A stretch of 64,000 nt of DNA from Microtetraspora sp. NBRC 16547 (GTDB lineage: Bacteria; Actinomycetota; Actinomycetes; Streptosporangiales; Streptosporangiaceae). The notes under the pieces were generated by a model, which saw only the letters and a program-made list of their open reading frames with translations, ran no database searches and was not told the DNA's origin. The stretch is from contig NZ_BSSE01000022.1 of the NCBI RefSeq assembly GCF_030268965.1, forward strand, positions 1 to 64,000, read 5' to 3'. The position numbers and the translations under genes are program-made. Below are positions 1 through 64,000 of the stretch, piece by piece (position 1 is the first letter of the stretch; every line of letters begins with the position of its first letter).

Positions 1-48
1 TGGCCATGGACACCTTCGGTCCCGCACGCCTGGTGACCAGAGTGACAG

Positions 49-122
49 GAGCCCGGTGAACCGAGAGGTTCACGCCGGGATCTGTGGGAGCCCCGAGGTG
101 AAATCCCTCGGGGCCACCCGAC
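49..122 (+). ncRNA. Group II intron 3' end (domains V and VI)
   Basis: Positions 49-82 fold into a 34-nt group II intron domain V. The lower helix pairs 49-56 with 75-82, with the catalytic AGC triad at 50-52. A two-base CG bulge lies at 73-74, the upper helix pairs 57-62 with 67-72, and a GAGA tetraloop lies at 63-66. Domain VI follows: 86-88 pairs with 117-119, and 91-98 with 106-113. An unpaired A at 116 is a likely branch point, placing the 3' splice site near 122, after an AC dinucleotide. The rest of the intron, including any reverse transcriptase gene, lies left of the window. One G-A mismatch (51/80) replaces the usual G-U wobble. Confidence 0.8.
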
Positions 123-169
123 AAGAAGTGGTCTTGCGACAGATCAACTTCGAGAACCAGAGGCTTCAC

Positions 170-1021
170 GTGTCTTCTAGTGTCACATACACCGCCACCT
201 TGGAGATCAAGCGGGAGACGGTCGAGTACCTGTCGGTGCTCCTGGCCGCCCGGCGCACTCAACGCGGCACGCGGGCCGGTACTCGCGCGCTCGGCCCGTT
301 CAAGCAGGCCGTGCTGGTCTTGCGGTGGTTCTGCGACGGCACCCGGGTACGGCAACTGGCCACCGACAACGCCATCAGCCGCAGCACCGCCTACGACTAC
401 CTGCACGAAGGCATCGACGCCCTCGCCGCTGACGCCCCCGATCTGGCCACGGCCCTGGCGGAGGCCAAAGCGTGGGGAGCCGGTCACCTCAACCTGGACG
501 GCACGGTCATCCGCACCGACCGGATCAGCACACCCGGCCCCAACAGGGCCGACCTGTGGTGGAGTGGCAAGCACAAACACCACGGCGGCAACGTCCAGGT
601 CCTGTCCGATCCCGACGGTTTCCCGCTGTGGACCTCCGGCGTCCGGCCTGGCCGCGAGCACGACACCACCTGCGCGAAAGCCGCCGAAGGGCTCGTGGAA
701 GCGCTGGAGCAGGCCGCCACCGAGACCGGCCTGCTCACGCTGACCGACCTGGGCTATGAGAACCTCAGCCCGGCCATACGCACCCCGGTCAAGAAGCCCA
801 AGAACGCCGAGCTCACCGAAGAGCAGAAGGCGTACAACCAGGTCATCCGCGGCGTGCATGCCGTCGCCGAACGCGCGAACTCGCTGCTCAAAACGACCTT
901 CAAGGCGCTGCGGCGGGTCAGCCTCGACCCGTGGCGGATCGGCGCGATCGTGGCAGCCGCGTTCGTCATCCTCCGCCTCGAACACGGCAGATACCTGACC
1001 GGAGATCACAATCCGTCATGA
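170..1021 (+). CDS. IS5-type DDE transposase
   Basis: DNA transposase of the DDE superfamily, similar to single-gene IS5-type (DDE_Tnp_4-like) transposases common in actinomycetes. It carries an N-terminal helix-turn-helix region (SRSTAYDYLHEG) and a catalytic core with NLDGTVIRTDR (first Asp), the DLWWSGKHKHHGGNVQV block, LTDLGYE (second Asp) and ERANSLLKTTFKALR (Glu region). The frame stays open upstream to a GTG at 56, but that codon lies inside intron domain V. I prefer the GTG at 170, which has AGAGG six bases upstream and gives 283 residues, the usual family length. The right IS end is probably within 1021-1048. No matching left terminal repeat is visible, so the left IS end is either beyond the intron or lost. 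Possibly still functional. Confidence 0.85.
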   Translation: MSSSVTYTATLEIKRETVEYLSVLLAARRTQRGTRAGTRALGPFKQAVLVLRWFCDGTRVRQLATDNAISRSTAYDYLHEGIDALAADAPDLATALAEAKAWGAGHLNLDGTVIRTDRISTPGPNRADLWWSGKHKHHGGNVQVLSDPDGFPLWTSGVRPGREHDTTCAKAAEGLVEALEQAATETGLLTLTDLGYENLSPAIRTPVKKPKNAELTEEQKAYNQVIRGVHAVAERANSLLKTTFKALRRVSLDPWRIGAIVAAAFVILRLEHGRYLTGDHNPS

Positions 1022-1039
1022 TCCGTTACGCGGAAAGGC

Positions 1040-1375
1040 TCATTGAGTGGCGGCACGAATGAGTCTGTAATCTAGCAGGGGAACAAAGGAGACGGATTTC
1101 CTGTCGGTATGGAACATAAGATTCCCGAAGTGTTTCTCGCTAGGGATCATGGCCGATATGGCCACGACCTCTCCCGCCTCGTAGGACATCCGCATTTCTC
1201 GCATTATCGTTTCCATGTGGCTGGGCGGCGCATCCTTCCACTCAAAGTCGTCTACCATGTACCACACGGAATCGTCCCGCAGAAACGTCCACCCCGATAG
1301 GGTGAGCCGATCGATGACCATCTCGAAATCAACGGGTGCGGCGAAGTTGAAGCTTATTGTTACGTCCCTGCTCAC
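1040..1375 (-). CDS. Small hypothetical protein, possibly truncated at its C-terminus
   Basis: Unrecognised protein of 111 residues. The GTG at 1375 is preceded by AAAGGA with a 5-base spacer, a better start than the more distal ATG at 1432. The composition is mixed, with aromatic and acidic residues (DSVWYMVDDFEWKD) and no signal peptide or membrane segment. Base composition is less GC-rich than in neighbouring genes. The stop codon falls where the presumed right end of the IS5-type element meets host DNA, so the last residues may be encoded by IS sequence and the original gene may have been longer. The size and lone position would also fit a small immunity or antitoxin-like protein, but no motif supports that. 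Confidence 0.5.
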   Translation of the reverse strand: MSRDVTISFNFAAPVDFEMVIDRLTLSGWTFLRDDSVWYMVDDFEWKDAPPSHMETIMREMRMSYEAGEVVAISAMIPSEKHFGNLMFHTDRKSVSFVPLLDYRLIRAATQ

Positions 1376-1432
1376 GTCATTCCTTTGCGAGTGATGAAGG
1401 TCAAGCGGAAGGTAGCCCTCCACTAAGGTCAA

Positions 1433-1950
1433 GTGAAGGGTTCGTCGCGCCCGCGCCGGCCGGAGGGGTACTTGACGTAAGTCTTGTACGTGCCAGGCGA
1501 TGGGATGGTCAGGTGCCAGGTGAAGCTGGCATCGCCGCTGCCGGCCGGAGCCGTGGCGTAGTCAGATCCGACGAAGCCGGAGGCGTCAGCGAGGGTGGGT
1601 TGGACCGGCTGATCCGGCTGCCTTGGCCAGCACCCGCGACCAGCGCCGCCGAGCTCGAACACGCCCTGAGCTGCGTCATGTGCCGCCGCCGGGCGTAGCC
1701 CCCGCGAGAGCCGTGTCCGCTCGACGCGGATGACGCGCACACAGAACGGTTACGAGCGGCGGGTCACAGGCGACGGACTGCAGGTGGCTGGTTACGGGAC
1801 GCGGGTGGCGCGGCGCAGGCGGCCGCGGCGCACGAAGCCAGGCGGCCGTTCACTGATCACCTGGCCATGGGCGGACCTTCGCCGCGGTCTTTTCCACCGC
1901 GGGGATCGCGGGGACCGCTCGGCGGCCCGGGGGGTGGGTAGTCTCGGCGG
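1433..1950. other. Gene-poor stretch with a coding remnant
   Basis: Between the small hypothetical gene and the epimerase I see only the golvesin-like remnant (about 1465-1614). The open frames around 1730-1954 have arginine-rich translations without recognisable motifs and look non-coding. No terminator hairpin or clear promoter was found. Confidence 0.5.
1465..1614 (-). pseudogene. Remnant of a golvesin-like / RHS-associated domain
   Basis: On the minus strand about 50 residues resemble the start of a golvesin C-terminal-like beta domain of the kind attached to secreted or RHS-repeat proteins of actinomycetes. Typical elements are GFVGSDYATAPAGSGDASFT, followed by a strand, PSPGTYKTYVKYP. 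The sequence then degenerates into an arginine-rich tail and a stop, and the upstream residues look non-coding. I read this as a leftover of a larger gene destroyed near the IS/intron insertion zone. The domain resemblance is from memory of the motif. Confidence 0.5.
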
Positions 1951-2937
1951 GTGAGGGTGCTGATCACGGGCACGGCCGGGTTCATCGGAAGCCACGTCGC
2001 CGAAGCCCTGGAAACCGCCGGTCACGACATATCCGGCTTTGACCTGCGAAACGGGGACGATGTCCGGGACGCGGACAGGCTGGAGCGCGCGCTGCGCGGT
2101 GTGGACGCGGTCGTGCACCAGGCGGCCAAGGTCGGGCTCGGCGTGAACATAGCGGACATGCCCGACTATGTCTCTATAAACGCGTACGGCACCGCCGTGG
2201 TGCTGGCCGCGATGGCCAGGTGCCGTGTCGCGAGACTGGTGCTGGCGTCGTCGATGGTCGTCTACGGCGAGGGCGCCTACGACTGCGCCGCACACGGCAG
2301 GGTGCGGCCGGGGCCGCGCGCTGAGCGCGATCTGGCGGCCGGGTTCTTCGAGCCGCGCTGCCCGCGCTGCGCCGCCGCGCTGACCTCGGCCGCCATCGGT
2401 GAGGACGCGCCCGCGGATCCGCGCAGCGTGTACGCGACCACCAAGCTCACCCAGGAGCACCTGGCCGCGAGCTGGGCACGCGAGACCGGCGGCACCGCGG
2501 TCGCGCTGCGCTACCACAACGTGTACGGCCCGCGGATGCCCAGGGACACGCCCTACTCCGGGGTCGCGGCGATCTTCCGATCCGCGCTCGAGGCGGGGAG
2601 GGCCCCGACGGTCTTCGAGGACGGCGGGCAGCGGCGCGACTTCGTTCATGTCCGTGATGTCGCCCGCGCGAACGCGGCCGCACTCGACGCCGGGGTGCCC
2701 GGCGCGCTGACCGCGTACAACATCGCCAGCGGAGAGCCGCACACCGTCGGCGAGCTGGCCGCCGCGCTCGCCGCGGAACGCGGCGGCCCGGAACCGGTCA
2801 CCACGGGCGAGTACCGGCTGGGCGACGTGCGGCACATCGTGGCCTCGCCTGACAGGGCGGCGGAAGAGCTCGGGTTCCGCGCGGGGATCGGCTTCGCGGC
2901 CGGGATGAGGGAGCTCGCCACCGCGCCACTGGGATGA
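1951..2937 (+). CDS. NAD-dependent epimerase/dehydratase (extended SDR)
   Basis: Extended short-chain dehydrogenase likely to act on a nucleotide sugar in the cytoplasm. The Rossmann glycine motif TGTAGFIG is at residues 6-13. The catalytic pair YxxxK is Y161/K165 (YATTK), and YHNVYGPRMP is a typical substrate-domain signature. An unusual CPRC pair (C137, C140) sits in an insertion between the SSMVVYG strand and the active site. I associate such a Cys insertion with dTDP-rhamnose 4-epimerase-like members, but the substrate is not provable here. The start is a GTG and the length, 328 residues, is normal. It converges on the GH15 gene, separated by tandem hairpins. Together with the glycosyltransferases at 6.9-9.8 kb it suggests surface-glycan synthesis. 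Confidence 0.85.
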   Translation: MRVLITGTAGFIGSHVAEALETAGHDISGFDLRNGDDVRDADRLERALRGVDAVVHQAAKVGLGVNIADMPDYVSINAYGTAVVLAAMARCRVARLVLASSMVVYGEGAYDCAAHGRVRPGPRAERDLAAGFFEPRCPRCAAALTSAAIGEDAPADPRSVYATTKLTQEHLAASWARETGGTAVALRYHNVYGPRMPRDTPYSGVAAIFRSALEAGRAPTVFEDGGQRRDFVHVRDVARANAAALDAGVPGALTAYNIASGEPHTVGELAAALAAERGGPEPVTTGEYRLGDVRHIVASPDRAAEELGFRAGIGFAAGMRELATAPLG

Positions 2938-2983
2938 ACCATTGGGCCGAACCCGGGACGAACCGCCGCCCGGTCACCGTCGA

Positions 2984-3071
2984 TCACCGGCCCGGCGGCG
3001 GGCCGACAGTGGTCCGTCACCGGCCCGGCGGCGGGCCGACAGTGGTCCGTCACCGGCCCGGCGGCGGGCCG
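2984..3071. repeat. 33-bp tandem repeat forming three hairpins between convergent genes
   Basis: A 33-bp unit occurs at 2984-3016 and 3017-3049, with a partial third copy at 3050-3071. Each copy contains a perfect 7-bp inverted repeat (CGGCCCG / CGGGCCG) around a GCGG loop, so the array makes three successive hairpins. It lies between the ends of the epimerase gene (+) and the GH15 gene (-), whose stop codon opens the third copy. A bidirectional terminator or mRNA-stabilising role is plausible, although no U-tract is present. Confidence 0.8.
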
Positions 3072-4864
3072 GCGTCGCGGATCGCCCGGGCGGCGTTGAT
3101 CAGGCCGATGTGGCTGAACGCCTGGGGGAAGTTCCCGATCGGTTCCCCGGTGGCCTGGTCCACCTCCTCGGCCAGCAGGCCGACGTCGTTGGCGTACGAC
3201 GCGGCGATACGGAACACGCGCTCGCCGCGTCCGGTCTGGCCGGTGAGCGCCAGCGCATGGGCGAGCCAGAAGGTGCACAGCAGGAACGCCCCCTCGACGC
3301 CGGTGAGCCCGTCGCGGGTGCGGTAGCGGAGCACCAGCCCACGCCTGTCCACCAGCCGCGTCGCGACAGCTTCCACAGTCGACCGCACACGCGGATCGTC
3401 GCCGGGCAGGAACCCGACCAGCGGGAGCATCAGCGCCGACGCGTCCAGGTCCGTCCCGTCGAGTACCTGGGTGAACGCGCCCGCGTCCTCGTTCCAGCCC
3501 CGGGTGAGGATCGCGGCCCGGATTCGCTCGCGCGCGTCTTCCCAGGAGGGCACCCGGTCGGTGGCGCCCAGAAGGGGAGCCAGGGCGACGGCCCGGTCCA
3601 GGGCCACCCAGCACATGAGCTTGGAATGCAGGAAGTGCCGGCTCGGGCCGCGCATCTCCCACATGCCCTGGTCGGGCTCCTGCCAGCGACGGGCGGCCGA
3701 TTCGGCCGCGCTGAGCAGGAAGGCGCGGGTGAGCGGGTCGAACCGGGCGCAGGAGAGCGCGTGGGCCGCGTTGAGCAGCTCGCCGTAGACGTCGAGCTGA
3801 CGCTGGCGCCAGGCGTCGTTGCCGATCCTGACCGGGGTGCTGCCGCGCCAGCCGGTCAGGTGGGGCAGTGCCCGCTCGGTCAGGTCGCGCTCGCCGCCGA
3901 CGCCGTACATGATCGGCAGGTCGGTGTCGTGGTCGAGCAGACCGGCCGCGGCACCGGCGAGGAAGGAGAAGAACGCGGTCTCCTCTATTTCGCACGCGGC
4001 GGTGGCGAGCGCCTGCAGGGTGAGGCTGGCGTCCCGTACCCAGGTGTAGCGGTAGTCCCAGTTCCGTTCCCCGCCGACGCATTCGGGCAGCGAGGTGGTA
4101 GCGGCGGCGACGATGGCGCCGGTGGGGGCGAACGTCAGCGCGCGCAGCACCCGCCCGCTGTGGCCGACCTGCTCCTGCCACGGGCCCTGGTAATTCGAGT
4201 GGATCCGGGACCAGGAGCGCCATGCCGAGGCGGTGTCCCCGATCCGGCGGTGGACGCGCCACGGGCGCCAGCGTGACGGTTCAGGCTCCCAGCCAGGACC
4301 GGTGCGCAGGGCGAGGCCGAGCCGCTGCCCGGCGCGCAGCGTGACCGTCGCCCGCGCGGTGGCGTCGCGCACCCGCAGTTCGACCGGGCACGACAAGGTG
4401 AGCACCTGAGCTCCTCCTCGCGCCACCAGTCCGCCGCGCACCGGTTCCATCAGGGGCCGGATGAGCCCGAACTCGGGCCGGGGAGCGAAGTCCACGGTGA
4501 TCGGCACCTGTCCCTCGACGCACGTCACCTCGCGCAGGAGGGCGCTCGGCGAGGCCGCCCCGAGCGCGTGCCCGCGTTCCCGAGGGCCGAGGGCGAGCGC
4601 GTCGCGGAGCACCGCGGTCCCGGTCGCGGTGCGGAAGGTCGTTTCGACCACGAGGGTGTCGTCCAGGTATCTGCGGGTGATCTCAGCCGGGCAGGCCGGG
4701 CCGACGGCCCAGTGCCCGGCGTTCTCGTCCAGCAACCGGGCGAAGATCGCCGGGCTGTCGAAGCGGGGAGAGCACAGCCAGTCGACCGAGCCGTCCGATG
4801 AGACCAGGGCCGCGGACCGGCAGTCCGACAACAAGGCGTAGTCGCTGATCGCTCGCGTACTCAC
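3050..4864 (-). CDS. GH15 family glycoside hydrolase (glucoamylase/trehalase-like)
   Basis: Inverting alpha-glucosidase of family GH15, probably acting on trehalose or short alpha-glucans in the cytoplasm. The start is GTG at 4864, preceded by GAGG; the frame extends further upstream but without family similarity. The protein has 604 residues, typical of the mycobacterial trehalase/glucoamylase-like group. The N-terminus ISDYALLSDCRSAALVSSDG and the sequence ERNWDYRYTWVRDASLTLQA (about 266-285) are hallmark GH15 elements, and GNFPQAFSHIGLINAA marks the C-terminus. No signal peptide. It is the last gene of a leftward operon behind the oxidoreductase and the small membrane protein (40-bp gap). 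Trehalase versus dextran/starch hydrolase cannot be decided from motifs. Confidence 0.88.
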   Translation of the reverse strand: MSTRAISDYALLSDCRSAALVSSDGSVDWLCSPRFDSPAIFARLLDENAGHWAVGPACPAEITRRYLDDTLVVETTFRTATGTAVLRDALALGPRERGHALGAASPSALLREVTCVEGQVPITVDFAPRPEFGLIRPLMEPVRGGLVARGGAQVLTLSCPVELRVRDATARATVTLRAGQRLGLALRTGPGWEPEPSRWRPWRVHRRIGDTASAWRSWSRIHSNYQGPWQEQVGHSGRVLRALTFAPTGAIVAAATTSLPECVGGERNWDYRYTWVRDASLTLQALATAACEIEETAFFSFLAGAAAGLLDHDTDLPIMYGVGGERDLTERALPHLTGWRGSTPVRIGNDAWRQRQLDVYGELLNAAHALSCARFDPLTRAFLLSAAESAARRWQEPDQGMWEMRGPSRHFLHSKLMCWVALDRAVALAPLLGATDRVPSWEDARERIRAAILTRGWNEDAGAFTQVLDGTDLDASALMLPLVGFLPGDDPRVRSTVEAVATRLVDRRGLVLRYRTRDGLTGVEGAFLLCTFWLAHALALTGQTGRGERVFRIAASYANDVGLLAEEVDQATGEPIGNFPQAFSHIGLINAARAIRDAGPPPGR

Positions 4865-4904
4865 ACAGGCACCTCGTCCGGTTGTTTCCGTGGTGGACGG
4901 CCGG

Positions 4905-5456
4905 TCACCCGCGTCCGGGACCGGGTGGGCCGTCCGGTCGTGCGGCGGGTCCGTTCCTCTCAGGCTGCGCCCGCCGGCGCAGCCTGACGGCATAGGCCAG
5001 CGCCGATCCGGCGAAGAGCAGGCCGGTCACCAGGAGCCACCGTCCCAGGAAGGGGGTCGTGTCCAGCGCCACCGACCTCCGGTACCCGTCCTGGGACAGG
5101 CGGAGGATCAGCGGGAACCAGACGAGCAGCAACAGCGCCGACAGGGCGAGGGGAACGCGCAGATAGTTGATCCACGGCGGCGGATGGGAGAGCGCGGCCG
5201 ACGGCCGCACACCACGCCAGGGCCGCCACCGCACCGCGATGTCGGCGACGGCGTACAGCGGATAGATCACAAAGTCATGGATGATCGCCGCACCGACGAA
5301 CCACACGAGGAAGCCCACCCAGATGCCGGCCGCGACGACCCGGCTCGCGGCGTAGCCGGCCAGCGCGAAGCAGGCGAGCAGCACGAGCAGGTGCAGCGGG
5401 TCGGCGCCGTAGCGATCGGCGACCCGCCGCCGAAGGGCACGCGCCCAGGAGGCCAT
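4905..5456 (-). CDS. Small integral membrane protein
   Basis: Membrane protein of 183 residues with about four hydrophobic segments: HLLVLLACFALAGYAASRVV, IWVGFLVWFVGAAIIHDFVI, RVPLALSALLLLVWFPLILR and WLLVTGLLFAGSALAYAVRL. The last three residue groups are followed by an Arg-rich, presumably cytoplasmic tail. The ATG at 5456 lies five bases after the stop of the molybdopterin oxidoreductase, so the two are almost certainly co-transcribed and perhaps translationally coupled. No family assigned with confidence. The conserved H/D between segments (IHDFVIYPLYAVADI) could be functional. Its position suggests a membrane partner of the oxidoreductase. Confidence 0.7.
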   Translation of the reverse strand: MASWARALRRRVADRYGADPLHLLVLLACFALAGYAASRVVAAGIWVGFLVWFVGAAIIHDFVIYPLYAVADIAVRWRPWRGVRPSAALSHPPPWINYLRVPLALSALLLLVWFPLILRLSQDGYRRSVALDTTPFLGRWLLVTGLLFAGSALAYAVRLRRRAQPERNGPAARPDGPPGPGRG

Positions 5457-5461
5457 CGCCG

Positions 5462-6874
5462 TCACCCGCCCTGAAGCCGGAAGCTGAGCCTGCGCACCCA
5501 TTTGGTGCAGTGCACTCCGGGCGCGTTCGGCACGATGATCCGGGCCGGATAGCCGTGGTCGAGGGAGAGATCCGCGCCGTTGACCCGCAACGCCAGCAGG
5601 GAGCGGTGGTCGGCCACCTGCCTGGCGCTCAGCGATGCCTGGGAGAACGCGCCGCCGTGTTCCAGCGACTCCACGTAGACCTCGACCCGCCCCGGGACGG
5701 TTCCCGCCAGCCGGGCGAGATCGGCGAGGCGCGGGCCCGTCCAGGTCTGCTGAGTCGACCAGCCCTCCACGCACGCGATGGGCAGCGCGTAGGTGTACTG
5801 CGGCAGCGCGAGCAGATCCGCGCGTGACAGCCGTATCAGGCGACCTCCGGCCAGCTCCAGCCGCCAGCCGGGACCGGTGCTCGCCGGGTCGACGCCCATG
5901 GCGCCCGCGGACTTGTTCACCTGGAAGTCGTTCGGCCCCAGGCCGTACATGCGTCCGTGCGGGGCGAGCAGGGCGGTGCGGCGCAGCGGCCCGTCCAGGG
6001 TCTGCCCCACGGACAGACCGAAGATCAGCAGGGAGCCGCCGCCGACGAAGCCGAGCAGGCCGCGCCGGGAGAGGCTGGGCTCCGCGGGACGGGTGGCCAC
6101 CAGGCCGTCGGGGTCGGGCGGCTCCGGCCGCGTGCCGTCCAGGTCGGTACGGAGTTCCCCACGCAGGCTCCTCGACCGTAGCGCGCGGACCATCCGCGGC
6201 AGCTTGACCGCGACGTGTACGACGAACCCCGCGATGAAGGCCCACGCGCCGTAGAGGTGCGCCGGATAGAAGGAGAACGGGAACACGGTGTAGAAGATCT
6301 GGATGTTGAGCACACCGGTGGCGAACTCGAACACCGCGCCGCCGACGAGGAGCAGCAGGCTGGCCCGCTCGACGGCCTCGGCCACGGAGCGGGCCGGCGG
6401 CCAAATGAACAGTTTGGGGATGACCGACCACAGCTTGGCCAGCAGCACGGGGATGAGCGTCAGCCCGAGGATGACGTGGGCTCCCTGCGTGACCCGGTAC
6501 AGCCACGCGGGCCAGGTCGGCCAGTCGAAGAGATAGAACCCGAGCAGGCCTCTCTCCGGTGTCGTGTCGTTGCGGGGCAGCCACGGGTTGTACGCGGCGT
6601 AGGACACCAGGCCGGTGATCGCGATGATCGGGATGCCGAACAACAGGACGAGGCCGAACACCGAGGTCAACCAGGGGCCACGCAACGGGCTGCGCCAGAA
6701 GTCCGGCCGGAACGGGCCGGGCGGCGGATGCGCCCGCAGCCAGGAGTCCACCCTCCGCGACAGGGGTTCGCCGCCCTCGTGACGCGGCGCGGACCCGCCG
6801 CCCCCGTGACCGTGCTCGTCTCTCGGCTGATCTGGCACCTGATCACCCCGCGTTCGGCGTTCGCCGGTGCTCAC
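5462..6874 (-). CDS. Membrane-anchored molybdopterin-dependent oxidoreductase (cytochrome b561-like/sulfite-oxidase-fold fusion)
   Basis: 470-residue fusion. Residues 1-60 are hydrophilic. About 66-230 hold four membrane helices with histidines suited to haem b binding (H132, H206, H220), as in cytochrome b561-type domains. A twin-arginine-like segment (RRGLLGFVGGGSLLIFG, about 270) leads into a sulfite-oxidase/MsrP-type Mo-cofactor domain at about 310-470. C368 in IACVEGWS is the expected molybdenum ligand, and HGYPARIIVPNAPG (about 440-453) is typical of the family. The domain probably faces the outside and exchanges electrons through the haem domain; the substrate is unknown. It is first in an operon with the small membrane protein and GH15 gene, downstream of glycosyltransferases. 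Confidence 0.85.
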   Translation of the reverse strand: MSTGERRTRGDQVPDQPRDEHGHGGGGSAPRHEGGEPLSRRVDSWLRAHPPPGPFRPDFWRSPLRGPWLTSVFGLVLLFGIPIIAITGLVSYAAYNPWLPRNDTTPERGLLGFYLFDWPTWPAWLYRVTQGAHVILGLTLIPVLLAKLWSVIPKLFIWPPARSVAEAVERASLLLLVGGAVFEFATGVLNIQIFYTVFPFSFYPAHLYGAWAFIAGFVVHVAVKLPRMVRALRSRSLRGELRTDLDGTRPEPPDPDGLVATRPAEPSLSRRGLLGFVGGGSLLIFGLSVGQTLDGPLRRTALLAPHGRMYGLGPNDFQVNKSAGAMGVDPASTGPGWRLELAGGRLIRLSRADLLALPQYTYALPIACVEGWSTQQTWTGPRLADLARLAGTVPGRVEVYVESLEHGGAFSQASLSARQVADHRSLLALRVNGADLSLDHGYPARIIVPNAPGVHCTKWVRRLSFRLQGG

Positions 6875-6928
6875 CGCACAGGCATCGGTCTGCCGGAAAT
6901 ATCCCCTTCGCGTATTGTAGCGACCCGA

Positions 6929-8494
6929 TTACGATCCGGCATGGCGGGCCAGCTCCCGTTCGAGCCGGTGGAACGCCGCCGCGCAGGACTCCCGGCCGAC
7001 GGGCAGCCACAGCGCCGCCGGCCGTACTCGCGGCCCGGTGACCGGCCGGAACACCTGCCAGCGAACGCCGGAGAGCAGCGTTCCGGGGCAGCGGCGGTAG
7101 GCCCGGACCAGGCCGGACGGAAGGCCTTTGAGGTCCTCAGGCTGCTCGACGACGATCGCGGCGAACCGCCGCTCGTCGATCGCCCGGGCGATGGAGCGAC
7201 CCAGCGACGCCTTCGCGCCGGAGCTCGTGCCACGCAGGATGTCATGGACGGCACCCCGATGGGCCACCGGCGGCAATCCGGCCGCCACGACGAGGCCGGG
7301 ATCGGAGAAGACCGCCACCGGACCGCCGAACCCGCGCGACCACGCCCGCAGCGCGTCGCCCACACGCCGGTCGGCGGCGGTCGGAACCATCCGGCCCGGA
7401 GCGAACGTCGTCACCGCCAGGAACGCGATCTGCGCGAGGACCAGCGCACCGGCCATGGCGCCGCGCCACCTCGCGCGTGCCCCGCCCATCGCCACTCCCG
7501 CGAGCAGCGCCACCGCCGCGAAGGCGGGAAGCATGTTGTTGACCGCGCCGCCCGCGTGCAGCAGGCCCGCGTAGCCCTCCACCGCCAGGGCGAGGCAGCC
7601 CGCGGCGAGAACCGGCGTGACCCTCCCCACTGCGAGCAGCGCCGCGCCGAGCGCGACGCCCATGATCGGGAACAGGTACCAGATCCAGAACCCGGCCCAT
7701 GCCTTCTGCTCCACGGGGTGCTGTCCGAGCAACTGGAATACGTAGAACACGTACCAGCCCTGGCTCGCCCTCCCCCAGACCAGCGTGATCAGGCCGACCA
7801 CGCCCGCGAACGTACCCGCCATGATCACCGCCAGGCGGCGCGCGGAGCCGCACAGCAGGACCGCGGTGACCGCCGCCACCTCGGCGAGCGCGTTCTGCTT
7901 GGTCAGGAACGCCGCGGCGAGCAACGCCCCGGCCGCCACCGCGCCGGCCGCCCGGCGCATCCAGCGGGCGCAGTACAGCCCGGCGAGACTGAAGGCGAGG
8001 AACAGCGAGTCCACCCGGGCGAGATCGAACCATGTGCCGGCCGCGAAGTAGGTCGCGGCGTACAGTCCCCCCGCGGCGACCCCGGCGGCCGGATCGCCTG
8101 TCTCCCGCTGGACCAACCGGGCGAGCAGCGCGAAGCAGGCCACGGAGGAGAGCAGCGACACCAGCCGGAGCGGCAGGTAGGACACCCCGAGGAGAGCGGC
8201 GGGCCCCGCCGATACGAGGAAGTACAGCGGCGGATACCCGTCCGGCACGTAGTCGACGCTGGGAACGGAGTACAGCGGCCGCCCGGAGCGCAGCCGCCAC
8301 ACCTCGACCAGGGAGTTGCCCTCCAGCCACTCCAGCGCGTACGGATGGTCCACGCGGCGCGCGGCGGTCCACAGGAACACGGCGATCGCCGCGAGACCCG
8401 CCACCGCGGCGAGCCCGCACGCGACCCTCGCAGCCGTGTCCCACGTGTACGGCCGGCGTGCGCGCGGCCTCCCGGCGTCCACGCCGGACCTCAC
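6929..8494 (-). CDS. Polytopic glycosyltransferase (GT39/ArnT-like)
   Basis: Integral membrane protein of 521 residues resembling lipid-linked-sugar glycosyltransferases of the PMT/ArnT type. The GTG start at 8494 overlaps the preceding gene's stop (GTGA), so translation is coupled. After a first helix (VACGLAAVAGLAAIAVFLWT) comes a periplasmic loop containing EWLEGNSLVEVWRLRSG and DGYPPLYF, in the position of the acidic catalytic loop of GT-C enzymes. About nine more hydrophobic helices follow, and then a soluble C-terminal domain (VFSDPGLVVAAGLPP). It likely transfers a sugar from a polyprenyl-phosphate donor, plausibly made by the adjacent GT2 enzyme. The acceptor is unknown. Confidence 0.8.
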   Translation of the reverse strand: MRSGVDAGRPRARRPYTWDTAARVACGLAAVAGLAAIAVFLWTAARRVDHPYALEWLEGNSLVEVWRLRSGRPLYSVPSVDYVPDGYPPLYFLVSAGPAALLGVSYLPLRLVSLLSSVACFALLARLVQRETGDPAAGVAAGGLYAATYFAAGTWFDLARVDSLFLAFSLAGLYCARWMRRAAGAVAAGALLAAAFLTKQNALAEVAAVTAVLLCGSARRLAVIMAGTFAGVVGLITLVWGRASQGWYVFYVFQLLGQHPVEQKAWAGFWIWYLFPIMGVALGAALLAVGRVTPVLAAGCLALAVEGYAGLLHAGGAVNNMLPAFAAVALLAGVAMGGARARWRGAMAGALVLAQIAFLAVTTFAPGRMVPTAADRRVGDALRAWSRGFGGPVAVFSDPGLVVAAGLPPVAHRGAVHDILRGTSSGAKASLGRSIARAIDERRFAAIVVEQPEDLKGLPSGLVRAYRRCPGTLLSGVRWQVFRPVTGPRVRPAALWLPVGRESCAAAFHRLERELARHAGS

Positions 8495-9135
8495 GGACGG
8501 CCGCCGTGGGCCGCGGCGATCCGGCCCACGCAGGCGGCGAAACGGGTTCCGGGGGCGAGGGCGGCGACCGCGGCGGCGTCCTCGGCGGTGTCCACGTCCC
8601 GCAGGAGCGGCAACTCGGCCACCCGCAGTCCGGCCTCGCGCAGCCGCCGCAGCTGGGCGGCACCCGTGTCCGGCCTGGAGACGGGGACACCGCGCACCAG
8701 GTCCGGGTCGGGCGCGCGCAGGCCGAGCGCCCAGAACCCACCGTCCACGGCAGGGCCGAACCACGCGTCGACGCCGTCCCACTCGACGGCGAGCAGCTCG
8801 GGCGCCACCTGCGGGGTGTCCATGCCGATCAGCAGCGCCGGCCCCCGCACCGCGGCGAACGCCGCGGCCAGCCGTTCGTCGAGCCCGCCTCCACCCTGCG
8901 GGATCACCTCGAAGCCGTCCGGCAGCCACGGCCCGGCCCGGCCCTCCAGCACCAGGACGCGGCGGCACGCGGGAGCCGCGAGCGCCGCCGCCAGCGTGTC
9001 GGACAGCGCCGCCGCGGCCAGCATCGCGGCCTGCTCGAAGGTGTACGGCGGCACCAGCCGGGTCTTGACCCTGCCGGGCAGCGGCTCCTTGGCGATGACC
9101 AGCAAGGTCGTCCGGGCACCGCCGCCTGTCCTCAC
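8491..9135 (-). CDS. DUF2064 / TIGR04282-type glycosyltransferase
   Basis: Cytoplasmic nucleotidyl/glycosyl-transferase-fold protein of 214 residues. The family is annotated as DUF2064 or as 'arsenosugar biosynthesis-associated glycosyltransferase'. Signature elements are LLVIAKEPLPGRVKTRL near the N-terminus, LLIGMDTPQV in the middle and GPAVDGGFWALGL, then LRDVDTAEDAAAVA at the C-terminus. It overlaps its neighbours by 4 bases on both sides, so it sits tightly between a GT2 and a membrane glycosyltransferase. In actinomycetes such proteins often accompany a GT2 and a molybdopterin oxidoreductase; that statement is from memory. Arsenic chemistry is not indicated by anything else here. Confidence 0.85.
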   Translation of the reverse strand: MRTGGGARTTLLVIAKEPLPGRVKTRLVPPYTFEQAAMLAAAALSDTLAAALAAPACRRVLVLEGRAGPWLPDGFEVIPQGGGGLDERLAAAFAAVRGPALLIGMDTPQVAPELLAVEWDGVDAWFGPAVDGGFWALGLRAPDPDLVRGVPVSRPDTGAAQLRRLREAGLRVAELPLLRDVDTAEDAAAVAALAPGTRFAACVGRIAAAHGGRP

Positions 9136-9782
9136 CGCGCGAGCACCTTGCGCATGTCACGCACGGCCTGCCAGTAGCCGCGCGGCGTCCCGGTGACCTT
9201 CGAGCGGCCGATGCGCGGACGGTAGTCCACCTCGGCCTCGCTCACCCGCCAGCCGGCCTCCGCGGCGCGCAGCAGCATCTCCAGTGCGTAACCGCACCGC
9301 TGATCGGCCAGGTTCAGAGCGAGAAGATCCGCGCGCCGGGCCGCCCGCATCGGCCCGAGGTCGTGGACGCGCACACCCGTGCGGCGCCGTACGCGCCGGG
9401 CGAGCTCCCGGTTGGCGAGCCGCGCGGGCAGCGGCCAGACGCCCCTGGCGACGGGCCGCCGGCGTCCGAGCACCAGATCGGCGTCGCCGCGCAGGACCGG
9501 CCCGGCGACGAGAGGAAGCTGCTGGGGGTCCAGGGAGGCGTCGCAGTCGCAGAAGCACACCACCTCCGCGGTGGCCGCGCGCAGGCCCCGGTGGCAGGCC
9601 GCGCCGAAGCCGCGCCTGGGCTCGGTCACGACGACGGCGCCGAGCGACCGGGCGATCTCCGCCGAGCCGTCCGCCGAACCGTTGTCCACCACGATCGCAC
9701 GGAAGCCGGGCGGGACGCGGCCGATCACCCAGGGCAGCGCCTCGGCCTCGTCCAGACAGGGCAGGATCACGTCCACGCTCAT
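9132..9782 (-). CDS. Family 2 glycosyltransferase (dolichyl-phosphate mannosyltransferase-like)
   Basis: GT-A fold glycosyltransferase of 216 residues. The N-terminal strand VDVILPCLDEAEALPWVI, the VVDNGSADGSAEIA motif and the metal-binding CFCDCDASL region are typical of GT2 enzymes that load polyprenyl phosphate. The C-terminal PRIGRSKVTGTPRGYWQAV matches the DPM1-like ending. I chose the ATG at 9782 because it lies directly before the first beta strand; an upstream start at 9815 in frame would add eleven unlikely residues. No membrane helices are seen. It heads a three-gene leftward operon with 4-base overlaps and may supply a lipid-linked sugar to the polytopic enzyme downstream. Confidence 0.85.
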   Translation of the reverse strand: MSVDVILPCLDEAEALPWVIGRVPPGFRAIVVDNGSADGSAEIARSLGAVVVTEPRRGFGAACHRGLRAATAEVVCFCDCDASLDPQQLPLVAGPVLRGDADLVLGRRRPVARGVWPLPARLANRELARRVRRRTGVRVHDLGPMRAARRADLLALNLADQRCGYALEMLLRAAEAGWRVSEAEVDYRPRIGRSKVTGTPRGYWQAVRDMRKVLAR

Positions 9783-9861
9783 CCACTCACTGTAAGCAAT
9801 CAGCCGATCACCCATCGCCGCCGCCCGATGCGCTTCGGACGGGGCACCGCCAGGCAGCGGA

Positions 9862-9894
9862 AAGGCCTGATCACTCAGAAAGTGATCAGGCCTT
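9862..9894 (-). terminator. Intrinsic terminator-like hairpin after the ROK gene
   Basis: A perfect 14-bp inverted repeat (9862-9875 with 9881-9894) around a 5-base loop lies between the end of the ROK repressor and the start of the GT2 operon. The flanking A/T pairs give a short U-rich tail on the minus strand. Confidence 0.8.
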
Positions 9895-9932
9895 CGACCT
9901 GCGGAAGCGGGTGGCGGAGTACAGGTGGCGGG

Positions 9933-11096
9933 TTACGGGGTGCGCGTCCCGTCGATCGCCTCGGCGGACAGGACGCGGTCGATGACCATGAGGGCGCAGC
10001 CGGTGATGCCCGCCCCGGGACCGAGCCGGCTGCGCTCGATGCGCAGGCTGCGGGTGGCGAGCTGGGTGGACCGCTGGTAGACGATCTCGCGGACGCCCGA
10101 CACGAGCGGCTGGAACATCTCCGCCACGTCGCCGCCGAGCACGACCACGGCCGGGTTGAGCAGGTTCACCGCGGTGGCGATCACCTCGCCGAGCCTGCGC
10201 CCCGCCTGCCGCACGACGGCCATGGTCTCCGCGTCACCCGCGCGGACCAGGTCGGTCACGTCGGCGAGCGACGTCACGTCGCGGCCCTTTTCGCGCAGGT
10301 CGCGCAGGATGGCGGTGCCGCTGGCCACCGAGTCGACGCAGTCGACGTTGCCGCAGCGGCAGAGCACTCCCCCGCCGTCCCTGACCGGGATGTGGCCGAT
10401 CTCCCCCGCCGCACCGAGCGCGCCGCGCAGGATGCCGCCGCCAGAGATCACCCCGGCGCCGATGCGGGTGGAGACCTTCACGAACAGCAGGTCGTCGAGC
10501 TCCGAGGCGTACGCCATCCGGTGCTCGCCCATGGCGATGACGTTCACGTCGTTGTCGACCAGCACGGGGACGGGGAACCGGCTCGCGATGATCGGTGGGA
10601 TCACCACACCGGTCCAGCTCGCCATGACGCGGGCGCTCTCCGTGCGGCCGGCGGCGAACTCCACGGTGGCCGGGACGCCCAGGCCGACGCCCACGACGTC
10701 GTCTCCGCCGCCTCTGCCGTCCAGCAGCCTCTCCCAGGTGTCCATCACCAGGGGAAGGACCACGTCGGGTCCCTCCTCGACGTCGATCTCGACGTCGGTG
10801 CGCGCCAGCGCCTCCCCCGCCAGGTCGCAGATCGCGATCTGGGTGCGACTCGCGCCGAGCGAGGCGACCAGGACGACGCCCCCGGCGGCGTTGAAGCGCA
10901 GCCGGACGGGCGGCCTGCCGCCGGTGGACGGCCCTTCGGCGTCCTCGACGACGAGGCCGCGTTGCAGCAGTTCAGCGACCCGGTGCGCCACCGCGGGACG
11001 GGACAGCCCGGTCACGCGGCCGATCTCGGCACGGGTCACCGCCTCCCCGCTCCGGACGAGCTGGAGGACTTCACCGGTAGTAGCAAGTCGTGACAT
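9933..11096 (-). CDS. ROK family transcriptional repressor
   Basis: Sugar-responsive regulator of 387 residues. An N-terminal MarR-like winged helix (about 5-60; TRAEIGRVTGLSRPAVAHRV) is followed by a sugar-kinase-like ROK domain. The ROK zinc-site pattern is complete: H235 and the cysteines in CRCGNVDC (C246, C248, C253). The DNDVNV and GEIGHI motifs are present. The longer frame starts at 11132, but the ATG at 11096 begins the conserved winged helix. It is divergent from zwf-edd-glk-eda, so it most likely represses that Entner-Doudoroff operon and responds to glucose or a phosphorylated intermediate. This is inferred from gene order. Confidence 0.9.
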   Translation of the reverse strand: MSRLATTGEVLQLVRSGEAVTRAEIGRVTGLSRPAVAHRVAELLQRGLVVEDAEGPSTGGRPPVRLRFNAAGGVVLVASLGASRTQIAICDLAGEALARTDVEIDVEEGPDVVLPLVMDTWERLLDGRGGGDDVVGVGLGVPATVEFAAGRTESARVMASWTGVVIPPIIASRFPVPVLVDNDVNVIAMGEHRMAYASELDDLLFVKVSTRIGAGVISGGGILRGALGAAGEIGHIPVRDGGGVLCRCGNVDCVDSVASGTAILRDLREKGRDVTSLADVTDLVRAGDAETMAVVRQAGRRLGEVIATAVNLLNPAVVVLGGDVAEMFQPLVSGVREIVYQRSTQLATRSLRIERSRLGPGAGITGCALMVIDRVLSAEAIDGTRTP

Positions 11097-11116
11097 CGTG
11101 CAAAAGTGAAGCACAG

Positions 11117-11142
11117 ATAAGTACCGAAGCACAACGACTTAT
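11117..11142. promoter_or_regulatory. Candidate operator between the ROK gene and zwf
   Basis: An inverted repeat ATAAGT-N14-ACTTAT occupies 11117-11142, with two direct copies of GAAGCACA at 11108-11115 and 11126-11133. It overlaps the leader of the ROK gene in the divergent intergenic region, a natural place for autoregulation and control of zwf. No binding site is known for this repressor, so this is a structural candidate only. Confidence 0.4.
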
Positions 11143-11165
11143 TCATCTCACGTTACAAAACTCGG

Positions 11166-11195
11166 TTGATGTCGTGCCGAACTTCCGGCTACTGT
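11166..11195 (+). promoter_or_regulatory. Possible promoter of the zwf-edd-glk-eda operon
   Basis: TTGATG (11166-11171) and TACTGT (11190-11195), separated by 18 bases, resemble -35 and -10 boxes of a housekeeping-sigma promoter. Transcription would begin about 35 bases before the zwf start codon. Confidence 0.35.
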
Positions 11196-11238
11196 CCCAC
11201 TTGTCCCCGTTTAGTCCCCGCAGGAGCAACAGCCCCAG

Positions 11239-12839
11239 ATGTCTGTGTCCCCCCGCAATCCCCTGCCGGCATCGGAGATCGCCGCGCCCGAGGGCGATCT
11301 CGCGCCATCGTCCGTGACCTGCCCGCTCACCGGCGACGTACGGCCGGCCTCCGTCGGCGCCGGTCCGGCCGCCACGCCCGAGCGACACGCGGCCGACCTG
11401 CTCGTGTTCGGCGGCACCGGCGACCTGTCCATGCGGAAGCTCATCCCCGCCCTCTACCACTGCGACCGTGACGGCCGGCTGGCCGAAGGGACGCGGATCA
11501 TCGCCATGTCGCGCGGCGGCCTCACCGACGCCGACTTCCGCGGGAAGGTCGACGCCGAGGCGCGCCCTGCCCTGCACGAGGACGACGACGAGGGCTGGCA
11601 GCGGTTCCTGCGCAGGCTGCACCACGTGTCGATCGACGTCGGCGGCTCCGACCGGAGCGGGTGGGGCGCGCTGACCCGGCTGCTCGCCGGATACGAGGAC
11701 CGCGACCGCGTCTTCTACCTGGCCAGCCCGCCGATGACGTTCGGCCCGTTCTGCCGGGAGGCCCACGCGGCCGGGCTGGTCACGCCGCGGTCCCGGGTCG
11801 TCCTGGAGAAGCCGCTCGGCCGCGACCTGGTCAGCGCCCAGGCGATCAACGACGAGGTCGGCGCCATCTTCGACGAGCGGCAGATCTTCCGGATCGACCA
11901 CTACCTCGGCAAGGAGACGGTCCAGAACCTCCTCGTGCTCCGGTTCGCCAACGCCTTCCTCGAACCGGTCTGGAACTCGCTCTGGATCGACCACGTCCAG
12001 ATCACCGTCGCCGAGACCGTGGGCACGCCGGGCCGCCGGGGCTACTACGACCACGCGGGCGCGCTGCGCGACATGGTGCAGAACCACCTGCTCCAGCTTC
12101 TCTGCCTGGTCGCGATGGAGCCGCCGTCCCGCAACGACCGCGAGTCCATCCGCGACGAGAAGGTGAAGGTGCTGCAGTCGCTGCGCCCGATCGTCGGCTC
12201 CGAGGTGGACCGCTTCGCCGTGCGCGGCCAGTACACGGCGGGCGACGGTCCTGATGGCCGGGTCCCCGGCTACCTGGACGAGCCCGCCGGCACCCCGCCC
12301 ACGGAGATCTCGCACCGGGTTGAGACGTACGCGGCGATCCGCGCGGAGGTGAAGAACTGGCGCTGGGCCGGCGTGCCGTTCTACCTGCGCACCGGGAAGC
12401 GGATGCCGAGCCGGCGCTCGGAGATCGTGATCCAGTTCAAGGACGTCCCGCACGCGATCTTCCCGGGCGCCGCGCCGAACCGGCTCGTCCTGCGGCTCCA
12501 GCCCAGCGAGGGCATCCACCTGCTCCTCATGGCCAAGGAGCCGGGCGCGGGCGAGGTCACCCTCCGCCCGGTGCCGCTCAGCCTGAGTTTCGCCGAGACG
12601 TTCCAGAGCCGGGTGCCCGACGCGTACGAGCGGCTCCTCATGGACGTGCTGGCCGGCAACCCGACCCTGTTCATGCGGCGCGACGAGGTCGAGGCCGCCT
12701 GGCGGTGGATCGACCCGATCATCGAGAACTGGGAGGGCTCCGAGGCCCTGCCCGAGCCGTACCCCGCGGGAACGGCCGGTCCGGCCGCCGCCCGCGAACT
12801 ACTGGCCCGCAGCGGCCGGACCTGGCACGAGGAGGAGCT

Positions 12840-12843
<4 letters not shown>
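11239..12843 (+). CDS. zwf: Glucose-6-phosphate 1-dehydrogenase
   Basis: Oxidises glucose 6-phosphate to 6-phosphogluconolactone with NAD(P)+, feeding the Entner-Doudoroff and pentose-phosphate routes. The nucleotide-binding motif GGTGDLS is at 58-64 and the catalytic signature RIDHYLGKE at 218-226; [13 protein letters not shown] near residue 380 is also conserved. At 534 residues it is slightly long because of a roughly 50-residue N-terminal extension rich in Pro and Ser before the Rossmann fold. The start is ATG at 11239, with AGGAG about 13 bases upstream; a shorter start within the extension cannot be excluded. First gene of the operon, with a 4-base GTGA overlap to edd. No 6-phosphogluconolactonase gene is in the operon. 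Confidence 0.95.
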
Positions 12844-14695
<1,852 letters not shown>

Positions 14696-14699
<4 letters not shown>

Positions 14700-15769
14700 C
14701 GCCCCTGACGGCGCCCATGACAGCGCCCCTGACAGCGCCGTCGACCGCACCAGTGACGACGTCATCGCCGGCGCCGGTGACATCACCCTTGCCGGCATCG
14801 TTGACGTCACCGTGGCTGGTCGGCGATGTCGGCGGCACCAACGCGCGGTTCGGCCTGGTCACCCGGCCTGGAGACAGCCCCGAATCGGTCGCCGTACTGC
14901 AAGTCTCACAGCATCAGGGCCTGCCGGATGCCGTAGCCGCCTATCTCGACCGGCATGGGGGCGGAGTGCGGCCGGAGGCCGCGTGCCTGGCGGTCGCCGG
15001 GCCCGTGCAGGACGACCGGTACCAGCTGACCAACGCGGACTGGTCGGGCTCGGTGTCCGAGCTGGACATCCCGTACGTCGAGTTGCTCAACGACTTCGAG
15101 GCGCTCGCGGTCTCGCTGCCGCACCTGGCCGGGGACGATCTCCTGTCCCTCGGCGGGCCGGACCCGTTGGACGGCAGGGTGCGCAAGGTCCGGGCGGTGC
15201 TGGGACCCGGCACCGGGCTCGGGGTCGCGGGTCTGGTCCCCGCCGGGTCCGGGTGGATCGCGGTGCCCGGTGAGGGCGGCCACGTGGCGGTCCCGGCCGT
15301 CTCCGATCTGGAGATCGAGATCGTGCGGGCGCTGCGCGCCGACGGCCTGCCGTACGTGGACGCCGAGCATCTCCTGTCCGGCACCGGGCTGCCCCGGCTC
15401 CATCGCGGCCTGGCGCTGGTGCGCGACGCCGCGCCCGAGCCGATGACGGCGTCCGAGATCGTCGCGTCCGACGACCCGCTCGCGGTGGAGACCGTCGAGG
15501 TGTTCCTCGCCTTGCTGGGCGGGTTCGCCGGGAACGTGGCCCTGACCCTGGGGGCGCGGGGCGGGGTCTATCTCGGCGGCGGCGTGCTGCCGCGGATCTC
15601 CGGCCGCGCCCGCGAGAGCGCGTTCCGCGCGCGGTTCGAGATGACGGCTCCGGCGCTGTCCGGCTACATCGCCGGCATCGCCACGTCGCTGATCGTCGCG
15701 GAGCAACCCGCCCTGACCGGTGCTGCCGCCTGGCTCACCCAGAGGGCCAGTAATGTTGACCAGGTATGA
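14696..15769 (+). CDS. glk: Glucokinase (Glk/PF02685 type)
   Basis: Phosphorylates glucose with ATP, supplying glucose 6-phosphate to zwf. The phosphate-1 motif [13 protein letters not shown] (about 41-53) and [15 protein letters not shown] and LSGTGL elements place it in the proteobacterial-type glucokinase family, not the ROK glucokinases more usual in actinomycetes. It has 357 residues, about 40 more than expected. The excess is an N-terminal low-complexity tract made of repeated T-A-P and T-S-P units encoded by tandem GC-rich repeats. The GTG at 14696 overlaps the edd stop, but an internal start nearer the kinase domain is possible. Cytoplasmic; co-transcribed with zwf, edd and eda. Confidence 0.92.
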
Positions 15770-15812
15770 CCAAGTATCGGCGCGAACGTTACCGTCGCGC
15801 CTGGAGGAATCT

Positions 15813-16424
15813 ATGAGTCTGCTGGACCTTGCGCCCGTCGTCCCGGTCGTCGTCATCGACGACGCCGAGGCCGCGGTGCCGCTGGCCCGCGCGCTCGTCG
15901 CGGGTGGCCTTCCGGTCATCGAGGTCACCCTGCGCACGGATGCCGCCCTCGACGCCATCAGGCGGATCGCGGACGAGGTCCCCGACGCCGTGGTCGGCGC
16001 GGGCACGATCCGCTCCGCGTCCGATGTCGCGGCGGCCGTCGCGGCCGGCTCGCGGTTCCTCGTCTCTCCCGGCACCACGCCGTCCCTCGTGGACGCCCTG
16101 CTGGACGGCGGCGTGCCGTTCCTGCCCGGCGTGGCGACCGCGTCGGAGGCCATGGCGCTGCGCGAGCGCGGCGTCACCGAGATGAAGTTCTTCCCGGCCG
16201 AGGCCGCGGGCGGAATCCCCTATCTGAAGGCGCTGTCCGGCCCGCTCCCCGACGTGCGGTTCTGTCCCACCGGTGGGATCAAGCTCGCGACCGCCCCCGG
16301 CTATCTCGCGCTGCCGAACGTCGGGTGCGTCGGCGGCACCTGGCTGACCCCGGCCGACACGCTGGCCGCCGGAGACTACGCCCGCGTCGAGAAGCTCGCC
16401 CTGGAAGCGTCCTCCCTGCGCTGA
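15813..16424 (+). CDS. eda: 2-dehydro-3-deoxyphosphogluconate (KDPG) aldolase
   Basis: Cleaves KDPG to pyruvate and glyceraldehyde 3-phosphate, the last Entner-Doudoroff reaction. The 203-residue class I aldolase shows the substrate-binding VIEVTLRT motif (E37, R41) and the Schiff-base lysine K125 in MKFFPAE, followed by FCPTGGI. The ATG at 15813 follows GGAGGAA at 15803-15809. It begins 43 bases after glk and is the last gene of the operon; a strong terminator lies at 16520-16568. The four genes carry glucose to triose phosphate plus pyruvate, apart from the lactonase step. Confidence 0.96.
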   Translation: MSLLDLAPVVPVVVIDDAEAAVPLARALVAGGLPVIEVTLRTDAALDAIRRIADEVPDAVVGAGTIRSASDVAAAVAAGSRFLVSPGTTPSLVDALLDGGVPFLPGVATASEAMALRERGVTEMKFFPAEAAGGIPYLKALSGPLPDVRFCPTGGIKLATAPGYLALPNVGCVGGTWLTPADTLAAGDYARVEKLALEASSLR

Positions 16425-16519
16425 TCGGCCCCCGACCTCGTCAGCCGAGCCATCCTCCCTCGGCGGAGCTGACGGCCATGTTCGTGACCGCAACCCGGTG
16501 ACCACGTTCATGGAAATCC

Positions 16520-16568
16520 GGGCTCGTGACCTCCTCACCCGTTGGTCACGAGCCCATTTTTCTGTTTT
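16520..16568 (+). terminator. Rho-independent terminator of the Entner-Doudoroff operon
   Basis: A 12-bp perfect stem (16520-16531 with 16544-16555) is followed by a T-rich tract at 16557-16568. It stands about 95 bases after the eda stop. Confidence 0.9.
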
Positions 16569-16700
16569 TGCAAGGGCAAACCGGGCGGGGCGCAAATCCG
16601 CGCTCGAGAGATTTTAATAAACGCTGCTTGAACACCAAATTCACGACCTTGAAGATGGTGGACGGCACAACCAGCAGCCATCGAAGACAAGGAGACAACG

Positions 16701-16931
16701 ATGGCGCGAATCACGCGCAAGCACTCCGTTTACCTGCTCGGCGCCACATCCCTGGCCGCCGCGGCGCTCGCGATCTCGGGCGTCCCGGCGGCCTCGGCGG
16801 CGGTGACGTCGCCGGGGCCGCACGTCGCGGCCGCGCCGGCGCAGGCACCGGTCGCCGCGCGCAAGCACGGGAAGCACCGCCACAAGCACCACCACCACAA
16901 GATCGCGTCGCCCACGTCGGGCACGAAGTGA
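16701..16931 (+). CDS. Small secreted His/Lys-rich peptide
   Basis: A 76-residue protein with a clear Sec signal peptide: basic N-terminus MARITRKHS, a hydrophobic core, and probable cleavage after ASA near residue 33. The predicted mature part (about 43 residues) is Ala/Pro-rich and ends in a block of alternating basic residues (KHGKHRHKHHHHK, about 54-66) and a short Ser/Thr tail. The ATG is preceded by AAGGAG with good spacing. A terminator follows at 17033-17073, so it is a stand-alone transcript. The His cluster could bind transition metals, heparin-like polymers or nucleic acid; no function is known to me. Confidence 0.75.
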   Translation: MARITRKHSVYLLGATSLAAAALAISGVPAASAAVTSPGPHVAAAPAQAPVAARKHGKHRHKHHHHKIASPTSGTK

Positions 16932-17032
16932 CGCGACTCGCTCCGGCACCGGGCGAGCGAATTCACCGGTGATACGCGCTTCCCGGCTCGGGTGAACGTC
17001 GCTTCCCTGACCGAGATGCGCAACTGAGCAAG

Positions 17033-17073
17033 AAATGCCCCTGTCGCCCAGAAAAGACGACAGGGGCATTTTT
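17033..17073 (+). terminator. Rho-independent terminator after the His-rich peptide gene
   Basis: AAATGCCCCTGTCG (17033-17046) pairs perfectly with 17058-17071 around an 11-base loop, followed by a short T-run. The symmetric A/T ends could also stop transcripts from the right. Confidence 0.88.
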
Positions 17074-17215
17074 GCTGCCTTGATTGAATGATTAATCGAC
17101 TGTCGAGCGATTCGTCGATCGAGGCCGTAAGCATTCACGGCCTGCGCATTCCGGTGTTGCATGATCGCCGTGTGTGATCGCCTCAAGGCGTGAGCCGTTG
17201 CTGGTGGCGTTGGGA

Positions 17216-18703
17216 TCAGGCCGGTGCTGGGTCAGGTGGCATCCATGCGCGGCCGAGCAGGGCGTCACGGATGGCGGTCATGACGTCGGACCCGTGCTTG
17301 GCGGCGGTGGAGATGTAGCCGCGGATGGCATACCGATGCTCAGTGGTCCTCACCGAGCGAAGCCGGCCGGAGATCTTCTGCTGGGTCTTGGCCGGGCGGA
17401 CATCGCGTTCGCCCTGGTTGTTGGTGGGGGGAACCTGCAGGTCGTGAGCGAAGCGCAGCACGTCGTCTTCGCGGTCACGCAGCACCTCCAGCAGGACGCG
17501 GCCGATCGGCTGGGTGATGGTCTTGGCAGGACCGGGGATGCGGCGGACCTCGGACAGGCCGATGCGGACGCCGTGCCGGAAGCTGTTGATCCACATGGCC
17601 TTGGTGCCGGGGGCGACCTGGTCCCGCCCCGCCCGCCGGGCGAGGTTGGCGGCGTGGATCAGCCCACGCAGCGCGGTCTGGATCTGGACAGGCCAGACGG
17701 CACCGGGATAGGTCTCGGCACAGTCTTCAAGGTCACGAAGCAGATGCGAGCAGCACAGCTGATGCTGATGCTCGCCGAGTTCGGGCGAGTCGTAGTTCTG
17801 GTACCGGTCGTGCACGATGACGCCGGTCAGGTCCGCGATGATGAACTTCTTGAAGGTGTCCAGGGTACGGTCGCCCAGCAGGTACCAGGTGTACAGCTGC
17901 GTGCAGGCGACCAGCAGGTACTTCTTGGTCTTCTTCGCGCCCACCCGGATCGGCGTCTCGTCGCAGCACACCACATGCGCCAGGGTGAGCAGAGTCCGGA
18001 TGCGCAGGTTGGCCTGCTCCACCGCGGTAGCGGCACGGGCGAGCATGCCGTGTACGAACCCTGGCGACGGCTCGGCACCGGTCAGTGAGGCGATCAGTTC
18101 GACGCAACGGTGAACCGGGATGGCGTGCGCGACCATCAGGTACACGCACCACGCCTGCAGGTTGATCCCGAGGCTGACCGGCGCTGCAGGCACACCCTGC
18201 GGGCGCGATGCGGCGTGCACCTTGCCACAGCCACAGGTCACCGTGTGCAGGTTGTGCTGGATCGTCGCGGCGGTCATCAGCGGCACCTCGACCTGCTGGT
18301 GGCGGGCTGTGACTCCCAGATCTGTGGCCTCGGCCAGGTCGGCGCCGCACTCGCATGTTCCGGCAGGGAAGTGGTCGACGGTGTCGTCCGGGGTGTCGGA
18401 CCAGGCCAACGTTGTTCCCGGCGCGCCGGGCTGCTTGCCTGGACGGCGCCTGCCGCCCCGGGCGGGCTTGTCCTTCGGCTGCGGCTTGCCCAGCTGATCG
18501 TCACCAGACGAGGGCATCCCCGAGTTTCCGCTGTTGCGCGAGATCAGCCGCTCCAATCGTGCGACCCGCTCACGCAACTCGGCGTTCTCTTTTTCCAGCC
18601 TCTCCAGCATCGCCACCCGCTCGGTCAGGCGGGCGTTCTCGGCCAGCAAGGCACGCGTGAGAGCGATCAGCTCTTCGCGAGACATCTCCTCCAGGCCCGA
18701 CAC
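17216..18703 (-). CDS. IS66 family transposase
   Basis: Full-length TnpC-type transposase of 495 residues. An N-terminal leucine-zipper coiled coil (about 5-55) precedes a zinc-finger-like segment with Cys pairs (FPAGTCECGADL and VTCGCGKVH). The DDE domain shows CCDETPIRVG (first Asp), VIVHDRYQNYD (second Asp) and LQVPPTNNQGERDVRPAK (the Glu region), and the C-terminal RYAIRGYISTAAKHG motif is typical. No IS66 accessory genes (tnpA, tnpB) adjoin it, as in the single-gene branch common in actinomycetes. I could not identify terminal inverted repeats or a target duplication around 17165-18775. Intact and possibly active. Confidence 0.92.
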   Translation of the reverse strand: MSGLEEMSREELIALTRALLAENARLTERVAMLERLEKENAELRERVARLERLISRNSGNSGMPSSGDDQLGKPQPKDKPARGGRRRPGKQPGAPGTTLAWSDTPDDTVDHFPAGTCECGADLAEATDLGVTARHQQVEVPLMTAATIQHNLHTVTCGCGKVHAASRPQGVPAAPVSLGINLQAWCVYLMVAHAIPVHRCVELIASLTGAEPSPGFVHGMLARAATAVEQANLRIRTLLTLAHVVCCDETPIRVGAKKTKKYLLVACTQLYTWYLLGDRTLDTFKKFIIADLTGVIVHDRYQNYDSPELGEHQHQLCCSHLLRDLEDCAETYPGAVWPVQIQTALRGLIHAANLARRAGRDQVAPGTKAMWINSFRHGVRIGLSEVRRIPGPAKTITQPIGRVLLEVLRDREDDVLRFAHDLQVPPTNNQGERDVRPAKTQQKISGRLRSVRTTEHRYAIRGYISTAAKHGSDVMTAIRDALLGRAWMPPDPAPA

Positions 18704-18887
18704 CGGATGATCTCACCACGACACCAAGGACTTGATCAAAGTGACGCAGCGTGAGAAGGGTGGGGCAGTCGTCACTTATCGCGCAGGAGATGAATGCTTA
18801 CTCGAGGCCCTGTTTCCCCGGCGATTTCCGGATATTCATGGTCCTGGCGGTTCCGCAGTCGCGCGCCGCCCCTCGGAGCCGTGCCGA

Positions 18888-19886
18888 TCACCTGACGTGA
18901 AGGCCGCGACGGCGCTCGAGCAGCGCGTCCAGCGCGATGGGGTCCTCGTGGGTGCCCGTGCTGGTGCAGGCGTGCGCTCCGGCGATGCCGCCGAGCATGA
19001 CGCACTCCTCCAGCGGAAGCCCGCGCAGCCGCCCGTAGAGCACGCCCGAGACGAACGCGTCACCGGCGCCGTTGCTGTCCGCCACGGGACCGGGAAGGGG
19101 CTGGGCTGGGAAGTGCCGGGTGTCGCCTCTGCCGGCGTCCAGGACGTGGCATCCGCCGGCACCCGCCGTGCAGACGACCAGGGAGGCCCGGCCGCGCGCG
19201 GCGATGTCGCGCATGACCTCCTCCCTGCGGCCGCCCAGGGCCGTCGCGGACAGGAAGACGAGGTCCGAGGCGTAGGCGAAGTCCGCGTGGTACGGGTTGA
19301 CCCCGTCCCAGTCGTGCAGGTCCGTGGAGATCGTCACACCGTCCGGGATGTCGGGGTAGACGTGCCGGCAGAAGTCGGTGATGGACACGTGCACGTGCCG
19401 TGCCGTACGCAGGGCGGGCAGGTAGAGCTCCCGCGGCAGCCGGGCCCCGGGTACGGAGCGCGGGTCGTGCAGGGAGAGCCGGCGACCGTCCGGGCCGACG
19501 AGCAGGACGCTCCGCGTCGTGCCCGCCTCGGACCGAGCCCACACGAGACGGACGCCGCGGCCGGCCAGATGGTCGCGGACCAGGCGTCCCTGCGGGTCCT
19601 CGCCGATCAGGTCGATCAACGTCACGCGCAGGCCCAGCGCATGGCAGCCGAGGGCGACGCCGGAGCCGGTGTTGCCGATCCGGTCGATCACCGGCGGCAC
19701 GTGGTAGGTGTCCTGGTACGCCAGGGGCAGCTCGGGCACGTAGACCGTGGTGTCCACGCCGGTGCCGCCCAGCACGACGACGTCATGCTCATACTCGAAG
19801 CCATGCTCGACGTCGTGATCGGCGCTGGGATCAACGTCGTGATCAAGGCCATGCTCGACGTCGTACTCGATGTCTCGCGGCGTCAC
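18888..19886 (-). CDS. PfkB/ribokinase family carbohydrate kinase
   Basis: Sugar or nucleoside kinase of 332 residues. Family hallmarks are the N-terminal VVVLGGTGVDTTVYV strand, the GNTGSGVALGCHALG glycine region, and the C-terminal DSNGAGDAFVSG with the catalytic Asp in GAGD. Substrate unknown. The first 35 residues are an odd acidic/His tract of D-V, E-H and D-H repeats encoded by repeated GCTCGACGTCGT-like DNA; the kinase fold begins only at EHDVVVLGG. The start is uncertain: GTG at 19886 follows GGGAGG closely, and a TTG at 19898 has AGGAG at better spacing. It lies just after the LacI-type repressor and may be the last gene of the alpha-glucoside locus. Confidence 0.85.
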   Translation of the reverse strand: MTPRDIEYDVEHGLDHDVDPSADHDVEHGFEYEHDVVVLGGTGVDTTVYVPELPLAYQDTYHVPPVIDRIGNTGSGVALGCHALGLRVTLIDLIGEDPQGRLVRDHLAGRGVRLVWARSEAGTTRSVLLVGPDGRRLSLHDPRSVPGARLPRELYLPALRTARHVHVSITDFCRHVYPDIPDGVTISTDLHDWDGVNPYHADFAYASDLVFLSATALGGRREEVMRDIAARGRASLVVCTAGAGGCHVLDAGRGDTRHFPAQPLPGPVADSNGAGDAFVSGVLYGRLRGLPLEECVMLGGIAGAHACTSTGTHEDPIALDALLERRRGLHVR

Positions 19887-19944
19887 GCCGCCTCCCAAGG
19901 GGTGTCTCCTGACCGCGCGGGGCGCGGGATCAGCGGTTGCGCGG

Positions 19945-20967
19945 TCAGCGGTTGACCAGGGGACCCGAGCTGGTGGAGCCGCGGACGACGAGCTCGGGCT
20001 GGTAGACGAGCTCCAGGTGCTTGGCGGGCGTTCCGCCGATCTCCTCGATCAGAGTCTCCACCGCGGCGGCGGCCATCGCGCCGATCGGCTTGCGCACGGT
20101 GGTCAGCGGCGGGTCGGTGAAGGCCATCAAGGGCGAGTCGTCGAACCCGACCACCGAGACGTCCGCGGGAACGGACAGGTCGTGCTCGCGGGCGGCGCGG
20201 ATGGCGCCGAGGGCCATCAGGTCGCTCGCGCAGACGATGCCGGTGCAGCCGCGCTCGATCAGCGAGGACGCGGCGGCCTGCCCGCCCTCGACCGAGAACA
20301 GCGAGTGCTGGATCAGGTGGTCGACGTCGCCCCGGCCGAGGAGCTGCGCCATCGCCTGCCGGAACCCCTCGATCTTGCGGATCACCGGGACGAAGCGGCG
20401 CTGGCCGACCGCGAGCCCGATGCGCTCGTGCCCGAGATCGACCAGGTGCTGTACGGCGAGGCGGGCCGCGAGCCGGTCGTCCGGCGAGATGAACGGCGCG
20501 TCGATGCTCTCGTTGTAGCCGTCCACGAGCACGATCGGCAGGCCGCGGTCGGTGAGCCGCGTGTAGCGGTCCATCCTGGCCGTGGTGTCGGCGTGGAGGC
20601 CGGAGACGAACACGATGCCGGAGACGCCGCGGTCGAGCAGCATCTCGGTGAACTCGTCCTCGGGGGCGCCGCCGGGCTCCTGCGTGCACAGGATCGGGGT
20701 GAACCCGTGCTGGGTCAGGGCCTTCTCCACCGCCTGTGCGAACGCGGGGAAGATCGGGTTGCCCAGCTCGGGGATCACCAGGCCGATCAGACCGTTGCTG
20801 CGCTGGCGGAGCCGCTGGGGGCGCTCGTACCCCATGAGGTCGAGCGCCGTCAGCACGGCCTGCCTGGTCGCCGCGGCGACCCCCGCCTTGCCGTTGAGCA
20901 CCCGGCTCACCGTCGCTTCGCTGACACCTGCCTGAGCCGCGATGTCGGCGAGCCGCGCATTGGTCAT
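19945..20967 (-). CDS. LacI family repressor (MalR/AglR-like)
   Basis: 340-residue transcription factor. The N-terminal LacI helix-turn-helix (RLADIAAQAGVSEATVSRVL) and the minor-groove-binding hinge region are followed by a periplasmic-binding-protein-like sensor domain (GLIGLVIPELGNPIFPAF; GIVCASDLMALGAI; VVGFDDSPLMAFTDPPLTTV). I chose ATG 20967 rather than 20991 because the latter overlaps the end of the upstream glucosidase gene and adds non-family residues. Gene order behind malEFG and the glucosidase makes it the probable maltose/alpha-glucoside repressor, acting at the palindrome upstream of malE and relieved by maltose or a relative. The effector is inferred. Confidence 0.9.
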   Translation of the reverse strand: MTNARLADIAAQAGVSEATVSRVLNGKAGVAAATRQAVLTALDLMGYERPQRLRQRSNGLIGLVIPELGNPIFPAFAQAVEKALTQHGFTPILCTQEPGGAPEDEFTEMLLDRGVSGIVFVSGLHADTTARMDRYTRLTDRGLPIVLVDGYNESIDAPFISPDDRLAARLAVQHLVDLGHERIGLAVGQRRFVPVIRKIEGFRQAMAQLLGRGDVDHLIQHSLFSVEGGQAAASSLIERGCTGIVCASDLMALGAIRAAREHDLSVPADVSVVGFDDSPLMAFTDPPLTTVRKPIGAMAAAAVETLIEEIGGTPAKHLELVYQPELVVRGSTSSGPLVNR

Positions 20968-20977
20968 GCGCACAACT

Positions 20978-22606
20978 CTAGACATTCTCAAGGGCCCACC
21001 ACGTGGTGGAATCGGGAGCCAGCCGGATGGAATCTCCGGAGAACACGGGGTCGGCGCTCGCGAGGAGCAGGCCGGCCTCCCTGAAGGGGCGCTCCATCTC
21101 GACCCACTCCGCCGTCATGTTGATCAGGCAGGCGAAGCCGCCGTCGCGGGTGAACCCCAGGGTGCCGGCCGGGGACTCCAGCCAGGCGATGGCGCCGTCG
21201 CCGAGGCCCGGGTGCTCGCGCCGGATCCGCAGCGCGGCCCGGTACAGGCTGAGCGTGGACGCGCCGTCCCGCAGCTGCGCCTCGACGCTCAGCTCACGCC
21301 AGTCCGTCGGCACCGGCAGCCAGCTCTCGTAGATTCCGGGCGGGGCGAAGCCGAACGGAGGCTCCTCCGTGGCCGTCCACGGCAAGGGCACGCGGCAGCC
21401 GTCCCGGCCGCTGTCGGGGTCGCGCAGCCGCTGCGGGTCCTGGAGGTACTCCTCCGGCAGGTCGAGCACCTCGGGAAGCCCGAGCTCCTCACCCTGATAG
21501 AGGTAGGCCGAGCCGGGCAGCGCGAGCATGAGCAGGGTGGCAGCCCGCGCGCGGCGCAGCCCCAGCTCGCCGTCACCGTAGCGGGTGACGTGCCGCTTGA
21601 CGTCGTGGTTGGACAGCACCCAGGTGGAGGGCGCGCCGACGAGCGACACGGTCTCCACGGACACGGTGATCACGTCGCGGAACGCGGCGGCGTCCCACGG
21701 GGTGCTCAGGAAGTGGAAGTTGAACGCCTGGTGCAGCTCGTCCGGCCGGACGTAGGCGGCCAGCCGCTGGGGCGAGGGCGCCCACGCCTCGGCGACGCCG
21801 ATCCGCTCGCCCTCGTAGGAGTCGAGGACGCGTCGCCAGGAGCGGTGGATCTCGTGGACGCCGTCCTGGTCGAAGAACGGGACGACGTCGGCGCCGATCA
21901 TCTTGACCTGGTCGGTGTGGCCGACGTCGGGCAGTCCGGCGGCCTTGATCATGCCGTGGGCCACGTCCACGCGGAAGCCGTCCACGCCGAGGTCCAGCCA
22001 GAAGCGCAGGATGTCGGCGAACTCGGCGTGGACCTCCGGGTGCTCCCAGTTCAGGTCGGGCTGCTCCGGGGCGAAGAGGTGGAGGTACCACTGCCCGTCG
22101 GGGAGCCGGGTCCAGGCGGAGCCACCGAAGATCGACTCCCAGTCGTTGGGCGGCAGCTCGCCGCGCGCGCCGCGTCCCTCGCGGAAGATGTAGCGGTCCC
22201 GCTCGGGGCTGCCCGGCCCGGCCGCCAGGGCCGCCACGAACCACTCGTGCCGGTCGGACGTGTGGTTCGGCACGACGTCCACGATCACCCTCAGTCCGTG
22301 GCGGTGCGCGTCGTCCAGCAGGGCCTTGGCGTCCGCCAGCGAGCCGAAGATCGGGTCGACGTCGCGGTAGTCGGCCACGTCGTAGCCGAAGTCCGCCATC
22401 GGCGAGGTGAAGAACGGCGTCAGCCAGATGGCGTCCACTCCGAGGTCGGACAGGTAGCGCAGCCGGCTGCGGACGCCGAGCAGGTCGCCGATCCCGTCGC
22501 CGTTGCCGTCGGCGAAGCTGCGCACGTACACCTGGTAGATCACCGCGTCCCGCCACCAAGGACCGGTGACCTTCGGCGGTGCGGCTTGCTGGACGAGCTC
22601 GGTCAT
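20978..22606 (-). CDS. Alpha-glucosidase, family GH13
   Basis: Cytoplasmic retaining alpha-glucosidase (542 residues) that would split imported maltose or related oligosaccharides. The GH13 motifs are complete: VVPNHTS, DGFRVDVAHG with nucleophile D214, GVAEAW with acid/base E273, and SNHD with D335. The N-terminal PWWRDAVIYQVYVRSFADGN and DGIGDLLGVRSRL are typical of the oligo-1,6-glucosidase / alpha-glucosidase group. No signal peptide. It follows malG after a strong hairpin and precedes the LacI repressor by 10 bp. Alpha-1,4 versus alpha-1,6 preference cannot be settled from these motifs. Confidence 0.93.
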   Translation of the reverse strand: MTELVQQAAPPKVTGPWWRDAVIYQVYVRSFADGNGDGIGDLLGVRSRLRYLSDLGVDAIWLTPFFTSPMADFGYDVADYRDVDPIFGSLADAKALLDDAHRHGLRVIVDVVPNHTSDRHEWFVAALAAGPGSPERDRYIFREGRGARGELPPNDWESIFGGSAWTRLPDGQWYLHLFAPEQPDLNWEHPEVHAEFADILRFWLDLGVDGFRVDVAHGMIKAAGLPDVGHTDQVKMIGADVVPFFDQDGVHEIHRSWRRVLDSYEGERIGVAEAWAPSPQRLAAYVRPDELHQAFNFHFLSTPWDAAAFRDVITVSVETVSLVGAPSTWVLSNHDVKRHVTRYGDGELGLRRARAATLLMLALPGSAYLYQGEELGLPEVLDLPEEYLQDPQRLRDPDSGRDGCRVPLPWTATEEPPFGFAPPGIYESWLPVPTDWRELSVEAQLRDGASTLSLYRAALRIRREHPGLGDGAIAWLESPAGTLGFTRDGGFACLINMTAEWVEMERPFREAGLLLASADPVFSGDSIRLAPDSTTWWALENV

Positions 22607-22643
22607 TGGGTTCCCCCGATTCTGCTGAATAGTGCTAAATCCC

Positions 22644-22670
22644 CCATCGGCGGGGCGGCCCCGCCGATGG
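22644..22670 (-). terminator. Intercistronic hairpin between malG and the glucosidase gene
   Basis: A perfect 12-bp inverted repeat (22644-22655 with 22659-22670) around a 3-base loop lies a few bases after the malG stop. Without a U-tract it is more likely a partial terminator or mRNA-end protector that lowers expression of the downstream glucosidase gene. Confidence 0.75.
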
Positions 22671-22675
22671 AACTG

Positions 22676-23557
22676 TCAGGACTTGGTGGCTCCGGCGGTC
22701 AGGCCGGTCACGAGGTGACGCTGCACGAGCAGGAACACCACTGCCGCCGGGATCGCGATCAGCACCGCGGACGCCGTCATGTATCCCCACTCGGCGCGGT
22801 ACTCGCTGACGAAGCTCTGCATGCCCACCGCGAGCGTGTAGCTCTCGTCACCGGTCATGAACGTCGTCGCGTACGCCACCTCGGCCCAGGCGGTGATGAA
22901 GGAGTAGAACGCGGCGACCGCGAGACCCGGCTTGGCCAGCGGGAGGACGAGTCGCCAGAACGTGCCGAACGGCGTGAGCCCATCCACCTGCCCCGCCTCG
23001 TCGATCTGCACGGGGATCGTGTCGAAGTAGCCCTTCAGCATCCACGCGCAGAACGGCACGGCCGTGGTCAGGTAGGCGATCATGAGGCCGGGGAAGGTGT
23101 TGATCAGCCCCAGCCCAGCCATGAGGTTGTACAGCGGCACGATGAGAATCGCGACGGGGAACATCTGCGTGATCAGCAGCATCCACATGACCGACCGGAA
23201 GCCGGGGAAACGGAACCGGCTCACCGCGTACCCGGTGCTCGCGGCCAGCAGCACGCCGATCACCGTGGTGGCGCCCGCCACGATGAGTGTGTTCACCAGC
23301 CAGCGCAGGAACTTCGTCTGGGACAGGACGAAGGCGTAGTTACCCAGGTTGGGGTGGTCGAACAGCGTCACCGTCGCCGAGTCCCAGGCGTTCCGCGGCT
23401 TGATCGAGGTGAGCAGCAACCAGACGACCGGGAAGACGGCGATGAGCGAAGCGACGGCGAGCGTGCCGTGCAGCGCGATCGACGCCGCGGTGCTCCTTCC
23501 CTTGGGCCCCTTCTGCTTGGCCCGGCCCACCCCGGCCGGGCCGGCGGCGATCGTCAC
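22676..23557 (-). CDS. malG: Maltose/oligosaccharide ABC transporter permease (MalG-type)
   Basis: Inner-membrane permease of a carbohydrate-uptake (CUT1) ABC importer, 293 residues with six predicted helices, starting with ALHGTLAVASLIAVFPVVWL. The cytoplasmic EAA loop reads DEAGQVDGLTPFGTFWRLVL, the contact for the ATPase. The GTG start at 23557 overlaps the malF stop by 4 bases (GTGA). It forms a heterodimer with MalF. Substrate class (maltose or maltodextrin) is inferred from the adjoining alpha-glucosidase. Confidence 0.9.
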   Translation of the reverse strand: MTIAAGPAGVGRAKQKGPKGRSTAASIALHGTLAVASLIAVFPVVWLLLTSIKPRNAWDSATVTLFDHPNLGNYAFVLSQTKFLRWLVNTLIVAGATTVIGVLLAASTGYAVSRFRFPGFRSVMWMLLITQMFPVAILIVPLYNLMAGLGLINTFPGLMIAYLTTAVPFCAWMLKGYFDTIPVQIDEAGQVDGLTPFGTFWRLVLPLAKPGLAVAAFYSFITAWAEVAYATTFMTGDESYTLAVGMQSFVSEYRAEWGYMTASAVLIAIPAAVVFLLVQRHLVTGLTAGATKS

Positions 23558-24561
23558 CAGGCCTCCCCTGTACGGCGCAGCGCCCGACGGTAGATCACGG
23601 TCATGGCGCTGAGAATGAGCAGAATCAGCAGGCCCCAGGTCGCGGAGCCGGCATAGTCGCGGATGCCGGTGAACGCCAGGCGGTAGGCGTTGGTCACCAG
23701 GATCTGCGTCGACGTGCCCGGCCCTCCGCCGGTCACCAGGAAGATGACGGCGAACTGGTTGAAGGTCCAGATGGTGCCGAGCAGCACGACGGTGGAGGCG
23801 ACCGGGCGCAGGCCGGGCAGGGTGATGTAGCGGAAACGCTGCCAGGGCGTCGCGCCGTCCATCGAGGCCGCCTCGTAGAGCTCGCCCGGGATGGCCTGCA
23901 GGCCGCCGAGGACGGCCAGCATCATGAAGGGGACACCCAGCCAGACGTTGACCACGATCACTGAGATCTTGGCGACGGCCGGGTCGTCGAGCCATGCCAC
24001 CGCGGGCAGCCCCGCGGCGTTCAGCATGGCGTTGAGCACGCCGTACTTGGCGCTGAAGATGTAGCGCCAGATGAACGCGGAGACGAAGGCGGGCACGGCC
24101 CACGGCAGAACCAGAAGCACCCGGTAGAACGACCGGAACCGGAGGGGACGGTTGAGCAGGATCGCCAGCCCGAGACCGAGACCGTAGTGCAAGGTCACAC
24201 AGACGGCGGTCCACAAAACGGTCCAGCCGAGCGTGGCGAGGAACTCCGGGTCGGCCAGCGCGGCGGTGTAGTTCTTCAACCCGACGAACTCGTACGTGGA
24301 CGGGATGACGTTCATCCCGATGGTCCGGCCCACGTTCGCCTCGGTCGCGTCGGTGAGGGACAGGTAGACGCCGCGGACGAGCGGGTACCCCACGAGCACG
24401 AGCGTCACGATGACGACCGGAGCAGTCAGCGCCCAGGCGTACCAGTGCCGGCCGATGAACCGCCGAACCGGGCCCTGCCCCCCAGGCCTCCTGTGCAGAG
24501 CGGCCTGGTCGCGGGCGGGACCGCCGCCCGCGACCGTGCCGTCGACGGCTTGCGCAGCCAT
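23554..24561 (-). CDS. malF: Maltose/oligosaccharide ABC transporter permease (MalF-type)
   Basis: 335-residue CUT1 permease. A soluble N-terminal tail of about 40 residues precedes the first helix (WALTAPVVIVTLVLVGYPLV). Further helices and the EAA motif YEAASMDGATPWQRFRYITL are clear, and TGGGPGTSTQILVTNAYRLA is typical of MalF-like proteins. It starts three bases after the malE stop and overlaps malG. The large periplasmic loop of enteric MalF is absent, as usual for Gram-positive homologues. Confidence 0.9.
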   Translation of the reverse strand: MAAQAVDGTVAGGGPARDQAALHRRPGGQGPVRRFIGRHWYAWALTAPVVIVTLVLVGYPLVRGVYLSLTDATEANVGRTIGMNVIPSTYEFVGLKNYTAALADPEFLATLGWTVLWTAVCVTLHYGLGLGLAILLNRPLRFRSFYRVLLVLPWAVPAFVSAFIWRYIFSAKYGVLNAMLNAAGLPAVAWLDDPAVAKISVIVVNVWLGVPFMMLAVLGGLQAIPGELYEAASMDGATPWQRFRYITLPGLRPVASTVVLLGTIWTFNQFAVIFLVTGGGPGTSTQILVTNAYRLAFTGIRDYAGSATWGLLILLILSAMTVIYRRALRRTGEAW

Positions 24562-24564
24562 CGG

Positions 24565-25863
24565 CTAGAGGCTCCAGCCCTTGAGCAGGCCCTGATACTT
24601 CTGCGCGACGCCGTCCATGACCTTCTGGACATCGCTCTCCTTGCCGGAGACGAGGTCCTGGTAACCCTCGACGAGCGGCTGGAAGAGCTGGCCCTGCTCG
24701 GGGATCCACGGCCGGGAGACCGCGGTCTCCATGACGGACTTCCATGTGGCGACGACGGGGCTGCCCGAGGCGTCGGGCAGGCTGTAGGCGGAGGCGCGGG
24801 TGGGCAGCAGGCCGAGCTTGCCGGCCAGCTTCGCCTGCGATTCGGCCGAGTCCATGTACTGCACGAAGAGGTAGGACGCGTCCAGGTTCCCCGAACCCGC
24901 GTACACGGCGTAGGTGTGGCCTCCGGTGGGCCCCGCGGCCTTCACCGAGCCGGCCGGTACGGGAGCGACACCGAGGTTGTCCGGCTTGTCCTTGAAGACC
25001 TTGCCGCCGAGGTTGTCCGACATGGACCACGGGCCGTTGAAGATCATCGCCGTCTTGCCTTCCTTGAAGGCGGTCTCCGCGGCGACGTAGCTGTCCTTGA
25101 TGGTGGGCTTGGGCGCCGCACTGGAGCTGATCAAGTCCATGACCTTCTGCACGCCCGCGACCGCCTGGGCGGAGCTGACGGTGATCTTCTTGCTGTCAAT
25201 GTCGAGCAGGTCACCGCCCTCGCCGTAGATGAAAGGCAGCAGGAAGTAGGAGTCGACGTTGAGGGTCAGGCCGTCGACGCCGGTCTTGGACTTGACGTCC
25301 AGGGCGGTCTGCTTGAGCTCGTCGAAGGTCTTCGGAGGCTCGTTGTGCCCGGCCTTGGCGAGCAACTCCTTGTTGTAGAGGAGGCCCAGAGTGTCGGTGA
25401 CCTGCGGGACGGCGTACGTCTTTCCGTCGTATTTGCCCGCGCTGGCCGGGCCGGGGAGGAAGTCGTCGGCGTTGTCGACGGCAGGCGTGCCGTCGAGGGG
25501 CGCGAGGTAGCCGAGGGAGGCGAACTGGGCTACCCAGCCGACCTCGGCGCGGATCACGTCGGGGGCGCCGGAGCCGGCCTGCGCGGCGGTCTGGAACTTG
25601 TTCTGCGCCTCGCCGAACGGCACGTTGACATAGCTGACCTTGATCTTGGGGTACTTGGCCTCGAAGTCGGCGATCAGCTCCTTGAAGGCGGGCCCCTCGT
25701 TCGTGGCGTCGGAGGTGTCCCACCAGGTCACCGTGCCGGTCACGTCGGCCGGGGCGGCGCTCGTGGCGGGCGCGGCCGACTTGGGGGAGTCGTCGCTCCC
25801 ACACGCGGACACCGCGAGAGCGAGGGCCGCGGCAGCCGCCACGGCTGAGATGACTCGCCGCAT
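24565..25863 (-). CDS. malE: Extracellular maltose/oligosaccharide-binding lipoprotein (MalE-type)
   Basis: Solute-binding lipoprotein of the CUT1 importer, 432 residues. The signal peptide (MRRVISAVAAAAALALAVSA) ends in a lipobox with the lipidated Cys in SACGSDD. A Ser/Ala/Pro linker follows, then a type I binding-protein fold (VTGTVTWWDTSDATNEGPAF; NGPWSMSDNLGGKVF; GHTYAVYAGSGN). The ATG at 25863 has AGGAG eight bases upstream; a GTG nine bases earlier is too close to that Shine-Dalgarno. First gene of the leftward mal operon, with the palindromic operator about 105 bases upstream. Confidence 0.9.
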   Translation of the reverse strand: MRRVISAVAAAAALALAVSACGSDDSPKSAAPATSAAPADVTGTVTWWDTSDATNEGPAFKELIADFEAKYPKIKVSYVNVPFGEAQNKFQTAAQAGSGAPDVIRAEVGWVAQFASLGYLAPLDGTPAVDNADDFLPGPASAGKYDGKTYAVPQVTDTLGLLYNKELLAKAGHNEPPKTFDELKQTALDVKSKTGVDGLTLNVDSYFLLPFIYGEGGDLLDIDSKKITVSSAQAVAGVQKVMDLISSSAAPKPTIKDSYVAAETAFKEGKTAMIFNGPWSMSDNLGGKVFKDKPDNLGVAPVPAGSVKAAGPTGGHTYAVYAGSGNLDASYLFVQYMDSAESQAKLAGKLGLLPTRASAYSLPDASGSPVVATWKSVMETAVSRPWIPEQGQLFQPLVEGYQDLVSGKESDVQKVMDGVAQKYQGLLKGWSL

Positions 25864-25968
25864 GTTGTGCACTCCTCATGGCTCAGGGGGAACGGCGTTT
25901 CGGTGGGGTGGCCGCCACGCCGGGTGTACGCCGGAACGTAACAGCGATGCGAACGGACATGAAACCCC

Positions 25969-25987
25969 TTGCAGCAAGTTTCTGCAA
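25969..25987. promoter_or_regulatory. MalR-type operator upstream of malE
   Basis: TTGCAG-N7-CTGCAA is a perfect 6-bp inverted repeat, and it overlaps a second short palindrome, CTTGC-A-GCAAG. It resembles the CTTGCAG elements described at Streptomyces maltose promoters. Its position upstream of malE and the presence of a LacI-type repressor gene in the same locus support this assignment. Confidence 0.65.
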
Positions 25988-26140
25988 ATTCGTTACATAT
26001 CCCACTTGACCCGATTCGACCGGTCATCCCACCTCTGCGCGCGAAGCCCGGCGCCGCAACCCGTCCGGCTCGCCGATGACGACAGCCCGGCCTTTCCGCG
26101 GTAACCAGAAACTGTCGAGAATTGGGATATAGCTGGCTAT

Positions 26141-26170
26141 TTGCCGCTATTGCCCGACAATTCCTATACC
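26141..26170 (+). promoter_or_regulatory. Possible promoter of the transport ATPase gene
   Basis: TTGCCG (26141-26146) and TATACC (26165-26170) are spaced by 18 bases in an AT-richer stretch. Transcription would start near 26177, just ahead of the small frame at 26182. Confidence 0.4.
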
Positions 26171-26181
26171 AGTGAGTAGCT

Positions 26182-26385
26182 ATGGGATGGCGTTTTTCTT
26201 ACGTCATGTATGGACATGCGTGCCCAGACACGATGTACTACCTCATCAATTACCCCGATTTCCGGCGTCCGGGCACGTTGTGCCCAGGAGAAGCGAGTCT
26301 CCACATGAGCGAGCGCGGCGAGCGGTTCAACGGGTGCTGCCTGGGCGGATACAGGAACGGGCGGCCAGCCGGGATGCAGTCATGA
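26182..26385 (+). CDS. Possible small leader protein coupled to the ATPase gene
   Basis: A 67-codon frame starting with ATG shortly after the candidate promoter, whose TGA overlaps the ATG of the ATPase gene (ATGA). The predicted peptide is Cys- and aromatic-containing (GHACPDTMYYLINYP; RFNGCCLGGYRNG), has no signal peptide, and is not recognised. No Shine-Dalgarno is visible in front of it, although a near-leaderless transcript could be translated. It may be a true leader allowing translational coupling, or a chance frame. Confidence 0.3.
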   Translation: MGWRFSYVMYGHACPDTMYYLINYPDFRRPGTLCPGEASLHMSERGERFNGCCLGGYRNGRPAGMQS

Positions 26386-27656
26386 GCGCGGTGGTCCTGG
26401 ACAATGTGACCAAGGTCTACCCAGGCGGATTCCTCGCCGTCGACCGGATAAACCTGCGTGCGGAGGAAGGCGAGCTGCTCGTTCTCCTCGGCCCCTCCGG
26501 GTGCGGAAAATCCACCCTGCTGCGGATGATCGCCGGCCTCGAGGAGATCACCACGGGCGACCTGTGGCTGGGCGGGAAGTTCGCCAACCACCTGGCGCCC
26601 CGGGACCGCGACGTCGCCATGGTGTTCCAGAACGGCGCTCTCTATCCGCATCGGACCGTCCGGGGGAACATCTCCTTCCCGCTGGAGATCGCCAAGGCCG
26701 ATCCCGCCATGACGCGGGAGCGGGTCGTCGAACTGTCCCGCGCCCTGCACATCGACGAGACCCTCGACCGCCGCCCGGGAACGCTCTCCGGCGGCCAGCG
26801 CCAGCGCGTCGCCATGGGCCGCGCGATCGTCCGCCAGCCGTCGCTCTTCCTCATGGACGAGCCGCTGTCCAACCTGGACGCGGGCATGCGCACCGAACTG
26901 CGCATGGAGATCTCGTCGCTCGTGCGGACACTCGGGGTCACCACCGTGTACGTGACGCATGACCAGGTCGAGGCGCTCACCCTGGCCGACCGGATCGCCA
27001 TCATGAACCGGGGCGTCCTGCAGGACATCGGCACGCCGGCGCAGGTCTACAACGACCCGGCCACGGCGTTCACCGCGGCGTTCCTGAGCTCGCAGCAGCT
27101 CAACCTGCTCGCCGCCACCGTGCGGACCCCGCAGAACCAGTTCATCCTCCTGGACTTCGGGCCGCACCAGATCATGATGCCCTGGACCGATCCACGTGCT
27201 TACGCGGTGTCACGGCACACCGGGTCGCAGATCATCGTCGGCATCCGGCCGGACGCCCTGACGCCGGTCCCGGAGCAGGCCGAGGGGCCCAGCTTCTTCG
27301 GGCGGGTGCGCACCCTGGAGTACCACGGGCACGAGTGGCTCGCCTACGTCGAGGCAGGGATCCCCTCCGTCACGGTTCCCGAGCCCCCGGACCCGCGGCA
27401 CAAGGCGTACGCCGACAGCGCGAACGGGAGCAGGGCGCGGTCCATGATGCGCCGCCTGTGGGGAGCGGCGGACGACTCCGCCGAGCACGCGCCGCCGCCG
27501 GCGATCGGCGGCACCCACCGCCGCGCGGACCTGATCGTACGGCTCGGCGGCCGGCCCGTCTGGCGGGCGGGCGAGCACGGCCGGGTGGCCGTCGACGTCT
27601 CCCGGCTCATGCTGTTCACCCTGACCGGCAGCCGGATCGACCCGCCCCGGCGTTAG
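26382..27656 (+). CDS. Sugar ABC transporter ATP-binding protein (MalK/MsiK/UgpC-like)
   Basis: Cytoplasmic ATPase of 424 residues that would energise CUT1 sugar importers. Walker A GPSGCGKST is at 37-45, the signature LSGGQRQR and Walker B LFLMDEPLSNLD follow, then the H-loop VYVTHDQVEA. A C-terminal OB-type regulatory domain is present but carries an unusual Arg/Ala/Pro-rich insertion of about 45 residues (DPRHKAYADSANGSRARSMM), making the protein longer than typical MsiK (about 380). Neither malEFG nor cebEFG contains its own ATPase gene, so this divergent gene is a candidate shared energiser, as MsiK is in Streptomyces. That sharing is inference. Confidence 0.85.
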   Translation: MSAVVLDNVTKVYPGGFLAVDRINLRAEEGELLVLLGPSGCGKSTLLRMIAGLEEITTGDLWLGGKFANHLAPRDRDVAMVFQNGALYPHRTVRGNISFPLEIAKADPAMTRERVVELSRALHIDETLDRRPGTLSGGQRQRVAMGRAIVRQPSLFLMDEPLSNLDAGMRTELRMEISSLVRTLGVTTVYVTHDQVEALTLADRIAIMNRGVLQDIGTPAQVYNDPATAFTAAFLSSQQLNLLAATVRTPQNQFILLDFGPHQIMMPWTDPRAYAVSRHTGSQIIVGIRPDALTPVPEQAEGPSFFGRVRTLEYHGHEWLAYVEAGIPSVTVPEPPDPRHKAYADSANGSRARSMMRRLWGAADDSAEHAPPPAIGGTHRRADLIVRLGGRPVWRAGEHGRVAVDVSRLMLFTLTGSRIDPPRR

Positions 27657-27670
27657 ATTTGCGCACCCGG

Positions 27671-27716
27671 GGAGTCCCGATCCCTATGCCTTGACTCCCT
27701 ATGCCTTGACCCCCGA
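27671..27716 (-). repeat. 15-bp tandem duplication at the end of the ACT-domain gene
   Basis: TCCCTATGCCTTGAC occurs twice in tandem across the stop codon of the ACT-domain gene. Read on the minus strand, the residues G-V-K-A plus a stop are followed by a second identical G-V-K-A-stop. It looks like a recent small duplication. Confidence 0.8.
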
Positions 27717-28331
27717 GCGGACGAGGACCTCGACGAGCTCCATCAACCTGATCATCCGGTCGAGCTCGACCCGGTGGAAGGCGGGGCCCTGACTCCTGGC
27801 CACCACCAGGTGCAGGGCGTCGTCCCCCGAGAGGGGCGGCAGCGGCACGCTGAGCACGTGCACCGGGCCGTCCAAGGTGAGCGACGACGGGCGGATCAGG
27901 GTCACGTCCGACCAGGACACCGTCTCCGGCGCCTGCCAGCTGCCGTGTACGAGGGCGCCCGCTGCGCTCACCGCCACCGCCCAGTCGGCGCTGACGAGAT
28001 CGGGCACGGCGTCCACGAGTGTGGCCAACGCCCGGCCGGGATCGGCCGCGACGTGTCCGAGAAGGTCGTAGTCCGGATTGGCTCCCGGCACCTCGCGCGT
28101 CCGCCAGGCGGCCTCGACCTTGGTACCGGGGACCACGCTGACCCGCTCGCGCAGCTCCTCCGCGCTGAGCACGCCGCTCCAGGACACGGTGAAATCGTCG
28201 ATCGCCCGTCCCGAATCCCGTTCGAGCACCGTGACCTGCAGAATGTCCGCTCCCATGACACCGAAGGCCCGCGCCACCTGACCGAGCACCCCGGGCCGGT
28301 CCGGCAGCGAAACGCGTAGCCGCAGCAGCAT
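27699..28331 (-). CDS. ACT-domain protein, probably amino-acid binding
   Basis: A 210-residue cytoplasmic protein. The N-terminal 75 residues form an ACT domain (LLRLRVSLPDRPGVLGQVAR; GADILQVTVLERDSGRAIDD), the ligand-binding module of many amino-acid regulators. The rest (about 90-210) resembles GAF-like or degenerate ACT segments and has no catalytic motif. Monocistronic, convergent with the ATPase gene. A regulatory or sensing role is likely, but target and ligand are unknown. Confidence 0.75.
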   Translation of the reverse strand: MLLRLRVSLPDRPGVLGQVARAFGVMGADILQVTVLERDSGRAIDDFTVSWSGVLSAEELRERVSVVPGTKVEAAWRTREVPGANPDYDLLGHVAADPGRALATLVDAVPDLVSADWAVAVSAAGALVHGSWQAPETVSWSDVTLIRPSSLTLDGPVHVLSVPLPPLSGDDALHLVVARSQGPAFHRVELDRMIRLMELVEVLVRSGVKA

Positions 28332-28346
28332 CCCGTCCCCTCTCTT

Positions 28347-28365
28347 CCGGCACCGACAGTGCCGG
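28347..28365 (-). terminator. Possible terminator of the DUF488 gene
   Basis: CCGGCAC (28347-28353) pairs with GTGCCGG (28359-28365) around a 5-base loop. It is downstream of the DUF488 gene on the minus strand and upstream of the ACT gene. The stem is short and the U-tract poor. Confidence 0.35.
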
Positions 28366-28462
28366 GAAAAGATTTCGGGCGTGTTCCCGGCAGATGTCGC
28401 GCATGCTGCCGGCGTCCGGCTCTCACTGTCGGCCGGGCGTCCGTACCCGTGGAGCGGCTAAA

Positions 28463-28909
28463 TCACGGGTTCCCCGTGAGCCACTCCGCGAGGACGGCCG
28501 CCTGGCTGTGCCCGAGGTCGCGCGTCGCGGTGAGGAGCGTCAGCTCGCCGTGGCCGGCGAGATCCCGCAGATGCTCGGCGGCCCGCCTGTGACCGGAATC
28601 GCCCAGCTCGGCGAGGTAGCGCCGGCGGAACTCCGGGAAACGGCTCGGCTCGTGGCCGTACCACCGGCGCAGCTCGGTGGACGGTGCGACGTCCTGCAAC
28701 CATTCGTCGACGTGCGCGTCCTCCTTGCGCATCCCCCGGGGCCACATGCGATCGACGAGCACCCGTACGCCGTCGGAGGGCGAGGCTTCCTCGTAGATCC
28801 TCCGGCATCCGACGGTCGCGGGTGCCCGGTGATCCGCTCGGCCCGCTCGATGCTCCCCTCGGTGAGGTGCTCTCTCGGGCGAGTGGTGCCGGGTTCCGTG
28901 CTGGGTCAT
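28463..28909 (-). CDS. DUF488 family protein (YeaO-like)
   Basis: A 148-residue protein with the DUF488 core: RIYEEASPSDGVRVLVDRMW, PRGMRKEDAHVDEWLQDVAP, STELRRWYGHEP and LTLLTATRDLGHSQAAVL. The family function is unestablished. The ATG at 28909 follows AGGGGG with a 7-base spacer. The roughly 35 N-terminal residues are His/Arg-rich and unlike the family, so a later start is possible. Monocistronic. Confidence 0.85.
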   Translation of the reverse strand: MTQHGTRHHSPERAPHRGEHRAGRADHRAPATVGCRRIYEEASPSDGVRVLVDRMWPRGMRKEDAHVDEWLQDVAPSTELRRWYGHEPSRFPEFRRRYLAELGDSGHRRAAEHLRDLAGHGELTLLTATRDLGHSQAAVLAEWLTGNP

Positions 28910-29220
28910 GATGGCGCCCCCTGGCAAGCCGCGTCGCGCGCTCAGGCCTGTCCATTTTATCCGCCTAAAGTCGTTTTTTCGTGAAATGACGGCACGGGTA
29001 CGGCGATGCCGGAGGCGAGGGTCCCCCCTCGCGACGAACGCGCTGTCACCTGCCGGGTGGGACCGGCCGAGTCGGCAGTAAATCGAACTTTTCTTCGAAA
29101 AGACTCGTTGTATGCGCGTCCATGGAGGCGCATACCCCCGACCCGGCACTTTGACCAGGTTTAGTCAGATCTTTCCGGTGTCGCGAATCCGCGTTGGATC
29201 ACGGTCAGTAACCTCAAGAA
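28910..29220. other. Divergent intergenic region with two small palindromes
   Basis: No gene seen. It contains CTTTTC-TTC-GAAAAG (29088-29102) and TATGCGC-N10-GCGCATA (29111-29134), which could be operators or leader hairpins for the sensor-kinase gene, and a TTGACC element near 29152. Functions are unknown. Confidence 0.4.
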
Positions 29221-30588
29221 ATGCCCCTCCCCTGGCTGCGCGAGCTGTCCATCCATGCCCGCCTCACGTTGATCACGACCGTCGTCGCGTTGCTCGTCCT
29301 CATCCCGCTGGGGATCGGCGCCGACGTCGGGATCCGGCGTGCCGTCAGCGGGCACCTGTGGGACGACGCGCGGCAGATCGCCTTCAAGGTCGCGGCCGAC
29401 GTACGCGAGGGAACGCTGCACAACCCCATCCGAACCCGAGACACATCCGATCTGGTCCAGGTCGTCACGCCGTCCCGGCAGGTCGTCGCGGCCAGCCCGT
29501 CCGCGCGCGACCTGCCCGTGCTGACCCCGAGGCGGCCGGGCCCGGACGACCGGTTCACCAGGTTCACCGCCTGCCCCCTGCCCGAGGGGAACTGCGCCTA
29601 CGCCGTCGCCTTGCGCACCGGGACGCAGCCAGACGCCCCGGTCGTCATCGCGGCCCGCCAGCAGCCCATGATCATCACGACCCGGCTGCTCGAACTGATC
29701 GTCGCCGGCACGGTCGCGCTGCTCTCGGCCGTCATCGCGTGGCTGGCGTGGAAGGTGGCCGGGCGCGCGCTGCACCCGGTCGAGGCCATCCGCGCGCAAC
29801 TCGCGGCGATCAGCGGCAGCGACCTGAGCGCCCGGGTGCTCCAGCCCCCGGGCCACGACGAGATCGCCAGGCTGGCCCGCACCGTCAACGACGCGCTGTC
29901 ACGCCTGGAGCGGTCGGTCAACCAGCAGCGGCAGTTCGCCGCGGACGCCTCGCACGAGCTGCGCACGCCGATCACCGGCATCTGCGCCCAGTTGGAGAGC
30001 GCGCTGCCGCACCCCGAGGACCATCCGGAGGCCATGAAGGCGGCGCTGCGCGACACCAAGCGGCTTGAGGCGATCATGAGCGATCTGCTGTTCCTCGCCC
30101 GGATCGGCACGGCCGACCACTCCGTACGGGAGAGGGTCGATCTCGGGGCGCTGGCCACGACCGAGGTCAACCGCCGCCGCCACGGACCGATCGCGATCGA
30201 CCTGCGGGTCACGCCGGGGGTGACGGTCACCGGGGTGGACTCACACCTCTCCCGCGTGCTGGTCAACCTGCTGAACAACGCGGAACGGCACGCCAAGAGC
30301 CTGATCACGGTCGAAGTCGGCCGCGACGGCGACGAAGCGGTGCTCGCCGTGGGCAACGACGGCGACCCCATCCCCGAAGAGGACCGCGAGCGTATCTTCC
30401 AGCGGTTCACCCGGCTCGACACGGCGCGCAGCAGGGGGCGGGGCGGCACCGGGCTCGGCCTGGCCATCGCCCGTGAGGTCATCGAGGCCCACCACGGAAG
30501 GATCCGGGTGGGAAACACCGACAGCGGCGCGCTGTTCGTCGCCCGGCTGCCGATCACCCACGGCTCGAGCGCCTCCTCCGACGAATGA
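29221..30588 (+). CDS. Sensor histidine kinase (orphan)
   Basis: Membrane-bound two-component sensor of 455 residues. TM1 is at about 13-35 (LTLITTVVALLVLIPLGIGA), then an extracellular domain (about 40-150) with two Cys (FTACPLPEGNCAY) that may form a disulfide. TM2 is at about 156-178, followed by HAMP (about 180-232), the phospho-acceptor H245 in SHELRTP, and a HATPase domain with LLNNAERHAK (N box) and GGTGLGLAIA (G box). No response regulator gene adjoins it, unusual for this OmpR-associated class. The partner is either elsewhere or lost. Weak Shine-Dalgarno. Confidence 0.92.
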   Translation: MPLPWLRELSIHARLTLITTVVALLVLIPLGIGADVGIRRAVSGHLWDDARQIAFKVAADVREGTLHNPIRTRDTSDLVQVVTPSRQVVAASPSARDLPVLTPRRPGPDDRFTRFTACPLPEGNCAYAVALRTGTQPDAPVVIAARQQPMIITTRLLELIVAGTVALLSAVIAWLAWKVAGRALHPVEAIRAQLAAISGSDLSARVLQPPGHDEIARLARTVNDALSRLERSVNQQRQFAADASHELRTPITGICAQLESALPHPEDHPEAMKAALRDTKRLEAIMSDLLFLARIGTADHSVRERVDLGALATTEVNRRRHGPIAIDLRVTPGVTVTGVDSHLSRVLVNLLNNAERHAKSLITVEVGRDGDEAVLAVGNDGDPIPEEDRERIFQRFTRLDTARSRGRGGTGLGLAIAREVIEAHHGRIRVGNTDSGALFVARLPITHGSSASSDE

Positions 30589-30850
30589 CGCCGCGGATGC
30601 TCAGGAGCGGTCGAACCCGGTCCGCGGGCCGTCGGCGCCCGCACCGCGGGCCATCGGAGGCGCGCCGGTCGCACCGGCGCGGGCCGCGCCGGGACGCGTC
30701 GGTCTCACCCCGTCCGGACGCCCGCACGGAAAGTTAATGCGGCTGCCCCTGGGCGTTCAGCTCGGGCACCCCCTGCGTGACATCCCTCTGGCTAGGTTCT
30801 GGGACACCCCCGATCACCAGGGGCGTTGCCGCAGGTAGAAGGAGTGCACC

Positions 30851-32920
30851 GTGCGAGTCCTGGCCGTTGTCCCCGCCCGTGGCGGTTCGGTGGGCGTGCC
30901 GCTGAAGAACCTGGAGAGGGTGGGCGGCGTCCCGCTGGTGGCCCGGGCCGTCGGCGCGTGCCTACGGGCCGGACTCGTCGACGAGGTCGTGGTGAGCACG
31001 GATCACGAGAGCATCGCCGCCGCCGCCATGGAGGCGGGCGCGCGGGTCGTCGAGCGCCCCACGGAGCTGAGCGGATCCACCGCGTCCAGCGAGTCCGCCG
31101 TGCTGCACGCGCTCGACGAGCTGTCCGAGGACCCGGAGGTGGTCCTCCTCGTGCAGTGCACCAGCGCGTTCATCGACCCGGACGACCTGGACGCCGCGGT
31201 CAGCCGCGTCCTCGACGGCGGGGCGGACGTCGTCTTCTCCGGGATGGAGACCTACGAGTTCGTGTGGACCGGCGCCGGCGCGGGTGTCAACCACGATCCC
31301 GCCACGCGGCCGCGCCGGCAGGACCGCGAGCCGCACTACCGCGAGACCGGCGCCTTCTATGTGATGCGCACGGCGGGCCTGCGCGAGCACGGGCACCGCT
31401 TCTTCGGGCGGGTCACCGTACAGCCGGTCCCGGCACGGCACGCCGTGGAGGTCGACACCCCCGAGGACCTGGAGATCGTGCGGGCGCTCGCGCCGTTCGT
31501 GGACGAGCCGCTCCCGATCGACGTGGACGCCGTGGTGACCGACTTCGACGGCGTGCACACCGACGACCGGGCGTACGTCGACTCCGAGGGCCGGGAGATG
31601 GTCGCGGTCAGCCGGTCCGACGGCATGGGGGTGGCGCTGCTCAAGCGCTCCGGCGTGCGGCTGCTCGTGCTCTCGACCGAGCGCAACCCGGTGGTGGCCG
31701 CCCGCGCCCGCAAGCTCGGCGTTCCGGTGCTGCAGGGTCTCAACGCCAAGGAGACCGCGCTGCGCGACTGGCTGGCGATCGAGGGTCTGGACCCGGCGCG
31801 CGTGGCCTACGTCGGCAATGACGTCAACGACCTCGGCTGCATGGCCCTCGTCGGCTGGCCGGTCGCGGTCCCCGACGCCCACCCCCGCGTACGGGCCGCC
31901 GCCCGGGTGGTCCTCACTCACGCCGGCGGGGCGGGAGCCGTACGGGAACTGTGCGACCGGGTGCTCGCGGCCCGTCCCGAGGGTGCGGACGCTCCGGCGG
32001 AGCGGGAGGCCCGGCGAGTGGCCCGGCCCACGCTGCGCGTCAAGGGGGCGCCGGTGCGGATCGGCGCGGCGCAGGTCGGCCCCGGCCTGCCGGTGTACAT
32101 GATCGGCGAGATCGGCATCAACCACAACGGCGACATCGAGATCGCCCGCAGGCTGATCGACGTCGCGGCGGACGCCGGCTGCCAGGCGGTCAAGTTCCAG
32201 AAGCGGACCCCCGAAATCTGCGTGCCGCCGGAGCAGCGCGGCCAGATGCGGCAGACGCCGTGGGGCGAGATGACCTACCTCGACTACAAGATCCGGACGG
32301 AGTTCGGCCGGGACGAGTACACCGAGATCGCCAAGTACTGCGCGGAACGCGGCATCGAGTGGTTCGCCTCCCCCTGGGACGTTCCCTCGGTGGAGTTCCT
32401 CGAGGAGATGGACGTCGTCACGCACAAGGTCGCGTCCGCCTCGGTGACCGACCACGAGATGCTGCGCGCCCTCGCGGCGACCGGCAAGCCGATCATCCTC
32501 TCGACCGGCATGTCCACGATCGAGGAGATCGACCGGGCCGTGGAGATCCTCGGCACGTCACGGCTGGTGCTGATGCACGCGACCTCCACGTACCCGCTGC
32601 CTCCTGAGGAGGCCAACCTGCGGACGATCGTCACGCTCCAGGAGCGGTACGGCGTGCCGGTCGGCTACTCGGGTCACGAGCGCGGCCTGCAGATCTCTCT
32701 CGCCGCCGTCACTCTGGGCGCGGTCGCCGTCGAGCGGCACATCACGCTGGACCGGACGATGTGGGGCTCCGACCACGCGGCCTCGCTGGAGCCGAGCGGG
32801 CTGGAGCACCTGGTCAGGGACATCCGCATCATCGAGTCCGCCCTGGGAGACGGCGTCAAGCGCGTCTTCCCCGGCGAGGAGGCCCCCCGCGCCCGCCTCC
32901 GCCGGGTCACCGCCCTGTGA
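30851..32920 (+). CDS. Three-domain nonulosonic acid enzyme: CMP-sugar synthetase + HAD phosphatase + NeuB-type synthase
   Basis: A 689-residue fusion that appears to hold three consecutive activities of CMP-nonulosonic acid synthesis. Residues 1-220 are a NeuA-like cytidylyltransferase (VVPARGGSVGVPLKNL; GAFYVMRTAGL). Residues 225-385 are a KdsC-like HAD phosphatase (nucleophile D231 in DFDGVHTDD; VGNDVNDLGCM). Residues 400-689 are a NeuB-type PEP-condensing synthase (GEIGINHNGD, AVKFQK, HKVASASVTDHEM, VGYSGHE). The usual C-terminal SAF (antifreeze-like) domain of NeuB is missing. A phosphatase implies a 9-phosphate intermediate; with no NeuC epimerase nearby, mannose 6-phosphate to KDN is a reasonable but unproven route. 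The start is GTG with AAGGAG upstream. First gene of the locus. Confidence 0.92.
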   Translation: MRVLAVVPARGGSVGVPLKNLERVGGVPLVARAVGACLRAGLVDEVVVSTDHESIAAAAMEAGARVVERPTELSGSTASSESAVLHALDELSEDPEVVLLVQCTSAFIDPDDLDAAVSRVLDGGADVVFSGMETYEFVWTGAGAGVNHDPATRPRRQDREPHYRETGAFYVMRTAGLREHGHRFFGRVTVQPVPARHAVEVDTPEDLEIVRALAPFVDEPLPIDVDAVVTDFDGVHTDDRAYVDSEGREMVAVSRSDGMGVALLKRSGVRLLVLSTERNPVVAARARKLGVPVLQGLNAKETALRDWLAIEGLDPARVAYVGNDVNDLGCMALVGWPVAVPDAHPRVRAAARVVLTHAGGAGAVRELCDRVLAARPEGADAPAEREARRVARPTLRVKGAPVRIGAAQVGPGLPVYMIGEIGINHNGDIEIARRLIDVAADAGCQAVKFQKRTPEICVPPEQRGQMRQTPWGEMTYLDYKIRTEFGRDEYTEIAKYCAERGIEWFASPWDVPSVEFLEEMDVVTHKVASASVTDHEMLRALAATGKPIILSTGMSTIEEIDRAVEILGTSRLVLMHATSTYPLPPEEANLRTIVTLQERYGVPVGYSGHERGLQISLAAVTLGAVAVERHITLDRTMWGSDHAASLEPSGLEHLVRDIRIIESALGDGVKRVFPGEEAPRARLRRVTAL

Positions 32921-32963
32921 CGGAAAGCGGCCCCGGTGGCGGAACGCGGCCCAGTGACTGAGT

Positions 32964-33014
32964 GGGTCCAGTGACGGAGAGGGTCCAGTGACGGAGAGGG
33001 TCCAGTGACGGAGA
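32964..33014 (+). repeat. Three tandem 17-bp repeats between the fusion gene and the GT2 gene
   Basis: The unit GGGTCCAGTGACGGAGA occurs three times without interruption, with degenerate copies upstream (32921-32963). Each copy contains GTGACGG, so the array scatters potential GTG starts ahead of the true glycosyltransferase start at 33040. It fills most of the 119-bp gap. Confidence 0.85.
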
Positions 33015-33039
33015 GCGTCCCAGCGGCGGAAGGCGGCCC

Positions 33040-33990
33040 GTGCCCACGCTTTCGATGATCGTCGCGGTCCGGGACGGCGAGCCGTACCTCGCCGACGCGC
33101 TGGCGTCACTGGCCCGCGATCCGCGCGCGGATGCCGAGGTCATCGTCGTCGACGACGGATCGGTGGACGCCACCTCGGCGGTGGCCGAGGACTTCCGCGA
33201 AGACCTGCCGGGGTTCCGGCTCCTCCGCAACGCCGTGCCGGCCGGGGCGGGCGGCGCCAGGAACGCCGGCCTCGCGGTGGCGTCGGGACAATACGTGACG
33301 TTCCTCGACGGCGACGACTGGGTGGCCCCCGGCTACCTGGCCGAGCTGGTCACCGCGATCGACACGCTCGGCTGCGACTTCGTCCGGGTGGACCACGTCC
33401 AGGTCGAGGGCCACAGGCGAGAGCTGCTCCGGGCCCCGGAGAGCAGGCGGGACATCGTGCTCGATCCGCGGGACGCCATCCTGCCGTTCGACGCGAGGAC
33501 GATGGTGGACTACGCGTACACGTGGGCCGGGATCTACCGCCGTGACCTCGGACCGCTGCTCGCCTTCCCGGACGGCCTGCACACCGCCGAGGACCGGCCG
33601 TGGATCTGGCGGCTGCACCGCAAGGCGCGGTCGTTCGCCGTGGTCTCCCTCGCGGGCGTGTTCTACCGGCGCGGGGTGCCCGGGTCGCTGACCGCGATCG
33701 GGGACGAGCGGCAGCTCGACTTCTTCACTGCGTACGAGACGATCCTGGACGAGGTGGAGCCCGAGTTCCTCCTCAAGGCGGCGCGCAACCTGACCGGGCT
33801 CCTCGCGCACCACGTGGAGCTGATCGACCGGTTCACGCCCGAGCTGCGGGCGAGGTTCGAGGAACGCGCCGGTGAAGTCCTCCGGCGCGTCCCGCCCGAG
33901 GCCCTCGCCGGCATCGACCCGGACCGCCGCGCCCTCGTCGAGTCCTTCGCACCGCCACGACACGGACGTGCAGACGGAACTTCGCCATAG
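33040..33990 (+). CDS. Family 2 glycosyltransferase
   Basis: 316-residue inverting GT-A enzyme. The nucleotide-binding core reads LSMIVAVRDGEPYLADALAS, then VIVVDDGSVDATSAV and GGARNAGLAVASGQYVTFLD with the metal-binding GDDW. The C-terminal part (about 230-316) is helical and acidic. The GTG at 33040 immediately precedes the conserved strand. It lies between the nonulosonic acid enzyme and a polysialyltransferase-like gene, so it likely adds a sugar within the same surface polymer. Donor sugar unknown. Confidence 0.88.
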   Translation: MPTLSMIVAVRDGEPYLADALASLARDPRADAEVIVVDDGSVDATSAVAEDFREDLPGFRLLRNAVPAGAGGARNAGLAVASGQYVTFLDGDDWVAPGYLAELVTAIDTLGCDFVRVDHVQVEGHRRELLRAPESRRDIVLDPRDAILPFDARTMVDYAYTWAGIYRRDLGPLLAFPDGLHTAEDRPWIWRLHRKARSFAVVSLAGVFYRRGVPGSLTAIGDERQLDFFTAYETILDEVEPEFLLKAARNLTGLLAHHVELIDRFTPELRARFEERAGEVLRRVPPEALAGIDPDRRALVESFAPPRHGRADGTSP

Positions 33991-34053
33991 GCAGGGAGCG
34001 CGGCAGCCACGGCCACCGGATGGCGAGGCGACGCACGGCACGACGGGAGCGAC

Positions 34054-35580
34054 ATGGGACGGACCACGCTGTTCTGCGCCTCGACGCTGTTCGGGGCGAT
34101 GACCCTCGCGGCGGCGTGCGACGAAGGTCTGTTCGGCACCGGACGGAGAGTCCTGCTGGTGTCGAACAACGCCGCCATCCCCGAGATCACCCCGGCCCTC
34201 GACGACGCTCCCGGCTTCGCGGGGATCCGGGACCGGTTCGACGAGGTGGTGTCCTGGAACGCGATCATCGCCCCGCTGCACCCGTCCGACTGGAAGGCCC
34301 GCTCAGTGGAGACGCCGATGCTGGGCCGCCTCCTGTCGGCCCGCCTGGGCGAGCCTGACGAGCTGGTCGTCGAGTCGATCACCGTGCCGCCCTCCCGCAC
34401 TCTCGCGGGCCTGCTCAAGGACATCCCGATCACCGTTTATTCGGATGGCCTGATGAGCTACGGGCCCACGCGCTTTCCTCTGCCCAGGGAGATCGCCGGC
34501 CGGATCACCCGCCTGCTTCACCTCGATCTCGTCCCCGGGCTCGCTCCCCTGCTCCTGTCCGAATGCGGCGTGCCACCCGTGATCGTGTCCAGATCCGCCT
34601 TGACCAGAGTGATCGAACAGATCAAAGGTGACACCCCGACCACACGCGCCGCTGACTCGGGCCGGGAGTCACCGCATGCCGCAGGTTCGGGGCACAAGGC
34701 CGAACATGCGGATGACCTGGATCAGGACGCCGCGCCTCCGGCTGGTTCAGGTCAGGAGACTCGGTGTGCCGACGGTCGGGGTCGGGAGGCCGTCATCCTC
34801 GGGCAGTGCCTCTCCTCCCTCGACATCCTGACCACCGCCGAGGAGGCCGGGCTGCACGAGGCGATGCTGCGCGGTCTGGCCGCTCGGGGCCACCGAAAGG
34901 TCGTCTTCAAGCCGCACCCGGCCGCTGGACGGCGGCATGCGCGCGAGCTCCGGCCGATCGCCGAGGAACTCGGCGTCGAATTGCTGATCGCTCCCGGGAC
35001 GATGCCGGCCGAGGTCTGTTTCGCCGTACATCGCCCGCAGCTCGTCGTCGGGTGCTTCTCGACCGCGCTGGTGACCGCGCGGCGCTTCTTCGGCATCCCG
35101 GCCGCGACCGTGGGCGGCGACCTGGTGCTCGAACGGCTCTCGCCGTACGAGAACGGCAGCCGGATCCCCGCGACCGTCATCGACGCGAGCCTGCCCCGGC
35201 TCTCCGTCGACGGATCGCTCGTCGAACCACCGCCGGTGGACCTGAACGCCCTGGTCCGAGCGGTCGGTTACTGCATGCGCAGTGCGGCGCATCCGGACCT
35301 GCGCGAGGCCGCCGCGGCATTCATCAAGGACAACATCAAGGACGGCGGAGCCGCGCGCTACTTCAAGCACCGCCGCCTGTCCTCGCTTGCCCTGCTTCCC
35401 ACTCCGATGCCGGACCCGGCCTCAGGCCGAGAGCCGAAGGAGGAATCACCCCCAGGACAGGGACGGGACCCGGAGCCGAGCGTGCAGCCCATTCAGGGAG
35501 CGGAGCCGACCCAGGGAACACCCGGACCAGGATCCGCCAAGACGCCCGTCTCTCGCTTGCGCCGCTTCCTCTCCCGCTGA
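34054..35580 (+). CDS. Polysialyltransferase-family glycosyltransferase
   Basis: A 508-residue protein resembling bacterial alpha-2,8-polysialyltransferase-like glycosyltransferases (PF07388-type; assigned by pattern). N-terminal FCASTLFGAMTLAAACDEGL and VLLVSNNAAIPEI, central GQCLSSLDILTTAEEAGLHE and the HRKVVFKPHPAAGRRH block with a KPHP motif, then the FSTALVTARRFFGIPAATVG segment, fit a GT-B fold using CMP-activated sugars. A hydrophilic Ser/Gly/His/Asp insertion (about 195-245) and a Pro/Gln-rich tail (about 455-495) are low-complexity. The ATG is preceded by GGGAG. It presumably polymerises the CMP-nonulosonic acid made by the fusion enzyme. Confidence 0.78.
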   Translation: MGRTTLFCASTLFGAMTLAAACDEGLFGTGRRVLLVSNNAAIPEITPALDDAPGFAGIRDRFDEVVSWNAIIAPLHPSDWKARSVETPMLGRLLSARLGEPDELVVESITVPPSRTLAGLLKDIPITVYSDGLMSYGPTRFPLPREIAGRITRLLHLDLVPGLAPLLLSECGVPPVIVSRSALTRVIEQIKGDTPTTRAADSGRESPHAAGSGHKAEHADDLDQDAAPPAGSGQETRCADGRGREAVILGQCLSSLDILTTAEEAGLHEAMLRGLAARGHRKVVFKPHPAAGRRHARELRPIAEELGVELLIAPGTMPAEVCFAVHRPQLVVGCFSTALVTARRFFGIPAATVGGDLVLERLSPYENGSRIPATVIDASLPRLSVDGSLVEPPPVDLNALVRAVGYCMRSAAHPDLREAAAAFIKDNIKDGGAARYFKHRRLSSLALLPTPMPDPASGREPKEESPPGQGRDPEPSVQPIQGAEPTQGTPGPGSAKTPVSRLRRFLSR

Positions 35581-35799
35581 AGGCGCATCGAGCCGTTTCG
35601 AGCCGAGCCTCGGTTGCGTTCACTTCCGATTCCGCCGCACCCAATAGTTCTCAGGGCACGGTGATCGGGGTGCGGCATGCGGACGGTTCGGCGAGCATCA
35701 CCGGCGAGCAGTTGCCGGTGGATCAGGGTGCCGCAGCGATCGCCCGGGTAGACATATTCGGAAAATAGACAAGACGATGACAGATGGAAAGGAGCGGTC

Positions 35800-36135
35800 A
35801 TGGTCGAGTATATGCAGGCTGTCACAACTGTAGACACCAGCAGGAAGGGGTCGGACCTAGCGTGGAGCATCGTTGAGAAGAGGCTTGCCGCATGCGTCCA
35901 AATCGTCGGCCCTATCCGATCGTTCTGTTGGTGGGAGGGCCGGTTGGAGGAAGCTCAGGAATGGCAGCTTCTCATGAAGACCACCGCCGATCTCTTCCCA
36001 GCGCTTGAGGAACACATCAAAGCGAACCACAGCTACGAGACACCAGAGATCATCGCTACACCGATCGTGGCCGGTAGCCAGGAGTATCTCCGGTGGATCA
36101 GCGATGAGACCAGGCAGTCCGGCGCTTCGCAGTAG
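35800..36135 (+). CDS. cutA: CutA1-type divalent cation tolerance protein
   Basis: A small trimeric-fold protein (111 residues) of the CutA1 family, recognised by VEKRLAACVQIVGPIRSFCW, WWEGRLEEAQEWQLLMKTT and the NHSYETPEIIATPIVAGSQE block. The family binds divalent cations, but its physiological role is unsettled. AAGGAG precedes the ATG. Base composition is less GC-rich than in flanking genes, and it stands alone inside a glycan locus, which suggests insertion by transfer. The preceding 200 bp also contain an AT-richer stretch and a short open frame (ending 35768) of unknown nature. Confidence 0.93.
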   Translation: MVEYMQAVTTVDTSRKGSDLAWSIVEKRLAACVQIVGPIRSFCWWEGRLEEAQEWQLLMKTTADLFPALEEHIKANHSYETPEIIATPIVAGSQEYLRWISDETRQSGASQ

Positions 36136-36281
36136 CTCTGTCCTCGAGGAATGCGCGGACCGATGGTCGACGCTGCCGGCGCCGTGATCCTCACGCGAGC
36201 ACGTCGAACCGAGGTGTCCATATCGCGAATCCTGTTTGCCGCGCTGCCATGAGACCTTCCCTTCCGAGTCTCGCCCAGTGA

Positions 36282-37631
36282 TTAAAAAGCTTTCAGGTAG
36301 CGGCGCATACGGCGCTTGGCACGATAGCCGTAGCGCAGGACCCGGGGCGGGAGCTCGAGTCGGAGCCGGGCGCGGCGCCGCGCAGGGGCATGGTCCGGCC
36401 CGTCGAGCAGGGACCGGGCGGGCACGAGGCTTCCCTCCCTGGCGGACGCGACCAGTTCCTCGATCCGGCCGAGCCAGTCGCTCTCGGTGTCGTCGTGGAA
36501 GTAGTTGGCTCGGCACCAGTCCTCGCCCGGCACGCGGAAGTCTCCCTTGGCGAGGTCGTCCAGCGTGCCGAGACAGCCGCTTCCCTCGAAGACCAGGTTG
36601 ATCATCTCGGCGCTCACTCCGAAATCGGACAGCACGAGGAGCGGCACATTCCTGGCGATCGCCTCCAGGGCGGCTGTCGAACTGACCGTGACGAACCCGG
36701 CGGCGCGGGCCAGATGCTCGTGCATCGGTCCGGCGGCGAACCGTACCGCATCGAGACGGACCCTCCCCTCTCCGGCCATCGCGAGCCAGAGGCGCTCGTA
36801 GTGATGACGTTCGTTGTGAGTCTGACGTTCGTAATCACGCGCCCTGAGCTTGACCACGACCTCGAGGTCGGGACGGGCGTCGGCCAGGGCGGCAAGGGCG
36901 AGCAGCACGTTCTCGCGTTCCTCGCGGCGTCGCGGCACCTTGGCCTGAGTCGCGAAGATCACCTTGTCCCGCTGGGCCGGTTCGAAGCTCCCGAGGTCGA
37001 GGTACGGCAGCCGGGCCAGGGCCACCCCGCCGCCGCCCCCGAGTTCGCGTCCGACAGCGGAGAACTCCCGTACCTCCCGTCCGCTGTGCACGACGAAAAG
37101 CTCGCATCCGCTGCGGTATAGCCACGCCTTCTCCGTGGCCGGCACGGAGATGCCCGGGAGTCCGGACACGAACACCGGGCGTGGCCGCAGGTCGGAGAGG
37201 ATCTCGGCGGCGAGGACGTCGACCACGGGGCCGGTGCAGGCCAACAGCACGACGTCTGGCCGGAAGCGCTCGGCCGTACGGCGCAGCCGCCTCGCCGAGA
37301 GGACGGGCGGCCCGGTCCAGCGCCGGTCCCCCGCGGCACCGCCGTCGTCATCGGACGATCCTGGCGCGCACCCGTTCATGGGCACGCCTGCGCCACCATC
37401 GGAAGGTTCAATGTGCGCCGATGCGGTGGCGACCGTGGAACCGGCGTGCTGTCCCGCTCGCCGCTCCATCCGCGTCCCGCTCACCGCCGCACGGATCTGG
37501 CTCTCGGACGGCGCTATCGGTGAGCGCACGACGGCCAACTCGCTGATCCAATCTGGAGGCATGGCGTCGAGAAGGCCGGCAGCCCACTTCAGGTACGAGT
37601 CGGAGTCGGCCACGGCGAGCACGCGGATCAA
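36282..37631 (-). CDS. Putative glycosyltransferase (DUF6716-like)
   Basis: A 449-residue protein of the group annotated as DUF6716 putative glycosyltransferases (assigned from the N-terminus IRVLAVADSDSYLKWAAGLL). It has a GT-B-like layout: FVSGLPGISVPATEKAWLYR in the middle, then VIFATQAKVPRRREERENVL, VVVKLRARDYERQTH, and a late VTVSSTAALEAIARNVPLLV segment like the donor site of CDP/CMP-dependent transferases. A low-complexity Gly/Asp stretch (about 80-105) interrupts the first domain. The TTG at 37631 overlaps the stop of the upstream gene (TTGA), implying coupling. C-terminus basic, possibly membrane-associated. Confidence 0.7.
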   Translation of the reverse strand: MIRVLAVADSDSYLKWAAGLLDAMPPDWISELAVVRSPIAPSESQIRAAVSGTRMERRAGQHAGSTVATASAHIEPSDGGAGVPMNGCAPGSSDDDGGAAGDRRWTGPPVLSARRLRRTAERFRPDVVLLACTGPVVDVLAAEILSDLRPRPVFVSGLPGISVPATEKAWLYRSGCELFVVHSGREVREFSAVGRELGGGGGVALARLPYLDLGSFEPAQRDKVIFATQAKVPRRREERENVLLALAALADARPDLEVVVKLRARDYERQTHNERHHYERLWLAMAGEGRVRLDAVRFAAGPMHEHLARAAGFVTVSSTAALEAIARNVPLLVLSDFGVSAEMINLVFEGSGCLGTLDDLAKGDFRVPGEDWCRANYFHDDTESDWLGRIEELVASAREGSLVPARSLLDGPDHAPARRRARLRLELPPRVLRYGYRAKRRMRRYLKAF

Positions 37632-38698
37632 GGAGCAACCTTTCCGGGGACCGGGGTCTCCCCCGGCGCGACAGACGGGGCAGTCGGAGCAGACGAGACG
37701 GTCGGGGCGGGGACGTCGGTGAAGATCTGGAGGTGGGCGCGCAGGGAGGGAGCGGCGGACGATGTCCACCAGTCGTCCGGCACGGCGACGGCCTCGACGT
37801 CGACGCCACGGCCGGACAACAGGACGCGGAGCGAGGTGACCGCCGTAGACGGCAGGCTGAGCACGCGCTGGCCGGGGCGGAGGTCACGGAGCGTCATCTC
37901 GGCGGGCGCCCCGGAGTCGTAGACGGTGAGGCCCGTGATCCGGCGGACCCGGTCCAGGTCGCGCGGATCCTCCTTGCGATGCGGGTAGTACGCGACAGGC
38001 TCGCCGAGGTCCCGGAGCCACCGCAGGTACCGGTCGCGATGGATGAGTCCGTTACGAACGAGGGACGTGCCGAGCACCACCGTGCGCTCCTCGGGCGCGG
38101 GGCACGCGGGCCGGGAGCGCAGCCACGCGAAGTCGTGGCCGACGAGGTCGGCCCCCAGATCGCGTACGGCTCCCGCCAAGTCCTGCGGGACCGGTAGCGC
38201 GGTGAACACGGTCAGCCCGCGGCCGCGCAGCCGCATCCCGGCGGCGGCGCCGAGCACCGATCGGGCGAGGCCGGCCGAGGCCCGCGCGCGCAGCAGCGGC
38301 CGGCGCGTGGTGAGCAGTTCGAGGAGGCGGATCGTGGCGAGGCCGTCGTCGACCAAGACGATCCGCCGCGGGCGGGTGGTGAGCACACGCATCTGGACCC
38401 GGCCGGAGAAGGCGTCGCCCACGGCCCAGATCCTGCCGGGCCGCGGCATGCCGGCGGAGGGTTCGGCGAGGCGCAGTCCCTCGGGAAGCCCGAGCCGTCC
38501 GAGCTCTCGGCCGGTGAGCCGCAGTGCACGCTGGCCGGCCCTCGGCACGACGAGGGTGTCCGGGGCGAGAAGGCCGGCGTGCTGCGCCTCGACGACGCAC
38601 AACAACTGCAGCGGGGACTCGACCCACGCGACGGCCGGTCCCTGCTCGACGGCGTGGCGCCGACCCGCGTTGCCCACGTCCGGTGAAGACCCGTTCAC
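37628..38698 (-). CDS. Glycosyltransferase-52-like / sialyltransferase-like protein
   Basis: A 356-residue protein with the N-terminal AWVESPLQLLCVVEAQHAG signature typical of GT52- and polysialyltransferase-related proteins. Further elements are RIVLVDDGLATIRLLELL, RTVVLGTSLVRNGLIHRDRY, the AYYPHRKEDPRD motif (His in YPH-x-KE) and LPSTAVTSLRVLLSG, matching the donor-binding half of CMP-sialic-acid-using GT-B enzymes. GTG start; the C-terminal 30 residues are Pro/Thr-rich. It is translated ahead of the DUF6716-like gene, and the pair faces the CMP-nonulosonic acid locus, so it likely uses the same donor. The exact linkage is unknown. Confidence 0.72.
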   Translation of the reverse strand: MNGSSPDVGNAGRRHAVEQGPAVAWVESPLQLLCVVEAQHAGLLAPDTLVVPRAGQRALRLTGRELGRLGLPEGLRLAEPSAGMPRPGRIWAVGDAFSGRVQMRVLTTRPRRIVLVDDGLATIRLLELLTTRRPLLRARASAGLARSVLGAAAGMRLRGRGLTVFTALPVPQDLAGAVRDLGADLVGHDFAWLRSRPACPAPEERTVVLGTSLVRNGLIHRDRYLRWLRDLGEPVAYYPHRKEDPRDLDRVRRITGLTVYDSGAPAEMTLRDLRPGQRVLSLPSTAVTSLRVLLSGRGVDVEAVAVPDDWWTSSAAPSLRAHLQIFTDVPAPTVSSAPTAPSVAPGETPVPGKVAP

Positions 38699-38882
38699 GA
38701 CGCCACGAAGCTACTCGCGGCAGGCTTCTCATCCCCGACGCGCCCGCGAACGTCAGGTGAACAGGCACCGACGACGCCCCTGTTCCACCGCCGGGAAGCG
38801 GGAGCCCTGCCCTCGCTGTACGCCGCGACGTCGACCGGGGCCTGCTGCCGTTGGCCAAAACCTGGTCGGGCAGCATTGGAAT

Positions 38883-39701
38883 ATGAACACCATCACCCTC
38901 AACAACGGCGTCACCATGCCGCAGCTCGGCTTCGGCGTGTGGCAGGTGGCTGACGACGAGGCGGAGGAGGCCGTGGCCACCGCCCTTTCCGCCGGATACC
39001 GCAGCATCGACACCGCGAAGCTCTACCGTAATGAGGCGGGCGTCGGCCGGGCCGTACGGGAGTCGGGGATTCCCCGCGACGAGCTGTTCATCACGACGAA
39101 GCTCTGGAACGACGACCACGGCTACGACGAGGCGCTGCGGGCCTTCGACGCCAGCATGGAGCGGCTCGGGCTCGACGTGCTGGACCTCTACCTGATCCAC
39201 TGGCCGGCCCCCTCGCAGAACAAGTACGTCGAGGCGTGGAAGGCCCTGGAGAAGCTGTACGCCGATGGCCGGGTCCGTGCGATCGGCGTCGCCAACTTCA
39301 CCGTCCAGGCACTGGACCGGCTCCTCGACGAGACGGACGTGGTGCCGGTGGTCAACCAGATCGAACTGCACCCGCAGCTGGCGCAGGACGCGCTGCGCGC
39401 CTACAACTCCGCGCACGGCATCGCGACCGAGGCGTGGAGCCCGCTCGGGCAGGGCAAGGGCCTGCTCGACGACCCGTCGCTGGCGCGGATCGCGTCCAAG
39501 CACGACCGCAGCCCGGCCCAGGTCGTGCTGCGGTGGCACATCCAGCTCGGGAACATCGTCATCCCGAAGTCGGTCACGCCCGAGCGGATCCGCGAGAACA
39601 TCGACGTCTTCGACTTCGAGCTCGACCCGGGTGACATGACCGCGATCGACGCGATGGACGTGGGCCGCCGTCTCGGTCCCGACCCGGCGACGTTCGGCTG
39701 A
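38883..39701 (+). CDS. Aldo/keto reductase
   Basis: NADPH-dependent oxidoreductase of 272 residues with an AKR TIM barrel. All catalytic parts are present: D and Y in SIDTAKLYRNEAGVGRAV, K in FITTKLWNDDHGYDEAL, H in YLIHWPAPSQNKY, and the cofactor segment VIPKSVTPERIREN. It closely resembles the 2,5-diketo-gluconate reductase-like group (AKR5). Substrate unknown. It is divergent from the sialyltransferase-like gene and followed by a repeat-rich spacer. Confidence 0.93.
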   Translation: MNTITLNNGVTMPQLGFGVWQVADDEAEEAVATALSAGYRSIDTAKLYRNEAGVGRAVRESGIPRDELFITTKLWNDDHGYDEALRAFDASMERLGLDVLDLYLIHWPAPSQNKYVEAWKALEKLYADGRVRAIGVANFTVQALDRLLDETDVVPVVNQIELHPQLAQDALRAYNSAHGIATEAWSPLGQGKGLLDDPSLARIASKHDRSPAQVVLRWHIQLGNIVIPKSVTPERIRENIDVFDFELDPGDMTAIDAMDVGRRLGPDPATFG

Positions 39702-39712
39702 CCTGACCGCGA

Positions 39713-39853
39713 CCTGAACGTCCGGCGCGAACCCGCGACCTGAACGTCCGACGCCTATACGCCCGAGCCTGAACGTCCGGTGCCTAAACGTCCGGCGCGG
39801 ACGTACGCCCTGAGCGGACGACCGTCTGAGCGGACGAACCTGAGCGGACGATC
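39713..39853 (+). repeat. Degenerate short repeats between the aldo/keto reductase and sulfatase genes
   Basis: Four copies of CCTGAACGTCCGGCGC-like units (from 39713, 39739, 39768 and 39783) are followed by three copies of CTGAGCGGACGA (from 39810, 39825 and 39840). The two repeat types contain the complementary cores ACGTCCG and CGGACG, so the array can fold back on itself. The sulfatase frame stays open through it, but its start is later. Confidence 0.75.
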
Positions 39854-39923
39854 TGGGGGGATTCGTCACGGCCTGCGCCTTCTCGAGCGCAGACCGTACG
39901 TTTCCGCAGGTAGCAGGCAGGTA

Positions 39924-41399
39924 ATGATCCGTCCCATGCCGGTCCCCAAGAAGCTCCGCAGGTGGTGTCCCTGGCTCGCTGTGACACTCCTCATGTGCAC
40001 GGCGTTCTCGGGGGCCACCGCGCAGGAACAGCAGACGCCCACGCGGCCTCCGAACGTCGTGTTCATCCTCACCGACGACCTGGACACGACCGACCTCCAG
40101 CGGTTCCCCAACATCTGGAACCTTCTCGTACAGCAGGGCGCCGTCTTCTCCCGGTTCTTCGCGACCAATCCGTGGTGCTGCCCGTCGCGGTCGTCGATCC
40201 TGCGCTCGCAGTACATGCACAGCCATCAGGTAGAGAGCAATCGGCCGCCGACGGGCGGCTTCCCGAAGTTCCGCTCGCTGGAGGAGTCCACGGTCGGCAC
40301 GTGGATGCACGACGTGGGCTACCGGACCGGCCTCCTCGGGAAATACCTCAACAAGTACCCCCTTGGCGCGTCGCGGGACTATGTGCCGCCCGGCTGGGAC
40401 CGCTGGGCCGTCCCGGTCACCAAGCTCTACCAGGAGTACGGCTACGCGCTCAACGACAACGGGACGATCGTCAAGCACGGCTACGCCCCAGAGGACTACC
40501 TGGAGGACGTGCTGAGCCGGGAGGCCGACGCCTTCGTCACCTCGTCCGGCGACCAGCCGTTCTTCCTCTACCTCGCCCCCGTGGCGCCGCACGAGCCGGC
40601 CAACTACGCGCCACGGCACGCGACCGCGTTCATGGACGAGCAGGCGCCGCGGACGCCGTCGTTCGACGAGCTCGACATGTCGGCCGAGCCGCTCTGGCTG
40701 CGCCGGAAACCCCCGCTGTCGCCCACGGTCGTGCAGCGGATCGACGAGCTGCACCGGAACCGGCTGCGCGCCATGCTCGGGGTCGACGACATGGTGGGCT
40801 CGCTCGTCTCGTCACTGGAGCGTTCGGGACAGCTCGACAACACCTACATCTTCTTCACCTCCGACAACGGCTTCCATCTCGGGCAGCACCGGCTGCACCC
40901 CGGCAAGACGACGCCCTTCGAGGAGGACATCCGGCTGCCGATGGTCGTGCGAGGTCCCGGGATCGCGCCCGGTTCCACAATCGACCGGCTCTGTTCGACC
41001 GTGGACCTCGCGCCCACCTTCGCGGAGCTGGGCGGTGTGCTCCCCCCGGCGTTCACCGAGGGGCGCTCGCTGGTCCCGCTCCTGCAGGGGCGTGACGTCC
41101 CCTGGCGCGACGCCGCCCTCGTGGAGTTCTTCCAGCCGCCGTACGCGCCGTACGCGGCGCCGAGCTACAGCGTGCTGCGCACCGACCGATATAGCTACGT
41201 CGAGTACGGCACCGGCGAGCGGCAGCTCTACGACCTGGCCGCCGATCCGTACGAGCTGCGGAACATCGTGGAGACGGCGGACCCGTTCCTGGTCGGGTCG
41301 TTCTCGGCGCGGCTCGCGCTGCTGCGGAGCTGCTCCGGCGCCATCTGCCGCGTGGCGGACGCGGACACGCGCTCCCTGCTCAGAACGGTGCCGCGCTAG
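39924..41399 (+). CDS. Secreted sulfatase (formylglycine type)
   Basis: A 491-residue type I sulfatase. An N-terminal signal or anchor helix (CPWLAVTLLMCTAFSGATA) is followed by NVVFILTDDLD with the metal-binding aspartates and the formylglycine motif C85-C-P-S-R at 85-89. TSDNGFHLGQHRLHPGKT and VRGPGIAPGSTID complete the alkaline-phosphatase-superfamily core. The substrate is a sulfate ester, perhaps of a glycan such as N-acetylglucosamine-6-sulfate. I chose the ATG at 39924; the open frame upstream runs through repeats. The activating formylglycine-generating enzyme is not in the window. Confidence 0.9.
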   Translation: MIRPMPVPKKLRRWCPWLAVTLLMCTAFSGATAQEQQTPTRPPNVVFILTDDLDTTDLQRFPNIWNLLVQQGAVFSRFFATNPWCCPSRSSILRSQYMHSHQVESNRPPTGGFPKFRSLEESTVGTWMHDVGYRTGLLGKYLNKYPLGASRDYVPPGWDRWAVPVTKLYQEYGYALNDNGTIVKHGYAPEDYLEDVLSREADAFVTSSGDQPFFLYLAPVAPHEPANYAPRHATAFMDEQAPRTPSFDELDMSAEPLWLRRKPPLSPTVVQRIDELHRNRLRAMLGVDDMVGSLVSSLERSGQLDNTYIFFTSDNGFHLGQHRLHPGKTTPFEEDIRLPMVVRGPGIAPGSTIDRLCSTVDLAPTFAELGGVLPPAFTEGRSLVPLLQGRDVPWRDAALVEFFQPPYAPYAAPSYSVLRTDRYSYVEYGTGERQLYDLAADPYELRNIVETADPFLVGSFSARLALLRSCSGAICRVADADTRSLLRTVPR

Positions 41400-41461
41400 C
41401 GGGTACACACGACCGGCCCCCCACGCTGTCACGCTCCGTGAGTCGTTTGGGCCGCACGATA

Positions 41462-41475
41462 TGGGAGCGCTCCCA
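41462..41475. promoter_or_regulatory. CebR operator 1
   Basis: TGGGAGCGCTCCCA, a perfect 14-bp palindrome identical to the CebR box established for cellobiose operons of Streptomyces. The repressor gene is the last gene of the downstream operon. Confidence 0.92.
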
Positions 41476-41591
41476 AATCACGCAATACGCCGTTTGTGAT
41501 TGATTGCCGCCTTTCTGATCCCGAATGCCACCGGGAGTAACAGTTGGGTTTCAGCATATTGACGCCGACACCACCCATGGAGCAACCTTCG

Positions 41592-41605
41592 TGGGAGCGC
41601 TCCCA
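41592..41605. promoter_or_regulatory. CebR operator 2
   Basis: A second exact TGGGAGCGCTCCCA copy, about 146 bp before the cebE start. With operator 1 at 130-bp spacing it could support cooperative binding or looping. Confidence 0.92.
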
Positions 41606-41750
41606 ACGTGCTTCTGTGACAGCGAGCACGAACCGTTCACGCGGGATCCCACCCGTTGGATCCAGCACGTCGATCACGGGCCGTGTAGTCGGGGACCGGC
41701 CCGGGACGCACCTCCCATGACTTCGGGATACCACCTGAGAGGGGTCCGGA

Positions 41751-43094
41751 ATGATCCACAGCTCACGTCGCGGCAGGATGCTCGCAGCGGCCGCACTGGC
41801 CACGCTCACCCTCGGCGTCACCGCGGCCTGCGGCCCCGACGACGACGCCAAGCCGGCGGAGGGCGGCAGCGGCGCCGCCGCCGCGGAACCGGTCACGATC
41901 ACCCTGCAGACCTTCGGCGGCGGCAAGAACTTCGGCTACGACGAGGCGGTCAAGACCTGGAACGCGGCACACCCGGACATCCAGGTCACGTACGTCAACC
42001 TCACCGACCGGTTCGAAGACACGTACCTGCCGCAGATGCTGCAGTGGCTCGAGTCCGGCTCCGGCGCCGGCGACGTCATCGGCATGGACGAAGGCGGCAT
42101 GGGCCTCATGGCCGCCCGCCCGCAGTATTTCGCCGATCTGGGCCAGTACGGCCTGGAGAGCCGCAAGGCCGACTTCCCCGAGTACAAGTGGAACACCGGC
42201 ATCAACAAGGACGGCAAGCTCTTCGCCCTCGGCACCGACATCGGCGGCATGGCGATGTGTTACCGCAGGGACCTGTTCGAGAAGGCCGGCCTGCCCACCG
42301 ACCGCGAGGAGGTCTCCAAGCTCTGGCCGGACTGGAACGCCTTCATGGAGACCGGCAAGAAGTTCGCGGCCAAAATCAAGGGCGTCGGGTTCGTCGACGG
42401 CGCGAACACCGTCTACAACTCGGTGCTCTCGCAGGAGACCGGCAAGAACGGCAACGTGACGTACTTCGACAAGGACAACAACCTCATCGTCGACAAGAAC
42501 CCCGGGGTCAAGGCGTCCTTCGACTACGTCCAGGCCCTGAGCAAGGCGGGCCTGACCGCCAAGCTCCGCTCCTGGACCGAGGAGTGGAACACGGCCATGC
42601 AGAAGGGGCAGTTCGCCACCATGGGCTGCCCGAGCTGGATGCTCGGTGTCATCTCCGGCACCTCCGGTGAGGGCAACGCCGGAAAATGGGACGTCGCGGC
42701 CGTGCCCGGCGGCAGCGGCAACTGGGGCGGTTCCTGGCTGATGGTCCCGGCTCAGAGCAAGCACCCGAAGGAGGCCGCGGAGGTCCTGAGCTACCTCACG
42801 GGCAAGGAGGGAGAGGTCGCCGCGTTCAAGGAGGGCGGCAACTTCCCGAGCAACATCCAGGCGCAGCAGGACCCGGCCGTCGCGGACGCGAAGAACGCGT
42901 ACTTCAACGACGCTCCGAGCGGTCCGATCTTCTCCGCCTCGGTCGCCAAGCTGGCCCCCGTCTTCTTCGGCGAGAAGCACGCGCAGGTGAAGGCCGCCGT
43001 CGAAGAGGTGCTCGTCGGAGCCGACCAGGGCTCGATCAAGTGGGACGAGGCCTGGCAGCGGTTCGTCGACGAGGGCGTCAAGGCCGCGGACTGA
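41751..43094 (+). CDS. cebE: Cellobiose/cello-oligosaccharide-binding lipoprotein
   Basis: Solute-binding component of the CebEFG importer, 447 residues. A signal peptide (MLAAAALATLTLGVTAACG) ends in a lipobox Cys, then an acidic/Gly linker and a CUT1 binding fold (VTITLQTFGGGKNFGYDEAV; GSWLMVPAQSKHPKEAAEVL). Assignment to cellobiose rests on CebR operators upstream and the beta-glucosidase and cebR downstream. GAGGGG precedes the ATG. A hairpin separates it from cebF, probably keeping the binding protein in excess over the permeases. Confidence 0.92.
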   Translation: MIHSSRRGRMLAAAALATLTLGVTAACGPDDDAKPAEGGSGAAAAEPVTITLQTFGGGKNFGYDEAVKTWNAAHPDIQVTYVNLTDRFEDTYLPQMLQWLESGSGAGDVIGMDEGGMGLMAARPQYFADLGQYGLESRKADFPEYKWNTGINKDGKLFALGTDIGGMAMCYRRDLFEKAGLPTDREEVSKLWPDWNAFMETGKKFAAKIKGVGFVDGANTVYNSVLSQETGKNGNVTYFDKDNNLIVDKNPGVKASFDYVQALSKAGLTAKLRSWTEEWNTAMQKGQFATMGCPSWMLGVISGTSGEGNAGKWDVAAVPGGSGNWGGSWLMVPAQSKHPKEAAEVLSYLTGKEGEVAAFKEGGNFPSNIQAQQDPAVADAKNAYFNDAPSGPIFSASVAKLAPVFFGEKHAQVKAAVEEVLVGADQGSIKWDEAWQRFVDEGVKAAD

Positions 43095-43121
43095 TCCCCG
43101 CCCCACCTTCCCTCGTTCGGT

Positions 43122-43156
43122 AGCGGCCGGCCCCGGCACGACCGGAGCCGGCCGCT
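43122..43156 (+). terminator. Intercistronic hairpin between cebE and cebF
   Basis: AGCGGCCGGC (43122-43131) pairs with GCCGGCCGCT (43147-43156) around a 15-base loop. No U-tract follows, so it probably acts as a partial terminator or 3'-end stabiliser of cebE mRNA. Confidence 0.7.
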
Positions 43157-43179
43157 CCCCTGATGAAAGGCACGTTTCC

Positions 43180-44157
43180 ATGAGCCTCCACGTGGACGCG
43201 GGGCACGTCCCCAGCCGCGCGGCTCCGTCACGGGGCCGGCGCCACGAGCACCGGAACGGCCCCCGGCGGTTCCTGTCGTGGCTTGACCTGCGCGCGACCC
43301 CGTACATGTTCGTCTCGCCGTACTTCATCCTCTTCGCGATCTTCGGGCTCTTCCCGCTGCTCTTCACGCTCTGGGTGTCGCTGCACAAGTGGCAGCTCGC
43401 CGGCGAGAAGACGTTCATCGGCCTGGAGAACTACACCAAGCTGCTGGCCGACGAGAAGTTCTGGAACGCGGTCGGCAACACCGTGGGCATCTTCCTCATC
43501 GCCACGGTCCCCCAGTTGCTCATCGCCCTGCTGCTCGCCAACGCGCTCAACAAGAAGCTCCGGGGACGGCTGTTCCTCCGGCTGGGCGTCCTCGTTCCGC
43601 TGATCACGTCCGTCGTCGCCGTCGCCGTCGTCTTCACCCAGCTCTACGGGCGGGACTACGGAGTGGTCAACTGGATCCTCAGCCTGTTCGGCGTGGAGAA
43701 CGTCCACTGGCAGAACGCCAAATGGTCGTCCTGGGTCGCGATCGCGACCATGGTCGACTGGCGGTGGACCGGCTACAACGCGATCGTCTATCTCGCCGCG
43801 ATGCAGACGATCCCCAAGGATCTGTACGAGGCGGCCTCCATCGACGGCGCCGGCCCGCGCAGGCAGTTCTGGGGGATCACGGTCCCCATGCTGAAGCCCA
43901 CCATCGTCTTCACGGTGATCGTCTCCACCATCGGCGGCTTCACCCTCTTCGCGGAGCCGGTGATGTTCGGTTCCGGCCTGATGACCGGAGGCACGACCGG
44001 CCAGTTCCAGACGGTGGCCATGTTCATCGTCAAGAAGGGCTTCCGTGACTTCGAGTACGGCTACGCGGCGGCGGCGGCCTGGGTCCTCTTCCTCCTGATC
44101 CTGCTCAGCGCGCTGATCAACTTCGCTCTCGTCCGTGGAATCGGGAGATCAAAATGA
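43180..44157 (+). CDS. cebF: Cellobiose ABC transporter permease CebF
   Basis: 325-residue CUT1 permease with six predicted membrane helices, starting with MFVSPYFILFAIFGLFPLLF after a 40-residue cytoplasmic tail. The ATPase-contact loop is YEAASIDGAGPRRQFWGIT. AAAGG precedes the ATG. It overlaps cebG by 4 bases (ATGA). It would pair with CebG, use CebE as receptor, and depend on an ATPase encoded elsewhere, as no ATPase gene lies in this operon. Confidence 0.92.
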   Translation: MSLHVDAGHVPSRAAPSRGRRHEHRNGPRRFLSWLDLRATPYMFVSPYFILFAIFGLFPLLFTLWVSLHKWQLAGEKTFIGLENYTKLLADEKFWNAVGNTVGIFLIATVPQLLIALLLANALNKKLRGRLFLRLGVLVPLITSVVAVAVVFTQLYGRDYGVVNWILSLFGVENVHWQNAKWSSWVAIATMVDWRWTGYNAIVYLAAMQTIPKDLYEAASIDGAGPRRQFWGITVPMLKPTIVFTVIVSTIGGFTLFAEPVMFGSGLMTGGTTGQFQTVAMFIVKKGFRDFEYGYAAAAAWVLFLLILLSALINFALVRGIGRSK

Positions 44158-45035
44158 CGACGCTCACCCGTACCGGGCGGGGTCCGGCCGTCAGGCCCGT
44201 GAAGCTCGACGCGTTCCGCGCCACGCCGCTGACGAGGGTCGCCCTCGGTTTCGCGATCTTCCTGTCGATCTTCCCGATCTACTGGATGATCATCATCGCG
44301 ACCCGGAGCAACGAGGACGCGCACAGCATGCCGCCGCCCCTGCTGCCGGGCGGCAACCTCGGTGAGAACGTCAAGGCGGTGTTCGAGGCCGAGAACGCGC
44401 ACTTCATGACGGGCATCGTCAACTCCCTCATCATCGCCACGACGGTCACCCTCGCCGTAGTGATCATCTCGGCGCTGGCCGGGTTCGCCTTCGCCTCGCT
44501 GCGGTTCCGCGGCCGCAACGTGCTGCTGCTGTCCATCGTCCTGACCATGATGGTCCCGCTGCAGCAGATGGGCATCGTGCCCCTCTACCAGATGATGGTG
44601 ACCCTCGGCTGGACCAACACCCTGAAGGCCGTCATCCTCCCCTTCCTGGTGAACGGGTTCGGCGTCTTCATGATGACGCAGTACACCCAACAGGCGGTGC
44701 CGCGCGAACTGGTCGAGGCGGCCAGGGTCGACGGCGCGAGCACGCTGCGTATCTGGTTCAACGTCGCCCTGCCCGCCGTACGGCCGGGCATGGCCGTGCT
44801 CGCCATCCAGACGTTCATGTTGATCTGGAACGAGTTCATGTGGCCGTTGATCGTGCTCACCCCGGACAACCCGACCGTCCAGGTCGCGCTTCGGGCGCTC
44901 AACGACCGGTATTCCACCAACTACGTGCTCATCTTCGCCGGCACCACGGTATCGATCATTCCGTTGCTGCTGGTCTTCGTCTTCTTCGGCCGACAGATCA
45001 TCGGCGGACTCATGGAAGGTGCGGTCAAAGCGTGA
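44154..45035 (+). CDS. cebG: Cellobiose ABC transporter permease CebG
   Basis: 293-residue CUT1 permease. Helices begin with VALGFAIFLSIFPIYWMIII, and the EAA loop reads ELVEAARVDGASTLRIWFNV. Start and stop overlap the neighbouring genes by 4 bases, so cebF, cebG and bglC form one translational string. Role: second half of the membrane channel for cellobiose and cello-oligosaccharides. Confidence 0.92.
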   Translation: MTTLTRTGRGPAVRPVKLDAFRATPLTRVALGFAIFLSIFPIYWMIIIATRSNEDAHSMPPPLLPGGNLGENVKAVFEAENAHFMTGIVNSLIIATTVTLAVVIISALAGFAFASLRFRGRNVLLLSIVLTMMVPLQQMGIVPLYQMMVTLGWTNTLKAVILPFLVNGFGVFMMTQYTQQAVPRELVEAARVDGASTLRIWFNVALPAVRPGMAVLAIQTFMLIWNEFMWPLIVLTPDNPTVQVALRALNDRYSTNYVLIFAGTTVSIIPLLLVFVFFGRQIIGGLMEGAVKA

Positions 45036-46468
45036 CCACGCAGGAGACTCAGGCCGAGACCCGGAACGCCGGGCTGATGTTCCCCACCGGGTTCGTCTGG
45101 GGCGCCGCGACCTCGGCCTACCAGATCGAGGGCGCGGTCACCGCGGACGGGCGGGGCACCTCCATATGGGACACCTTCGTCAGCCGGCCGGGCCGCGTCG
45201 TGGGCGGCGAGAACGCCGACGTCGCGATCGACCACTACAACCGCTATCGGGACGACGTGCGGCTGATGGCCGATCTCGGCCTGACGGCGTACCGCTTCTC
45301 CGTGTCCTGGCCGCGGATCCAGCCCGACGGGGCCGGGGAGATCAACGCCAAGGGGCTCGACTTCTACAAGCGGCTCGTCGACGAACTGCTCGGCCACGGC
45401 ATCGACCCCTGGGTGACGCTCTACCACTGGGACCTCCCCCAGGCCCTGGAAGACGCGGGCGGCTGGCCCGCGCGTGACACGTCGAAGCGCTTCGCCGACT
45501 TCGCGGCGGCCGTGCACGAGGGGCTGGGCGACCGGGTCGGGAACTGGAGCACGGTCAACGAGCCGTGGTGCGCCGCCTTCCTGGGGTACGCCTCGGGCGA
45601 GCACGCGCCGGGGCGGCGCGAACCGGCCGCGGCGATCCGCGCCGCGCACCACCTCAACCTCGCCCATGGGCTCGCCGTACAGGCGATCCGCGCGCAGCGG
45701 ACCGACTCCCGCGTCGGCGGGTGCGTGAACCTCTACGCGGTCTCCCCGGCGAGTGACAGCGAGGCCGACAGGGACGCGGCCCGGCGCGTCGACGGGCTGC
45801 AGAACCGCTTCTTCCTGGACGCGCTGCTCACCGGCGCGTACCCGGAGGACGTGCTGGAGGACCTGCGCGCGGTCACCGACACGGGGTTCGTCCAGGACGG
45901 CGACCTCGCCACGATCGCCGCGCCGATCGACATGCTGCTGATCAACTACTACAGCCGGTTCACCCTGTCCGGCGCTCCGGGCGGCGCGCGGTCGGCCGCC
46001 GCGGCGCCGACCGGCTCGGGGTCGCCGTGGGTCGGCAGCGAGCGCGTCGGTTTCGTCGACGGGGGCCGCCCCGTCACCGCCATGGGCTGGGAGATCGACG
46101 AGTCCGGTCTGTACGAGATACTGGTCCGGCTGGCGCGGGACTACCCGCGGATCCCCCTGATCGTCTCGGAGAACGGCGCGGCGTTCGACGACGAGCTGAC
46201 CGCGGACGACCGGATCCATGATCGTGATCGGCTCGCGTACATCGACGCCCATCTGCGGACATGTCATGCTGCCATCGAGGTGGGCGTCCCGCTCCAGGGC
46301 TACTTCGCGTGGTCGCTGATGGACAACTTCGAGTGGGCATGGGGTTACGGCAAGCGATTCGGCCTGGTGTACGTGGACTATCCGACACAGCGGCGGATCC
46401 CGAAGGACAGCGCCCTGTGGTACGCGGAGACGGCCCGGCGCGGCGGCCTTGCGGGCACAGCAGAATAG
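45032..46468 (+). CDS. bglC: Beta-glucosidase, family GH1
   Basis: Cytoplasmic retaining beta-glucosidase (478 residues) that splits imported cellobiose into glucose. The GH1 N-terminal signature FPTGFVWGAATSAYQIEGA, acid/base E177 in STVNEPW, and nucleophile E380 in LIVSENGAA are present, as is the late WSLMDNFEWAWGYGKRFG. The GTG at 45032 overlaps the cebG stop. No signal peptide. Fourth gene of the ceb operon. The glucose formed can enter the Entner-Doudoroff operon of this window through glucokinase. Confidence 0.95.
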   Translation: MTTQETQAETRNAGLMFPTGFVWGAATSAYQIEGAVTADGRGTSIWDTFVSRPGRVVGGENADVAIDHYNRYRDDVRLMADLGLTAYRFSVSWPRIQPDGAGEINAKGLDFYKRLVDELLGHGIDPWVTLYHWDLPQALEDAGGWPARDTSKRFADFAAAVHEGLGDRVGNWSTVNEPWCAAFLGYASGEHAPGRREPAAAIRAAHHLNLAHGLAVQAIRAQRTDSRVGGCVNLYAVSPASDSEADRDAARRVDGLQNRFFLDALLTGAYPEDVLEDLRAVTDTGFVQDGDLATIAAPIDMLLINYYSRFTLSGAPGGARSAAAAPTGSGSPWVGSERVGFVDGGRPVTAMGWEIDESGLYEILVRLARDYPRIPLIVSENGAAFDDELTADDRIHDRDRLAYIDAHLRTCHAAIEVGVPLQGYFAWSLMDNFEWAWGYGKRFGLVYVDYPTQRRIPKDSALWYAETARRGGLAGTAE

Positions 46469-46496
46469 GCCCGGGAAAAGTCAAGAGGGGGCAACG

Positions 46497-47516
46497 ATGA
46501 ACGGGGACCGCCGACCGGGGGCGCGCCCGACTCTGGAGGCGGTCGCCGCCCGCGCCGGAGTCGGACGCGGCACGGTGTCACGGGTGATCAACGGCTCGCC
46601 GAAGGTGAGCGAGAAGGCCCGCGACGCCGTACTGCTGGCGATCAAGGATCTGGGCTACGTGCCCAACCGCGCGGCGCGCACCCTGGTCACCAACCGGACC
46701 GACACCATCGCGCTGGTGGTCTCCGAGTCCGAGCAGCGGGTCTTCGACGAGCCGTTCTTCGCGGGCATCATCCGCGGGATCGGCTCGGCCCTCTCCGAGA
46801 CCGGCCTCCAGCTCATCCTCACGATGGCGCAGAACCGGGCCGAGCACGAGCGGCTGGAAGACTACCTCACCGGTCAGCACGTGGACGGCGTCCTGCTCAC
46901 GTCCGTGCACGGGGCCGACCCGCTGCCCGAGCGGCTGGAAGCCCTGGGCGTGCCGACGGTGCTGGGCGGGCGCCCCGTCGGGCTCACGCCGTACAGCTAC
47001 GTCGACATGGACAACCGGGCGGGGGCCCGGCAGGCCACGAAGTACCTGCTCGGCAAGGGCCGCACCAGGATCGCCACGATCGCCGGCCCGCAGGACATGG
47101 GCGTGGGCGTCGACCGTCTCGCCGGCTACCGCGACGCGCTGCTGGCGACCGGCACCGCCGAGCGCGTCGCGTACGGCGACTTCTCCGAGGCGAGCGGCGC
47201 CACGGCGATGCGGGAGCTCCTCGATCGCCACCCGGACCTGGACGCCGTCTTCGCGGCGTCCGACGCGATGGCGGTCGGCGCGCTGCACGTGCTCAAGGAG
47301 CGTGGCCTGAGCGTGCCGGGCGACGTGGCGCTGATCGGGTTCGAGGACTCCCGGGTCGCGCTGCACACGGAGCCGCCGCTGACCAGCGTCCACCAGCCGA
47401 CCGAGGCGATGGGCCGCCAGATGGTGCAGCTCCTGGTCGCGAGGATCAACGGCGACCCGCTGGAGCAGCCCGTGGTCATACTGGACACCCACCTGGTCAT
47501 CCGCGCCTCGGCATGA
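46497..47516 (+). CDS. cebR: LacI family cellobiose repressor
   Basis: 339-residue repressor. The helix-turn-helix LEAVAARAGVGRGTVSRVIN and hinge are followed by the sugar-binding domain (IALVVSESEQRVFDEPFFAG; DAVFAASDAMAVGALHVLKE; PLTSVHQPTEAMGRQMVQLL). Its identification rests on location behind bglC and on two exact CebR boxes before cebE. AGAGGGGG precedes the ATG. In Streptomyces, cellobiose or cellotriose releases CebR from DNA; the same is expected here. Confidence 0.93.
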   Translation: MNGDRRPGARPTLEAVAARAGVGRGTVSRVINGSPKVSEKARDAVLLAIKDLGYVPNRAARTLVTNRTDTIALVVSESEQRVFDEPFFAGIIRGIGSALSETGLQLILTMAQNRAEHERLEDYLTGQHVDGVLLTSVHGADPLPERLEALGVPTVLGGRPVGLTPYSYVDMDNRAGARQATKYLLGKGRTRIATIAGPQDMGVGVDRLAGYRDALLATGTAERVAYGDFSEASGATAMRELLDRHPDLDAVFAASDAMAVGALHVLKERGLSVPGDVALIGFEDSRVALHTEPPLTSVHQPTEAMGRQMVQLLVARINGDPLEQPVVILDTHLVIRASA

Positions 47517-47531
47517 CGCCGCCGGGGCGGC

Positions 47532-48011
47532 CTACGAGCGGGGACGGATGTCCGGCGAGCCCGCGGCGCCGAGCGCGTCGCGGGTCCACGAGCCCAGCAC
47601 CAGCAGCGTCTTGGTGCCGGTGACGTCGCCGGCGCGGCGCAGGCGGTCGATGACCTGCTGGAGGTGCCCGAGGTCGCGGACCCGGACGTGGATCAGCGCG
47701 TCCGGGTCACCGGCGATGGTGAACACCGCCTGGACCTCCGGCACGTCGGTCGCCGTCCGGACGATCTCGCTGACCGGGGTCGTGCCGGGGTAACGCAGCT
47801 CGGTGAAGGCCTCGATGCCCCACCCGAGCTTGGCGTAGTCGATCTGGACGGTGAAGCCGGTGATCACGCCGATCTCCCTGAGCCGGTCGACGCGCCGCTT
47901 GACGGCGGCCACCGAGAGCCCGACCTCGGCCGCCATCTCCGAGAAGGTCCTGCGCCCGTCCTCGCGCAGCAACCGCAGGATGCGGTGGTCGAGGTCATCG
48001 ATTTCGGACAT
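47532..48011 (-). CDS. Lrp/AsnC family transcriptional regulator
   Basis: 159-residue regulator with an N-terminal HTH (LDHRILRLLREDGRRTFSEM; VGLSVAAVKRRVDRL) and a C-terminal RAM effector-binding domain (VQAVFTIAGDPDALIHVRVR). It is divergent from the fused indolepyruvate oxidoreductase gene, so it is the likely regulator of that amino-acid degradation gene, sensing an amino acid. It ends 15 bp after cebR, convergently. Confidence 0.93.
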   Translation of the reverse strand: MSEIDDLDHRILRLLREDGRRTFSEMAAEVGLSVAAVKRRVDRLREIGVITGFTVQIDYAKLGWGIEAFTELRYPGTTPVSEIVRTATDVPEVQAVFTIAGDPDALIHVRVRDLGHLQQVIDRLRRAGDVTGTKTLLVLGSWTRDALGAAGSPDIRPRS

Positions 48012-48168
48012 GCGGAAACTCCTCGGGGTCGACGAAACGAACCTTAGCGAAACACGCCTTCGCCGCAAAGAGTTTGCGTCTTTTGCCCTTTTGCTCTGCT
48101 GATACTTGCGCACTCCCTGGTCCCGTTGCTGTGCTTGGGGCTCCCCCGAACGAAGCCAGGAGGTTCGC

Positions 48169-51100
48169 GTGAGCGCCGCTCCCGACGCAGTGCCCGCCGA
48201 AGTGCCCGCCGAAGTGTCACTCGATGACCGGTACACGGCCGTGGACGGCCGGGTGCTGATGTCGGGCATCCAGGCCCTGGTCCGCCTGACGCTGGAGCAG
48301 CGCCGCCTGGACCGGGAGCGCGGCCTGGACACGCGTGTCTTCGTCTCCGGATACCAGGGCTCACCGCTGGGCGGGGTCGATCTGGAGATGGGGCGGGCGG
48401 CGCGGTTCCTCGAACCGGCGGGCGTGATGTTCCGGCCCGGGCTCAACGAGGAGCTCGCGGCCACGGCGGTGGCGGGAACGCAGCTCCTCGGTCAGGTGCC
48501 CGGCCGGCGACACGACGGGGTGACGGGCTTCTGGTACGGCAAGAACCCCGGCCTGGACCGGGCCGCCGACGCCATCCGGCACGGCACGCTGGCCGGCACC
48601 GCCGCGCTCGGCGGAGCGGTGGCCTGGATCGGCGACGACCCGGGCTGCAAGTCCTCGACCGTGCCCAGCTCGTGCGAGCCGATGTGCCAGAGCCTGTCCA
48701 TGCCGCTGCTCGCGCCGGGCTCGGTGGCGGAGATCATCGAGTTCGGGCTGCACGCGGTGGCCCTCTCCCGCCTCAGCGGCCTGTGGACCGGCCTGAAGAT
48801 CGTCGCGGACGTCGCCGACGCGTCCGCCACCGTCGATCTCGGCTCGATCCGCGCCGGCGTCCCGGCGCCGGACCACGCCGATCGCGGCGCGTCGCCCATC
48901 CTGGTGGGTCCCGCCGCCCTGGACGCCGAGCACGACATGCTGACCCGCAGGCTGGCACTGGCCCGGCGCTATGCCCGCGACCACGGCCTGAACCGCGTGA
49001 TGTTCGGCGCGCGGCGCGCCACCCTGGGCATCGTCGCCTCCGGCACCGCCTTCGCGGTGGTGCGGCGGGCGCTTGCCGACCTCGGCCTGGACGAGAGCGC
49101 GATGGAGGACCTGGGCCTGCGGCTCATCCGGCTCGCCATGCCGTTCCCGCTGGCCCACGACGACCTCGCCGCCATGACCGCCGACCTCGACCGGGTGCTG
49201 GTGGTGGAGGACAAGGTGCCGTTCCTGGAGGGAGAGCTCAAGCAGGCGCTCTACGGCGGGGAGCGCACCCCGGCCGTGGTCGGGCGCGAGTTGCTCACCG
49301 CCCGCGGCACCCTCGGCGCCGAGGACGTGGCCAAGGCGCTCGCCACGTGCGTCGGCGGCGACCGGCTGCCCCGCGCGGCGGCCGTCCGGCTCCAGTCCCT
49401 GGCCCCCGGTAAGACGGCACATAAGGCTGCGCGCCGCATGTTGCCGATGGTCGCCGCGCGCACGCCGTACTTCTGCTCCGGCTGCCCCCACAACGCCTCC
49501 ACCCGCACCTCCGACAGCACGCTGGTCGGCGTCGGCATCGGCTGCCACGCCATGATCGCCCTGGACGGGAACGGGCGCGGCACCCGGATCGGCATCACCC
49601 AGATGGGCGGTGAGGGCGCCCAGTGGATCGGCCTGGCCCCCTTCACCGACGACCCGCATTTCGTGCAGAACCTGGGCGACGGCACCTTCCACCACTCCGG
49701 ATCCCTGGCGATCCGCGCCGCCGCCGCCGCGGGCGTGTCGATGACGTACAAGCTGCTCTACAACGACGCCGTCGCCATGACGGGGGGCCAGCGCGCGGAG
49801 GGCCGGCTGGACGTGCCGGCGCTCACGAGGTCGCTGGCCGTCGAAGGGGTCCGCCGGATCGTGGTCACCACGCCGGAGCCGGAGACGTATCGGGGCGTGC
49901 GGCTGGCGCCGATCGCCACCGTCCGGCACCGGGACGACCTCGCCGCGGTCGAGCGGGAGCTCGCCACCGTGGAGGGGGTCACCGTGCTGATCCACGACGA
50001 CCGCTGCGCCGCCGAGGAGCGCCGGCTGCGCAAGCGCGGCAAGCTGCCCACCCCGGCGGCGAAGGTCGTGGTCAACGAGCGGGTCTGCGAGGGCTGCGGC
50101 GACTGCGGGGACGTGTCGACCTGCCTGTCCGTACAGCCCGTCGACACCGAGTTCGGGCGAAAGACCCGGATCCACCAGCCGTCCTGCAACTCCGACCTGA
50201 GCTGCCTCAAGGGCGACTGCCCCTCGTTCCTGCTGGTCGAGCCACGCGAGCCACGCGAGCCACGCGAGCCACGCGAGCCACGCGAACGGCGCGACGGGCG
50301 TGGGCGGGGCGGACGGCGTGCGGCGGCCACGGCGACCGCGCAGACCGGGAGCGCACGGGCCGGGAGCGCGCCGGTGCCGTACCCGCCGATGGCGCTGCCC
50401 GAGCCGGTCGGCAGGCTCGGCGGCGGGCCGGTCCTGATCAGGATGCCGGGCATCGGCGGCACGGGCGTCGTCACGGTCTCGCAGATCCTGCAGATGGCGG
50501 CCCATCTCGACGGACTGCACGCGGCCGGTCTGGAGCAGACCGGGCTGGCGCAGAAGGGCGGCCCCGTCGTCAGCGACGTCCGCATCGCGCCGACGCCGGT
50601 CGCCGGCTCGCTCCGCGCCTCCCGCGGCACCGCCGACGTACTGATCGGCTTCGACCTGCTCGGGGCCGCTGCGGACGGCAATCTGGCCGTTGCGTCGCCT
50701 GACCGCACGATCGCCGTCGTGAGCACCTCCGTCGTGCCGACCGCCGCCATGGTCACCGGGCGCGCGGCGATGCCGGGATCGCCCGCCGACGCGATCGTCC
50801 GCGTCGAGTCGGCCACGCGCGGCGCCGACAACCTCTACCTCGACGCCCACGGGCTGGCCGAGGCGCTGTTCGGCGACCACATGCCCGCCAACATGCTGCT
50901 GGTCGGCGCGGTGTTCCAGCACGGCTGCCTCCCGGTCTCCGCCGAGTCCATCGAGCGGGCCATCCGGCTCAACCGGGCCGCCGTCGAGCAGAACCTCGCG
51001 GCCTTCCGCTGGGGCCGGGCGGCCGTCGTGGACCGCGAGGCCGTACTCGAGGCCGTACTCGAGGCCGCGCCCGTCGGACCGGCCGTGGAACAAGCGGTGG

Positions 51101-51849
51101 GTCCGGCGGCGGCTCCGGCCGGGGATCCGGCAGCAGGTACGAGCACGCGTCAGGCCACGGAATCGGCTGCGGAATCGGCTGCGGAGCCGGCCACGGGAGC
51201 CGGCGCGCTGGAGCGTGCGCTGGCCACGCGGGTCGCGGATCTGACCGGCTACCAGAACGCGGTCTACGCCCGCGGGTACGCCGAGGACGTGCGCCGCGTG
51301 ACCGCGCTGGCCGTCGAGCGCGCGGGCGAGGAGGCCGGAGCGCGGATCGGGCTCGCCTACGCCAGGGCGTTGCACAAGCTCATGGCGTACAAGGACGAAT
51401 ACGAGGTCGCCCGGCTGCACCTGGACCCGGTCGAGAAGGCCAGGCGGGAGCGGGAGTACGGCGCGGACGCGGTCGTGTCCGTGCTGCTGCACCCGCCGCT
51501 CCTGCGGGCGCTGGGCATGAAGAGGAAGATCAAGCTGCGCCGCTCGGCGGACGTCCTGTTCCGCGGGCTCCGCGCCGCCCGCGTCCTGCGCGGCACGGCG
51601 CTGGACGTGTTCGGCTACGCCCAGGTGCGCCGCGTCGAGCGGGAGCTGGTCGCCGAATACCGCACGCTGATGCGCGACGCCCTCGCCCGGCTCACCCCTG
51701 GCACCGCCGACGCCGTCGCCGAGATCGCGGCGCTGCCGGAGGCGATCCGCGGCTACGAGGACATCAAGCTCGCCCGCGTCGCCGAGTTCCGCGAGAGCGC
51801 GAGGGCCGCCCTCACGCGGCTGGACACGCCCGCTTCGCATACCGTCTGA
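48169..51849 (+). CDS. Indolepyruvate ferredoxin oxidoreductase, fused alpha/beta-type
   Basis: A 1226-residue single-chain 2-oxoacid:ferredoxin oxidoreductase that decarboxylates aryl or branched 2-oxoacids to acyl-CoA using thiamine diphosphate and Fe-S clusters. The N-terminal region has YQGSPLGGVD, NEELAATAVAGTQLLGQ and GDDPGCKSSTVPSS; the middle holds ACTP-like TPP-binding sequence (FCSGCPHNAST; GIGCHAMIALDGNGRG). A Cys cluster (CEGCGDCGDVSTC; CNSDLSCLKGDCP) sits at about 645-690, and the C-terminal gamma-like domain shows GIGGTGVVTVSQ and LAQKGGPVVSDV. Two expanded low-complexity linkers are present: E-P-R repeats at about 690-705 and Ala/Glu repeats at about 960-1015. GTG start after AGGAGG. 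The acyl-CoA dehydrogenase next door fits amino-acid catabolism. Confidence 0.92.
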   Translation: MSAAPDAVPAEVPAEVSLDDRYTAVDGRVLMSGIQALVRLTLEQRRLDRERGLDTRVFVSGYQGSPLGGVDLEMGRAARFLEPAGVMFRPGLNEELAATAVAGTQLLGQVPGRRHDGVTGFWYGKNPGLDRAADAIRHGTLAGTAALGGAVAWIGDDPGCKSSTVPSSCEPMCQSLSMPLLAPGSVAEIIEFGLHAVALSRLSGLWTGLKIVADVADASATVDLGSIRAGVPAPDHADRGASPILVGPAALDAEHDMLTRRLALARRYARDHGLNRVMFGARRATLGIVASGTAFAVVRRALADLGLDESAMEDLGLRLIRLAMPFPLAHDDLAAMTADLDRVLVVEDKVPFLEGELKQALYGGERTPAVVGRELLTARGTLGAEDVAKALATCVGGDRLPRAAAVRLQSLAPGKTAHKAARRMLPMVAARTPYFCSGCPHNASTRTSDSTLVGVGIGCHAMIALDGNGRGTRIGITQMGGEGAQWIGLAPFTDDPHFVQNLGDGTFHHSGSLAIRAAAAAGVSMTYKLLYNDAVAMTGGQRAEGRLDVPALTRSLAVEGVRRIVVTTPEPETYRGVRLAPIATVRHRDDLAAVERELATVEGVTVLIHDDRCAAEERRLRKRGKLPTPAAKVVVNERVCEGCGDCGDVSTCLSVQPVDTEFGRKTRIHQPSCNSDLSCLKGDCPSFLLVEPREPREPREPREPRERRDGRGRGGRRAAATATAQTGSARAGSAPVPYPPMALPEPVGRLGGGPVLIRMPGIGGTGVVTVSQILQMAAHLDGLHAAGLEQTGLAQKGGPVVSDVRIAPTPVAGSLRASRGTADVLIGFDLLGAAADGNLAVASPDRTIAVVSTSVVPTAAMVTGRAAMPGSPADAIVRVESATRGADNLYLDAHGLAEALFGDHMPANMLLVGAVFQHGCLPVSAESIERAIRLNRAAVEQNLAAFRWGRAAVVDREAVLEAVLEAAPVGPAVEQAVGPAAAPAGDPAAGTSTRQATESAAESAAEPATGAGALERALATRVADLTGYQNAVYARGYAEDVRRVTALAVERAGEEAGARIGLAYARALHKLMAYKDEYEVARLHLDPVEKARREREYGADAVVSVLLHPPLLRALGMKRKIKLRRSADVLFRGLRAARVLRGTALDVFGYAQVRRVERELVAEYRTLMRDALARLTPGTADAVAEIAALPEAIRGYEDIKLARVAEFRESARAALTRLDTPASHTV
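50239..50283 (+). repeat. Five 9-bp repeats encoding an E-P-R linker
   Basis: Five exact copies of GAGCCACGC inside the fused oxidoreductase gene encode five Glu-Pro-Arg units between the ferredoxin-like cluster and the gamma-like domain. In-frame copy-number changes would only alter linker length. Confidence 0.9.
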
Positions 51850-51885
51850 TGCATAAGACCGATATTTCGCCCCCCAGGAGTGACC

Positions 51886-53025
51886 GTGCCCGTTGACCGC
51901 CTGCTGCCCGACCAGGACGCCCGGGACCTCATTGAGCTGACCCGCGAGATCGCCGACAAGGAGCTCGCGCGCCGGGTCGACGAGCATGAGCGCGCCGAGA
52001 CCTATCCCGAGGGCCTGTTCGCGACGCTCGGCGCCGCCGGGCTGCTGGGCCTGCCGTACCCCGAGGAGTTCGGCGGCGGCGGCCAGCCGTACGAGGTGTA
52101 CCTGCAGGTGATCGAGGAGCTGGCGGCGCGCTGGGCCGCCGTCGCCGTCGCGACCAGCGTGCATACGCTGGCCTGTTTCCCCGTGGCCGCGTACGGCACC
52201 CCGGAGCAGCGCGAGCGCTGGCTGCCGGACATGCTGGCCGGGCGGCTCGTCGGCGGCTACAGCCTGTCGGAGCCGCAGGCGGGCTCCGACGCCGCGGCGC
52301 TCACCTGCAAGGCCGAGAAGGTCGAGGGCGGCTACCGGATCACCGGGACCAAGGCGTGGATCACCCATGGGGGCATCGCCGACTTCTATGCGCTGTTCGC
52401 GCGCACGGGGGAAGGCGGCCGGGGGATCTCCTGCTTCCTCGCGCCCGGCGCGGCCGAGGGCCTCGCCTTCGGCCGTCCCGAGGAGAAGATGGGCCTGCAC
52501 GCCGTCCCCACCACCACCGCGCACTGGGACGGCGCGGTCCTGGACGCCGACCGGCTGATCGGCGAGGAGGGCCAGGGCCTCCAGATCGCCTTCAGCGCCC
52601 TTGACTCGGGCCGGCTCGGCATCGCCGCCTGCGCCACCGGCCTCGCGCAGGCCGCGCTCGACGAGGCCGTCGCCTACGCCAAGGAGCGCGAGACCTTCGG
52701 CAAGAAGATCATCGATCACCAGGGTCTCGGCTTCCTGCTCGCCGACATGGCCGCCGGCGTTGACTCCGCCCGGGCGATGTACGTCGACGCCGCCCGCCGC
52801 CGCGACGCCGGCCTGCCGTACAGCAGGCAGGCCAGCGTCGCCAAGCTGGTCGCCACCGACACCGCGATGAAGGTCACCACCGACGCGGTGCAGGTCTTCG
52901 GCGGATACGGCTACACGCGGGAGTTCCGCGTCGAGCGCTACATGCGCGAGGCCAAGATCATGCAGATCTTCGAGGGGACCAACCAGATCCAGCGCCTGGT
53001 GATCAGCCGCCATCTCGCCCGCTGA
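51886..53025 (+). CDS. Acyl-CoA dehydrogenase
   Basis: FAD-dependent acyl-CoA dehydrogenase of 379 residues. Typical signatures include LPYPEEFGGGG, GGYSLSEPQAGSDAAAL, ITGTKAWITHGG and the C-terminal YMREAKIMQIFEGTNQIQ with the catalytic Glu. I prefer GTG 51886, five bases after AGGAG; the GTG at 51880 overlaps that site. It starts 36 bp behind the fused oxidoreductase gene and is probably co-transcribed, consistent with oxidation of the acyl-CoA made from branched or aryl amino acids. A strong hairpin follows. Confidence 0.94.
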   Translation: MPVDRLLPDQDARDLIELTREIADKELARRVDEHERAETYPEGLFATLGAAGLLGLPYPEEFGGGGQPYEVYLQVIEELAARWAAVAVATSVHTLACFPVAAYGTPEQRERWLPDMLAGRLVGGYSLSEPQAGSDAAALTCKAEKVEGGYRITGTKAWITHGGIADFYALFARTGEGGRGISCFLAPGAAEGLAFGRPEEKMGLHAVPTTTAHWDGAVLDADRLIGEEGQGLQIAFSALDSGRLGIAACATGLAQAALDEAVAYAKERETFGKKIIDHQGLGFLLADMAAGVDSARAMYVDAARRRDAGLPYSRQASVAKLVATDTAMKVTTDAVQVFGGYGYTREFRVERYMREAKIMQIFEGTNQIQRLVISRHLAR

Positions 53026-53047
53026 CCGCCGCCCGCTGACCGCCGGC

Positions 53048-53086
53048 CGTGGACGGGCCCGCCGGCTCCCGTCGGGCCCGTCCACG
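53048..53086 (+). terminator. GC-rich terminator hairpin after the acyl-CoA dehydrogenase gene
   Basis: A 14-bp perfect stem (53048-53061 with 53073-53086) around an 11-base loop, 22 bp after the stop codon. No T-run follows, as is common for actinomycete terminators. Confidence 0.8.
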
Positions 53087-53185
53087 CGCGCGGCGCTCCC
53101 ACCGGCTGGGCCTATCACCGGCCCGCTGCGACGATTGGGCTCGCTTACGCTGATATGACCGTTCCCCGGCGAAAGGACATCCCCC

Positions 53186-54064
53186 GTGGCCCAGTACGAA
53201 ATCCTCGGCGGCGGCTACCACGTCGAGATCAGCCCTCGGGGCGCCGCCCTGCGGGTTCTCCGCCACGACGGCCGGGACCTGGTGACGAGCTGGCCGGAGG
53301 ACGGGCCGATCCCCTTCTACAGCGGCACCGTTCTCGCTCCGTGGCCCAATCGCGTGGCGGGCGCGGCGTACGACTTCGAGGGCGAGCGCCACGAGCTGCC
53401 GGTCAACGAGCCCGACCGGGGGAACGCGCTGCACGGTTCCGTCGCCGACGTGACGTGGACGGTCGCCGAGCTGTTCACCGCCGAGGACGATCACGGGTTC
53501 GTCCGGCTGACGCACACCATCGAGCCGACGCCCGGCTATCCGTTCCGCATCGCCCTCCAGGTGCGGCATGCCGTGTCGGCGAGCGGGCTGGTCACCACCC
53601 TCACCGCCGAGAACGTCGGCGAAGGCGCCGCGCCGTACGGCTGTGGTGCGCACCCGTGGCTGCTCGCCGGGCCGGACATCGAGGAGTACGAGCTCGACCT
53701 TCCCACCGGGCAGGTGCTGTCGACGGACGATCTGCTGCGCCCGCGTGTCCTGGAGAACGTCTCGGGTACGCCGTACGACTTCCGGCGGCCGCGCGCGCTC
53801 GGCGCCACCGCGATCGATCACGCCTTCACCGGCCTGACCGCGGGCCGGGTACGGCTGCGCGGGCCCGAGGGCGGGGTCGAGATCTCCTGGGATCCCGCGG
53901 TCATGCCCTGGGCACAGGTCTGCACGGGCACCGGGCTCGGCCACCGCGGTGTGGCCGTGGAGCCGATGACCTGCCCGCCGGACGCCTTCAATTCGGGCAC
54001 CGACCTCGTCGTGCTCAAGCCGGGGGACGCACACGAGGCCACCTGGACCATAACCGCCCTCTGA
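53186..54064 (+). CDS. Aldose 1-epimerase family protein
   Basis: 292-residue mutarotase-like enzyme interconverting anomers of aldoses. Beta-supersandwich motifs include the N-terminal GGYHVEISPRGAALRVLRHD, LAPWPNRVAGAAYDFEGE, ALHGSVADVTW and GAHPWLLAG, with the catalytic histidines in ALHG and GAHPW and a late EPMTCPPDAFN. GTG start with AAAGGA upstream. Monocistronic. It could serve the glucose released by the mal or ceb pathways. Confidence 0.9.
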   Translation: MAQYEILGGGYHVEISPRGAALRVLRHDGRDLVTSWPEDGPIPFYSGTVLAPWPNRVAGAAYDFEGERHELPVNEPDRGNALHGSVADVTWTVAELFTAEDDHGFVRLTHTIEPTPGYPFRIALQVRHAVSASGLVTTLTAENVGEGAAPYGCGAHPWLLAGPDIEEYELDLPTGQVLSTDDLLRPRVLENVSGTPYDFRRPRALGATAIDHAFTGLTAGRVRLRGPEGGVEISWDPAVMPWAQVCTGTGLGHRGVAVEPMTCPPDAFNSGTDLVVLKPGDAHEATWTITAL

Positions 54065-54171
54065 CCTGACATCGCCGCCCCGGCGGCAACTCGGCCGATG
54101 CCCGCGACGCGATCTCACTACGTGGACACGACGTCCGTACTCACTGACCGTGTGCAATAACCTGGTATGTC

Positions 54172-55509
54172 GTGAGCGCAATCAATCTCGATTCCTGGCG
54201 TGACCTGCCCGCGGCCCAGCAGCCCGACTGGCCCGACCGCGGCAAACTCGACAAGGTCGTGTCCGAGCTTCAGGGGCTGCCGCCGCTGGTGTTCGCCGGA
54301 GAGTGCGACCAGCTGAAGGCGAACCTCGCCGCCGTGGCCCGCGGCGAGGCCTTCGTGCTGCAGGGCGGCGACTGCGCGGAGACCTTCTCCGGCGCCACCG
54401 CCGACAACGTCCGGAACAAGCTCAAGACGCTGCTCCAGATGGCGATCGTGCTCACCTATGCCGCGAAGATCCCGGTCGTCAAGATCGGCCGCCTGGCGGG
54501 GCAGTTCGCGAAGCCGCGTTCCAAGAACACCGAGGTCCGCGACGGGCTGGAGCTGCCCGCCTACCGCGGCGACATGGTCAACGGCTTCGAGTTCACGGCC
54601 GAGGCCCGCACGCCCGACCCGGGACGGCTGCTGCGCGCCTACCACTCCTCGGCCGTCACGCTGAACCTCGCCCGCGCGTTCGCCAAGGGCGGATACGCCG
54701 ACCTGCGCCAGGTGCACGCCTGGAACCAGGACTTCGTGGCCGAGTCCCCGGCCGGTCAGCGATACGAGCAGCTCGCCCGCGAGATCGACCAGGCCCTCGC
54801 CTTCATGCGGGCCTGCGGCGCGGAGCCCGAGGAGTTCCACACGGTGGACTTCTACTCCTCGCACGAGGCGCTGATCCTCGACTACGACCGCGCACTCACG
54901 AGGATCGACTCCCGGACCGGCCTGCCGTACGACGTGTCGGCGCACATGGTCTGGATCGGCGAGCGCACCCGGCAGCTCGACGGCGCCCACGTGGAGTTCT
55001 TCAGCCGCATCCAGAACCCGATCGGGGTGAAGCTCGGGCCGACGACGACGCCCGAGGAGGCGCTCACGCTGGTCGAGAAGCTCAACCCGGACAACGAGCC
55101 CGGGCGGCTCACCTTCATCAGCCGGATGGGCGCCGGCAAGGTCCGCGAGGCGCTGCCGACACTCGTCGAGAAGGTCGCCGCGAGCGGCGCCACGGTGGCG
55201 TGGATCTGCGACCCGATGCACGGCAACACGTTCGAGGCCCCGAGCGGCCACAAGACCCGCCACCTGGACGACGTGCTCGACGAGGTGGCCGGTTTCTTCG
55301 AGGTGCACCGCGCGCTCGGCACGCATCCGGGCGGCATCCACATCGAGTTCACGGGTGACGACGTGACCGAGTGCGTGGGCGGCGGGCACCCGATCGTGGA
55401 AGAGGACCTTTCGCTGCGCTACGAGACCGCCTGCGACCCGCGTCTCAACCGCGGCCAGTCGCTCGACCTGGCCTTCCGGGTCGCGGAACTCTACCGCCCG
55501 CAGTCCTGA
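54172..55509 (+). CDS. aroG: 3-deoxy-7-phosphoheptulonate (DAHP) synthase, class II
   Basis: Condenses phosphoenolpyruvate and erythrose 4-phosphate, the first shikimate-pathway step. The 445-residue class II (plant/actinobacterial) enzyme shows FVLQGGDCAETF, KIGRLAGQFAKPRS, RGDMVNGFEFTAEARTPDP, DFYSSHEALILDYD and the metal-site WICDPMHGNT. The GTG at 54172 has no clear Shine-Dalgarno, and a short leader or leaderless transcript is possible. Stand-alone gene. Confidence 0.96.
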   Translation: MSAINLDSWRDLPAAQQPDWPDRGKLDKVVSELQGLPPLVFAGECDQLKANLAAVARGEAFVLQGGDCAETFSGATADNVRNKLKTLLQMAIVLTYAAKIPVVKIGRLAGQFAKPRSKNTEVRDGLELPAYRGDMVNGFEFTAEARTPDPGRLLRAYHSSAVTLNLARAFAKGGYADLRQVHAWNQDFVAESPAGQRYEQLAREIDQALAFMRACGAEPEEFHTVDFYSSHEALILDYDRALTRIDSRTGLPYDVSAHMVWIGERTRQLDGAHVEFFSRIQNPIGVKLGPTTTPEEALTLVEKLNPDNEPGRLTFISRMGAGKVREALPTLVEKVAASGATVAWICDPMHGNTFEAPSGHKTRHLDDVLDEVAGFFEVHRALGTHPGGIHIEFTGDDVTECVGGGHPIVEEDLSLRYETACDPRLNRGQSLDLAFRVAELYRPQS

Positions 55510-55513
55510 GCCG

Positions 55514-55569
55514 GACGGCGCCGACTGAACGGCGCCAACTCGACGGCGCCGGCTGGACGGCGTGAACCG
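55514..55569 (+). repeat. 14-bp degenerate tandem repeat after the DAHP synthase gene
   Basis: Four units of about GACGGCGCCGACTG follow the stop codon directly. They are followed by further G/C-rich degenerate sequence (55570-55710) containing repeated GGTTCCGA elements. This fills the 200-bp gap between the convergent aroG and trxA genes; no standard terminator was found. Confidence 0.7.
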
Positions 55570-55711
55570 GCGGACGTGAATCGGTGGCTCCGGTTCCGAA
55601 GCCCCGGCTTCGGGTTCCGAGCCGCCGGTTCCGAGCCTCCGCTCGTGAACCGGCGGCCCTCAGCGGGCCGTTCCGGCCGGGGCACCCGGCCGTCGCCGGC
55701 CGGGACACGGC

Positions 55712-56080
55712 CTACTTCTTCTGCTGCACCTCCGCTTCGATCTCGGCGCGGATGGAATCCATGTCGAGCGCCCGGAGCTGCTTGATCAGGTCGTCGAGCG
55801 CCGGAGCGGGCAGGGCCCCCGGCTGCGCGAAAACCACGATGCCGTCCCTGATCGCCATGATCGTGGGAATCGCCGTGATGTCGAACCCCTCGGACAGACC
55901 GGGCTGAGCCTCCGTATCGATCTTGCCGAACGTGATGTCGGCGTGCTGCTCCGACGCCTTCTCGAAGATCGGGGCGAACGTACGGCAGGGGCCGCACCAC
56001 GACGCCCAGAAGTCCAGCAGCACGATGCCCTTGTCGGCGATCTCGTTGAAGTTCTTCTCGGTTACCTCGATGGTCGCCAC
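55712..56080 (-). CDS. trxA: Thioredoxin
   Basis: 122-residue cytoplasmic thiol-disulfide oxidoreductase. The active site WCGPC is at 28-32 (C29, C32) in VLLDFWASWCGPC, followed by the cis-Pro in ITAIPTIMAIRDG. A 15-residue charged C-terminal extension (IRAEIEAEVQQKK) is longer than usual. Monocistronic, divergent from ctaD. Confidence 0.95.
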   Translation of the reverse strand: MATIEVTEKNFNEIADKGIVLLDFWASWCGPCRTFAPIFEKASEQHADITFGKIDTEAQPGLSEGFDITAIPTIMAIRDGIVVFAQPGALPAPALDDLIKQLRALDMDSIRAEIEAEVQQKK

Positions 56081-56211
56081 GGCGACTCCTCTCGTCTGCG
56101 TCTCGTCTGTGTCTCAGCGGGCATAACCCCATGCCCACCGCCCAGCATTCCATCCGTGGCCGCAGGGGTACATGACGGCTGGAAGCCTCCTTTTCGGGGA
56201 CAGGAGACGCC

Positions 56212-57894
56212 ATGACCACGCAAGCGGCACGCCCATCGCCGGAGGCGCGGATCCGGACAGGCGCGCGCATCGTGTCCTGGCTCAGCACCACCGACCACAA
56301 AGTGATCGGGCACCTCTACCTCATCACATCTTTCGTCTTCTTCCTCATCGGCGGCTTACTGGCGATGATCTTCCGTGCGGAGTTGGCGGCACCCGGGCTC
56401 CAGTTCGTGACCAACCAGCAGTACAACGAGCTGTTCAGCATGCACGGCACGATCATGCTGTTGCTGTTCGCGACGCCGCTGTTCGCCGGTTTCGCCAACG
56501 CGATCATGCCGTTGCAGATCGGCGCGCCGGACGTCGCCTTCCCCCGGCTGAACGCCGTCAGCTACTGGATGTTCCTGTTCGGCGGGCTGATCGTGCTGGC
56601 CGGCTTCGGCACCTCTGGGGGCGCCCCGGCTTTCGGATGGACCGGGTACGCCCCGCTGTCGCTCACCCAGTTCAGCCCGTCCACCGGCGCCGACCTGTGG
56701 ATCATGGGTCTCGCGCTGTCCGGGCTCGGCACGATCCTCGGCTCGGTCAACTTCGTCACCACGATCATCGGCATGCGCGCGCCCGGCATGGCGATGTTCC
56801 GGATGCCGATCTTCACGTGGAACATCCTGTTCACCGCGCTCATGGTGCTCCTGGCGTTCCCGGTGCTCGCGGCGGCCCTGCTCATCCTCGAGATCGACCG
56901 GAAGGCGGGCAGCAAGGTCTTCCATCCGGACACGGGCGGCCCGATCCTCTGGCAGCACCTGTTCTGGTTCTTCGGCCATCCCGAGGTCTACATCATCGCG
57001 CTGCCGTTCTTCGGGATCATCACCGAGATCATCCCGGTGTTCAGCCGCAAGCCGCTGTTCGGCTACGTCGGCATGGTGGGAGCCACGATGGCGATCACGC
57101 TGCTCTCCATGTCGGTGTGGGCGCACCACATGTTCGCCACCGGCCAGGTCCTGCTGCCGTTCTTCTCGCTGCTGAGCTTCCTGATCGCGGTGCCGACCGG
57201 CATCAAGTTCTTCAACTGGACCGGCACGATGTGGCGCGGCCACCTGACGTTCGAGACGCCGATGCTGTTCTCGGTCGGCTTCCTGGTGACCTTCCTCCTC
57301 GGTGGGCTCACCGGCGTCATCCTCGCCTCGCCGCCGCTGGACTTCCACGTCACCGACACCTACTTCGTGGTGGCGCACTTCCACTACACGGTGTTCGGGA
57401 CCGTGGTGTTCTCGATGTTCGCCGGTTTCTACTTCTGGTGGCCCAAGCTCACCGGGAAGATGCTGGACGAACGGCTCGGGAAGATCCACTTCTGGAGCCT
57501 GTTCATCGGCTTCCAGATGACGTTCATCGTCCAGCACTGGCTCGGCGTGATCGGCTTCCCGCGCCGCTACGCCGACTACTCCCCCTCCGACGGCTTCACC
57601 ACCCTCAACATCGTCTCCAGCGCTGGCGCGTTCCTCCTGGGCCTCTCGACACTGCCGTTCCTCTACAACATCTGGCGTACGGCCCGGCACGGCGCGCGGG
57701 TGCGGACGGACGATCCGTGGGGGTTCGGCAACTCCCTGGAATGGGCCACATCGTGCCCTCCGCCACGGCACAACTTCGTCACCCTCCCGCCGATCAGGTC
57801 CGAGCGCCCCGCGTTCGACCTGCGTTATCCGCCGGTTCCCGTAACGGAGCGCCTCGATCGCGGCAGGCGGGACGCCATCGACCCCGGAGACTGA
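56212..57894 (+). CDS. ctaD: Cytochrome c oxidase subunit I
   Basis: Catalytic haem-copper subunit of the aa3 oxidase, 560 residues and about 12 membrane helices. Metal ligands are seen in [12 protein letters not shown] (low-spin haem His), [13 protein letters not shown] (CuB His and the cross-linked Tyr), WAHHMFATG (CuB) and HFHYTVFGT (haem His pair). GTDHKVIG-like N-terminus [13 protein letters not shown] is typical. GGGGACAGGAGA precedes the ATG. No subunit II or III gene adjoins, as in many actinomycetes where extra ctaD copies stand alone. Confidence 0.96.
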
Positions 57895-57916
57895 CGAATG
57901 TGGGTATGACTCCCTC

Positions 57917-59548
57917 ATGCCCCCGAGCCTTCTCGATGTCGGCTGGATCACGTGCGCCCGGGGCGGCTGCCCGGGCGCCGCGCATCCGCCGTACGGACGC
58001 TGCCTGGCACACCTGGACCCCCACGAGCTGGAGTCCCGGCTCCAGAGCCTCTCCCCCGGGCAGGGCGTCGATCTGCGCGGCACAGTGGTCAGCGCCGAGC
58101 TGCTCGACCTCGTGCTGGCCGCGACCCGCCGATCTCTCGGCCGGGCGCGTTTCGACCTGGCGCGCTTCCCCGCGGCCGCCCGGTTCTCCGGAGTGGAGTT
58201 CCTCGGCGACGCGTCGTTCGACCGGGCCCGCTTCGACGGCCTGGCGTCGTTCTTCGGCGCCAGGTTCACCGGCAACGTCTCCTTCGGTGAGGCCGCGTTC
58301 GCCCGGGAGCTGTCGATGCACGGCTCCCGGGTCCACGGCCATGCGTCCTTCGACCAGGTGAGGGTGGGCAGCGACGCGCTGTTCGGCGACGCGTGCCTTT
58401 CGTCCGCGTCCTTCGACCAGGCCGACTTCAACGGTTTCACCTCGTTCGACGAAACCCGGTTCCACGGAGAGGCCCGGTTTCGGGGCGCCCGGTTCCGGAG
58501 GGCCGTCTCCCTGTCCCGGTCGGCGTTCGACGGGGCCGCCGCGTTCGACGGCGCCCGGTTCGCCGGTGGGGCCTTCCTGTCCCCCGCGTCGGTCGCCGGG
58601 CGGCTCGTGCTCGCGGGCGCGCGGGCCGACGGAAGGCTGGAGATCGACGCGGTCGGCTGCCTGATCGACCTGCGGAACGCCCGGATCAGCGGACGGCTCG
58701 TCATCCGGCTCGGCGACGCCGACGTGGACCTGTGCGGGCTCGTCTCCCGCGGCCAGGCGAGCGTGGTCCGCCGCGCCGGGCGGGTACGGGTGCTGTCCCT
58801 GGAGCGGCTCGACGTCGACCACCTGTCCCTGACGGGCACGGACCTGAGCGGATGCCATCTGGCGGGAGTGCCCGACCCGGGGCGGCTGCGGCTGACCGGC
58901 TGCGTGTTCGCCACCACACCGCGCGGGATCCAGCTCCGGCTGAGCTGGCCGCCCGTCCGCTGGTGGAGCAGGCGGCAACTCCTCGCCGACGAGCACGCCT
59001 GGCGGTTCGGTCCGGCCCGGCCCGCCCTCGACCCCGGACGCCTGAAACACCTGTACGCGGGCCTCCTGGTCGACGACGACCGCACCGCGACCGACTTCGC
59101 GTTCGGCGCGATGGAGATGCGGCGGATGGCCGCCGCCCGCCCGGCCGTCCGGATGGTGCTCGGGGCCTACTGGCTGCTGAGCGGCTACGGGCTGCGGACG
59201 GGCCGGGCGCTGGCCTGGCTCGTCCTCGTCACCGCGGTGGCCGCCGCGGGCCTCCTGTGGTCGTCCTCGGCTCCCCAGCACGCCGCGCGCCGCCCGCCGG
59301 GTCCGAGGACCGTCGTCCCCGGCACGGCGCCCGCCCCGACTCGCCGCCCACATGACCCAGGCCCACCTGACCTCGGGACGGCCCGGGCGGGGCAGATCCA
59401 GCAGACCCCGGATGCCACGTTCGGCGAACCGGTCCCGCCACATGCGCACCGTGTTCTCGGCTACCTTCAGCCGCGCCGCGACCTGGGCCGTCGGCAGCGT
59501 CTCATCAGCGATGAGCAGCTCGCCGACACCACCGATCACGACCAGTGA
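57917..59548 (+). pseudogene. Pentapeptide-repeat membrane protein disrupted by an IS630 remnant
   Basis: The first about 455 codons look like an intact actinomycete pentapeptide-repeat protein. A Cys-containing N-terminus (CARGGCPGAAHPPYGRCLAH) is followed by repeated A-x-F units (GARFTGNVSFGEAAFARELS; ASFDQADFNGFTSFDETRF) at about 70-225 and a C-terminal membrane segment (ALAWLVLVTAVAAAGLLWSS) near 430. After about 59350 the translation is the antisense of a transposase fragment, so the last about 65 residues are foreign. The original C-terminus, perhaps with more helices, is lost. Whether the shortened protein is made is unknown. Confidence 0.7.
59370..59539 (-). pseudogene. IS630-family transposase N-terminal remnant
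   Basis: The minus-strand translation from 59539 reads LPTAQVAARLKVAENTVRMW and DRFAERGIRGLLDLPRPGRP, a helix-turn-helix typical of IS630-type transposases. It breaks off after about 55 residues, before any DDE residue. The fragment is embedded in the 3' part of the pentapeptide-repeat gene and is the likely cause of its truncation. Confidence 0.75.
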
Positions 59549-59754
59549 TCAGATGAACCCCTCAAGGATCTCCGAGGCGCTGCACTAGCTTCACCGGCGT
59601 CCGGAGGACTCACGGCGAAGGCTTCGATCGGAGAATCGGGGGCTCCGAATCAAAGCCCGGATACCAACCCATATCGGTCACATAGTGTAACGTATCAATT
59701 ACGGTCGTCCGAGATTCGGCATTCCAGCCATGCGACCGCTTCTACGGTCACGCT

Positions 59755-60690
59755 GTGCTTTCAACCGAACACGAAGCCATCGTGCGCCTGTTCCATGAAC
59801 GTCCGGTTCTGGCGGCCGAGCTTCTCACCGAAACGCTGAAGATCCCACTACCCGACTACGATCACGCGGCCGTGGAGTCCGGAGATCTCAACCAGGTCAC
59901 CCCAACCGAACTTCGCGCCGACTCCGTCATCGTCTTCCGCAAGAAACAGCCCGACGCCGACCCCCAACCCGTCCTCGCCGTAGTCCTGGAAGTCCAACGC
60001 AGAAGGGACGCAGACAAACGCTGGAGCTGGCCGATGTACCTCATCAGCCTGCGCACCCGCATGAGATGCCCTTCGATCCTGCTGGTGGTCTGCCCCGACC
60101 CCGCGATCGCCCACTGGTCTCAGCATCCCATCGAACTGGGACATCCAGGGCTGACGCTGACGCCTCTCGTCGCCGGACCCACCGAGGTCCCGATGATCCT
60201 CGACCCGCGCGAGGCGGCTGAAGACCCCGAACTCGCCGCCCTCTCGGTGATCACCCACGCCGACACGCCGCAGGGCCCCGACATCCTCAATGCCCTGCTC
60301 ACAGCCGTACATGACCTCGACCCGCATAAGGGCGCCCTATACGCTGACATGGTACGTGCGGCGCTGCCCCCCAAGATCTGGGAGCACCTGGAGAATCTGA
60401 TGCAGACCGAAACCCGTGAATTCCTCAGCGACTGGGCCCGCGACAACGTGGCCAAGGGCAAGGCGGAGGGCCTGGCCGAGGGTAAGGCGGAGGGCCTGGC
60501 CGAGGGTAAGGCGGAGGGCCTGGCCGAGGGCAAGGCGGAGGCGATCTTCGCGGTGCTCTCCACACGCGGCCTCGCCGTACCCGATGATGTTCGCGCGGCC
60601 ATCAGCACGTGCACCGAACCCGACCAGCTCGACGCCTGGATCCGAGCCGCCGTCACCGTGGAATCGGCACGCGACCTGCTCGACACCTGA
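59755..60690 (+). CDS. Rpn-like PD-(D/E)XK nuclease / transposase-associated protein
   Basis: A 311-residue protein of the large actinomycete group related to Rpn recombination-promoting nucleases. The PD-(D/E)XK core is visible: ADSVIVF (Asp), AVVLEVQRRRDADKRWSWPM (E-x-Q and Lys). The middle (about 130-215) is helical with PELAALSVITHADTP. At about 235-263 lies KAEG-LAEG repeated three times, encoded by a 24-bp tandem repeat, forming a charged helix. GTG start. Stand-alone. Function in DNA breakage or defence is plausible, but the substrate is unknown. Confidence 0.75.
   Translation: MLSTEHEAIVRLFHERPVLAAELLTETLKIPLPDYDHAAVESGDLNQVTPTELRADSVIVFRKKQPDADPQPVLAVVLEVQRRRDADKRWSWPMYLISLRTRMRCPSILLVVCPDPAIAHWSQHPIELGHPGLTLTPLVAGPTEVPMILDPREAAEDPELAALSVITHADTPQGPDILNALLTAVHDLDPHKGALYADMVRAALPPKIWEHLENLMQTETREFLSDWARDNVAKGKAEGLAEGKAEGLAEGKAEGLAEGKAEAIFAVLSTRGLAVPDDVRAAISTCTEPDQLDAWIRAAVTVESARDLLDT
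60457..60540 (+). repeat. 24-bp tandem repeat in the Rpn-like gene
   Basis: Three full 24-bp units (60457-60480, 60481-60504, 60505-60528) and a half unit, nearly identical, encode G-K-A-E-G-L-A-E. Being a multiple of three, copy-number change would lengthen or shorten the helix without frameshift. Confidence 0.9.
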
Positions 60691-61209
60691 AACACGACCT
60701 GCACCGGCAACCGCCGGGCCGCCATGACGAACCCAACCGCCGGATCGCTCAGGACGATCCGGCGGCGACGTTTCCGGGAAGCGTTCAGTGCCCGGGCGTC
60801 TTGGGGTGACCGTACCCAGCGGGCCTCCGGCGGAATGCTAGATGCCCGGCCCGGTACGTTCGAGGACGCGCAGGGAGCCCTCGGCACGGACCTCGATGAA
60901 GGCCCCCGAGGCAAGGTGGCGCCCACCACGGCGATGACCTCGTCCTCCACATGACCCTCAGCATCAGCCCCGGACTCGGCACCGGCCCTCCCGGATGCCA
61001 TCGTGTTGCCGTGACCTCGATCGTCATGGCGTGGCCCGTCGCGACGGCGCCGTCCCGCACGCTCGTAAACGGCACGCCCGCGAACAGCGCGCCCGTGAAC
61101 GGCGTCGCGGTGCCTCCGGGAGGGCCGCGGAGATCGCGCACGCTCTGTCCGGCTGACGAGATCGCACACGTCGGGGGCATCGCACGAGTTCGGGAATACT
61201 GAGGGATAT
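60691..61209. other. Gene-poor stretch between the Rpn-like gene and cydD
   Basis: Apart from the probable pseudogene on the minus strand (60838 to about 61040) I find no convincing gene, RNA or terminator. Open frames on either strand have Arg/Pro-rich translations without motifs. Confidence 0.5.
60838..61040 (-). pseudogene. Frameshifted remnant of a small unknown gene
   Basis: On the minus strand the last codons read as well-formed protein, GRHLASGAFIEVRAEGSLRV and LERTGPGI, ending in TAG at 60838-60840. Just upstream a different frame gives EGHVEDEVIAVVG, which would join it after a single-base shift near 60930. I take this as a decayed gene; the family is not recognised. It might also be a sequencing or assembly frameshift in a real gene of about 65 residues. 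Confidence 0.35.
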
Positions 61210-63030
61210 ATGCATAAGGATCTCCTGCGGCTCGCCCGCGCGGAACCGGCCGTCCGGCACCACCTGGCCATCTGCCTGGCCGCCGCCGTCTTCGCCGGCC
61301 TGCTCGTGCTCGTCCAGGCCGAGCTGCTCGCGGGCGTGCTGTCCGGACGGTTCGCCGTGGCGGCCCTCCTCCCACTGGTCGTGGTCGTGGTCTTCCGGGG
61401 GATGCTGGGCTGGCTCCAGGGCGTCTCGGCCGGCCGTACGGCCACGGGCGTCAAGTCGGTCCTGCGCACCCGACTGATGAAGCGCTTCCAGGAAACCGTC
61501 CTCGCGGGTCCGCGCTCGGGCGAGCTGGTCACGCTCGTCGGTCGCGGGCTGGACGCGCTCGACCCTTACCTCGCGGGCTACCTGCCCGCGGCGGCCGTCG
61601 CGTCCATCGTCCCGATCGCGGTGCTGGCCCGGCTCTTCGCGGCCGATCTCGCCAGCGCGCTGATCGTCCTGTTCACTCTGCCGCTCATCCCGGTCTTCGG
61701 GGCGCTGGTGGGGTGGACCACCAAGACGGTGACCGAGCGGCAGTGGCGGGCGCTGTCCCGGCTCGGCGGCCACTTCCTCGACGTCGTGCGCGGCCTGCCG
61801 ACGCTGCGGGCCTTCGGCCGGGCGCGTTACCAGTCCTCGGTGATCCGCGAGGTCGCCGCCGCGCACCGCGCGGCGACCATGCGGACGCTCCGGGTGGCGT
61901 TCCTGTCGTCGCTGGTCCTGGAGCTCGTGGCGTCGCTCTCGCTGGCCCTGGTCGCGGTCCCCGTCGGTCTCCGGCTGCTGTCGGGTTCCCTCGACCTCGA
62001 CACCGCCCTGCTCGTCCTCCTGCTCGCTCCGGAGGCGTACCTGCCGCTCAGGGCCATGGGCACCAAGTTCCACGCCTCGGTCGAGGGCGTGGCCGCCGCC
62101 GACGAGGCGTTCGCCCTGCTCGCCCCCACCGCTGAGGACCGGAGCGCCCAGGACCTGAGCACCCAGGGTCAGAACGGTCCCGGCGAGAACGGCCAGGCAC
62201 GGCCGACCACCACACAGACCGCGCCGATCACACAGGCCAAGATCACACAGACGCAGATCACCCGGGCGGCGCAGGGGCAGAACGGCCAGGTGGCGGTCAC
62301 CCGGCCGGGGCCGCCGCCGGACCGCGCGCCGGAGATCCGGCTGGAGCATGTGACGGTCCGCTATCCCGGCCGTGACCAACCCGCACTCGACGACGTGTCA
62401 CTCGTCGTCGCGCCCGGCGAGCGGGTCGCGCTCGTCGGGGAGAGCGGCGGCGGGAAGAGCACGCTGCTGCACGTGCTCCTGGGGTTCGTCACGCCGTCCG
62501 AGGGCCGGGTGCTGGTGGACGGCGTCGATCTGGCCACCCTCGATCTCGACGACTGGCGCCGAAGGCTGGCCTTCGTGCCGCAGCGGCCGCATCTGTTCGC
62601 CATGTCCGTCGCGGACAACATCGGGCTGGGCGGCACCGCCTCACCCGACCTGATCCGTACGGCCGCCGCCTCCGCGCAGGCGGCCGGGTTCGTGGAGGCG
62701 CTGCCGGAGGGCTACGACACGGTGCTCGGCGAGCGCGGCGTGAACCTGTCGGCGGGACAGCGCCAGCGGGTCGCCCTGGCCCGCGCGTTCTGCCGTCCCT
62801 CCGCTGACGTCCTGCTGCTCGACGAGCCCACCGCGCGCCTGGACGGCCGCAGCGAGGCGGCCGTGGTGGTGGCCACCCGCACGCTGGCCGAGGGCCGTAC
62901 CGCCATCGTGGTGGCGCACCGCCCCGCGATGATCGGCCTGGCCGACCGGGTCGTCCGGATCGGCGCCGGCCGGGTCGTCCAGGACCGCCAAGCAGACGCC
63001 CTCGCGGCGGAGAGGGGCGATGCCCGATGA
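61210..63030 (+). CDS. cydD: Thiol reductant ABC exporter subunit CydD
   Basis: 606-residue half-transporter needed with CydC for assembly of cytochrome bd, moving cysteine/glutathione-type thiols out of the cytoplasm. Six N-terminal helices (about 15-300) precede the nucleotide-binding domain with Walker A GESGGGKST, LSAGQRQRVALARA and Walker B VLLLDEPTARLDG. Between the membrane part and the ATPase sits an unusual Gln/Thr-rich linker (about 315-370: units like T-Q-x-x-I-T). Start ATG at 61210 has no strong Shine-Dalgarno. It overlaps cydC by 4 bases. The cydAB genes are not in the window. Confidence 0.92.
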   Translation: MHKDLLRLARAEPAVRHHLAICLAAAVFAGLLVLVQAELLAGVLSGRFAVAALLPLVVVVVFRGMLGWLQGVSAGRTATGVKSVLRTRLMKRFQETVLAGPRSGELVTLVGRGLDALDPYLAGYLPAAAVASIVPIAVLARLFAADLASALIVLFTLPLIPVFGALVGWTTKTVTERQWRALSRLGGHFLDVVRGLPTLRAFGRARYQSSVIREVAAAHRAATMRTLRVAFLSSLVLELVASLSLALVAVPVGLRLLSGSLDLDTALLVLLLAPEAYLPLRAMGTKFHASVEGVAAADEAFALLAPTAEDRSAQDLSTQGQNGPGENGQARPTTTQTAPITQAKITQTQITRAAQGQNGQVAVTRPGPPPDRAPEIRLEHVTVRYPGRDQPALDDVSLVVAPGERVALVGESGGGKSTLLHVLLGFVTPSEGRVLVDGVDLATLDLDDWRRRLAFVPQRPHLFAMSVADNIGLGGTASPDLIRTAAASAQAAGFVEALPEGYDTVLGERGVNLSAGQRQRVALARAFCRPSADVLLLDEPTARLDGRSEAAVVVATRTLAEGRTAIVVAHRPAMIGLADRVVRIGAGRVVQDRQADALAAERGDAR

Positions 63031-64000
63031 CCGGCGCCGACATCAGCACCGGCACCAGCACGAGCACCCGCGCGGGCGTTCGCGCCGACACCCCGGGATC
63101 CCTGCTCCGCAGGACGATCCTCGGCCCGGGGATGGCCCGCAGGCTGGTCGTCGCCGCTCTCGCCGGCTCGGCCGCCGACCTCGCCGGGGTCGCGCTGATC
63201 GCCTCGGCGGCGTGGCTGATCACGCGGGCCGCCGAGCAGCCGCCGCTGACCGCGTTGTCGGTCGCCATCGTCGGGGTGCGCGCGTTCGCGACCGGCAAGG
63301 GCGTGCTCCGTTACGCGGAGCGGCTCACCGGGCACGAGGTGGCGCTGCGGGCGCAGGCGAGCACGCGGGAGCGGCTGTACGAGTCGCTCATCCCCGCCGG
63401 GCCGCTCCGGCAGCGCGGCGCCGACCTGCTCAGCCGGATGGTGGACGACACCGAGGCGGTCCAGGACCTGCTGGTGCGCTGCCTGCTGCCCGCGGTCGCC
63501 GCCCTGCTCACCGGGATCGCGGCCGTCGTCATCGGGGCGTTCCTGCTGCCCGCGGCCGCACTCGTGCTCGCCCTGGGCCTGCTGCTTACCGGTGTGCTCC
63601 TGCCCGCAGGCACGGGCGCCGCCGCCCGCCGCTGGTCGGCCAGGATCGCTCCCGCGCGGGCCGACCTGGCCGCCCGGGTGGCCGACCTGGTGCACGGCGC
63701 GGCCGACCTCGCCGCGTACGGAGCGAAGGAACGGGCCCTCGCGGACGGGATGGCGGCGGACGCCCGCCTTGCCACGCTGGAGCGGGGGCAGGCCAGGATC
63801 AACGCCACGGCCCTCGGGCTCGGGGTCCTCCTCCAAGGGGCGACCGTCGCGACGGTGGTGCTGGTCGCGCAGGCGGCCGAGCTGGGCCAGGTGGCGACGG
63901 CCGTACTCGCCCTGACGTCGCTGGTCTCCTTCGAGCCGGTGCTGCCGCTCGCCGCGGCCGGTGAGCGCTTCGCGGGCGTCACCGCCGCGCTACGCAGGCT
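63027..64000 (+). CDS. cydC: Thiol reductant ABC exporter subunit CydC (partial, runs off the window)
   Basis: N-terminal 324 residues of the partner half-transporter. A short Ser/Thr-rich N-terminus is followed by membrane helices (RLVVAALAGSAADLAGVALI; AAWLITRAAEQPPLTALSVA) and conserved GVLRYAERLTGHEVALRA and LLSRMVDDTEAVQDLLVRCL, typical of CydC. The ATG at 63027 overlaps the cydD stop (ATGA). The ATPase domain lies beyond the window end. The reading frame is still open at position 64000. Confidence 0.93.
   Translation, partial: MTGADISTGTSTSTRAGVRADTPGSLLRRTILGPGMARRLVVAALAGSAADLAGVALIASAAWLITRAAEQPPLTALSVAIVGVRAFATGKGVLRYAERLTGHEVALRAQASTRERLYESLIPAGPLRQRGADLLSRMVDDTEAVQDLLVRCLLPAVAALLTGIAAVVIGAFLLPAAALVLALGLLLTGVLLPAGTGAAARRWSARIAPARADLAARVADLVHGAADLAAYGAKERALADGMAADARLATLERGQARINATALGLGVLLQGATVATVVLVAQAAELGQVATAVLALTSLVSFEPVLPLAAAGERFAGVTAALRR

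Follow-up and report, generated by a model that had tools for sequence, protein, structure and literature searches.

The soil bacterium Microtetraspora sp. NBRC 16547 encodes, in a single continuous reading frame, a protein that unites the synthase, phosphatase and CMP-activating domains of nonulosonic acid biosynthesis. The fusion is real and conserved, and the protein is probably active. Taken as a whole, it is quite probable that one chain performs three steps and that the resulting CMP-Kdn feeds a teichulosonic acid made under PhoP control. The computed basis is the domain content, conserved residues, one fusion origin in the family, a conserved neighborhood and promoter motifs; the predicted activities, the putative Kdn product and the candidate polymer are read from these. 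The window referred to below is the whole 64,000-nucleotide stretch that was analyzed.

The fusion gene occupies positions 30851–32920 of the forward strand and encodes 689 residues with no internal stops. Its start codon is GTG, with GAAGGAG just 5′ of it. From N- to C-terminus the protein comprises a NeuA-like cytidylyltransferase, a KdsC-type HAD phosphatase, a variable linker and a NeuB domain lacking SAF, and the order of the chemical steps is reversed along the chain (activation, phosphatase, synthase):

30851..31507, forward strand: NeuA-like cytidylyltransferase domain, predicted CMP-Kdn synthetase (residues 1–219; CTP_transf_3; nearest structures 1qwj and 9t4z)
31514..31978, forward strand: KdsC-type HAD phosphatase domain (residues 222–376; matches to 3mmz, to KdsC structures and to 3e81; conserved residues)
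31979..32050, forward strand: variable linker (residues 377–400), located where split relatives have the stop and the start of neuB
32051..32917, forward strand: NeuB synthase domain without SAF (residues 401–689; Pfam NeuB; active-site residues mapped)

Pfam (CTP_transf_3 5–195, HAD-type matches inside 262–359, NeuB 435–670) and NCBIfam (KdsC and KDN-9-P-phosphatase models inside 226–376, NeuB_NnaB 415–682) agree with the original prediction of a NeuA–HAD–NeuB protein in reverse pathway order. The NCBIfam matches all lie below their cut-offs, as do matches of the PseI and PseF models to fitting stretches, and none of the three domains reaches an NCBIfam equivalog cut-off. Purifying selection acts on each of the three domains: in comparisons with five relatives, dN/dS is 0.17–0.23 for NeuA, 0.04–0.07 for HAD and 0.11–0.17 for NeuB, and 0.31–2.4 for the short linker. 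A structure model of the full-length protein (pLDDT 66, pTM 0.43) is too weak to describe the arrangement of active sites. Short tandem repeats lie at and behind the fusion stop (32913–33020; a 17-bp unit in 4.1 copies, preceded by a 19-bp unit).

The solved structures nearest to the NeuA domain are mouse CMAS (1qwj, 1.8e-32) and the PpNeuA CMP-Kdn synthetase (9t4z, 2.4e-32). NmCSS R12, K21, Q104, R165 and D211, which we take to be functional residues of this type of CMP-sialate synthetase, are all kept (R10, K19, Q102, R156 and D202), and the position of NmCSS D209 is filled by E200. A loop Lys (NmCSS K16; Lys in mouse CMAS also) corresponds to V14. In all 115 unbroken three-domain loci this position is Val, Ala or Thr, and in 27 of 27 other readable rows it is Lys, one further row being unreadable. 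The three-domain loci come from fewer than 115 independent genomes, since the window genome is included twice and some species are represented by both named and unnamed copies. The figure of 115 derives from 117 rows classed as fused, after removal of L145 (reversed gene order, misclassified) and L149 (Lys kept, counted in the 27). Loss of the loop Lys was considered as a mark of fusion and dropped as an explanation, because it extends to family f47 whether its loci are split (15/15) or in open frames shared by NeuA-HAD and NeuB (15/15), all 30 having Gln, Ala, Val or Arg instead.

The NeuB domain matches the full Pfam model PF03102 (1–241 of 241, E 1.9e-84) and misses the cut-off of the NeuB_NnaB equivalog TIGR03569 (267.3 vs. 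399.65 bits). Ten residues of meningococcal NeuB, presumed here to be the PEP, metal and catalytic ligands (E25, K53, Q55, K129, S132, Y186, S213, H215, H236 and D247), are retained as E420, K448, Q450, K526, S529, Y581, S607, H609, H630 and D641 and are constant in every fused row. Ser is found at the positions of meningococcal T110, E134 and N184. Pfam did not find SAF (PF08666) in the fusion protein. NeuB proteins of its clade end 0–19 residues past the aligned stretch, and Pfam detects SAF in the family paralogues L046 and L047 and in none of the tested relatives L037, L134 and L145. Since the clade NeuB proteins end so early and the tested relatives lack SAF, its absence is, as judged from sequence, a property of the clade and not of the fusion. 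The original prediction had concluded from the missing SAF that substrate closure must differ. The absence stands; a special closure is not called for, as the clade is generally SAF-less and the chain of Leptospira borgpetersenii NeuB (6NCS) has 290 residues.

Predicted glycosyltransferase genes follow the fusion gene, two downstream on its own strand and two more on the opposite strand. Their conservation was scored in the 70 named loci longer than 19 kb:

33040..33990, forward strand: family 2 glycosyltransferase (Glycos_transf_2, Pfam; match in 70/70)
34054..35580, forward strand: A-2,8-polysialyltransferase-like gene (PF07388, Pfam; match in 70/70)
36282..37769, reverse strand: DUF6716 putative glycosyltransferase (Pfam, 1.4e-127; match in 61/70, not found in 9)
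37628..38698, reverse strand: gene without a Pfam family, predicted sialyltransferase-like GT-B fold (structure model; match in 60/70, not found in 10)

The true start of the DUF6716 gene is probably below 37769, the frame overlapping the next gene. Sequence searches with the 37628–38698 product were empty in Pfam, NCBIfam, PHROG and PDB. Its structure model, for which 26 of 32 relatives were used (L054, L060, L070, L074, L086 and L126 were dropped for a stop in the tblastn stretch), is confident (pLDDT 81.9, pTM 0.80), and the best fold matches are 5wcn (9.3e-7, TM 0.50) and 2yk4 (1.9e-6, TM 0.39). The modeled fold is surely GT-B. Eight of the 12 PDB fold matches at E ≤0.001 are bacterial sialyl- or polysialyltransferases; a sialyl-type donor is a guess, because plant glycosyltransferases and PseG make up the remaining four. 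A histidine kinase gene was rejected as a cluster member: it matches in 50 of the 70 long loci, yet in only 20 is it the immediate upstream neighbor in the same orientation. Between the polysialyltransferase-like and DUF6716 genes lies a CutA gene (35800–36135), which may be an insertion special to the window genome, as none of the 70 loci has a match (E 1e-8). In Planobispora takensis (L077, 11113–14554), about 3.4 kb separate the fusion gene from the family 2 glycosyltransferase match.

Split-gene loci of other families carry related gene sets. In family f20 (L134–L137, L142) the order is ORF38k, NeuB, NeuA-HAD, DUF6716, family 2 glycosyltransferase, polysialyltransferase, which fits the labels of SCO4881 to SCO4877 in the available part of a published account (PMC2267785), and the window cluster is likened to this Streptomyces coelicolor region for that reason. 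From the f20 gene order and the published product names we infer that f20 is Streptomyces and that SCO4880 and SCO4881 are the NeuA-HAD and NeuB genes; with identities assigned in this way, the window cluster has SCO4877–SCO4882-type gene content. The passages available describe SCO4873–SCO4882 as teichulosonic acid genes under PhoP (PMC13011467, citing Ostash 2014) and the polymer as galactose and Kdn (PMC11481543, PMC7831098).

The window genome contains one ManA-type isomerase and, for the NeuB family, one full match (the fusion) and one partial match. The one Epimerase_2 protein found in it passes the WecB cut-off and fails that for NeuC. Neither NanE nor a NeuC-type epimerase was found in the genome, an absence that falls short of proof because the assembly consists of 151 contigs. 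The original prediction had favored mannose 6-phosphate on the lack of a nearby NeuC-type epimerase, and the genome-wide content is in keeping with this; synteny with the S. coelicolor region, as far as the published excerpts describe it, strengthens the case. The presence of ManA, the failure to find NanE or a NeuC-type enzyme, and cluster homology together speak for mannose 6-phosphate as substrate and Kdn as product more than for ManNAc-6-phosphate and Neu5Ac. The same three steps could in principle start from ManNAc-6-phosphate and give CMP-Neu5Ac or another N-acylated nonulosonic acid. The same three folds do serve Neu5Ac-9-P synthesis in animals, and mouse CMAS is by a hair the nearest NeuA structure, but the missing epimerases, the likeness to a region tied, in the excerpts at hand, to a Kdn polymer, and the missing SAF domain, which in meningococcal NeuB supplies the Arg contact to the N-acetyl group, make this unlikely. 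The route from mannose 6-phosphate through Kdn-9-P and Kdn to CMP-Kdn is likely, and the prediction of Kdn from the sequence has good support.

The HAD domain has its closest PDB entry in 3mmz from Streptomyces avermitilis (2.2e-57), with 3e81 also among the structure matches (2.5e-17). It misses the cut-offs for the KdsC subfamily (TIGR01670, 90.7 vs. 106.95 bits) and for the KDN-9-P phosphatase equivalog (NF058599, 81.6 vs. 180 bits). Of the residues that we assume to be catalytic in motifs I–IV, D231, D233, S275, K300 and D327 are identical in all readable rows and D324 is also present, so that the domain carries the catalytic residues of a C0-type (KdsC-like) phosphatase. Motif IV reads GNDVND, not GDD, its first acid being replaced by Asn (N323) in nearly all rows, 3mmz included. 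That substitution, and the NeuA-HAD order common to the fusion and animal CMAS, would suit a domain that, like its counterpart in CMAS, has lost phosphatase activity and persists as a structural remnant, with another phosphatase acting. Against this, mouse CMAS has lost the nucleophile itself, while the five residues above are kept throughout and the HAD domain has the lowest dN/dS of the three; a remnant is therefore improbable. With its catalytic residues conserved, the domain points to a 9-phosphate route, as had been proposed. Across the three near-complete domains, the catalytic residues looked for are conserved.

The three-domain architecture, for which the original prediction had suggested a database search, is widespread in Streptosporangiaceae. 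The scan of named genomes returned 465 relatives; the best 80 of these are all stop-free three-domain frames running from residue 1 to at least residue 677, and all belong to Streptosporangiaceae, the nearest being a Microtetraspora at 93%. They represent Microtetraspora, Acrocarpospora, Planotetraspora, Sphaerisporangium, Microbispora, Streptosporangium, Planomonospora, Planobispora, Nonomuraea, Herbidospora, Spongiactinospora, Thermocatellispora and Thermoactinospora, together with one strain named to family level and one filed as [Actinomadura] parvosata, which we take to be a member of the family. Among family genomes, 77 of 150 match, 53 with an unbroken full-length frame and seven more with one in-frame stop. 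An assembly or frameshift artefact is rejected because the frame is stop-free in all 80 best loci and unbroken in so many family genomes. Searches of the class and the phylum gave matches in 150/345 and 88/396 genomes, many of them weak, and outside Streptosporangiaceae the usual state is NeuA-HAD adjoining a separate NeuB. One locus (L149; G439:C45, 1758–3404) encodes NeuA and NeuB within a single open frame and shows no HAD match in the intervening stretch, a two-domain arrangement. A similar gene set reaches rhizobia: a capsule locus on Sinorhizobium meliloti pSymB (L183; CP140934.1, 4851–11081), with a match about 41% identical to the window protein, contains NeuB, acylneuraminate cytidylyltransferase, DUF6716 and alpha-2,3-sialyltransferase genes.

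Among the split relatives retrieved from the family, eight align across a stop (L031–L036, L039 and L042), and in each of them it falls at query residues 376–379, which is the junction. In a NeuB tree of 52 hand-chosen rows (17 of the 80 named fusions included, L149 labeled split), the 23 family fusions form one group with support of 93/82, next to 14 rows from this family in which the genes are split. The fusion is accordingly placed at a single origin in Streptosporangiaceae, from adjacent neuA-HAD and neuB genes. One open frame from f47 (G478) falls elsewhere in the tree, so that two changes are needed. Such shared NeuA-HAD/NeuB frames in f47 (L153–L157, L165–L170, L172, L173, L180 and L182) are not counted as committed fusions, and G478 not as a second origin, because a ribosome-site-like motif with a start precedes neuB in 14 of 15; the f47 frames are probably still translated as two units and perhaps represent an intermediate on the way to fusion. 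The committed fusion appears to be a trait of Streptosporangiaceae. Production of both the full fusion and a separate NeuB through an internal start, for which the f47 frames, a weak in-frame AAGGGG-N6-GTG at residue 402 of the window gene and an AAGGG-type motif ahead of GTG there in 4 of 80 named fusions might argue, is very unlikely given that a stricter pattern of ribosome-site-like motif and start codon occurs around the linker in 0/80 named fusions vs. 13/14 split family loci before neuB (the L036 match being at an unlikely place).

Two PHO-box-like sites lie in the promoter regions of the cluster:

30733..30776, forward strand: PHO-box-like site upstream of the fusion gene, GTTAA and GTTCA at a spacing of 22 bp, which can be read as direct repeats of 11-nt units
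38741..38762, reverse strand: PHO-box-like site GTTCACC-N4-GTTCGCG, 43–64 bp upstream of the GTG at 38698

The 22-spaced pair at 30733 is the single occurrence in the window, counting both strands. A GTT[AC]A pair with this spacing, a pattern picked after inspection of the alignment, lies within 200 bp upstream of the fusion in 74 of 80 named relatives vs. 75 of 8000 random 200-bp windows drawn from these loci, and no other spacing between 8 and 33 exceeds 4/80. Upstream of the 38698 gene, a GTTCACC-N4-GTTC element is often found at the same distance. Scored against what we take to be the PHO-box consensus, this promoter reaches at least 11 of 14 in 34 of 63 loci (window included) vs. 3.1% of 1620 random windows. 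By its 11-bp-spaced GTTCACC core the fusion promoter is weak (13/81 loci at 11 or more, both strands), and a looser PHO-box pattern is not significant in the window (four found; four or more in 7 of 100 shuffles). PhoP may bind at these sites. In the part of the Planobispora rosea RNA-seq study available (PMC8269224), the Pho-regulon table lists counterparts of SCO4877, 4878, 4879, 4880 and 4882 as PhoP-activated, and the authors' term is teichuronic acids. No SCO4881 counterpart appears in that table (PMC8269224), which fusion of the 4880 and 4881 genes in P. rosea would explain; P. rosea belongs to the same family, and the fusion is present in its congener P. takensis. The sites and the portion of the RNA-seq work seen here suggest that the cluster is under phosphate-starvation control. 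The original prediction was silent on the wall-polymer neighborhood, the likely phosphate control and the family-wide spread of the fusion.

In the proposed pathway, Kdn-9-phosphate would be formed by condensation of PEP with mannose 6-phosphate in the NeuB domain and dephosphorylated to Kdn by the HAD domain, after which the NeuA domain would couple Kdn with CTP to form CMP-Kdn. The neighboring transferases would then use CMP-Kdn to build a Kdn-containing, phosphate-free wall polymer, a teichulosonic acid, during phosphate shortage and under the control of PhoP. We lean, if by a small step, towards a fuller interpretation, in which a committed trifunctional CMP-Kdn synthase, having become fixed a single time in an ancestor shared by much of Streptosporangiaceae, would lead from mannose 6-phosphate to CMP-Kdn in one chain, possibly with channelling and phosphate recycling, and be dedicated to a starvation-induced phosphate-free wall polymer. 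Expression of this one gene should probe the Kdn enzymology of actinobacterial teichulosonic acids in a single pot, and the fusion could serve as a compact tool for CMP-Kdn production. The cluster also points to a sialyltransferase-like gene without a Pfam family.

Parts of the fusion recur in known systems. CMAS joins NeuA and HAD, the mouse HAD part lacking the nucleophile; like the fusion, animal CMAS (mouse 1qwj; HAD part 3ewi) has NeuA and a KdsC-like HAD in one protein but, unlike it, no attached NeuB. PpNeuA (9T4Z, released 2026-03-11) is about 34% identical to the fusion NeuA domain and shares the Val at the loop Lys position and the RPRRQD motif, while its solved chain is NeuA only. 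The KDN phosphatase of Bacteroides thetaiotaomicron (3e81) is likewise a C0 HAD of a 9-phosphate route, in a pathway (BT1713–BT1715) of separate proteins; the fusion HAD misses the NCBIfam cut-off for this Bacteroides type. L. borgpetersenii NeuB is the best sequence and structure match of the fusion NeuB (13–271 matched) and, unlike the window protein, is unfused. We recognized no printed description of the triple fusion among the open-access matches listed, most subscription papers lying outside that scope. The closest system as a whole is S. coelicolor, where, to the extent that the published excerpts cover it, SCO4880 and SCO4881 have the same domains, family 2 glycosyltransferase, polysialyltransferase, DUF6716 and ORF38k-like neighbors, and Pho control; there NeuA-HAD and NeuB are two genes, whereas in the window they form one protein and the gene order is rearranged. 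The comparison suggests that wall polymers containing Kdn, together with their regulation by phosphate, are found not just in Streptomyces but also in Streptosporangiaceae. The pathway and polymer are already known from Streptomyces, and the three-way fusion in one chain is a variant of them.
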